Below are positions 1-34,197 of a stretch of 34,197 nt of DNA, piece by piece. This DNA is from Nitrospirae bacterium MYbinv3 (GTDB lineage Bacteria; Nitrospirota; Thermodesulfovibrionia; Thermodesulfovibrionales; Magnetobacteriaceae): contig PEAB01000015.1 in NCBI GenBank assembly GCA_002753395.1, positions 21,324-55,520 on the forward strand. The letters are read 5' to 3'. The number at the start of each line of letters is the position of its first letter. The stretch's first letter is position 1. The translations under genes were made by a program, and so were the position numbers. The notes under the pieces are model-generated. The model worked only from the letters and a program-made list of their open reading frames with translations, made no database searches and had not been told where the DNA came from.

Positions 1-218
1 TGTTCCCACCTGTGGTTCCACTCTTTTCTGTCTTCTTCTCTTTCTTTTCGTTCCTCTTCTCTTTCTATACTTAGCTGTTCCCACCTGCGGTTCCACTCTT
101 TTCTGTCTTCTTCAGCTAACCGCTCAAGCCTGTCAATGGCAGTTCTTGTCTCTCTAACAAACCATGCCACTATTTCCTCTAAGTTTTCTACCCTAGCCTG
201 AAGTGCTTCAATGCTCAT
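1..218 (-). CDS. Coiled-coil protein, N-terminal part (runs off window)
   Basis: The reading frame starts at the ATG whose complement lies at 216-218 and stays open to the window edge, giving 72 residues. A purine-rich AAAGGAT ribosome site precedes the start. The protein begins MSIEALQARVENLEEIVAW and becomes a highly charged helix rich in Glu, Arg and Lys, with the heptad spacing expected of a coiled coil. A 25-residue unit containing EDRKEWN and RRWEQ occurs twice. At DNA level this is a 38-bp direct repeat (1-38 and 76-113) with one mismatch. Proteins with this kind of start sometimes carry a PD-(D/E)XK-like domain further on, but that part is outside the window. No function can be assigned. 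Confidence 0.6.
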   Translation of the reverse strand, partial: MSIEALQARVENLEEIVAWFVRETRTAIDRLERLAEEDRKEWNRRWEQLSIEREEERKEREEDRKEWNHRWE

Positions 219-294
219 ATCCTTTCCCCCACTCTAAAGTTATATTCTAGTATGAACGAACATACACTTAAAAATCAAGCAAATCATAAAGAAA

Positions 295-441
295 GGGTGC
301 ATAAGAAAGTCGTGGGGATTTTTGAATAGAATGGAGGGCTTTGCCCTCCCTCAGACCCACCCACAAGGGGACCAGACCCCTTGACCCCATTAATTTTTAT
401 TGTCAAATTTTTATTGTCCCCCATGAAATTCTTATGCACCC
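295..441. repeat. 147-bp inverted-repeat element (family 1, copy A)
   Basis: The element begins GGGTGCATAAGAA and ends with the inverse TTCTTATGCACCC. It is flanked by a perfect 9-bp direct repeat ATAAAGAAA (286-294 and 442-450), as expected of a target duplication. Inside are GC-rich hairpins such as GGAGGGCTTTGCCCTCC and AAGGGG/CCCCTT. It has no credible ORF, so it looks like a non-autonomous (MITE-like) element. Related copies lie at 9531, 12575 and 27178, with fragments at 24398 and 27057. It fills much of the gene-free stretch 219-675; the rest shows only the promoter near 602-630. Confidence 0.8.
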
Positions 442-601
442 ATAAAGAAACCCATAAAGAAATCAGATCCTCTTTATTACTGCAGGAGGTGCTATCCCCT
501 CCTCTTAATGCCTGCTTAAACTATATGGTGCGTATATTGCATATAACGAGTATTGCGCTTGATGTTTAAAAGGTCAATGCCATTTAAAGAATATTTGATA
601 T

Positions 602-630
602 TTTCAAGGAGAGCACAGTAGTGCTATAAT
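602..630 (+). promoter_or_regulatory. Candidate sigma-70 promoter of the kinase cluster
   Basis: A perfect -10 hexamer TATAAT lies at 625-630, with a weak -35 (TTTCAA, 602-607) 17 bp upstream. The word TATAATAATCA around the -10 recurs in the fbp promoter at 9863. The start codon of the kinase gene is 46 bp downstream. Confidence 0.4.
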
Positions 631-675
631 AATCACGGATTATTTATATGATACGTTGTTAAGAGGCAGATAAGA

Positions 676-2199
676 ATGATAAACATTAGACTTGATATCT
701 TTGAGGGACACACGAGGATAAAGACCGTTGTCTTAAAGGAGCCGAATACTTTTCTCATAGGCCGCTCAAAAAAGGCTCACTTACAGGTCGGCGCCATGGA
801 CAGAAACATATCAAGAAACCACTGTATGCTGGAGGTACGGCCAAACCGGTGTTTACTCATGGACCTTAACAGCCGCAACGGCACATACGTGAACAATAGG
901 AAAGTTACACAACATGAGCTTACGGATGGCGACGAAATAAAGTTAGGCAACATAACCATTCGTGCTATGTTAGAGAAAACCATCTTTGAAAAAATATTTT
1001 GCAGCAACTGTGGAGTTGATGTAACCGAGGAGGTGGTGGATCTTTTTGGAAAAAACATCGCCTTTCAAGACTACACCTGTACCGCCTGCCAAGACAGGAC
1101 AATGGAACTACTGAAAAATAAAATAGAAAAGAGACCTCCAAGACTCAAAGAGGAAATTAAGAGCAGCTTCTGCTGCTACGCATGTAAAAAAGACCTCTCC
1201 TCTGAGGCAGACAGAGACGGGCTTGCTTACGAACTTGAAGACTCCATATACCTGTGTCAACAATGTACTAATATAAAAAGCAAACAAGTATCCGCATCCT
1301 CCTTTCTATTAGATAACCAATACACGCTTATTGGTGAGATTGGAAGAGGGGGGATGGGGATCGTCTACAGGGCGGTACACAAACAGACACGAAGGATGTG
1401 CGCAATAAAAAAAATCCATCCATCGGTTATCTATGACGACCGCTACATCAGACTCTTTGAAAGAGAGATCACTGTGCAGTCTAAGGTTATACACCCCAAT
1501 CTTGTAAGACTCCTTGACAGAGGCGTTACGGGTGATACGTGTTATTTCATAACTGAATATCTGCCAGGGGGCAGTGTAGAAAATCTGATCTTTAAAACGA
1601 CTTGTAAGCGCATCCCTCCACCCCTGGCGTGCAGCATAGTGATAGACATACTTAAAGGGCTTTCTGCCTTGCACGAAAACGGGTTCATTCACAGAGACAT
1701 AAAGCCGTCAAACTTCTTGCTCTCGCTTCCCAACGAGACAAGCGTTTACAGGTCAAAGATATGCGATTATGGACTGGCTAAATCCTTTGAGGACGCTGGC
1801 AACTCGTTTTTTGACATCACAAAGACCGGAGGCGGATTTGCAGGGTCGATCATGTACATGTCCCCTGAGTTAATTAAAAACTACAAGTACAGTAAACCAC
1901 CCGTTGATGTGTACTCTGTGGGGGTTAGCCTCTATTACATGCTCACGGGCACCTATACCGTTGATATCTCTCGTATACAGTCAGAGGCCAGCGACGCCTC
2001 AGGGGTGACAAGACACGCCGTTGAGCTGGTACTTGATGAACCTGCTATAGATCTGCTTAGACGCGACCCGACTCTGCCCGCCTCGCTTGCCACTGTGGTA
2101 AACAGGGCAGTATCCAAGAACCTGGGCAGGGGGTTTCAGAGCGCTAGTGCATTCAGAAAGGAACTTGAAAAAGTAATGATACTTGAAGGATGGTGTTAA
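676..2199 (+). CDS. FHA / zinc-ribbon / Ser-Thr protein kinase
   Basis: A soluble Hanks-type protein kinase of 507 residues. Residues about 5-95 form an FHA phosphothreonine-binding domain (GRS 29-31, SRNH 46-49, NSRNGT 65-70). Residues 105-200 hold paired Cys motifs (C109/C112, C135/C138, C167/C170, C194/C197) that look like two zinc ribbons. The kinase domain spans about 215-505: glycine loop GRGGMG 223-228, ATP lysine K245, HRDIKPSN with catalytic D341, DYG in place of DFG at 364-366, and MSPE at 395-398. All catalytic residues are present, so it is probably active. No membrane segment is visible. A second kinase follows downstream, and the FHA domain could read phosphorylation by either one (inference). 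The next gene starts 2 bp after its stop. Confidence 0.93.
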   Translation: MINIRLDIFEGHTRIKTVVLKEPNTFLIGRSKKAHLQVGAMDRNISRNHCMLEVRPNRCLLMDLNSRNGTYVNNRKVTQHELTDGDEIKLGNITIRAMLEKTIFEKIFCSNCGVDVTEEVVDLFGKNIAFQDYTCTACQDRTMELLKNKIEKRPPRLKEEIKSSFCCYACKKDLSSEADRDGLAYELEDSIYLCQQCTNIKSKQVSASSFLLDNQYTLIGEIGRGGMGIVYRAVHKQTRRMCAIKKIHPSVIYDDRYIRLFEREITVQSKVIHPNLVRLLDRGVTGDTCYFITEYLPGGSVENLIFKTTCKRIPPPLACSIVIDILKGLSALHENGFIHRDIKPSNFLLSLPNETSVYRSKICDYGLAKSFEDAGNSFFDITKTGGGFAGSIMYMSPELIKNYKYSKPPVDVYSVGVSLYYMLTGTYTVDISRIQSEASDASGVTRHAVELVLDEPAIDLLRRDPTLPASLATVVNRAVSKNLGRGFQSASAFRKELEKVMILEGWC

Positions 2200-2201
2200 T
2201 T

Positions 2202-2528
2202 ATGATCATAAACAGTACGGTTAAATATTTTATTGTCTCAGGGGTGTTCACTTTGTTTGCAGCTATACCAGCATGTAAGGATATCTCGGAGACAAAGGAG
2301 CAATTTTCTACCATTACGGATAAAAAGATGGAAAGAGTTGAAAAGTCGCGTGTTGTTGTGGAAAAGGCTGATATCGAGACCCTAAGACGAGGGATTACGA
2401 CCTTTAACGCAACTAACGGTAGGTATCCAAATAACCTTGACGAACTAAAAGAATTCGTAGCTATTGACTTTGACAAGGGTATCTTCAATTATAACCCGCA
2501 AACAGGAACCCTCGCCTTAAAACAATAG
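2202..2528 (+). CDS. Small exported protein with pseudopilin-like C-terminal domain
   Basis: A 108-residue protein. The ATG at 2202 is preferred over the one at 2190 because GAAGGA (2185-2190) gives a usable ribosome site only for the later start. An N-terminal hydrophobic stretch (about residues 8-25) resembles a signal peptide or anchor. The preceding IPAC is a poor lipobox, so lipoprotein status is uncertain. The C-terminal half has the pattern IETLRRGITTFNATNGRYPNNLDEL, written here as its key parts IETLRRGI, NGRYP and LDEL, which resembles the soluble region of type II secretion major pseudopilins (GspG). It lacks the GFTLxE prepilin cleavage motif, so it is not a normal pseudopilin. It lies between two kinase genes; its role is unknown. 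Confidence 0.75.
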   Translation: MIINSTVKYFIVSGVFTLFAAIPACKDISETKEQFSTITDKKMERVEKSRVVVEKADIETLRRGITTFNATNGRYPNNLDELKEFVAIDFDKGIFNYNPQTGTLALKQ

Positions 2529-2542
2529 TTAAAGGAGAAAAC

Positions 2543-2629
2543 ATGGGGAGTAAGTATATTTGCGGAGTCAAGGGGGCAGCGGCCCCCTGCGTCAGCTGGC
2601 AGAGTCTCCCCTCCTTTGAAAAGTTATGA
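2543..2629 (+). CDS. Possible 28-residue leader ORF coupled to the large kinase
   Basis: AAAGGAG stands 6 bp before an ATG at 2543. The frame runs 28 codons and ends in TGA at 2627-2629, overlapping the ATG (2626) of the kinase gene in an ATGA junction. The large kinase has no clear ribosome site of its own, so translation of this leader could feed it by coupling. The body of the ORF overlaps a palindrome (GGGGGC/GCCCCC, about 2570-2587) and a segment related to family 1 repeats, so the peptide itself may be meaningless. Speculative. Confidence 0.3.
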   Translation: MGSKYICGVKGAAAPCVSWQSLPSFEKL

Positions 2630-5600
2630 AAGAAGTCAAAGGCCAACTTGATACTCAGATGCGCGAAAAAGGTCTGTGGGTAAAAAACACCCTCGTTGAA
2701 AACAGGTACGAGGTGCGTGATCTTGCCCGCGGGGGCATGGGGGAGGTCTACTTCGTCTACGACCGTGAGACCGAACGTATGATGGCTGTCAAAACCCCCC
2801 TCCCTTCAGTTTTAGCTGACGAAAGCGGCCTTAAACGATTCTACAGAGAGGCAGAGGCCTGGATCAGTCTTGGAGTGCACCCAAACGTGTGCTCGGCTTA
2901 TTATGTGCAAGAGATAGAGGGTATACCAAGGCTCTTTATCGAATACGTGGACGGTGGCAGCCTTGACAGATGGTTAAAGGCAAAACGCCTGACCACCGTC
3001 TCTGACAAACTCGACATGGCCATTCAAATTGCCTCTGGAATGCACCACACCCATACGCTTCAATGGGTCGACGAGGAAGGGGTTGAATATACCGGCCTTG
3101 TACACAGAGACCTTAAACCTGCAAATATACTATTAAGCAAATACGGGATGGCCTTGATCACTGACTTTGGCCTTGTCGGGGCCGGTCTTGGCGATGAGTT
3201 TGACGGGGACCTCACAAATGAAAGGCACAAAGAAAGCCTAAACATCTCCGAGGCTGGCTCCGCAGTTTCAAACCGCAGAGATAAAAAAGACGACCTGCTA
3301 GAAGGCTCTATACTAGCTAAAAGCATGTCAAGCCTTAGCCTTGCAGGCAGTCAGCTGGATGGCCTTATAGTGTCTGACTCCTGGCAGACCATAACATTGG
3401 GAGGGGTCCCCTTTGGCACCCCACAGTACATGGCCCCTGAACAGTTTAAGAACGCACACCTGGCAGGCTTCCCTACGGACATATACGCATTTGGGTGTAT
3501 GTTGTACGAGTTTTTTTGTAACAGACGCCCATTCCTCTTAACAGAGGAGGAACGCCGAGCCGTTATCTTCTATCAGATAACCGTGTGGCAAAGGCTTCAC
3601 ACCAAGACTCCGCCGCCTGATCCTGCCGAGTTCACCCCTGATATAGACAGAGAACTCGCTGAGTTGATGTTACAGTGCCTGGCAAAAAAACCTGACAAAA
3701 GACCCAAAGACTTTTCTGAGATATCAGAGCGCTTAAAAGGTATATATAAACGCATAACCGAAGAGCAATACCCGCGGCAAGAGGCAAGGACTGAGGAGCT
3801 TGCCCCAGGGTCGTTCAACAACCAGGGGGTCTCATACGCCACGATAAATCAGTTGCAACGGGCCGAGACCGCATGGAAAAGGGCGCTTACCCTTGACCCG
3901 CAACACAAGGAGGCCGCCTTTAACCTCATACTCTATCAGTGCAAGAGGGGGCTCTTGTCTGAGGATGAGTCGTTTAAAAACTTGCAGTTGTTTATAGATG
4001 ACCTGCCTTCTGCGAAACCGTGTGAGATCTTTAAGAGTAAACTTTCTCTGTTCTTTTCAAACGAGCACAGGGCACTACAGACCCTAAGAGACACCACAAA
4101 GAGCGGACAGGGCAGCCACGATGTCTACAGAGACATGGGGCTTCTGCTTTGCGGCTCTGAGACCGCCATAGAGGATGCTGCTTCATGGAGGGATGTCAAA
4201 AACAGCCTTAGACGGTTGATACAAGATAATAAGGAGGATCCCTCCGTTGTAACTGGATATACCCTTGCCCTAAAAAATCTTGGCGAGGACTATGACAGCT
4301 TCTACACCTCATACAAGGAGCGTTTCAGAGAACTTCCTGACAGCCTTGAGGATGCTCTGCACTCGTTTTTACCGGGCTTTGCAATAACAAGCGGATTCTC
4401 CCTCGAGCACGCCGGCATAACCGCCCTTGCCCTGTTGTCAGAGGGCGTTGTGAACGACACTGAGGGCACCCAGATGGCAATCGTTGGCTGCAACGATTCA
4501 AGACTCATCCTTGTGGATCTCAGCACAGGCAAGGTCGTTAAACCCCTCAAGGGACACACACTAGGTATTACCGCCCTTGCTGTAAGCAGTAACCAGCGCT
4601 ACGCCCTCTCAGCCTCCGAGGACAGGAGCATCGCCCTGTGGGATATAGAGAAGGGGAGCTGCCTGAAGACCTTTACAGGACATGGAAATACTATCACAGA
4701 CGTGCTCTTTGTTGGCAGATCTGCATATGCTGTGTCAGCCTCGATGGACGGGACAATACGCGCCTGGGACCTGAAAAGGGGAAGCGAGGCTGGTGTGTTT
4801 AACACAAAAAGCCAGGGAGTACATGCCATCGCTATTACAAAAGACGGTAAATACTTATATTCTGCCATAAAAGGCGCTCCCCCATGCAAGTGGGATACAA
4901 AGACAGGACGATTACTACTACAATATAACGGTCATTTTAGTGGTTCAACAACTATTGACTTGAGCTCCGACGGCCGCCGCCTCATCACAGGTGGTGTGGA
5001 TAACACCGTCTGCCTCTTTGATACCAACACAGGTCAGGTTATAAGCATGTTTAAAGGACACGAGGGCAGGATAACCTCTGTAAGGTTCAGCCACGACGAC
5101 GAGTTTGCCCTGACAACAAGCCAGACTTCTCTACATGTGAGGGATCTTACAAACGGCCTTCTTTTTGCGGTATTCAGATATAAGGGGCCTATCGTAAAAG
5201 CCTTTGCAGGGACCAGAGGTCATCAGATATTGCTTGCCCAGAGCAGTGAGATCATATGCCTAAACTATTTAAACAGATACAACTGTAATTATGCCTTAGT
5301 CCCCCCAGCCTACCTCAGAAAAGAAGACATCAAGATTGAGTTTACACGCAGGATGGTGGCGGCAAGACAACAGCTAGACCTCAAAGACTACCCTGGTACT
5401 TTAAACCACATCAACAGCGCAAGAGAACTCCAAGGGTATAAGAACAACGACAAGGTTGTCGAACTATTAACCAGAATCCCGCTTATATACAATCACAGCG
5501 CTATAAGCAGTGCTGTCAAGATGAACGAGTACAGACCGCTAGACGAGGACGGCATCATCACTCTTCTGCTGTCGTATAGCGGGGAGCAAATGTTTGTTGG

Positions 5601-7590
5601 GGGCATTAGCGGGAAAGCCGCAAGGTTTGACATCAACAATATGACAACAAGCCCCATCTATGACTGCCCAGACGATGACGGCGACTACGATAGCGATGAC
5701 GGCGACGAAAGAAGACTCAAGGTAGCCATTAAATCCCTGGAGCTTAGCTACTGTAATGAGTACGTCATCACTGGCCAGGATAATGGCAATATAATAAGCT
5801 GGAATAGTGCCTCTAACACCCCCCTGCGGGAGTTTAATACTAAGTATAAGGGGCAAACCTCTATTGCGCTTACACGTAATGTGCAACACCTGTTTTCGGC
5901 GGGCAAGGACGGCCTTATTCGATTATGGCATGTGGAGACGGGCAAGTACATGGGGCGCTTTGATGTTGTGCGCTCCCCGATCAAGCGCATTATATTAAGC
6001 CGTGACGAAAAGACCGTTATAGCGGGGTTAGGGGATGGCTCGGTGGTATTCTTTGACTCAGTGACGGGGAAGATACTCAACAGTGTGGCAGGACAAGGGG
6101 ATGGTGTAAGTGCGCTTGCCATGAGCGCTGATGGTACGCAGTTTCTTACGGCCTGGCAGGATGGCGGAATTGGACTTTGGAACTTCAAGACGAGAACACT
6201 CCTGACCCGTTACATGGGACATGAGGATGAGGCAACGTGTGTATGCTTTAGTCCTGATGGCCAATTCTTTGCATCTGGGGGGAAGGATGATACCGTATGT
6301 CTGTGGAGCATCCACAATGAGGAGTGTCTGCAACGGCTAAAGGGGCATGAGGACACTGTAAGCGCTGTCATCTTTAGCCCTGAGGGGTGGAACCTGTATT
6401 CGGCTGGCATGGACGGCAGGGTGATAAAGTGGTTTATTGACTGGGTACTTGACCAGGAGGAGGGTGTGCTATGGAAGACTCAGGCAAAGGGGCTTGTCTC
6501 TGAGTTTTTATCTTACCAGTACAGGCGGGGGATAATTGAAAAAAACAAACCTAGCTGGAGCGAAGAGGACATACCCCTTCTTGAATCAAGGATTAAGGCG
6601 GCAGGGTTTGAGTTTGCCCTATCGGATCTGCTAAAAGATACATTGCCTTCTTATAAAGCTAATTGGATGGAGTCGGTTCCTAAACGATTGCCTCTTGAGA
6701 TGGATGAGCCAAGAGATGAGGGCGAGATAAAGCAGGAAAAGGCCGCCAAGAGATTGACGGCAAAGCTAATTAAGCAGAGCGCTGTTGTGTTGCTAGTACT
6801 TGTTGTCTTGGCGCTTGCAGCGTATATGTATAGCTCGTCGAAAAATAAATACAATGAGGTGGAGTTGAGCAGATTTGATCTCAAAGTTGCCAAGGCCGGT
6901 ATGGTGCACGAGGCCCTTGCATACGTCAAGGACAAGTCTCAGGGCGATTGTGACACAAAAAGGCTTGATACATATAAAGAAAGCTATATGTATATGATTA
7001 ATAAGCATCTGACCTCCATAATATCAACAGCGTCAATGACCCAACAAAACGTGAGCTGTTTAGTTAAGCTAAGTACAAGCAAAGAGGGCATAGACACCCT
7101 GATTTTTCAGATGTTGCATACGAACAATCTTGATGAGGCTGCTGCTATTAGCTACTTACTGTCGTATGTGGGCAACAATGCCATCAACCCTCTCCTTACT
7201 GCCCTCCCTGACATCTCTCACAACAAGCAGGTCAATAGCGAAGCAGGGATGGATAAGAAGACCAGGGAGCGGCTTATTGTAGAGGCTGTTGTTAATATGG
7301 GCAGCACAGAGGCTGTAAATGTTGTCATCGAGTACGCCTTGAGAGACGATGGTTTCGCTGAGTCCGCAGCGCCCTACATCAAGCGGATAATAGCAACCAA
7401 GCGGCTTGATGTGGACGCAGCTCTTAAAGCGCTTGAGGGCTTAATGAACAACAACAGCAGCGTAGTAAGAAAAAACGCTGTCAGCACCCTGGTATTTTTT
7501 AAAGGGTCAGAGGCAAAGCGGCTTGCCACAAAGGCCCTCCAAGACAGTAGCGAGGAAGTGCGCAAAGAGGCAGGGGCCGTCCTTGAGTGA
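2626..7590 (+). CDS. Ser/Thr kinase with two WD40 propellers, one TM segment and HEAT-like repeats
   Basis: A 1654-residue multidomain kinase. The N-terminal kinase domain (about 28-370) has RGGMGEVY, ATP lysine K56, HRDLKPAN near 160, DFG near 180 and GTPQYMAPE ending near 271. Between DFG and APE lies an unusually long activation segment of about 90 residues. Residues about 385-440 contain a TPR-like unit. Seven WD40 blades follow (about 595-890), then seven more (about 970-1270) with GH and W/F-D type ends. The first blade of the second propeller has an acidic insertion near 1015-1030. A single hydrophobic segment at about 1384-1403 should cross the membrane. The tail (about 1500-1654) is helical and HEAT-like and would be periplasmic. 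It overlaps the following permease gene by GTGA, so kinase and permease are probably made together. Confidence 0.92.
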   Translation: MKEVKGQLDTQMREKGLWVKNTLVENRYEVRDLARGGMGEVYFVYDRETERMMAVKTPLPSVLADESGLKRFYREAEAWISLGVHPNVCSAYYVQEIEGIPRLFIEYVDGGSLDRWLKAKRLTTVSDKLDMAIQIASGMHHTHTLQWVDEEGVEYTGLVHRDLKPANILLSKYGMALITDFGLVGAGLGDEFDGDLTNERHKESLNISEAGSAVSNRRDKKDDLLEGSILAKSMSSLSLAGSQLDGLIVSDSWQTITLGGVPFGTPQYMAPEQFKNAHLAGFPTDIYAFGCMLYEFFCNRRPFLLTEEERRAVIFYQITVWQRLHTKTPPPDPAEFTPDIDRELAELMLQCLAKKPDKRPKDFSEISERLKGIYKRITEEQYPRQEARTEELAPGSFNNQGVSYATINQLQRAETAWKRALTLDPQHKEAAFNLILYQCKRGLLSEDESFKNLQLFIDDLPSAKPCEIFKSKLSLFFSNEHRALQTLRDTTKSGQGSHDVYRDMGLLLCGSETAIEDAASWRDVKNSLRRLIQDNKEDPSVVTGYTLALKNLGEDYDSFYTSYKERFRELPDSLEDALHSFLPGFAITSGFSLEHAGITALALLSEGVVNDTEGTQMAIVGCNDSRLILVDLSTGKVVKPLKGHTLGITALAVSSNQRYALSASEDRSIALWDIEKGSCLKTFTGHGNTITDVLFVGRSAYAVSASMDGTIRAWDLKRGSEAGVFNTKSQGVHAIAITKDGKYLYSAIKGAPPCKWDTKTGRLLLQYNGHFSGSTTIDLSSDGRRLITGGVDNTVCLFDTNTGQVISMFKGHEGRITSVRFSHDDEFALTTSQTSLHVRDLTNGLLFAVFRYKGPIVKAFAGTRGHQILLAQSSEIICLNYLNRYNCNYALVPPAYLRKEDIKIEFTRRMVAARQQLDLKDYPGTLNHINSARELQGYKNNDKVVELLTRIPLIYNHSAISSAVKMNEYRPLDEDGIITLLLSYSGEQMFVGGISGKAARFDINNMTTSPIYDCPDDDGDYDSDDGDERRLKVAIKSLELSYCNEYVITGQDNGNIISWNSASNTPLREFNTKYKGQTSIALTRNVQHLFSAGKDGLIRLWHVETGKYMGRFDVVRSPIKRIILSRDEKTVIAGLGDGSVVFFDSVTGKILNSVAGQGDGVSALAMSADGTQFLTAWQDGGIGLWNFKTRTLLTRYMGHEDEATCVCFSPDGQFFASGGKDDTVCLWSIHNEECLQRLKGHEDTVSAVIFSPEGWNLYSAGMDGRVIKWFIDWVLDQEEGVLWKTQAKGLVSEFLSYQYRRGIIEKNKPSWSEEDIPLLESRIKAAGFEFALSDLLKDTLPSYKANWMESVPKRLPLEMDEPRDEGEIKQEKAAKRLTAKLIKQSAVVLLVLVVLALAAYMYSSSKNKYNEVELSRFDLKVAKAGMVHEALAYVKDKSQGDCDTKRLDTYKESYMYMINKHLTSIISTASMTQQNVSCLVKLSTSKEGIDTLIFQMLHTNNLDEAAAISYLLSYVGNNAINPLLTALPDISHNKQVNSEAGMDKKTRERLIVEAVVNMGSTEAVNVVIEYALRDDGFAESAAPYIKRIIATKRLDVDAALKALEGLMNNNSSVVRKNAVSTLVFFKGSEAKRLATKALQDSSEEVRKEAGAVLE

Positions 7591-8807
7591 GATTTAAAAA
7601 CACCGTACTGAACCTCTCTATAGCACTCAAGTCCTTCAGTAACTTTAAGCTCAGGAGTGCTTTGGCTGTGGCTGGTGTTGTCTTGGGGACGTTATCGCTC
7701 ATCACCGTTACAAACATCTCGGCCTCTTTGAGGTTCCAGACGCTAAAGGAGATAGAGAGCTTTGGCAAGAACATGTTGGTTGTAAGAAGCGCGCTGAGGG
7801 GTATGCACGGAAGCCCCGGTACTCTGGGCGAGTCTACGTCCTTGACACTTGCCGATGCCAGGGCCATTAAGAACTCAACATTTTACATGAACAGCATAGC
7901 CCCCTCCACAAGCATGGTCTTTCCAATGAGATACGTCGGTGCGACCATAAATGCAACATTGATAGGGGTCGGGAGCGAGTTCTTTCAGATAAGAACACTT
8001 GATTTAAGCGACGGCCGGTACTTTACCAAGGACGAGGAAAAGGAGCTTAAGAGAAAGGTCATCATAGGGGCCAAGGTTGCAGAAAAGCTGTTCAATCAGG
8101 TTAGCCCAATTGGTAAATATCTCTACGTCTACCGCGTTCCTTGTGAGGTCGTAGGCGTGGTGCAGCCCATTGGGTTAGACGTCTCAGGTGTTGATGTAGA
8201 CAACGTCGTTTATCTGCCGTTGAGTACCTATCTAAGGCGTTTTACTAATAAGGAATACGTTAGCATAATTTACATAGAGGCCAATGACGATACCGTAATC
8301 CCCCTGCTTCAAGCACAGATAGAGAACCTGCTCAGGGTCAGACACAAGATCAAGAAAGGCCAGAAGGACGACTTCTCGGTAATCGACCTAAAGGATGTCA
8401 ACGACATGAAGACGCAGGCCATTAAACTGGTAAAGACTCTAGGCCTGGTAACATCGTTTGTGTCTTTCATAATCAGCGCCGTTGGGATACTGTCGATAAT
8501 GATCCTTATGGTAAACGAGCGCAAGGTGGAGATCGGGATAAGGCGGGCTGTTGGGTCAAAAAAGAGGGACATAATGCTTCAGTTTCTGACTGAGTCGTCC
8601 TTTATATCTTTTACAGGCGGGGTTATAGGCTGTGTCATGGGTGTGGCGCTGAGTCTCTTGGTAGCGTTTTTTACGGGGATGCCATTTGTGGTGTCAATTA
8701 AAGGGGTTTTTATATCATTTACGGCGTCCTTGGTAACGGGTCTGTTCTCCGGTATCTACCCATCTAAAAAGGCTATCGAGATCGAGCCTATTAATATACT
8801 CAGATGA
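7587..8807 (+). CDS. MacB/FtsX-type ABC transporter permease subunit
   Basis: A 406-residue permease starting at GTG, which overlaps the kinase stop codon (GTGA). It has an N-terminal membrane segment (about 24-45), a large extracytoplasmic MacB-type domain, and three C-terminal membrane segments (about 285-400) around the FtsX signature NERKVEIGIRRAVGSKKRDI. The C-terminal IYPSKKAIEIEPINILR is typical of this permease family. Such proteins normally pair with a MacB/LolD-like ATPase, but none is present in the window, so it either uses an ATPase encoded elsewhere or acts as a mechanotransmission partner. Coupling to the membrane-anchored kinase suggests a shared pathway (inference). About 100 bp without clear signals follow it. 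Confidence 0.88.
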   Translation: MRFKNTVLNLSIALKSFSNFKLRSALAVAGVVLGTLSLITVTNISASLRFQTLKEIESFGKNMLVVRSALRGMHGSPGTLGESTSLTLADARAIKNSTFYMNSIAPSTSMVFPMRYVGATINATLIGVGSEFFQIRTLDLSDGRYFTKDEEKELKRKVIIGAKVAEKLFNQVSPIGKYLYVYRVPCEVVGVVQPIGLDVSGVDVDNVVYLPLSTYLRRFTNKEYVSIIYIEANDDTVIPLLQAQIENLLRVRHKIKKGQKDDFSVIDLKDVNDMKTQAIKLVKTLGLVTSFVSFIISAVGILSIMILMVNERKVEIGIRRAVGSKKRDIMLQFLTESSFISFTGGVIGCVMGVALSLLVAFFTGMPFVVSIKGVFISFTASLVTGLFSGIYPSKKAIEIEPINILR

Positions 8808-8911
8808 TGACTTAGTACAATGCTCAAACATCTACTGCATACCGCCATAACTGTACCCCTCACACCACTACGGATGCTTTTAGCCGGTATACAAAGCCGT
8901 TGTGTGACTGA

Positions 8912-9418
8912 CTATTTATCGGCTTTTTCTGTAGGATAGCCCCTTTTTATCCAATCAACAATACCAACCCTATACCAGTAGATCTTTGTAAAGCTAAAGC
9001 CAAGGTATTCTAGGAAGAAAGTTGCTGTGGCAGCCTCCCAGTTCATTTCGCTGTCGCAGTAAACAACGACAATTGAATCTAAATCGTACTTGTTAATCAA
9101 GGTTGGGTCGTTAAAGAGTTCATCAAACGGCAGTGATTCAGCCCCTATGATATGCTCATTCTCATAATCCTTCTTGGGCCTGACATCCAGCAAGATAAAC
9201 TTCTTCTTATCGTCTATCCAGCCCTTCAGTCTACCGCCTGTTATTTTGGTGTAGTCTTCAAAGAAATAAGGCATACTCTCATTTTCCTTGAACCTTTGCT
9301 TGAGCTTTCTCATTTCCTGTATTGCTGGATAGAGCCACGTTATAGCAGATGCGTAGTTATCCATAACCACCACTACAATAAATAAGGCTAATATGGCTAT
9401 TGTAGATTTCTTATACAT
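8912..9418 (-). CDS. Membrane-anchored rhodanese-domain protein
   Basis: 168 residues, with AAAAGGAGATAACG giving a strong ribosome site before the ATG. Residues 5-20 are hydrophobic, forming a signal anchor or signal peptide, so the protein should be exported or face the periplasm. The rhodanese fold spans about 70-165: LLDVRPKKDYENEHI at 77-91 is the classic first motif, and YCDSEMNWEAA places the active-site cysteine at C121. Rhodaneses move sulfane sulfur or act in redox sensing; the substrate cannot be told from sequence. It is transcribed alone, convergent with the permease gene. The active-site loop is not the standard CxxGxR type, so sulfurtransferase activity is uncertain. Confidence 0.85.
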   Translation of the reverse strand: MYKKSTIAILALFIVVVVMDNYASAITWLYPAIQEMRKLKQRFKENESMPYFFEDYTKITGGRLKGWIDDKKKFILLDVRPKKDYENEHIIGAESLPFDELFNDPTLINKYDLDSIVVVYCDSEMNWEAATATFFLEYLGFSFTKIYWYRVGIVDWIKRGYPTEKADK

Positions 9419-9530
9419 CGTTATCTCCTTTTGTTACATTTTCTTTAAATGATACATAGTAAATCATACACTTAGAACAAGGGTTTTTATAACACATCTG
9501 GACGATTTTGTCAAGAGGAATAAAGGATTG

Positions 9531-9662
9531 GGGTGCATAAGAATTTCATGGGGGACAATAAAAATAAATGGGGTCAAGGGAACTGTCCCCTTGTGGGTGG
9601 GTCTGAGGGAGGGCAAAGCCCACCATTCTATTCAAAAATCCTCACGACTTTCTTATGCACCC
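9531..9662. repeat. Family 1 inverted-repeat element, copy B
   Basis: A 132-bp copy of the GGGTGCATAAGAA element, in the opposite orientation to copy A. It is flanked by a perfect 9-bp direct repeat AAAGGATTG (9522-9530 and 9663-9671). The right duplication overlaps the first two bases of the 96-bp repeat that follows, so copy B apparently inserted at the edge of that repeat. Frames across it are artefacts of the repeat. Confidence 0.8.
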
Positions 9663-9669
9663 AAAGGAT

Positions 9670-9765
9670 TGTCTGAACTAGGATTACACGGATTAAATGA
9701 TTTACAGGAAAAAGATTTTAAATAAACCTGGTAATCCCTTAATCCGTTAAATCGTGGTTCAGACA
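9670..9765. repeat. 96-bp inverted-repeat element (family 2, uninterrupted copy)
   Basis: It starts TGTCTGAACTAGGATTACAC and ends in the imperfect inverse (CGTGGTTCAGACA), giving inverted ends of about 27 bp. Its second copy at 13497-13747 is interrupted by another element. No ORF. I recall similar TGTCTGAAC/GTTCAGACA repeats in other bacterial genomes. Confidence 0.75.
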
Positions 9766-9840
9766 TTTTTTAATGCAACCATGCAGAGCACCCCTTTCTT
9801 TTTCAAATACGATTGCCCTGAGGGCTGTATAGATGCGTTT

Positions 9841-9894
9841 TTTACTTATGTATGATATGTGTTATAATAATCAGTGACTTTTATCATAAGGAGG
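9841..9894 (+). promoter_or_regulatory. Promoter and ribosome site of fbp
   Basis: TTTACT (9841-9846) and TATAAT (9863-9868) are 16 bp apart. A full AAGGAGG ribosome site (9888-9894) lies 7 bp before the ATG at 9902. Confidence 0.55.
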
Positions 9895-9901
9895 AAACCA
9901 T

Positions 9902-10873
9902 ATGCCAAAAATAGGGATGGACTTAAACAGATTCATACTTGAGGAAGAACGTAAATACCCCAGTGCAACGGGGTCGCTGTCAATAGCCTTGATGTCGATC
10001 GAGACCGCATCCAAGATCATAGCCGCACATACCAGGATGGCAGGACTTGCCGATATCTTTGGAAAGGCGGACAAGGTAAACATTCAGGGGGAGGAGGTGC
10101 AGAGGCTGGATGAGTTTTCAAATGCTGTGCTTGTGCGGGTATTGTCTGACAGTGGGCAGTTCTACGCAATTGCCTCTGAGGAGATGGATGACCCTATATA
10201 CCCTGAAAAAGGAGTGGATGCCAAATACATTGTGGCCTTTGATCCGCTTGACGGCTCAACTAACATAGAGGTAGGCATAAATGTAGGCACCATCTTCTCT
10301 ATCTACAAAAGGGTCACCGGCACTATGTATGACTTTATGCAGGGGGGGTGCAGACAGGTGGCTGCTGGTTATGTGATGTATGGCTCCTCGTGCATCTTTG
10401 TCTATACGACAGGCTCGGATGTAAACGGGTTTACGCTGGATCCGTCAAACGGGTTGTTTCTGTTGTCTCATCCTGCCCTGAAGATACCGCAAAAGGGTAG
10501 TACATACTCTGTAAACGAGTCCAACTCCAAGGGATGGACTCAAAAGGTCAGGGACTACTTTGACTCTCTTAAGGATGAGGCCTACACGGCAAGGTTTATT
10601 GGCACTATGGTCGGAGACGTCCACAGGACACTACTTAAGGGAGGCGTTTTTGCCTATCCAGCGGATGCTAAGAGTAAGAAAGGAAAGCTTCGTCTCCTGT
10701 ACGAGGTCTTTCCAATGTCGATGATCACAAGGATGGCCGGCGGTATGGCTACAGATGGCGAAAACACATTATGCGACATAAAACCTACAGAGATACATCA
10801 ACGAACCCCTATATTTTTGGGCAGTACATATGAGGTTGAGAAATTCCTAAGTATGCAGCAGCCTTTGCTGTAA
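9902..10873 (+). CDS. fbp: Class I fructose-1,6-bisphosphatase
   Basis: Hydrolyses fructose 1,6-bisphosphate to fructose 6-phosphate and phosphate in gluconeogenesis (and in the Calvin cycle where present), in the cytoplasm. The 323-residue length matches the family. Metal-ligand motifs are visible: SEE at 92-94 and DPLDGSTNI at 114-122. The C-terminal substrate and metal region GKLRLLYEVFP is intact. A full Shine-Dalgarno and a good promoter precede it, and a 16-bp perfect hairpin ends it, so it is a single-gene transcript. Nothing looks broken. Confidence 0.96.
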   Translation: MPKIGMDLNRFILEEERKYPSATGSLSIALMSIETASKIIAAHTRMAGLADIFGKADKVNIQGEEVQRLDEFSNAVLVRVLSDSGQFYAIASEEMDDPIYPEKGVDAKYIVAFDPLDGSTNIEVGINVGTIFSIYKRVTGTMYDFMQGGCRQVAAGYVMYGSSCIFVYTTGSDVNGFTLDPSNGLFLLSHPALKIPQKGSTYSVNESNSKGWTQKVRDYFDSLKDEAYTARFIGTMVGDVHRTLLKGGVFAYPADAKSKKGKLRLLYEVFPMSMITRMAGGMATDGENTLCDIKPTEIHQRTPIFLGSTYEVEKFLSMQQPLL

Positions 10874-10883
10874 ACCGTTGTGT

Positions 10884-10930
10884 ATTTAAAAGCAGATAGT
10901 GTGCGGGATTCCCTCTATCTGCTTTTAAAT
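10884..10930. terminator. Bidirectional terminator between fbp and the pilin gene
   Basis: The 16-base arms ATTTAAAAGCAGATAG (10884-10899) and its exact complement (10915-10930) enclose a 15-base loop. The T-rich outer ends serve both converging genes. Confidence 0.8.
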
Positions 10931-10948
10931 TGACTAAGTGCTGGGAGT

Positions 10949-11509
10949 CTATCTAGCCGTTACTATATAGCTAAAGATCGGTGAGGTTGAATCTGTTGCG
11001 TATGCAGTGATGTTAACCCCACGGCTGCTGCTGGGCGTTAAAAAGACCTCTCCCTCAGCATTGTGTGCTATAACAAACAGTGGATCCCCTGTAAGTGGGC
11101 TTACGTCGCCCTTGTAGATATGGTGATTGATGAAGGTATTAAGCAGGCCGGTGATACCGTTTGGGTATGCCGTGTACGTACTGGTGCTGGACTGATTGTA
11201 TATTCCCTGGCAGGTTTTACCTGTTGCCGTTGCGTTTGATGCCTCGATACAGCCCTGATCGCCTCCCCTGTTTGTTATTACTATGTATGGTTCTCCTGCT
11301 ACATAGGAATCAAGATAACTCTGAAGATCTGCAATGGAACCCCTCGCTCCTGATTCAATAGACCTAACCTTTGCCCTATCCCTTTGACCTAAAAATGCTG
11401 GCACCGCTATAGAGGTCAGTATCCCTATAATCGCTATAACTATTAATAGCTCAACTAATGTAAACCCCTCTTCAGACTCACTACCCATATTATACCTTTC
11501 TGTAAGCAT
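10949..11509 (-). CDS. Type IV pilin / pseudopilin
   Basis: 186 residues with the class III signal EEGFTLVELLIVIAIIGIL. Cleavage is expected after G15, making F16 the mature N-terminus with Glu at mature position 5. The hydrophobic helix is followed by a globular domain with two cysteines that could form a disulfide. A second in-frame ATG at 11488, with its own AAAGG site, would give an 8-residue leader; both starts are plausible. It lacks neighbouring pilus assembly genes, so it is an orphan major or minor pilin. A 17-bp palindrome lies 33 bp upstream. The gene converges on fbp across a shared terminator. Confidence 0.88.
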   Translation of the reverse strand: MLTERYNMGSESEEGFTLVELLIVIAIIGILTSIAVPAFLGQRDRAKVRSIESGARGSIADLQSYLDSYVAGEPYIVITNRGGDQGCIEASNATATGKTCQGIYNQSSTSTYTAYPNGITGLLNTFINHHIYKGDVSPLTGDPLFVIAHNAEGEVFLTPSSSRGVNITAYATDSTSPIFSYIVTAR

Positions 11510-11542
11510 AGCACACCCTTCTTTCTATATCAATTTTCCTAT

Positions 11543-11559
11543 CGGTTTAAAACCGATTT
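11543..11559. promoter_or_regulatory. Palindromic operator candidate upstream of the pilin gene
   Basis: ATCGGTTT-A-AAACCGAT is a perfect inverted repeat (8+1+8), 33 bp upstream of the pilin start. There is no T-run after it in the relevant direction and no gene that it would terminate, so a protein-binding site is more likely than a terminator. Confidence 0.4.
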
Positions 11560-11694
11560 TGTCTTTCCAATAAAACTATGCAGTACTGAATCAATAATCA
11601 TACCAAGATGTGCACCCTGCTATTAATGGCTGTTTATAAGGTATATTCTCTATCCTTGCATAGTGTTGGGTTTTAGAGGAGAGATTAAGGGGAT

Positions 11695-11841
11695 CTACCC
11701 TTTCGCACTTTTTTATAAACCAGCATTTTATGAAACCTTGAAAATAGATTCCCGCTTTCGCGGGAATGACAGCAAATGGCGTTTTTAGCTGTTCTATGTC
11801 GTTCCTGCGTAAGCAGGAATCCAGAAAGTGCAAAACTATAG
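11695..11841. repeat. Family 3 element (CTAYASTTTTGCAC ends), copy 1
   Basis: A 147-bp element with ends CTACCCTTTCGCAC and GTGCAAAACTATAG (inverse CTATAGTTTTGCAC). Inside are two hairpins, CCCGCTTTCGCGGG and TTCCTGCGTAAGCAGGAA. An imperfect 7-bp flank match (AGGGGAT / ATGGGAT) may be its target duplication. The apparent minus-strand ORF across it (11591-11833), with the words SCLRRND and VIPAKAG, is repeat-derived and not a gene. Most of the 11510-11954 gap is this element. Confidence 0.75.
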
Positions 11842-11912
11842 AATGGGATGTAAATTTTATAATGTTGTTAAGCAGTTATGCCTAAATTTGTCATCGTGGT
11901 GACATAATATGT

Positions 11913-11943
11913 CAGAGAGGCCATATTATAGATGACCTCTCTG
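11913..11943 (-). terminator. Hairpin downstream of the 11955-12398 gene
   Basis: CAGAGAGG (11913-11920) pairs with CCTCTCTG (11936-11943) around a 15-base loop, just past the stop codon of the minus-strand gene. The T-run is weak. Confidence 0.45.
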
Positions 11944-11954
11944 CTAATACACGG

Positions 11955-12398
11955 TTATTCTGACATCTCAGGCATTACCACACTGCCTTTGGGAACGTCA
12001 ATATCCTTGAAACAGTTGATGTTTGTCGGAAATTCGTCTGAGTAAGCGTGTTTAAGATAGTTTACTATCTTTGAACGTTCATGTGTAGTAACCAGGTCAC
12101 GGCCGTCTATTATGTTGTGTATCTTCTCCACGCTAATGACCTTAAAGTATGCCCCCATTAGCAATGTAAATGTCTCTAACTCATCCTGTTGGCAGATCTC
12201 ATAAAACAGCCTCCTTGCCTTATTGCCATAGAGTTCGTTGGTATAAAAAAAGGTCAACACGTCGTTTGAACGGTTGAAGCTGCTATAAAAACTGTTGAGG
12301 GTCTCAACAAGGTTTATATACATTGACTCTAAATCATCATCGCCTTCTGACATCATAGATATCAAATTCACGATATTATCAAAATACTTAATTCTCAT
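11955..12398 (-). CDS. Protein of unknown function
   Basis: 147 residues. AGAGGAGC lies 6 bp before the ATG, a strong ribosome site, and a hairpin follows the stop, so this looks like a real single-gene unit. The sequence is predicted mostly helical and acidic at both ends, with no signal peptide, membrane segment or catalytic motif that I recognise. Features are an acidic cluster SEGDDDLES (18-26), a central part rich in aromatic residues, and a Pro/Met-rich tail. Its neighbours give no functional clue. Confidence 0.7.
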   Translation of the reverse strand: MRIKYFDNIVNLISMMSEGDDDLESMYINLVETLNSFYSSFNRSNDVLTFFYTNELYGNKARRLFYEICQQDELETFTLLMGAYFKVISVEKIHNIIDGRDLVTTHERSKIVNYLKHAYSDEFPTNINCFKDIDVPKGSVVMPEMSE

Positions 12399-12574
12399 AA
12401 AAGCTCCTCTTGACCACTTTCATATATAATACCTTTTTTGCACGCATAGATAGTATCTTTAAGATCGGTAAACAAAATTTACACGATCATCCTCTCTCTC
12501 ATATAGCATATACTGTGCCATCTCTTTAGATTATAATCAATTACCTAAACTATATGCAATTGTATATACTACAC

Positions 12575-12719
12575 GGGTGCATAAGAAAGTCGTGGGAAAT
12601 TATGTCATTCCCCTGTTCAAGCCAGGGGCAGGCTCTGCGAAAGCAGGAATCTATTAGCTTGTGGATTGCCGTGTCGAGCACGGCAATGACAGGACGACCC
12701 ATAGGTTTCTTATGCACCC
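12575..12719. repeat. Family 1-ended element, copy C, with different interior
   Basis: A 145-bp element with the GGGTGCATAAGAAAGTCGTG end and TTTCTTATGCACCC. Its interior is unlike copies A and B: it holds a CATTCCCC...GCAGGAAT segment and a perfect hairpin TTGCCGTG/CACGGCAA (12666-12686). Direct repeat TACTACAC flanks it (12567-12574 and 12720-12727). It ends 12 bp before the tlyA-type start codon. It fills most of the 12399-12731 gap; the remainder holds only possible promoters. Confidence 0.75.
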
Positions 12720-12731
12720 TACTACACTATA

Positions 12732-13469
12732 GTGATAAAAAAGAGGATAGACACAGCGCTTGTAGAAAAAGGGCTTGTTCAATCAAGGGAAAGGGCTAGA
12801 GCCTTGCTCATGGAAAACAAGGTGCTTGTCAACAGTGTTCCTGTTACAAAGCCGGGCCATATCGTTTGCGTTGACACGGACGTCATAACGCTTAGAGATT
12901 GCGACATGCCCTATGTAAGCAGGGGCGGGTTAAAGCTGCGCTTTGCGCTGGAACAATTCAACCTGGATGTTGCTGACATGACCGCTATTGATGTTGGTGC
13001 CTCAACTGGCGGATTTACGGACTGCCTGCTTCAGCAGGGAGCTGCAAGGGTCTATGCCGTAGACGTTGGATATGGCCAACTAGCATGGAAGCTAAGGAGC
13101 GATAACAGGGTTATACCCATCGAAAGGACAAACATCCGATACATGGACAGGGCAATAATCCCCGAGGCAATCGACATTGCTGTTGTTGACGTCTCCTTCA
13201 TCTCACTTAAGATAGTGGTACCTGTCGTACTTGAATTTCTGCGTTCGGGGGGTAATTTGGTCTGTCTTATAAAGCCGCAGTTTGAGATAGGCAAGGGGGC
13301 AGTAGGCAAAGGGGGCATCGTCAAGGAGGAAGAGAAACGGATACAGGTAGTTGACGACCTTCAGACATTCATCTTAAGTCTGGGCCTGGAGGTCAAGGGA
13401 GTCTGCCAAAGCCCGATTAAAGGCCAAAAAGGTAATACTGAATATCTTCTCTACACGCTAAAGAGTTGA
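12732..13469 (+). CDS. tlyA: TlyA-family rRNA 2'-O-methyltransferase (S4 + FtsJ-like)
   Basis: 245 residues. An S4 RNA-binding domain (about 3-60) is joined to a Rossmann methyltransferase domain: YVSRGGLKL 61-69, SAM-binding DVGASTGGFTDCLL 87-100, and the DVSFISL motif. Members methylate 16S and 23S rRNA (2'-O of cytidine); some are annotated as hemolysin A, an older name. The start is GTG, with no Shine-Dalgarno in front of it. A family 1 element inserted 12 bp upstream. The alternative ATG at 12810 would remove the S4 domain, so GTG is preferred. The stop codon lies within a word (GTTGACTTAAGGC) that is repeated at 24370. Confidence 0.92.
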   Translation: MIKKRIDTALVEKGLVQSRERARALLMENKVLVNSVPVTKPGHIVCVDTDVITLRDCDMPYVSRGGLKLRFALEQFNLDVADMTAIDVGASTGGFTDCLLQQGAARVYAVDVGYGQLAWKLRSDNRVIPIERTNIRYMDRAIIPEAIDIAVVDVSFISLKIVVPVVLEFLRSGGNLVCLIKPQFEIGKGAVGKGGIVKEEEKRIQVVDDLQTFILSLGLEVKGVCQSPIKGQKGNTEYLLYTLKS

Positions 13470-13496
13470 CTTAAGGCAGTGAAGATGAATAGTGAT

Positions 13497-13747
13497 TGTC
13501 TGAACTAGGGTTACACAGATGAAAGGATTTACAGGAAGAAGAGATTTTATAATCCTCTACAGTTTTGCACTTTCTGGATTCCTGCTTACGCAGGAATGAC
13601 ATAGAACAGCCCAAAACGCTATTTGCTGTCATTCCAGCGAAAGCGGGAATCTATTTTCAAGGGCTGCATAAAACGCTGGTTTACAAGAAAGTGCAAAAGT
13701 ATAGTAATCCTGACAATCCTTAAATCCGTTAAATCGTGGTTCAGACA
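13497..13747. repeat. Family 2 96-bp repeat, interrupted copy
   Basis: Starts TGTCTGAACTAGGG and ends GTGGTTCAGACA, like the copy at 9670-9765. The two halves are separated by a 148-bp element plus one copy of a 7-bp duplication; without these the length is exactly 96 bp. It occupies the 13470-13758 gap. Confidence 0.85.
13557..13704. repeat. Family 3 element, copy 2, inserted in a family 2 repeat
   Basis: 148 bp with ends CTACAGTTTTGCACTTTCT and the inverse of CTATACTTTTGCACTTTCT. TAATCCT flanks it on both sides (13550-13556 and 13705-13711). The interior hairpins match copy 1 at 11695-11841 in the opposite orientation. No coding capacity, so it is a non-autonomous element. Confidence 0.85.
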
Positions 13748-13758
13748 TCTTCGTCAAA

Positions 13759-16700
13759 TTAAGGTCGTTGGAATTTATCGAGGTAGATGTAGATAACCGG
13801 GGTGATGTACAGCGTCAGGAGCTGAGAAAAGAGCAGCCCGCCTACCACTGCAAGGCCAAGTGGACGAGTTGCCTCGGAGCTGGCACCTAATGCCAAAGCT
13901 ATGGGCAAAGAACCCATCAATGCGGCCATTGTAGTCATCATGATCGGCCTAAAACGGATTAGGCAGCCCTCAAATATCGCCTCTGCCGCACTCTTGCCCC
14001 TCTTGCGCTGGGCGTCCAAGGCAAAGTCGATCATCATAATAGCATTCTTCTTCACAATACCAACAAGCATGATTACACCAACAAAGGCATAGACATCCAG
14101 CTCCTTGTGAAACAACATCAGCGTCAAGAGCGCCCCAATACCGGCGGAAGGCAGCCCAGAGAGTATCGTCAAAGGATGTATGAAGCTCTCATAGAGTATC
14201 CCAAGCACCAGATATATAACCGCTATGGCCATCACAAGCAGTATCCACAACCCCTTTGTTGAGGATTGAAACGCCTGCGCCGAACCCTGAAAAGCAGTGC
14301 TAATACTAGCGGGTAGGTCGCTGCGAGCCAGCTTGTTCACGGCCTCCACGCCCTCGCTTAAGGCCACACCCGATCTGAGATTAAACGAGATGGTAACAGC
14401 CGGAAGCTGCCCCAGGTGATTAACCACAAGCGGTCCAACATCGTTTGTCAAATTGGCCACATAACTTAAGGGCACAAGCGCACCACTGCTTGAACGTATA
14501 TAGAGCATGGATAGGTTTTTTGCATCCAACTGATACTCCGGCAAAAGCTCCATAATGACCTTGTACTGGTTGTTGGGTGCATAAATAGTCGATACCTGAC
14601 GCGAGCCGTAGGCGCTGTAGAGGGCTTCCTCGATCTGCTGCGCCGTAACCCCAAGGGCTGATGCCTGGTCACGGTTGAGCTCAACGTTTATCTGCGGATT
14701 TTTTATAAGCATGTCGCTTGTAACATCCTGCAACTGCGGCAGCGCACGCATCTTGGATTCAAACAGGAGGCTGTACTTGTACAGGTCCTCTGTGGAGGGA
14801 CTCTGGAGCGTAAACTGATACTGACTCTTGGTCAACTGCCCGCCAATACGTATCAAAGGCAAGTTTTGCATATATATCTGTATGCCGGTCACCTTTGAAA
14901 ACTTAGGCCGGAACTGCTGTATAATCTGATCTGCATTTAACTTGCGCTCGGAGCGGGGCTTTAAGCGCATGAATATGCGTCCGGTGTTGCCTGAGACGTT
15001 GGGGCCGCTTGCCCCAATGCTTGACATAAAGGCATCGACGTTTGGGTCATCGCTAATAATGGCAGCCAGCTCCTTCTGATGCCTTGCCATCGATTCAAAG
15101 GATATCCCCTGCTGGGCCTCCGTAAATGAAAACAACTGACCAGTATCTACACTCGGTAAAAAGCCCATCGGTATCTTCCAGAACAGGTACGCAGAGATAA
15201 AAAATAACAATATGGATATAAACAGCGTTATGAGTTTAAAATTCAACACCTGCCTGAGTGTTACCTCATAGAGCCTGAGCATACCGGTAAATACCCTCTC
15301 TGTTGCGTTATAAAGCCGGCCATGATCCTTGGCAGCGTGGTGGCGCAGGAATCGGGAGCACATCATGGGGGTAAGGCTCAAGGACACAAAGCCGGAGACC
15401 AGGATGGCGATACTTATGGTCACCGCAAACTCGTGAAGAAGCCGTCCAAGTATACCGCCCATAAACAAGACAGGTATGAAAACGGCCACAAGGGACAACG
15501 TCATCGACAGAATGGTGAAACCAATCTCCCTTGAGCCATTTATGGCTGCATCGTAGGGCGGTTCGCCATGCTCCATGTGCCGGACGATGTTCTCAAGCAT
15601 GACGATGGCATCATCTACGACAAAACCGACAGACAACGTTAAGGCCATCAACGACATAATATTAACACTGTAGCCAAGCAAGTACATCCCGGCAAATGTG
15701 CCAGTTATAGACAGCGGCAGCGCAAGGGCCGGTATAATCGTGGCTGAGAGGTTACGTAAAAACAAAAATATGACTAACACTACAAGGAAGACCGTAAGCC
15801 CCAACGTATCTTTAACATCATCCACAGAGGCACGTATTGAAACAGAGCGGTCGTACAGGACGTTTAGATCAACGGAGGCTGGCATCTGTTGGCGGAACTC
15901 TGGAAGCATCTTCTTTATGGAGTTCACTATCTCAACAGTGTTAGTGCCCGGTTGGCGTTGAATTGCCAGGATGATGGCACGAGTGTTCTTATACCAGCTT
16001 GCTATCTTGTTCTCTTCCACACTGTCTATCACGGTACCAAGTTCGCCAATACGTACGGGGGCGCCACCCCGGTATGTTACGATCAGGGGGAGGTAGTCCT
16101 TTGCTTTGAGGATCTGCCCGCTGGCGTTGATAGTAAATGCGCGTTCTTTGCCATACAGCGCCCCAGTGGGGATGTTTACATTGCCCTTTTGGATAGCCGT
16201 TAAGACATCGTCCAGGCCAATCCCCCTGCTTACGAGGGCGTTGGGGTCTAGCTGTACCCTGACGGCATACTTCTGTGTCCCAAATATCTGCACTTGTGCC
16301 ACACCGCTGAGCATGGATACGCGGGGGGCTATCAGAGTGTCGGCGTACTCGTTGACGCTTGATATGGGAAGTGTGGCGGAGCTTATTGCAAGGTAGAGAA
16401 CAGGCTGGTCTGCCGGGTTGACCTTCTGATAAACTGGCGGTGTGGGCATGTTGGGGGGCAGAAGTGTGGCTGCCTTTGCTATCATTGCCTGAACGTCCTG
16501 ACCGGCAGCGTCTATGCTCCTGCTCAGTTTAAACTGAAGGGTTATCTGAGTGAGCCCCTGGGCATTGGTGGAGGTCATGGAGTTCAGACCCGCTATTGTC
16601 GAAAACTGTCTCTCCAAGGGGGTTGCAACGATGCTGGCCATTGTCTCAGGGTTGGCCCCCGGCAGGGTTGCGGACACAAGGATCGTGGGGAAGTCCACGT

Positions 16701-16815
16701 TGGGCAGGTCACTTACCGGCAGGAATCGATAACTTATGACACCAAAAAGCATGATAGCTAACATCACCAGCGTCGTCATAACCTTACGGTTAATGAATAT
16801 CTCTGAGATGTTCAT
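13759..16815 (-). CDS. RND multidrug efflux pump, inner-membrane subunit (AcrB/MdtBC type)
   Basis: A 1018-residue proton-driven exporter of the HAE1 type. It shows the N-terminal MNISEIFINRKVMTTL with the first membrane helix, two large periplasmic loops, and the duplicated 12-helix layout. Proton-relay aspartates D401 and D402 are in GFVVDDAIVMLENI. The C-terminal half has the matching GIVKKNAIMMIDFA segment and RFRPIMMTT. PNVDFPTI in the first loop and the overall pattern are closest to MdtB/MdtC-like pumps. It is the last gene of a three-gene operon; its ATG overlaps the stop of the membrane-fusion gene by 4 bp. Substrates cannot be told from sequence. Confidence 0.95.
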   Translation of the reverse strand: MNISEIFINRKVMTTLVMLAIMLFGVISYRFLPVSDLPNVDFPTILVSATLPGANPETMASIVATPLERQFSTIAGLNSMTSTNAQGLTQITLQFKLSRSIDAAGQDVQAMIAKAATLLPPNMPTPPVYQKVNPADQPVLYLAISSATLPISSVNEYADTLIAPRVSMLSGVAQVQIFGTQKYAVRVQLDPNALVSRGIGLDDVLTAIQKGNVNIPTGALYGKERAFTINASGQILKAKDYLPLIVTYRGGAPVRIGELGTVIDSVEENKIASWYKNTRAIILAIQRQPGTNTVEIVNSIKKMLPEFRQQMPASVDLNVLYDRSVSIRASVDDVKDTLGLTVFLVVLVIFLFLRNLSATIIPALALPLSITGTFAGMYLLGYSVNIMSLMALTLSVGFVVDDAIVMLENIVRHMEHGEPPYDAAINGSREIGFTILSMTLSLVAVFIPVLFMGGILGRLLHEFAVTISIAILVSGFVSLSLTPMMCSRFLRHHAAKDHGRLYNATERVFTGMLRLYEVTLRQVLNFKLITLFISILLFFISAYLFWKIPMGFLPSVDTGQLFSFTEAQQGISFESMARHQKELAAIISDDPNVDAFMSSIGASGPNVSGNTGRIFMRLKPRSERKLNADQIIQQFRPKFSKVTGIQIYMQNLPLIRIGGQLTKSQYQFTLQSPSTEDLYKYSLLFESKMRALPQLQDVTSDMLIKNPQINVELNRDQASALGVTAQQIEEALYSAYGSRQVSTIYAPNNQYKVIMELLPEYQLDAKNLSMLYIRSSSGALVPLSYVANLTNDVGPLVVNHLGQLPAVTISFNLRSGVALSEGVEAVNKLARSDLPASISTAFQGSAQAFQSSTKGLWILLVMAIAVIYLVLGILYESFIHPLTILSGLPSAGIGALLTLMLFHKELDVYAFVGVIMLVGIVKKNAIMMIDFALDAQRKRGKSAAEAIFEGCLIRFRPIMMTTMAALMGSLPIALALGASSEATRPLGLAVVGGLLFSQLLTLYITPVIYIYLDKFQRP

Positions 16816-17933
16816 TTTGAAGGTTGCTGTGAAGCGGGTTTTTTAATAGAGACCTTAGAACCAGTGACCAGACGCAGTTGCCCGTCTGTTACAACGTTAT
16901 CACCTGGATACAGTCCAGTGTCAATGACTGTCTCGCCATCCAGCGTGATGGAGGTCTTAACGGGAGTGATCTGCACCGTCTGGTTGTCTGATATCACAAA
17001 TACGTACTGTCCCTTTTGCCCCGTGAGCACAGCCTCAGAGGGTACTACAATAGAGTGCGGTCTTGTGGTGAGCCTCAGCACTGCGTTTACAAACTGCCCG
17101 GGCCACAGTCGTCTGTCCGTGTTCTCAAACATGCCCTTGAGGTGTATGGTTCCCGTTGCCTTATCAACGGCGTTGTCTACAAACGTAAGCACACCCTTTT
17201 CCGGGGGTAAATCCGTTTGAGGGATTATTGCCTCTACGATGAGCTTTTCAGAGGCCATGTACTTTTTTATCTGTTGCAGGTGTTGGGCGGGTACGGCAAA
17301 GTTCACATATATGGGCTGCACCTGATTGATGACCACCATAGCCTTGTTGTCGTCACTGGCCTTTATGATGTTGCCCTGATTCAGGAGTATGCTTCCCAGA
17401 CGGCCAGAGATGGGGGAGCGGATGCTGCAGTACTCCAGTTGCAGGGCTGCGTTGTCTATGGCAGCTCTGCCGGCATCCGCCGACGCCCTGAGGGCATCCG
17501 CGTTGGTGCGTAACTGCTCGTACTGTGAGGTTGAGATGTACTCCTTCTGGAGAAGCTTCTCATATCGGGCGGCCTCCCTTTGGGCATTTTCAAGTTGTAT
17601 GGTGTCTCTGATAAGATTTGCTTGAAGCTGCTTAAGGGCTGCTTCAAACGGACGGGGGTCGATGGTAAAGAGTATATCGCCTTTATTAACGTCTTGCCCC
17701 TCCTTGAAGTGGATGTGCTGGAGCTGACCGCCCACGAGGGACTTTACGGAGACGGTTGCATATGCCTCCACCTCGCCAACTGCCTTAAGCAGCACGGGGA
17801 CATCTTTTTCGACAGCCGTGGCAGCAGTAACAGAGACTACCGGTGGAGGTGCAGGGGGGGGCTTCTGTTTCTCTTTTTCTGCGGTGCATGACGTCAGGAC
17901 TAGAAGCATAAGTAACGCTGTTAGGGGCTTCAT
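16812..17933 (-). CDS. RND efflux periplasmic adaptor (membrane-fusion protein)
   Basis: A 373-residue lipoprotein: the signal peptide ends in LTSC with the lipidated cysteine at 16, followed by a Pro-rich linker. The core has the usual order of split lipoyl domain (VGEVEAYATVSVKSLVGGQL ... FKEGQDVNKGDILFTIDP in pieces), helical hairpin (about 95-165), second lipoyl half (CSIRSPISGRLG), beta-barrel and membrane-proximal domain. It bridges the inner-membrane pump and the TolC-like channel. It overlaps both neighbours by 4 bp (ATGA), so all three are translated as a coupled unit. Confidence 0.94.
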   Translation of the reverse strand: MKPLTALLMLLVLTSCTAEKEKQKPPPAPPPVVSVTAATAVEKDVPVLLKAVGEVEAYATVSVKSLVGGQLQHIHFKEGQDVNKGDILFTIDPRPFEAALKQLQANLIRDTIQLENAQREAARYEKLLQKEYISTSQYEQLRTNADALRASADAGRAAIDNAALQLEYCSIRSPISGRLGSILLNQGNIIKASDDNKAMVVINQVQPIYVNFAVPAQHLQQIKKYMASEKLIVEAIIPQTDLPPEKGVLTFVDNAVDKATGTIHLKGMFENTDRRLWPGQFVNAVLRLTTRPHSIVVPSEAVLTGQKGQYVFVISDNQTVQITPVKTSITLDGETVIDTGLYPGDNVVTDGQLRLVTGSKVSIKKPASQQPSK

Positions 17934-19336
17934 CGCCTTTCCCCCATGGCTTTTTCAATACTTGCCTGGGCTATCTTGTAATCAGTGAGGGCCTGGATGT
18001 GGGCGGTGTTTGCGTTGCTGTAGGTGACGTCGGCGTCTGTCACTTCAATGGGATTGCCCACGCCTGCTGCATATCTGCCATTTGCTAAATCAAGGTTTTC
18101 CTTGGCCTGCCGTACAGTTACAGCGGTGGCAGTGATCCTTTCCTCTGCTTCTTTCAGGTTGAGGTATCCCTGCTGCACCTCAACGATGATGCCTTGTTTT
18201 ATGGTCTCTTCGTTTGCCTTCAGGACGTTAAGGTTTAGTTGGGCCTCTTCTATCTGCTTTTTGGTCAGGTAGCCGCTGAATATAGAAATTGACACCTGTG
18301 CGCCGATGTTCCAGCCGCCGTTAATGGCAAAGGATTCACCGCCCCATGAGTAACCTGCGCTGCCCTGTACGGTTGGGTAGTAGTCCTTTTTTCTAAGTTC
18401 GATGGTTTGTCTTGCGGCCGCCTGCTTTGTCTTGATGGACTGTAGGTCTGCCCTATTATTAAAGGCCGTTTCTATAATCTTATCGAGTGAGACGTCGTAT
18501 CTTTTAAACATAAGGTTGTCCTGAACCAGGTACTCTGGGGCGTCTGGGACGCCCATAGCGTTGTTGAGGTTGACCCGTGCCAGGCGCAGGGCGTTGTCGG
18601 CCTTGATCATGCTGAGTTTGGCATTACTGAGGTCTACCTCGGCCTTTGTGACATCAAACTTTGCGCGCTCGCCAACTGAGTAAAAGCCTATGGCCTGTTG
18701 CAGGTGTTGTTGGAACTGCATCACGGTCTCCAAGGCGACTTCACGGTTTCTACCTGCCTGCAGCAGAGTGTAGTAGGCCTGTTTGACGTTATAGACAATC
18801 TGTGCTGTGGTGTTGCTGAGGTCATAGAGCGAGGACTCGGCATTAAGTTCCTGGATCTTTACCTGTGTCTTGACCCTTCCAAAGTCGTAGATGTTTTGTT
18901 TTATAGTAGCGCTGCTTGTGTATTGATTCAATCCGGTAGGGGGTACCGACATACCTCCGGTTGTTGGTTGGTATCTGCTGTAGGAGGAGGAGAGATCCAT
19001 CTGGGGATAGTTACCAGCCCCCGCCTGACCGATCTTGCTCTGGTTAGCCATAACCGTATAAGCAGCCGCTATAATGCTTGGCTGGTTTTTGATGGCCAAG
19101 TCGATGCAGCGCTCCAAGAACAGCGTCTCGCCCATCGAGATCGCTTTTGCGCAATCGGGGCCACACTCCTCAACCTTTTGTACCAGCGCCATGTCAGAGT
19201 GTCTTTGGAAGTCGGCATCGGTGTCAGCCTTGGGCGTGTCCTTGGCGTAGAGCCAAGCAGGCAGGAACAGTATTGCCAGCACCATAGAGGACAGTAAAGC
19301 CATATTGGCCATCTGTATTTTCGCGTATAGTCTCAT
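17930..19336 (-). CDS. TolC-family outer-membrane efflux protein
   Basis: 468 residues from the ATG at 19336. That start has a good AAAGGTGA ribosome site; the upstream in-frame ATG at 19372 has none. An N-terminal signal peptide ends near LYA-K (residues 31-32). Two repeated helical halves of the OEP fold follow, with long coiled-coil segments (for example AEVDLSNAKLSMIKADNALR, split at about 235-255) and the conserved GRYAAGVGNPIEVTDA near the C-terminus. It forms the trimeric exit duct for the pump encoded downstream, and is the first gene of the operon. Confidence 0.92.
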   Translation of the reverse strand: MRLYAKIQMANMALLSSMVLAILFLPAWLYAKDTPKADTDADFQRHSDMALVQKVEECGPDCAKAISMGETLFLERCIDLAIKNQPSIIAAAYTVMANQSKIGQAGAGNYPQMDLSSSYSRYQPTTGGMSVPPTGLNQYTSSATIKQNIYDFGRVKTQVKIQELNAESSLYDLSNTTAQIVYNVKQAYYTLLQAGRNREVALETVMQFQQHLQQAIGFYSVGERAKFDVTKAEVDLSNAKLSMIKADNALRLARVNLNNAMGVPDAPEYLVQDNLMFKRYDVSLDKIIETAFNNRADLQSIKTKQAAARQTIELRKKDYYPTVQGSAGYSWGGESFAINGGWNIGAQVSISIFSGYLTKKQIEEAQLNLNVLKANEETIKQGIIVEVQQGYLNLKEAEERITATAVTVRQAKENLDLANGRYAAGVGNPIEVTDADVTYSNANTAHIQALTDYKIAQASIEKAMGERR

Positions 19337-19488
19337 CGTATCACCTTTTATGTTTATTAGTTTTAACATCATATTCTAAAGCAAGAAGCACTAAAAATGC
19401 AAAGCTGAATTTTTGATCTTGGGGATTGAAGTGATGGTGACAAAAAGTTACTTCTTACGTAATAGTTCACCCATATGTGTATTAAGAA

Positions 19489-19546
19489 GGTAGGGCTTTG
19501 CCTCTGCCGCAGGGGTTCGCAACCCCCTCCCTCAGCCCTAATGCTG
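19489..19546. repeat. Dispersed GC-rich repeat fragment
   Basis: GGGCTTTGCC..., GCAGGGGTTCGCAACCCC and CTCCCTCAG match 24313-24370 almost throughout, including the closing ATGCTG. A related stretch lies at 2570-2616 near the kinase start. It appears to be an interior variant of family 1. It lies in the divergent gap 19337-19817, where the rest shows only the sigma-54-like site. Confidence 0.65.
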
Positions 19547-19736
19547 GTATAAACGCAACTTGGTATGAGCAGATTGACGCTGCTGTCAAATTTCCAACAA
19601 GCAGTTTATATGCAGGCTTAACATAGGGCAAAATTTTCTTACAAACGTAAAAATCTGGTCATCACAGCATAGAATAGAAAGGGCTATGAGCCTAAATATC
19701 TAAGACACAATGCCCGTTTAAAGGCAGTTCTAAGTA

Positions 19737-19752
19737 TGGCGTAGATATTGCA
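19737..19752 (+). promoter_or_regulatory. Sigma-54-type (-24/-12) promoter
   Basis: TGGCGTAGATATTGCA has the invariant GG and GC exactly 10 bases apart and matches the TGGC-N7-TTGCA form. Transcription would start near 19763, which supports the downstream ATG (19818) as the start of the first exopolysaccharide gene. It implies control by an enhancer-binding protein, not seen in this window. Confidence 0.55.
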
Positions 19753-19817
19753 GGTAACCACTGAGGTGATTGTTTGGCGAATTATTCAGATTATATAAAA
19801 GTGAAGGATGGGACAAT

Positions 19818-21776
19818 ATGGTTAGAGATAGTTACAAGATAGTTTTTAACGGAGACATATTAGCCGGCCATGATAAGGTGTGTGTGGTAGATGAGCTGGC
19901 AAAGATATTTAAGGTTGAAAAGAGAAAGATCGAGGCGATATTTTGTAATAAACCAGTTGTTATAAAAAAGGAAGTCTCATATGAAAGGGCTAAAAAATAT
20001 AAGACAGTCTTGAATAAGGCAGGGGCTGATTGTTCGATTATTAGAAACGCCAAGCCAAGCGATGCTCTAAATGCACGTCCAAGCAGTGAAAATAATAGTA
20101 CGCTTGGGGCGTCACCAAGTAAGATACAAACGGGGAACGTGTCGCAGGGGTCTGCGCCTGTTAAATATGCCATTATGTTTAATGGTGATATATTACCAGG
20201 ATATGATAGGCTCACCGTTAAAAATGGATTGGCTAAGCTGTATATGCTCGACGTCAGAGGGATTGACAGTGTTTTTCGTGGCAAACCTATTGTGATTTTA
20301 AGGGAGGCCCCTTATGATGTTGCTGTCAGTCACAAAACCCTTATGAATAAGATAGGGGCTGATTGTTTAATCTGCTCGCAGGATAACTTGAAGAGCTGGT
20401 TTGAAAGAAAAGAACATAAAAAGGTAAAGTCAGATTATAAAAAAGAACTCAAACCCCTTAGCGTTACTTCAAAAGAAGAAGCGGTTAACGAACATTATGA
20501 TGTAGCTAAAGACGAGATAAAGGTATGTTTATCCTGTGGGTTTAAGAATAATCACAGTGTCAGCGTTTGTAGCCGGTGTGGAAGACCTTTCTTATTCACA
20601 CGTTTACGGTCTAACGATCTGTTGGATGAAGATACGGGTAGTAGCAATAAGGCATTTAGCCTGTCTAAGAGGTATCCGTTGGACAATATGCCTAGCAATG
20701 CTTTATTTAATGGGGATGTTGATGGAAGCCTGAAGAAGCTCTTTAAGACGGACAGAGTGATGGTTGACACACTATCCCGTGGTAACGGATATGCTGTTAA
20801 AAGAGACGTCCCATATGAAGCAGCACAAGACATTAAGACTATGTACAGCAGGGCAGACAGGGATTGTTCTATTATAAGCGCTAAGATGCAGCTTGATAGC
20901 ACACCCAAAGAGCAGTTAATGCCAGAATTGCTTTTGATAAGTACCAACACGTTAGAGTATCCGTTAAACGGTGAGATACCAGGTAAGGTTAGAGCCAATG
21001 AACTTAAAGAGGAATTAAAGGCTAGTTTGTCTGATATGCCGGCGGACAAGCCAATCCTTAACCAAAAAACGGGTCAAAACAGCATGGTGGATAGCAAAAA
21101 AGCAGTAGATGATAAGGTGTTTCTTTCAGAGAAGGTATTTTCACTGATCAAGAGGAATGAAAGAGAGCAGGCCAATTTCATAGGGCACCTTACAGTTGCC
21201 AAGCGTGAACACGGCTATAAGAAGATACTAGTTACCAGCGCTAACAATTTTGAAGGTAAGACGACCACTGCTATCAATATTTCCTACTCCATCTCAAAGG
21301 CAACTAACGAGAGCGTTTTGTTGGTTGACGGCAATATCCATAAGCCTACAATCTTTAAGCTGTTTAACACAGTCAACACACCGGGGCTTACGGAGTATTT
21401 CCTTGGTCAGGAGGACTACTACGCCTCAATACAAGCAACGATGTACAATAATCTTACAATCATGCCGAGCGGTCTGGAGATCTCCAACTCAAATGATTTA
21501 TATGACGCTTCTATTTTTGAAAATAAGCTCAACGAACTTAAGGCCAGATTCAACTATATCATCTATGATAGTCATAGCGTGTTGAGCTACCCTGACACGT
21601 CAATAATAGCACGTTACTTTGACGCCATAGTGATAGTGGTTGAGTGTGAAAAGACCAAGTACGATGTCATACAGCAGGCCAAAGATAAACTTGAATCCGT
21701 TGGGGGAAAGATCTGGGGGGTTGTGATGAATAAACGTAAGTTTTATATACCGAGGTTCTTGTATGGCAAGATATGA
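19818..21776 (+). CDS. CpsD/BY-kinase-like P-loop protein with repeated N-terminal domains and zinc ribbon
   Basis: 652 residues from the ATG at 19818 (GAAGGA 9 bp upstream; an in-frame TTG at 19770 is less likely). Two clear copies of a domain of about 65 residues (FNGDIL-G-D...LAK...KP-VI...GADC) span residues 5-75 and 120-190. A shortened third copy and a fragment of a fourth follow. Between copies two and three is a CX2C-X10-CX2C zinc ribbon. The C-terminus (about 440-652) is a P-loop ATPase like CpsD or the Wzc kinase domain: Walker A NFEGKTTTA, Walker A' LLVDGNIHKP, and IIYDSHS for Walker B. The usual DxDxR of Walker A' is changed, and the tail has no tyrosine cluster. It probably pairs with the Wzz-like protein to control polymer export. 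Confidence 0.85.
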   Translation: MVRDSYKIVFNGDILAGHDKVCVVDELAKIFKVEKRKIEAIFCNKPVVIKKEVSYERAKKYKTVLNKAGADCSIIRNAKPSDALNARPSSENNSTLGASPSKIQTGNVSQGSAPVKYAIMFNGDILPGYDRLTVKNGLAKLYMLDVRGIDSVFRGKPIVILREAPYDVAVSHKTLMNKIGADCLICSQDNLKSWFERKEHKKVKSDYKKELKPLSVTSKEEAVNEHYDVAKDEIKVCLSCGFKNNHSVSVCSRCGRPFLFTRLRSNDLLDEDTGSSNKAFSLSKRYPLDNMPSNALFNGDVDGSLKKLFKTDRVMVDTLSRGNGYAVKRDVPYEAAQDIKTMYSRADRDCSIISAKMQLDSTPKEQLMPELLLISTNTLEYPLNGEIPGKVRANELKEELKASLSDMPADKPILNQKTGQNSMVDSKKAVDDKVFLSEKVFSLIKRNEREQANFIGHLTVAKREHGYKKILVTSANNFEGKTTTAINISYSISKATNESVLLVDGNIHKPTIFKLFNTVNTPGLTEYFLGQEDYYASIQATMYNNLTIMPSGLEISNSNDLYDASIFENKLNELKARFNYIIYDSHSVLSYPDTSIIARYFDAIVIVVECEKTKYDVIQQAKDKLESVGGKIWGVVMNKRKFYIPRFLYGKI

Positions 21777-22863
21777 GCATTATCTCTGTGTAGGCAAGGC
21801 AAGCGTTTTATTCTTGCTAGTGGTTTTGTTTGCCGCTTGTTCTTCAAACTCATCTGATGTGAAGGTTCATAATATTAAAGACATACCTCAGGATGAGTTA
21901 AGAGATGCTGTGATTAAGAATTATGACTATTTTCCAACATACAGGATCATGTCTGGGGACATCTTAGACGTTCTTTACCAGATGCACACATGGGATGTTA
22001 AGGAGCAGTTCAAACTGGCGGTTGACACAAAGGTGGACGTGAAGTTCGTACATGTGCCAGAGTTAAACGAGACACAGACCATAAAACCTGACGGCACAAT
22101 ATCTCTCCCCTTTATTGGAAAGGTGCAAGCCGTAGACAAGACGGTAGAGGAGCTGTCAAAGGAGCTCAAGCGTGCATACTCAAAGATACTCAGAAACCCG
22201 GATTTGTACATAATCATAGCCGATTATAATGCTCGCATCAAGGAGCTTAAGCTAGACCTGCACACCGCCCCGCGCGGCCTCAGCAGGCTTACAACGGTAC
22301 GCCCCGACGGTTTTGCTACGTTTGCCATGCTCGGTGATGTATTCGTCATCGGAAAGACTATCCCTGAAGTCAACTCTGAGCTGAATGATTTGTATGCAAA
22401 GATGATCCCAGGGCTGCACGCCGTGTTGTTTCTTGAAAAGAACTCAGGTTTTGTCGTCTATGTGTTAGGCGATGTCAAAAAACCCGGTGTATACAGCATA
22501 GTTAAACCAATAACCATATTAGAGGCCATTGGTTTGGCAGGTAGTTTTGAGTACAGCGCTAAGCTCTCAGACATTGTGGTCATAAGAAGGGAGAAGGACA
22601 AGATCATTGCCAGGGCAATAGACGCCAAAGCGCTTATGAGTATGAAGGATAGCGACCATACGGATACCTTCTTACTAAGACCTGACGATATTGTGTACGT
22701 ACCAAAGAGGTTCATTACGGAGGCTGCTCAGGTAGCTAAAGACATAGGCGACTTGATATTCTTTAGGGGTTGGTCTGTTGGATTCTCATGGGAACTACAC
22801 AGGGAAAACCTTGCTACTACACCGGCTCCAACGGTAGCGCCTACTCCTACCCCAGCGACATAA
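21763..22863 (+). CDS. Wza-like polysaccharide export lipoprotein
   Basis: 366 residues, overlapping the preceding gene by 14 bp. The signal peptide ends in a lipobox FAAC, making C26 the lipidated residue. The Poly_export domain follows: YRIMSGDILDVLY near 60-72 and IKPDGTISLPFIGKV. A second SLBB-like part has VRPDGFATFAMLGDV, and then a third (VYVLGDVKKPGVYSI). The tail is Pro/Thr-rich. It should form the outer-membrane or periplasmic exit channel for the exopolysaccharide. The protein is compact with two or three SLBB-type domains, as in GumB/ExoF/Wza relatives. Confidence 0.9.
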   Translation: MARYEHYLCVGKASVLFLLVVLFAACSSNSSDVKVHNIKDIPQDELRDAVIKNYDYFPTYRIMSGDILDVLYQMHTWDVKEQFKLAVDTKVDVKFVHVPELNETQTIKPDGTISLPFIGKVQAVDKTVEELSKELKRAYSKILRNPDLYIIIADYNARIKELKLDLHTAPRGLSRLTTVRPDGFATFAMLGDVFVIGKTIPEVNSELNDLYAKMIPGLHAVLFLEKNSGFVVYVLGDVKKPGVYSIVKPITILEAIGLAGSFEYSAKLSDIVVIRREKDKIIARAIDAKALMSMKDSDHTDTFLLRPDDIVYVPKRFITEAAQVAKDIGDLIFFRGWSVGFSWELHRENLATTPAPTVAPTPTPAT

Positions 22864-22906
22864 GGATGTAAACGCTTATAATCTTAATATATAAAGAGGT
22901 AAAAAG

Positions 22907-24274
22907 ATGGAAGATATCAAACGAGAGATATTAACGATACTGTTTAGGCAAAAGGCTACTATTATCCTTACAACAATAATGATATTTACCTGTTCAGTGC
23001 TGGTAGCCTTTTTTTGGCCGCCAACGTATTCGGCATCAGGCGCTATCTTGGTAAAGTCGAAGAAGGCGGAGAAGACCCCTGACTCTCTTGAAAAAGAGCT
23101 GATACGCACAAATCCAATCACAAAAGAAGACCTGTCAACAGAGGTGCAGATACTGACGTCTTTTGACGTAATAGCAAGAACCGTTAAGCACCTTAAGGAT
23201 ACTAATAAATATCCGCTAACGTTGATGAAGAAATCAGACGTGAACAAGGAGTATTACGATATAAAAGACTCTATCAAGACAGAGATAATCCCCTCTTCAA
23301 ATGTTATCACAATTACGTACTATGACAAGAACAAGGATTTTGCTGTGATGTTTCTGAAAGAGCTGATACTAGAGTATATAGGCTTTCGTATGAGTGTGTA
23401 CAACCCTGAGTCGACTGAGAATTTCTATACAAGTCAAACAAAAGAGTTTAGAACTAACCTCATAACCCAAGAGGGCGAGTTGATCGCCTCGGTAGAGAAG
23501 ACCCACTCAGCCGACCCCGTAAAGGAGATTGAGAACAACCTGGTCATAAAGGTTGACCTGGAAAGACTGTTGAATAACCTCAAGACAGATGTGATTGACA
23601 AGACAAACCTCATAGAAACGCTTAATAAAAATATCAACGCTAAAAACCCAGATGCTTTTAAGTTCATCGAAAACGTAGCATCTATAAAGCAGTTGAGTGT
23701 GTCGCTTAACGACCTTCAATTAGAAAAGATAGCGTACCTGAAGAAATACCTGCCTGAGAGCGAAAAGATAGCCCTTATAAACGAGCAGATCAGTAAGTTA
23801 GAGGGAAAACTCATGTCCGAGGCAAAGAACTACAAGGTGGTGTTAGAGAAAGACCTCAATACGATACAACAAAAGATACAGGACTTACAACAGAGATTAA
23901 ACGTAATCAATACTCTTAACGTTGAACTAAAGAAACAGGCCATCAGAAATGATCGTATGAACCTTGAAAAAAACGTACTCAACGACTCCTATACAACCTT
24001 GTCGTTAAGAAAGAACGAGTCGCGGTTAAACAGTTCGTTGGCCACCAATTTCTTTATCAACGTAATAACTGAGGCGTTTCCAAGTAACGGGGCAGTGTTT
24101 CCTAAAAAGCGCATATTGCTGCCTATTGGATTGATCGCAGGTCTATTAACAGGATGCACGTTTGGGTTTATACGCGACTACTTCAACAACACGTTTAAAA
24201 CGCCTAGGGAAATAGAGGATTTTGCAAAACTCCCCCTCCTTTTTTCAATCCCCTCCGACGACAGGGTAAAGTGA
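22907..24274 (+). CDS. Wzz/GNVR-type chain-length and export co-polymerase
   Basis: 455 residues, with AGAGGT upstream of the ATG. Membrane segments lie near residues 17-35 and 405-425. The periplasmic part between them is a long coiled coil (about 175-370) ending in the GNVR-like region. The N-terminal PPTYSASGAILV is the family signature after the first helix. It lacks an attached kinase domain; the ATPase-like partner is encoded separately two genes upstream. Together with the Wza-like protein, these three genes form a typical envelope-spanning export apparatus for capsule or exopolysaccharide. Confidence 0.88.
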   Translation: MEDIKREILTILFRQKATIILTTIMIFTCSVLVAFFWPPTYSASGAILVKSKKAEKTPDSLEKELIRTNPITKEDLSTEVQILTSFDVIARTVKHLKDTNKYPLTLMKKSDVNKEYYDIKDSIKTEIIPSSNVITITYYDKNKDFAVMFLKELILEYIGFRMSVYNPESTENFYTSQTKEFRTNLITQEGELIASVEKTHSADPVKEIENNLVIKVDLERLLNNLKTDVIDKTNLIETLNKNINAKNPDAFKFIENVASIKQLSVSLNDLQLEKIAYLKKYLPESEKIALINEQISKLEGKLMSEAKNYKVVLEKDLNTIQQKIQDLQQRLNVINTLNVELKKQAIRNDRMNLEKNVLNDSYTTLSLRKNESRLNSSLATNFFINVITEAFPSNGAVFPKKRILLPIGLIAGLLTGCTFGFIRDYFNNTFKTPREIEDFAKLPLLFSIPSDDRVK

Positions 24275-24312
24275 AACACCCTGCCTCCTTACCTACCTTC
24301 AACCGCATGAGA

Positions 24313-24370
24313 GGGGAGGCTCTGCCCCTGTCGCAGGGGTTCGCAACCCCTCCCCTCAGACCTAATGCTG
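24313..24370. repeat. Dispersed GC-rich repeat fragment, second copy
   Basis: Matches 19489-19546 (GCAGGGGTTCGCAACCCC and the ATGCTG end). It is followed directly by GTTGACTTAAGGC, which also occurs at the end of tlyA (13465-13477). Confidence 0.65.
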
Positions 24371-24397
24371 TTGACTTAAGGCTGTAAAGATAAATAA

Positions 24398-24492
24398 GGA
24401 GGGCTTTGCCCTCCCTAGACCCACCCACAAGGGAACCAGTCCCCTTGACCCCATTATACATTACTTGTTCCCCATGTTTTTTTATGCACCCC
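24398..24492. repeat. Family 1 element fragment, copy D (left end missing)
   Basis: Contains GGAGGGCTTTGCCCTCC, GACCCACCCACAAGGG, CCCCTTGACCCCATT and the right end TTATGCACCC, but not the left GGGTGCATAAG. It ends 6 bp before the gmd promoter. Confidence 0.7.
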
Positions 24493-24498
24493 AAAATA

Positions 24499-24528
24499 TT
24501 GTAAAACTGATTTATTTTTGTATATACT
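24499..24528 (+). promoter_or_regulatory. Candidate promoter of gmd
   Basis: TTGTAA (24499-24504) is 18 bp from TATACT (24523-24528), and 16 bp from the overlapping TATATA. A second A/T-rich TATAAT lies close by, near 24543. The ribosome site is GGAAGGT before the ATG at 24591. Confidence 0.45.
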
Positions 24529-24590
24529 ATAGTTGCCGAATACTATAATAATAAATGTTAACATATTCTTAATAGAGTGGAAGGTTAATA

Positions 24591-25649
24591 ATGAAAAAGG
24601 CGTTAATAACTGGCATTACGGGTCAGGATGGGAGCTATCTGACTGAGTTGTTGTTGGAGAAGGACTATGAGGTGCATGGTTTTATAAGGCGTGCTAGCAC
24701 GGTAAATACAAGCCGTATAGACCATTTGATAGAAGATCCTAGTTTGAAAGACAAGAGGCTGTATTTATACTATGCCGATCTTAGCGATGGCGGCTTAATA
24801 ACAAAACTGGTAAAGCAGATCAGACCAGATGAGGTATATCACCTTGGGGCGCAGAGTCATGTACGGGTCAGTTTTGACATGCCAGAGTACACCGGGGATA
24901 TAACTGGTCTGGGAACGCTGCGTGTCTTGGAAGCGATAAAGACAGTTGGGATAGACGCCCGGTTTTATCAGGCATCTTCCTCTGAGCTATTTGGTCAGGC
25001 CAAGGAAGTTCCACAGAGGGAGACAACGCCGTTTTATCCTCGTTCGCCTTATGCGTGCGCCAAGGTATACGCCTACTGGATAACGGTAAACTATAGGGAA
25101 GGCTACGGGCTTTTTGCATGTAACGGTATATTGTTCAATCACGAGTCCCCACGACGGGGGGAGACCTTTGTAACGAGAAAGATAACCCGCACTTTGTCAC
25201 GGATAAAGCTCGGTTTAGAGGATAGACTCTACCTTGGCAATATGGATGCCAGAAGAGATTGGGGCTATGCCAAGGACTATGTAGAGGCCATGTGGATGAT
25301 TCTTCAACATGATGTACCTGATGATTACTGCATCGCCACAGGGGAGACTCACTCGGTACGTGAGTTTGTTGAGACGTCGGCGAGTTATTTAGATATGAAC
25401 ATCGCATGGGAAGGTCAGGGAGTCAACGAAAAGGGTATAGATCGAAAGACGGGTAAGGTCATCGTTGAGATCGACCCCAGGTACTTCAGACCAGCCGAGG
25501 TAGATGCACTTGTAGGGGATGCCTCCAAGGCTAGAGATATGATAAAGTGGCAGCCAAAGGTCAAATTTAAGGAGCTTGCAGCCATTATGACTGAGGCGGA
25601 CTACGACCGGGAAAGCAGTCTAATCAAAAATACTGTATATGCTCCGTAG
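24591..25649 (+). CDS. gmd: GDP-mannose 4,6-dehydratase
   Basis: Converts GDP-D-mannose to GDP-4-keto-6-deoxy-D-mannose, the precursor of GDP-fucose, rhamnose and related sugars. The 352-residue length fits the family. The extended SDR nucleotide site [11 protein letters not shown] is at 7-17. SSSELFG (about 130-136) and the catalytic YxxxK (Y154, K158) are intact. The [15 protein letters not shown] and FRPAEVD segments are diagnostic of the family. It lies in an exopolysaccharide cluster, so it probably feeds a deoxysugar into that polymer. The expected second-step enzyme (fcl/rmd) is not in the window. Confidence 0.96.
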
Positions 25650-25693
25650 GCCCCAGGAAACTGAAGCAGCATTGTCGTGCCCATTTGAATAAC

Positions 25694-27052
25694 ATGAGGT
25701 TTGAAAAAGGCAACTACTATCATAGTGAGCTTCTAAAGTTCCTGGAGTTCCTGATCCCACCTTATGCCAGCGTGATTCAGCTAGGTTGTGAAACCGGAGA
25801 GATCATCGGCTATCTGCGGGCTTCGCATAAGGTGGGAGTAGATAAGAACTCTCAGTTTATAGAAAAAGCAAAAGAACGTTTTAAGGACGTAGAGTATATA
25901 GTTGGTGACATTGAAGATATCAAATTAGACAAAACCTTTGATTATGTCCTGCTTATAGATATCATTGGGCATGTGGATGACATACAAAGGAGCTTTGAAA
26001 ACATAAAGCCTTTATGCCGTGGTGACACGCGCATAATTATTATATATTTTAATTATCTATGGGAGCCGGTTTTAAAACTTGCTGAGATGCTCGGTGTTAG
26101 AAGAAAACGCCAATTATTGGCACATTACCTGCCTGCGGAGGACTTAGAAGGTTTTTTATCTTTATGCGATTACGAAACAATTAAGAAGTTCAACAGGTTC
26201 TTGATACCGGTATACATACCACTGATATCTAGAATACTCAACAAGTTCCTTGTTAAGCTGCCTTTTATAGGAAAACTTGCGCTAAATTATATAATAATAG
26301 CAAGATTACCTCTTGTAAGGAAACCTGCTCAGGATGTGAGCTGTTCGATAATAGTTCCTTGCAGAAACGAGAGGGGAAATATTGAAGAGCTTGTACAGAG
26401 AGTGCCTAAGTTGGGGAAAACTACGGAGTTGTTATTTATCGAAGGCCACTCAAAGGATGGTACACTTGAGGAGTGTTTGAGGGTACAAAGGGTGTATGAC
26501 ACGTTGGATATAAAGGTGTCAACCCAGGATGGTATTGGAAAAGGCGATGCTGTTTTAAAAGGATTTAGGCAGGCTACCGGCGATTGTTTGATGATATTGG
26601 ACGCAGATCTGACTGTCCCGCCTGAGGACCTGGAGAAATTCCTCAACGCAATAGTTACAAACAAGGGGGAATTGGTGATGGGCAACCGCCTCCTGTATCA
26701 GATGGAGAGGCAGGCTATGCGTCGCTTAAATCTCGTTGGTAATAAGTTCTTTAGCATGATGTTTACATTTCTGTTAGGGCAAAGGATAAAGGATACCCTA
26801 TGCGGTACCAAGGTCTTGTGGAAAGATGATCATCTTAAAATATTAGCAGGTAAAGATTATTTTGGGGATTTTGATCCCTTTGGTGACTTTGAATTAATAC
26901 TTGGAGCCGCTAAACTTAATTTAAAGATTGTTGAAATTCCTATACGCTACAGAGAACGTATATATGGTACGACCCAGATTGAAAGATTTAGACACGGTTT
27001 GCTTTTATTTAAAATGGTTATGATTGCATTTAGAAAATTGAAATTGATTTAA
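25694..27052 (+). CDS. Methyltransferase / family 2 glycosyltransferase fusion
   Basis: 452 residues from the ATG at 25694; an in-frame TTG at 25685 is possible, and neither has a clear ribosome site. Residues 1-200 form a class I SAM-dependent methyltransferase (VIQLGCETGE 27-36). Residues about 215-452 form a GT-A glycosyltransferase (SIIVPCRNERGNIEEL, DXD-like D303-A-D305) similar to DPM1-like or polyprenyl-phosphate sugar transferases (GDAVLKGFRQATGD, CGTKVLW). The two activities could build and methylate a sugar residue, or the methyltransferase may only anchor or regulate. It follows gmd by 44 bp and is probably co-transcribed. Confidence 0.88.
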   Translation: MRFEKGNYYHSELLKFLEFLIPPYASVIQLGCETGEIIGYLRASHKVGVDKNSQFIEKAKERFKDVEYIVGDIEDIKLDKTFDYVLLIDIIGHVDDIQRSFENIKPLCRGDTRIIIIYFNYLWEPVLKLAEMLGVRRKRQLLAHYLPAEDLEGFLSLCDYETIKKFNRFLIPVYIPLISRILNKFLVKLPFIGKLALNYIIIARLPLVRKPAQDVSCSIIVPCRNERGNIEELVQRVPKLGKTTELLFIEGHSKDGTLEECLRVQRVYDTLDIKVSTQDGIGKGDAVLKGFRQATGDCLMILDADLTVPPEDLEKFLNAIVTNKGELVMGNRLLYQMERQAMRRLNLVGNKFFSMMFTFLLGQRIKDTLCGTKVLWKDDHLKILAGKDYFGDFDPFGDFELILGAAKLNLKIVEIPIRYRERIYGTTQIERFRHGLLLFKMVMIAFRKLKLI

Positions 27053-27056
27053 CCTT

Positions 27057-27165
27057 AGAGGGTTGACCCTCTTGTGGCGGGCTGAGGGAGGGGGGTGCCA
27101 AACACTGCGTCAGTAGGCAAAGCCTTCCCTTCTATTTTAAAAGCCCTCGAAATTCTTATGTACCC
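27057..27165. repeat. Degenerate family 1 element, copy F
   Basis: Begins with the hairpin AGAGGG/CCCTCT (27057-27072), then GGGCTGAGGGAGG and a GCGTCAG...GGCAAAGCC stretch, and ends TTCTTATGTACCC (normally TTATGCACCC). The left end is missing. The hairpin could also slow transcription from the upstream operon. Confidence 0.55.
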
Positions 27166-27177
27166 AGCGCAAGGGGT

Positions 27178-27303
27178 GGGTGCATAAGGAATTCATGGGG
27201 AGTTTAATGGGGTCAAGGGGACTGGGTCCCCTTGTGGGTGGGTCTGAGGGAGGGCAAAGCCCTCCATTCTATTCAAAAATCCCCACGACTTTCTTATGCA
27301 CCC
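27178..27303. repeat. Family 1 element, copy E
   Basis: 126 bp with ends GGGTGCATAAGG and TTCTTATGCACCC, in the same orientation as copy B. No clean target duplication; an 8/9 match GCAAGGGGT / GGAAGGGGT lies near the ends but is offset by 3 bp. It sits directly after copy F, so two elements occupy the 27053-27387 gap. Confidence 0.75.
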
Positions 27304-27387
27304 GGTGGAAGGGGTTGTTTGATTTTATAGGCGTTTAAGTTTAAAATATAAAATGAACTCATTGAAATATACAAAGGGGGCGTACAC

Positions 27388-28353
27388 ATGGATGTCATAG
27401 AGAAGATAAAGTCGGAGATACTCCTTGAGACGGGAACCAACGAGTTTGAGATCCTCGAGTTCTACATATACGAGCAGTCTTCGGTAGACGGCTCAACTGA
27501 GCCATGTTACTTTGGTATGAACGTTGCCAAGGTGATGCAGGTGATAGAAAGCCCAAATCTACAGAAGAAGGATTACGCGCAAAATCCTTGCTTTTTGGGG
27601 TCTATCCCTTTACGTAACCATATAGTACCCGTGATAGATTTAAGCGAGTGGCTGGGTATAGAGCGCGTAATGACTGACAACGAAATTGTCATTATAACCG
27701 AGTTTAGCCAATCGGTGCAGGGCTTTCTCGTCTCCGGCGTTACGGAGATCCACAGGGTTATCTGGAAGGACGTCATCCCGCCTAGTGAGTTTATACAGCT
27801 GGCAGGCTCCGGTTCGATCGTAGGACTGGTTATCAAGGACACTCACTTTATCCAGCTCTTGGACCTGGAGCATATCATCTCTGACCTCAATCCCGAGTCG
27901 ATGGAAGAGAGATGGCAGACAAGCGTAAAGGCGCAAAAGGACTACATGGCCCTTATAGCCGATGACTCTCCAACCATTCGTTTGATGCTAAAAAAGAACC
28001 TGCAAAATGCAAACTTCAGAACCCACATCGTAAACAACGGTGAGGAGGCACTGATATACCTTAAACAGCTTAAGCAACAGGCTGAGATGGAGAACAAACC
28101 CATTAGTGATTACATGGACATCGTGATATCCGACATAGAGATGCCGCAGTTAGATGGCTTTACGCTTACCAAGAATATCAAGGAAGACCCAAAACTTAAA
28201 ATGCTTCCTGTCATCCTGTACTCCTCCATCATAACTGATGAACTGCGTCACAAGGGAGAGTCTGTCAAGGCTGACTACCAGGTGGCCAAGCCTGACCTCG
28301 ACAAGATGGCTGAGATGGCCATACGACTTATTGAAAAAACCGATGCTGCTTAG
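27388..28353 (+). CDS. CheV-like protein (CheW domain + receiver domain)
   Basis: 321 residues. Residues about 20-175 form a CheW domain (FGMNVAKVMQVIESP, GSIPLRNHIVPVIDLSEWLG). Residues about 195-320 form a response-regulator receiver: acidic pair ADDS near 192-195, phospho-acceptor D249 in DIVISDIEMPQLDG, switch Ser in YSS, and K in AKPD near the end. CheV couples chemoreceptors to CheA, and phosphorylation of its receiver aids adaptation. No CheA, CheR or chemoreceptor is nearby, so it may serve a chemosensory array encoded elsewhere. Ribosome site AAAGGGGG. The next gene is an HPt protein 29 bp downstream. Confidence 0.9.
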   Translation: MDVIEKIKSEILLETGTNEFEILEFYIYEQSSVDGSTEPCYFGMNVAKVMQVIESPNLQKKDYAQNPCFLGSIPLRNHIVPVIDLSEWLGIERVMTDNEIVIITEFSQSVQGFLVSGVTEIHRVIWKDVIPPSEFIQLAGSGSIVGLVIKDTHFIQLLDLEHIISDLNPESMEERWQTSVKAQKDYMALIADDSPTIRLMLKKNLQNANFRTHIVNNGEEALIYLKQLKQQAEMENKPISDYMDIVISDIEMPQLDGFTLTKNIKEDPKLKMLPVILYSSIITDELRHKGESVKADYQVAKPDLDKMAEMAIRLIEKTDAA

Positions 28354-28382
28354 TGGCAAGGAGGTTTATGTAGTGAGGTGTT

Positions 28383-28784
28383 ATGGATTTTGAACAAGAC
28401 GACGAGGTTATCGACACATATATAGAGGAGACAACGGAGCGTCTGGACGACATCGAACAGACCATCCTGAGTATTCATTGCTTTAATAGTCAACAGTGCG
28501 ATGAGCTCCTTAACAGCGTCTTCAGGTCTGCCCATTCCATAAAGGCTGGGGCTAACCTCCTTAAGATGAAGAACATAGAGGTACTGGCTCACAGTCTGGA
28601 GAACATATTGCAGTTTTTTCGTCAGCACAAGCGAGTGCCCAATAAGGACGCTATAACAGACCTTCTCTATGGAATTGATGAGATCCGTGACCTCGTAAAC
28701 GACATCAGAACGAGCAACAGAAGGGATATCACCTCTGCTGTTGATAGGCTCAACGCCCTGTCCCGGTATCTAAGTAGGGCATAG
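28383..28784 (+). CDS. Stand-alone HPt (CheA P1-like) phosphotransfer protein
   Basis: 133 residues, predicted all helical. The phosphorylatable histidine is H51 in FRSAHSIKAGANLL, the P1-domain motif of CheA (usually AHTLKG). The protein ends after the HPt domain: there is no dimerisation or ATPase domain, so it can only receive or pass phosphate. Pairing with the CheV-like receiver encoded just upstream suggests they exchange phosphate (inference). Ribosome signals are odd: AAGGAGG is 18 bp upstream of the ATG, with a start-stop ATGTAG between, and GAGGTG is only 2 bp away. Confidence 0.8.
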   Translation: MDFEQDDEVIDTYIEETTERLDDIEQTILSIHCFNSQQCDELLNSVFRSAHSIKAGANLLKMKNIEVLAHSLENILQFFRQHKRVPNKDAITDLLYGIDEIRDLVNDIRTSNRRDITSAVDRLNALSRYLSRA

Positions 28785-28912
28785 ATTGTTACGGGGGGCA
28801 GCGGGGCGTGTTGACTCACGTAAGGATCTATACGTAGTTAGTCTTGGTGGTGGTCTGTATTTGGCCACGTCCAGTCCGCTATCGTTTTTTTGAGTTAGCA
28901 AGAGCATGAAGT

Positions 28913-29075
28913 CTATCCTCTTTAAAAAGCATGGTAGAATTTTTATGGTTTCAAGACTATGGATTCCCACTTTCGTGGGAATGACAATAATGGCCGTTTC
29001 CCAAATATGTCTTTCCACAGCCTGCCCCTGGCTTGAACAGGGGTAAACACAAATCCAGAAAGCGTAAAAGCATAG
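28913..29075. repeat. Family 3 element, diverged copy 3
   Basis: 163 bp with ends CTATCCTCTTTAAAAAGC and the inverse of CTATGCTTTTACGCTTTCTG. The interior has ATTCCCACTTTCGTGGGAAT and a GCCCCTGGC...CAGGGG piece shared with copy C of family 1. It follows the transposase remnant and fills much of the 28785-29298 gap. No target duplication was found. Confidence 0.6.
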
Positions 29076-29081
29076 TTACCA

Positions 29082-29241
29082 TGAAATATAAAGAAGATAC
29101 ATGAAGTCTTTCTTGCAAATGAATAATGCTTCTTTTTAGATCAGCAGGATTTAACAGGGCATATTGTTGTTTGAGTTGTTCCTTGTTTTTTTGTTGTATA
29201 TGCTCTGACTCAAGCACCCAGGCAATTCGACCCGTTGACAC
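29082..29241 (-). pseudogene. C-terminal remnant of an integrase-core transposase
   Basis: Reads in one frame through VLESEHIQQKNKEQLKQQY and ALLNPADLKRSIIHLQERL. This matches my recollection of the last 40 residues of a family of DDE/integrase-core transposases, in which a LES..I....KE.L...Y..LNP..L...I..LQ..L pattern recurs. The rest of the gene is missing on the tRNA side and the reading runs into a family 3 repeat, so it is a decayed fragment. Identification is from memory of the motif. Confidence 0.5.
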
Positions 29242-29264
29242 CTGATCATATTATGTGATAGTAT
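29235..29264 (+). promoter_or_regulatory. Candidate promoter of tRNA-Leu
   Basis: A perfect TTGACA (29235-29240) is followed 18 bp later by TAGTAT (29259-29264). The tRNA starts 35 bp downstream. Confidence 0.5.
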
Positions 29265-29298
29265 TACATCTGTATGGTATGAGCTGCATATAGTGTAT

Positions 29299-29386
29299 GC
29301 CGGAGTGGCGGAATGGGTAGACGCAAGGGACTTAAAATCCCTCGGGTATTATACTCGTACCGGTTCAAGTCCGGTCTCCGGTACCA
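29299..29386 (+). tRNA. tRNA-Leu (anticodon UAA)
   Basis: 88 nt including an encoded CCA (29384-29386). Acceptor arm GCCGGAG pairs with CTCCGGT, with a G-U at the first pair. Anticodon stem AGGGA/TCCCT encloses CTTAAAA, with anticodon TAA at 29333-29335. A long variable arm (CTCGGGTATT...CGTA) and T-arm CCGGTTCAAGTCCGG fit a class II tRNA, as expected for leucine. The sequence changes character immediately downstream, so this tRNA is the likely attachment site of the accessory island. Confidence 0.95.
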
Positions 29387-29404
29387 TTTAAACAATGACT
29401 TGCA

Positions 29405-29441
29405 GGTATCACAGGGTGTCATACGGTATCACCAGGTATCA
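29405..29441. repeat. Four GGTRTCA iterons at 10-bp spacing
   Basis: GGTATCA at 29405, 29425 and 29435 and GGTGTCA at 29415 start exactly 10 bp apart, one helical turn. They begin 19 bp after the tRNA CCA end. The position and spacing fit arm-type sites for an integrase or recombination-directionality factor, or a replication/partition iteron. No integrase is visible in the window. Confidence 0.6.
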
Positions 29442-29481
29442 AAAATGGGTGCAAATTGCACCCACCCGATGCAGGAATGCG

Positions 29482-29571
29482 CCCAAAAAGCACCCACCCC
29501 CTGACCGACGGAGACCGTTGATTTTCCTCATGCCGACACCTGACGCACCGCACCCAAAAAGCACCCCCTCA
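29482..29571. repeat. Direct repeat CCAAAAAGCACCC
   Basis: CCCAAAAAGCACCC occurs at about 29482 and again at about 29553, followed by CC-rich DNA each time. A self-complementary GGGTGCAAATTGCACCC lies just upstream at about 29447-29463. No ORF is credible here. This is the only structure besides the iterons that I see in the non-coding stretch 29387-29659. Confidence 0.45.
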
Positions 29572-29659
29572 ATCAAATAGCCATCAAACAAGCAAACCGG
29601 CGTGGAATCGGCAAAGATGGTGAGCATACTACCACATGCAAGGGAAGCTATCAAATAAG

Positions 29660-29701
29660 CCCCTTGACAACAACTTACCTCCCATGCTTTAATAGATACA
29701 T
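29660..29701 (+). promoter_or_regulatory. Promoter module P1 of the toxin-antitoxin pair
   Basis: CCCCTTGACAAC, a 13-bp spacer stretch, TGCTTTAATA, one variable base, then ATACAT. This puts -35 TTGACA (29664-29669) 18 bp from -10 TTTAAT (29688-29693). The same 42-bp module recurs at 32735-32776 in front of the antirepressor genes. Confidence 0.6.
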
Positions 29702-29722
29702 AAAAAATGCAAAGCTAACCCC

Positions 29723-29777
29723 CCCTGTGGTTTCGACCCAGGGTAGCAGAGCCGCAAAACAGCGGCTCTTGCTTTTT
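29723..29777 (+). promoter_or_regulatory. Terminator-like attenuator hairpins in the leader
   Basis: CCCTG/CAGGG (29723-29743) is followed by AGAGCCGC/GCGGCTCT (29748-29769), and then by TGCTTTTT. The second hairpin with its T-run is a canonical intrinsic terminator placed between promoter P1 and the ribosome site (GGAGG, 29787-29791), so it probably attenuates the operon or ends a short RNA. Confidence 0.6.
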
Positions 29778-29796
29778 AAACGTAATGGAGGCTACT

Positions 29797-30246
29797 ATGT
29801 ATACTTGTTTTGATATTGCCAATTATTTTCTTTTTAAGGCAACAGAAGGAGAAGGAGGAGAACTTATCTCAAACCTTAAGCTCCAAAAGCTCGTGTACTA
29901 TGCACAAGGATTATACCTTACTTGCTTCAAACAACCTCTTTTTAAAGAATGTATTGAGGCATGGACGTATGGCCCGGTCATACCCGACCTCTATCAAAAG
30001 TACAAGGAATATGGCAAGAGTGGTATTCCTGCTGAAGATAATTTCAATCCAGGTATGATAACTGAAAAAGACCGTGAATTCCTGGACGAAATCTTTGATG
30101 TTTTTGGACAGTTCTCAGCTATTCGGCTTAAAGATATTGCTCACGAAGATGAATGCTGGAGACAAGCATACGATAGATGTCCAGGCTCCATTATAACATA
30201 TGAGGCTATGACAGAAGACTTGGTAAAATACATGCGTAATGGGTAA
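29797..30246 (+). CDS. Panacea-domain (SocA/DUF4065-like) antitoxin
   Basis: 149 residues from the ATG at 29797, which is 5 bp after GGAGG; the ATG at 29785 overlaps that site. It starts MYTCFDIANYFLFKA and continues with KLQKLVYYAQGLYL and EAWTYGPVIPDLYQKYKEYG, the hallmark of the Panacea (formerly DUF4065) domain, found in the SocA proteolytic adaptor and in antitoxins of many unrelated toxins. The next gene overlaps by 8 bp, the usual layout of a toxin-antitoxin pair with the antitoxin first. A promoter and terminator-like leader precede it. Confidence 0.88.
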   Translation: MYTCFDIANYFLFKATEGEGGELISNLKLQKLVYYAQGLYLTCFKQPLFKECIEAWTYGPVIPDLYQKYKEYGKSGIPAEDNFNPGMITEKDREFLDEIFDVFGQFSAIRLKDIAHEDECWRQAYDRCPGSIITYEAMTEDLVKYMRNG

Positions 30247-30640
30247 AAAAATCCCACTTAACCAAAAAGGCAAGCACTTCGAGGTTAAAACACCTCCTAA
30301 TTATAATGAGTGTCACATAACCTTCTCATTTCGTCTTATGAGGAAAGGTAGTAAGTGTTGCTTGTCTCTTTGTAGGCAGATTGACAAAGCACATGTTGCC
30401 GACAAGCTGCTTTCGCTTGGACAAATGACATGGAAACAGATTCACCAAGTATCGCGGAAAGGGCTTGGATTTGAAATGATTCCTGTAGGCCAATTAAAAA
30501 TTGCCATGCCTTCTCACATTAATGAAGACGTCAAAGAAGTCATGATTTTCAAATTCTCAGATAGCGGACGTTTAGCAGGCATTAGAGAACGTGACATCTT
30601 TTATGTTATTTTTGTGGCTCCAAATCATAACCTGTATTAA
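30239..30640 (+). CDS. Probable toxin partner of the Panacea antitoxin
   Basis: 133 residues, basic, no signal peptide or membrane segment. It overlaps the antitoxin by 8 bp. The C-terminus GRLAGIRERDIFYVIFVAPNHNLY (in pieces GRLAGIR, DIFYVIFV, PNHNLY) resembles small toxin-like proteins whose last strand reads FYVIxxDPNHxLY. That family is associated with Panacea proteins and has no catalytic site that I can name. Alternative: another small effector. The toxin role rests on context. Confidence 0.6.
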   Translation: MGKKIPLNQKGKHFEVKTPPNYNECHITFSFRLMRKGSKCCLSLCRQIDKAHVADKLLSLGQMTWKQIHQVSRKGLGFEMIPVGQLKIAMPSHINEDVKEVMIFKFSDSGRLAGIRERDIFYVIFVAPNHNLY

Positions 30641-30708
30641 TTATCCAAATTATTCAACACGCAAACACAAAACGATATCCCACTCTGATGCTCCCCCCCC
30701 GCCTCAAG

Positions 30709-30748
30709 TATGTGAATTCCACTTCACATTATGTGAACAAAACTTCAC
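30709..30748. promoter_or_regulatory. Twin 19-bp operator-like repeats upstream of the parA-like gene
   Basis: TATGTGAATTCCACTTCAC (30709-30727) and TATGTGAACAAAACTTCAC (30730-30748) share TATGTGAA-N4-ACTTCAC and start 21 bp apart, two helical turns. Each holds the inverted pair GTGAA/TTCAC. They precede the operon by about 90 bp and could be autoregulatory or partition (parS-like) sites. Confidence 0.55.
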
Positions 30749-30836
30749 TGGATTTTTTCTTCTGCGCTTGCTTATAGTGTGACTAGGGTGCTAACACATC
30801 AAACGATGACAGACTAAGGAGGCGACTGGACAGAAC

Positions 30837-31730
30837 ATGGCGGATGGACAGCAGAAGGCGAAAGTGATCAGCTTCATAAACTTTAAGGGCGGCGTGGGCA
30901 AGACCTCTAACACCGTCAACATCGCGGGGGAATTGGCCATCAGGGGGAATCGAGTGTTGGTCATAGATACTGACCCACAATCTAATTCTACCGTGTGGCT
31001 TATGGGTGAAAATAATTTTGAAAAACTAATAAGTATTGCGCCAACAGCCAGGAATACCGTAAACACTTTATTTCAAAGTAGAATATTCCCAAATGTATAC
31101 AAGTTTGACATAGGAAATGCTATAAGAGGTTACCAATGGATAGACCGTCTTTTTTTATTTCCTGCTGAATACGACATGATTGACATAGAAAACCATCTCA
31201 GCGTTGTTCCTTTTGCAGAATCAATTTTACGTAAAGTTTTAATTGATATTGCATATTCTTATGAGTATATTTTAATTGATTGTCCACCTAACTTGTATAA
31301 GGTAACACGTAATGCTTTGTATGTTTCAGACTATTTTATTATCCCATGTATCCCTGATTATTTATCAAAACTTGGGTTACACATACTTGTAAAAAAAATA
31401 CAGGAATTTACTGAAGTAGCAGACAGAGAATTAAAACTGCTTGGGATAATACTAAATAAGGGTAGTAAAAACGTCGGAGTTTTCAAAGATGGCAAAGCAG
31501 CTATTGAGGACGAACTAAAAAAGATGATTGATAAGAAAACTTATGAGAAATTAGTGGACGACCAAGCAACAATATTTAAGACTTGGATAACAGATTTTGC
31601 CGGGGTTAGCGATGCTGTAAGTGAAGTAAAACCTTTATGTCTATTAAAAGGGAGAGGGTTTAACCAACCTAAAAAGTTATATCATGACTTAACGCAAGAG
31701 ATTGTAGCTTTAATTAAGAGTAGGAGGTAA
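30837..31730 (+). CDS. ParA/Soj-like ATPase, orphan
   Basis: 297 residues. The deviant Walker A KGGVGKTS (17-24), with both lysines, VLVIDTDPQSNST and LIDCPPNLYKVT mark it as a ParA/MinD-type ATPase. No ParB-like gene follows; instead come a Lys-rich unknown and a nuclease, so the role may be other than partition. The first 144 nt are about 53% G+C, but 31141-31320 is about 31%, an abrupt change within one gene. The stop is 1 bp before the next ATG. The start has weak ribosome signals (AAGGAGG is about 17 bp upstream). Confidence 0.88.
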   Translation: MADGQQKAKVISFINFKGGVGKTSNTVNIAGELAIRGNRVLVIDTDPQSNSTVWLMGENNFEKLISIAPTARNTVNTLFQSRIFPNVYKFDIGNAIRGYQWIDRLFLFPAEYDMIDIENHLSVVPFAESILRKVLIDIAYSYEYILIDCPPNLYKVTRNALYVSDYFIIPCIPDYLSKLGLHILVKKIQEFTEVADRELKLLGIILNKGSKNVGVFKDGKAAIEDELKKMIDKKTYEKLVDDQATIFKTWITDFAGVSDAVSEVKPLCLLKGRGFNQPKKLYHDLTQEIVALIKSRR

Positions 31731-31731
31731 C

Positions 31732-32274
31732 ATGAAAGACCAGGTCATAGAAAGATTAAAAGCAGTAATCAGGTATCTTGAGCTACAGGAAACTATTGAC
31801 GATATTGTAACTAATTCGTTGGCAGCGATTGAAGAATTAACAGTAAATAAACTAGCCATGCTTAAATCGTTTGATGAAAAGCAAATAGAGAACTATCTTA
31901 GGAAGAGAATTAAACGCAGACTTGAAAGTAGGAAATTCCTGCAATCTATATTCAAAGATGATTTGGAATGTTTCAAATCTTATAAGAATTTAGCACTTTA
32001 CGCTTTCAAGGAATTGTCAGAACAATTCCAAGACAAGAAGAAAGAGATTGTTGTATGGGATAAAGAAAAAAAGAAAAAACATCTTTTTGGCCTGAGAGAA
32101 GAAAAAGATGTGATAGCGTGGTTCGAGTTAAATTTTAGTCACCCTGAGCATGTCAGGATATTTTTAAATGATGCTAATATAGGCAAATATAAAGGAGGTA
32201 AAACGATAGGGACTCTTGCTAAAAATGCTTATAAGAGAATAAAAAAGATAAGAGCAGTCTCAAGCGGGATATAA
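31732..32274 (+). CDS. Lys-rich protein of unknown function in ParA/nuclease operon
   Basis: 180 residues, starting 1 bp after the ParA-like stop, with AGGAGG 4 bp before the ATG. It is strongly basic and predicted helical, with runs such as RKRIKRRLESRKF and KEKKKKHLF; it could bind DNA or RNA. No recognisable catalytic motif or membrane segment. It is A+T-rich like its neighbours. The tight spacing to both neighbours suggests a three-subunit unit, with this one perhaps a nucleic-acid adaptor (inference). Confidence 0.72.
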   Translation: MKDQVIERLKAVIRYLELQETIDDIVTNSLAAIEELTVNKLAMLKSFDEKQIENYLRKRIKRRLESRKFLQSIFKDDLECFKSYKNLALYAFKELSEQFQDKKKEIVVWDKEKKKKHLFGLREEKDVIAWFELNFSHPEHVRIFLNDANIGKYKGGKTIGTLAKNAYKRIKKIRAVSSGI

Positions 32275-32277
32275 TCA

Positions 32278-32742
32278 ATGTCTGACAAAGATGATAAACA
32301 TAGGCAGATTGAATATATGTTAATTCAACACCCATATCTGCTTAACATAAATTTCCCCGTTTCTTCTTTTGTTGTGGATATCCCGTCTTTCTCTGACGGA
32401 ACTACACCAGATGCCATGGTCTGTTGCAATGATACCTATTATGTGGTTGAGCTTAAAACAGGGGATTTAAGGAATAAGGATGTCACTCAGCTTGCAGGCT
32501 ATATTGATAATCTCATAGACGAACTTCGGCAAGATAATGTTAAGGGAATCCTTGTTGGCTTACAACCGATGGACGATAAAAGGTTAAAAGGATACATAGA
32601 GCGTAAAGGGTATGATATAGAATTGAAGTATGTTGGGATAGACCTACCTATCCCTGGCAGGTATAATATGTGTGAAAAAGGCAGGCATCCTTTGTTGCCA
32701 GGAAAGAAAACATGCTCATTTTGCTCTAGCTCTACCCCTTGA
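32278..32742 (+). CDS. PD-(D/E)XK nuclease-like protein with zinc-finger-like tail
   Basis: 154 residues. The PD-(D/E)XK core is readable: E12 in the first helix, D45 in TPDAM, E58-L-K60 in VVELKTG and Q71 in TQLAGY, as in NucS/EndoMS and DUF91-like endonucleases. The C-terminus has cysteines C132, C146 and C149 with H137, a possible zinc site. It is shorter than full NucS. It is third in an operon with the ParA-like ATPase. The stop codon overlaps the -35 element of the downstream promoter. Nuclease activity is inferred from the motif. Confidence 0.78.
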   Translation: MSDKDDKHRQIEYMLIQHPYLLNINFPVSSFVVDIPSFSDGTTPDAMVCCNDTYYVVELKTGDLRNKDVTQLAGYIDNLIDELRQDNVKGILVGLQPMDDKRLKGYIERKGYDIELKYVGIDLPIPGRYNMCEKGRHPLLPGKKTCSFCSSSTP

Positions 32743-32776
32743 CAACCGCCTAATACCCGTGCTTTAATACATACAT
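32735..32776 (+). promoter_or_regulatory. Promoter module P2 of the antirepressor genes
   Basis: The same 42-bp module as at 29660: CCCCTTGACAAC, 13-bp spacer, TGCTTTAATA, one variable base, ATACAT. The -35 TTGACA (32739-32744) and -10 TTTAAT (32763-32768) are 18 bp apart. The -35 overlaps the nuclease stop codon. Confidence 0.6.
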
Positions 32777-32848
32777 CGATTATCTTGGGGTTAGCCGCTG
32801 ACCTTAATAGTGGCATTGTTGTTTTTATAGTATAGAGAGCCTATGATG

Positions 32849-32914
32849 GCCGAGTGTTCACCTAACCGTGAGGCGGTGACTGCCCCAAGAGCAGCGATAG
32901 CACTCGGCATTTTT
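32849..32914 (+). ncRNA. Candidate structured leader RNA with three-way junction and T-run
   Basis: P1 GCCGAGTG/CACTCGGC (32849-32856 and 32901-32908) encloses P2 TCACC/GGTGA (32858-32862 and 32875-32879) and P3 CTGC/GCAG (32880-32883 and 32891-32894), followed by ATTTTT. P1 with the T-run could terminate transcription before the antirepressor gene, making this a short RNA or an attenuator. No known family recognised. Confidence 0.5.
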
Positions 32915-32946
32915 AATGCTGGGATATCGAATCTTGGAGGTACGTT

Positions 32947-33576
32947 ATGAACGTACAAAACAACTTACCAACAACAACCCAAATAACATTCCACGAAGAC
33001 ACACTCACTGCAACCGAAAAGGATGGCAAAGTCTATGTTGCCATGAAGCCTGTTTGTGAAGCACTGGGCTTAGAATGGAGTGGGCAATATAGACATATCC
33101 AAAGAGACGAGGTCTTAAATAACAGCATTGCCGTAATGGCAATTCAGATGCCACAAGATGACCAGCAGCGTGAGATTATCTTTTTACCCCTGAAGTACCT
33201 GAACGGCTGGCTGTTTAAAATCTCCACCCGTCGAATCAAGAATCCGCTTACCCGTGCCAAGCTTATCCGTTACCAGGAGGAGTGCTACGACGTGCTGTTT
33301 GAGTACTTCAACGCCAAACCCGACACAACGCCCGTTACCGACAATCAACCTGACGGTGTTGGACATGTGAAAGACAGACGGTATGGTAAGCTCATAACCG
33401 TCCTCTGGCATGGTGAAATGGCCGTCTTTAACAAGGCAGCCCTTGTGTTAGCTGGCAAGGCCATGATTGCCGGTAAGATGGTGCCATGCGGCAATGATAG
33501 AGTGCCATACGTCGGCGGCTACCTTGCTAAGGACGCTATCGTAAAAGCGATGAAGGAGGTATTGTCATGCAAATAA
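32947..33576 (+). CDS. Phage antirepressor (P22_AR_N-type) protein
   Basis: 209 residues, with GGAGG 7 bp before the ATG. The N-terminal 130 residues match the P22 antirepressor N-domain (VYVAMKPVCEALGLEWSGQYRHIQRD, in pieces VAMKPVCEALGL and QYRHIQRD; FLPLKYLNGWLFKI; EECYDVLFEYF). The C-terminal part, with VLWHGEMAVFNKAALVLAGKAMIAG pieces, is not recognised. Such proteins counter phage repressors, so the island has a prophage origin or prophage parts. The next antirepressor gene overlaps by 10 bp. Confidence 0.85.
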   Translation: MNVQNNLPTTTQITFHEDTLTATEKDGKVYVAMKPVCEALGLEWSGQYRHIQRDEVLNNSIAVMAIQMPQDDQQREIIFLPLKYLNGWLFKISTRRIKNPLTRAKLIRYQEECYDVLFEYFNAKPDTTPVTDNQPDGVGHVKDRRYGKLITVLWHGEMAVFNKAALVLAGKAMIAGKMVPCGNDRVPYVGGYLAKDAIVKAMKEVLSCK

Positions 33577-34197
33577 AGCGACCTGGAGCGGCAAAGGACG
33601 AAATGCACGAATCAACAACCCAGCTTATCCCTGTGCTGCAGTCCACTATAGGCGGCAGGGAAGTCCAGACCGTAGATGCAAGGGAGTTGCATAGGTTTTT
33701 GGAAGTGAGAAAGAAGTTTAGCGACTGGGTTAAGAACAGGATAATTGAATACAATTTCATTGAAAATACTGACTTTATAACGCTTTCCCAAAATAGGGAA
33801 AGCGGTGGTAGAACCATAGAGTACAACCTCACCATTGACATGGCCAAAGAACTCTCGATGGTGGAGCGCAACGCCAAGGGTCGGGAGGCACGGCAATACT
33901 TCATAGAGTGTGAGCGCCGGTACAAGGCTGCGGAGGCCCACACTCTCCCCCCAACCGATGACCCGATACTGATGCAGGCGCAAGTCTCTATCCAGTTACG
34001 CATAAAGCAGATAGAGCTTGAGGAGAGACAGAGCGATCTCGAAAGGCGAATAGTCAATATGGAACGCCAGCACAGGGAGGAAACACCCCCTGCGTCAATG
34101 GAAGGTGCGTGCCCCTACGTTCATCCAGGGGCATCGACACAGGGAGCCGCACTATCTAAAACGGCAAGGGGTAACCTGGTTACAGCACACAGTAACC
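33567..34197 (+). CDS. AntA/AntB-type antirepressor, 3' end outside window
   Basis: Open for 210 codons to the window edge, with AAGGAGG 7 bp before the ATG. The N-terminal region has the AntA/AntB pattern (VDARELHRFLEVRKKFSDW in part; IIEYNFIENTDF; YNLTIDMAKELSMVERNAKGREARQYFIECE in pieces DMAKELSMVERN and RQYFIECE). A coiled-coil stretch near residues 135-170 follows. It overlaps the previous antirepressor gene, so the two are coupled. The C-terminal domain cannot be seen. Confidence 0.85.
   Translation, partial: MQIKRPGAAKDEMHESTTQLIPVLQSTIGGREVQTVDARELHRFLEVRKKFSDWVKNRIIEYNFIENTDFITLSQNRESGGRTIEYNLTIDMAKELSMVERNAKGREARQYFIECERRYKAAEAHTLPPTDDPILMQAQVSIQLRIKQIELEERQSDLERRIVNMERQHREETPPASMEGACPYVHPGASTQGAALSKTARGNLVTAHSN

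Follow-up and report, generated by a model that had tools for sequence, protein, structure and literature searches.

Why should a ParA-type ATPase, a kind of protein known for moving DNA, be encoded at the end of a prophage together with a small basic protein and a predicted nuclease, and with no ParB in view? The operon that raises this question lies in a stretch of 34,197 nucleotides from Nitrospirae bacterium MYbinv3 (contig C170, positions 21324-55520, of a 3.7-Mb draft genome), which we call the window. A first-pass annotation had offered it as a candidate undescribed system that could cleave foreign DNA or act on plasmid or phage replication.

The operon and the prophage that carries it

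The three open reading frames all lie on the plus strand, with intergenic gaps of 1 bp and 3 bp (Table 1), and their products are those the first-pass annotation had described: a ParA-type ATPase, a Lys-rich basic protein and a NucS-like PD-(D/E)XK nuclease with a zinc-like tail. The ATPase, P0001, matches Pfam AAA_31 (8.8e-41) and the ParA-like PHROGs family phrog_164 (3.4e-52) and carries the Walker A motif KGGVGKT. The basic protein, P0002 (pI 9.6, 15.6% Lys), has no credible family in Pfam, PADLOC, NCBIfam or PHROGs; in particular, it has no ParB, ribbon-helix-helix (RHH) or CBP match in Pfam, nor a ParB or RHH match in NCBIfam or PHROGs. The third protein, P0003, retains an intact D...ExK...QxxxY active-site signature (D45, E58-x-K60, Q71xxxY75), followed by a Cys/His tail (C132-x4-H137-x8-C146-x2-C149), and its NucS matches are weak and correctly placed (NCBIfam 7.7e-6, under the curated cut-off; Pfam NucS_C 1.2e-3). 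Motif and weak profile, rather than fold, suggest that P0003 is a PD-(D/E)XK nuclease; the predicted structures of P0003 (pLDDT 39) and P0002 (pLDDT 52) are unusable for fold comparison. P0003 had no relative among 60 relatives, about 396 genomes of the phylum, genome contigs, viral contigs, plasmids and phages, and the sole relative found for P0002 was P0009 of the same genome. Because merely 3 bp separate them, the genes of P0002 and P0003 are very likely co-transcribed; a promoter scan of the operon region performed no better than shuffles.

Against PADLOC, the operon genes gave P-loop or nuclease-core background matches and no system model, and by these comparisons the operon corresponds to no system named by PADLOC, Pfam or NCBIfam. 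A literature search whose coverage left out most subscription papers found no described ParA-based phage-defence system. No ParB gene is in view behind P0001 before the window ends, which is also the end of the contig. The claims of an unnamed operon and an absent ParB thus both stood.

Table 1. Features of the window and of related sites elsewhere in the genome (window positions unless a contig or locus is given)
Feature	Location	Strand	Basis or remark
tRNA-Leu(TAA), attL	29299-29386	+	ARAGORN; 3' part repeated at attR on C87
Left-end flank of prophage family, GGTATCA-type repeats, conserved	29403-29560	.	recurs by other tRNAs in genome
SocA/Panacea antitoxin-like gene and partner gene	29785-30640	+	Pfam SocA_Panacea 3.9e-20; PHROGs 1281 and 8366
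Conserved leader of ParA operon	30709-30836	+	86-99% identity to leaders at other prophage ends in this genome
Operator: tandem palindromes TGTGAATTCCACTTCACA, TGTGAACAAAACTTCACT, 21 bp apart	30711-30749	+	ends ~88 bp 5' of ParA start codon
P0001, ParA-type Walker ATPase, 297 aa	30837-31730	+	AAA_31, PHROGs, tree
P0002, small basic partner, mostly helical, 180 aa	31732-32274	+	homologue P0009 behind second ParA on C109
P0003, predicted PD-(D/E)XK NucS-like nuclease with Cys/His tail, 154 aa	32278-32742	+	motif and weak profile
Weak terminator-like hairpin 3' of nuclease gene	32794-32814	+	6 in region vs 2.9 expected by chance
Phage antirepressor genes P22_AR (P22_AR_N) and AntA	32947-34196	+	Pfam
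Type I-B CRISPR-Cas operon cas6, cas8b1, cas7, cas5b	L178 (C123:9000-21000), 1940-6212		promoter with ParA-leader palindrome
Other intergenic TGTGAA-N6-TTCACA sites	C24:43405; C92 (L289:13372); C97 (L294:8123); C98 (L295:1652)		
Further intergenic TGTGAA-N6-TTCACA sites	C111 (L325:14667); C117 (L329:5545); C124 (L337:7026)		

The island beginning at the tRNA gene is one end of a phage. Bases 29328-29395 recur on another contig at C87:13271-13338 (97% match), where a tyrosine integrase gene (Pfam 1.2e-28) directly adjoins the repeat and the inner sequence carries phage early genes, an excisionase-like gene, a repressor, replication genes and the terminase TerL (names, integrase excepted, assigned by eye). 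Because the 3' part of tRNA-Leu recurs beside an integrase, with phage early genes and a terminase inward of it, the element is an integrated temperate prophage of the tailed type. Its attL end, away from the integrase, holds the ParA operon. The window does not reach the right side of the prophage: attL is on C170, attR and the integrase are on C87, and the middle of the prophage is absent from the assembly. A 34-bp direct repeat, ATGCAGGAATGCGCCCAAAAAGCACCCACCCCCT, occurs near both ends (window ~29470; L027:13204). The tRNA island, toxin-antitoxin pair and phage genes of the first-pass annotation are accordingly attL, the SocA/Panacea gene with its partner, and the P22_AR and AntA antirepressor genes, all of which were confirmed. 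We saw no replication initiator adjoining the ParA gene.

The end of a prophage opposite its integrase is a common home of cargo that benefits the host, and in this genome such ends are repeated. The left-end flank of the window also adjoins tRNA-Arg(CCT), tRNA-Ser(GGA), tRNA-Lys(CTT) and tRNA-Leu(CAG), so that a single genome has the left end of one prophage family at five or more different tRNA genes (window 29403-29560; L006, L022, L023, L024, L026). Between this flank and the ParA leader lies an accessory slot, occupied here by the SocA/Panacea gene and its partner, in C114 by an NYN gene, and empty in C109 and C12. The partner gene of the window (30239-30640) matches PHROG 8366 (2e-27) and gives a weak match (7e-5) to the PADLOC NsnC model, in the C-terminal part of that model.

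ParA relatives and their partner genes

A second copy of the ParA and partner genes lies on C109 at tRNA-Arg, where a ParA gene (P0008) is followed by that of P0009 and then by the contig end. P0008 is 48-49% identical to P0001, and P0009 is 22% identical to P0002 (phmmer 5.8e-9, in a small set). The DNA of the leader and ParA gene start is 86-93% identical between window and C109, whereas the protein bodies have diverged: the cassette is old, its front conserved and its body exchanged. ParA leaders or N-termini that are identical in front of strongly different bodies, inside one host group, were also seen at L040, L041, L043, L045, L059, L065 and L068, as well as between the window and L006:15925, and such loci suggest an exchange of cassettes in which the P-loop region is the conserved anchor. 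C109 also holds a third, divergent ParA gene followed by that of a 212-aa helical protein (L006:7653-9204), which falls outside the clade of the window ParA.

In a tree of 47 ParAs, P0001 and P0008 are joined with support 100/99, within a wider clade (95/93) drawn from Verrucomicrobiota, Bacillota, Actinomycetota, Acidobacteriota and the order of the host itself. A small partner gene comes behind nearly all ParAs of this clade, and ParB behind none. P0001 shares the ParA fold and KGGVGKT motif with the ParA of Soj/ParA-Spo0J/ParB systems but belongs to another clade and lacks the ParB; the 95/93 clade is separate from Soj/ParB, and likewise from the Soj-ParB pair that this genome encodes at a separate locus (C112), and the identification of P0001 as the chromosomal Soj was rejected on these grounds. 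The undescribed pairs of ParA and SAP-like partner in these phyla and in the host order share the clade and two-gene plan of the window operon, but have no third nuclease gene, and no homology of their partners to P0002 could be detected: profile comparison established no link, although by eye the C-termini are similar. Several clade members neighbour DNA methylase/Vsr, HNH, MT-A70, helicase or integrase genes. In the clade examined, no link of the relatives to plasmid replication genes was seen, and the nearest relatives are chromosomal; an obligate tie to plasmid replication, which the first-pass annotation had named as evidence against its proposal, is thus not what we found. Its expectation of conserved co-occurrence fared less evenly, since ParA with a partner recurs and the nuclease co-occurs with them nowhere else.

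Because P0003 was met nowhere else, the conserved unit is ParA plus partner, with the nuclease a local third gene. It could then be that ParA and partner alone are the functional unit, a widespread chromosome- or phage-borne pair, possibly nucleoid- or replication-linked, on which P0003 is hitchhiking cargo. Pairs without a third gene (L032-L035, L076, L077, L079, L081 and others), the orphan status of P0003, and the fixed housekeeping neighbourhood of the Verrucomicrobia members, with bioA, hpt and moaD (names by eye), all point this way. We nevertheless regard it as unlikely, in view of the 3-bp gap and probable co-transcription, and of a ParA, basic protein and third gene that recur in the same plan in Bacillota prophages.

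That Bacillota trio consists of a ParA, a basic protein of 110-155 aa and a third gene of 215-260 aa, and one homologous second-gene family unites 31 of its loci, including Lactococcus phage PLg-TB25 and one Halomonadaceae genome (loci of this type: L037-L068, L073, L100). Most of the third genes belong to one of three clusters, of 20, 7 and 3 loci; those of 20 and 3 are related by profile (probability 97), that of 7 only weakly (59.5); the second and third proteins tested have no credible match in Pfam or PADLOC. Like the window operon, the trio lies at prophage ends or beside an integrase, often adjoining it, and keeps identical leaders or N-termini before differing bodies. Its ParAs, however, form a separate clade (support 100/98), and its second and third genes are unrelated to P0002 and P0003 by hhalign, so that a single family of both trios was rejected. 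The Bacillota trio is in its own right a candidate for an undescribed system, and as an independent parallel case it makes a general plan of ParA, partner and cargo plausible.

An operator shared with CRISPR-Cas

The leader of the window operon contains four half-sites, GTGAA/TTCAC, spaced one helical turn apart at 30712-30748 and forming two palindromes of the form TGTGAA-N6-TTCACA; no such pattern is expected in shuffles of the window. Searched through the whole draft genome with up to 3 mismatches, the four-half-site pattern occurs solely in three ParA leaders (C170, C114, C12) and on C123, and the exact 15-bp core TTCACATNATGTGAA, searched on the same scale, in the same 4 places, with control matches at 0. 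The core has no exact occurrence in 175 other genomes of the order. The C123 site lies ~80 bp upstream of cas6-cas8b1-cas7-cas5b, a type I-B CRISPR-Cas operon. A ParA leader in a congener (L031) agrees with the C123 site in 18 of 18 bases, and the site is absent from the cas6 promoter of that congener's own genome. At L031 (G001:C48) the ParA frame is truncated after ~145 codons, and the same chromosomal site holds other cargo in C172.

Single palindromes were sought in 1.67 Mb and then in 361 kb of held-out DNA, together less than 60% of the genome. GTGAA-N6-TTCAC occurs 15 times in the former, against 0-2 at each other spacing from 0 to 15, and 2 of the 15 matches are intragenic, about chance level. 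The held-out DNA gave 6 matches where 0.34 were expected (0-1 at other spacings), all of them intergenic and falling at three loci with two copies each, 32 bp apart, upstream of two uncharacterised single genes and one operon of two TM proteins and a phosphoribosyltransferase. Intergenic sites often occur as two copies 32 bp apart, and downstream genes include uncharacterised ones of 233-240 aa and a PRTase with TM proteins. Because the enrichment is specific to one spacing and was replicated in held-out DNA, the palindrome is a real regulatory site, with the ParA operon among its targets beside several predicted defence-type operons.

These operons include, besides CRISPR-Cas, a gene for a 302-aa protein followed by one for a GIY-YIG protein at another prophage end on C172 (PDC-S57 4e-25; PD-Lambda-1 1.6e-11), a pair on C92 matching PADLOC 2TM-TIR (6.6e-8) and 1TM-TIR (4.6e-8), an AAA_16/nSTAND-like ATPase on C98, a tubulin-like operon on C24 (Tubulin_2 4.3e-8) and a 1428-aa protein on C97; the defence-type members are predicted from family matches, and some members are uncharacterised proteins. 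The C172 locus (L024:2134-3572, T5orf172/GIY-YIG) is a left prophage end with other cargo behind the same operator. One candidate kind of common regulator is the BrxR-type WYL protein: members of this family recognise inverted repeats and are found with many defence systems, CRISPR-Cas among them (PMC9122601). The likeness extends to inverted repeats upstream of defence operons; the repeats there have 11-bp arms, whereas here one palindrome serves dispersed operons.

The operator bears most directly on the main rival of a defence role, in which ParA and P0002 form a type Ib-like partition cassette that maintains the prophage: P0002 would bind the palindromes as centromere and operator, ParA would segregate an excised or plasmid-state phage, and P0003 would be accessory. 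Type Ib partition loci have tandem phased repeats directly upstream of parA, and the window operon shows just such repeats, before a ParA-type Walker ATPase gene and a small basic one. The leader is moreover kept at several prophage ends over ParA bodies down to 48-49% identity, a pattern that incompatibility would favour. However, the palindrome is not a private centromere, because it is shared with CRISPR-Cas and other unrelated operons genome-wide, and the operon differs from type Ib cassettes in its added nuclease, in a second protein that matches neither ParB nor RHH nor CBP (though it might bind through an unrecognised fold), and in its setting: attL, attR and integrase mark an integrated element rather than an autonomous replicon (a transient plasmid state is possible), the ParA gene adjoins no replication module, and its nearest relatives are chromosomal. 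We consider partition unlikely on balance.

The shared site could also be turned against the host, if the operon product, or the operator as a decoy, acted on the palindrome to repress or titrate CRISPR-Cas regulation. The restriction of the exact core, among the host and 175 other genomes of the order, to three prophage leaders and a CRISPR-Cas promoter would fit, as would a basic P0002 that could bind DNA. Because many chromosomal operons carry the wider site with no prophage ParA nearby, which points to a host regulator, and since the C172 site has no ParA in the stretch read, this reading is very unlikely.

A possible role in defence

Our preferred reading, which we put slightly short of an even chance, is that the operon is an accessory (lysogenic-conversion) defence module, directed against other mobile DNA and carried at the attL end of the prophage. 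The ParA ATPase would assemble on DNA, the basic partner P0002 would act as adaptor and position or trigger it, and the PD-(D/E)XK enzyme P0003 would be the DNA-cutting effector, while the TGTGAA-N6-TTCACA operator would wire transcription into a host regulon with type I-B CRISPR-Cas and other defence-type operons. We favour defence because of the cargo position (an attL slot opposite the integrase, next to the SocA/Panacea cargo slot here or NYN in C114), the predicted nuclease, the neighbourhoods of the ParA clade and, above all, the apparent co-regulation with CRISPR-Cas and other defence-type genes, which is the best evidence for such a role. Counting against it, the trio is not conserved as a unit, P0003 being an orphan and the C109 copy ending with its contig after P0009; the Verrucomicrobia relatives lie in a neighbourhood unlike that of defence genes; the operon fits no PADLOC model; and co-regulation is no proof of function. 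The defence guess of the first-pass annotation thus gains new support, a promoter whose rare operator also stands before CRISPR-Cas and further defence-type operons.

A broader proposal, which we hold less probable than not, is that ParA ATPases with dedicated small partners make up a modular class of defence systems of mobile elements, so far undescribed, in which the third gene can be exchanged: it encodes a PD-(D/E)XK nuclease in the window and different proteins in the Bacillota prophages. In this genome a prophage copy would then share its operator with CRISPR-Cas, and the weapon of a dormant virus would be switched along with the immunity of its host.

If the defence reading is true, a ParA ATPase would serve immunity alongside a nuclease, and one short palindrome would connect prophage cargo to a defence regulon that spans the host genome. 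The palindrome offers a handle for listing candidate defence operons in this lineage, three of them in the held-out DNA, and for seeking their common regulator, and the Bacillota prophages with their parallel trio, among them a Lactococcus phage of known sequence, provide cultivable test objects.
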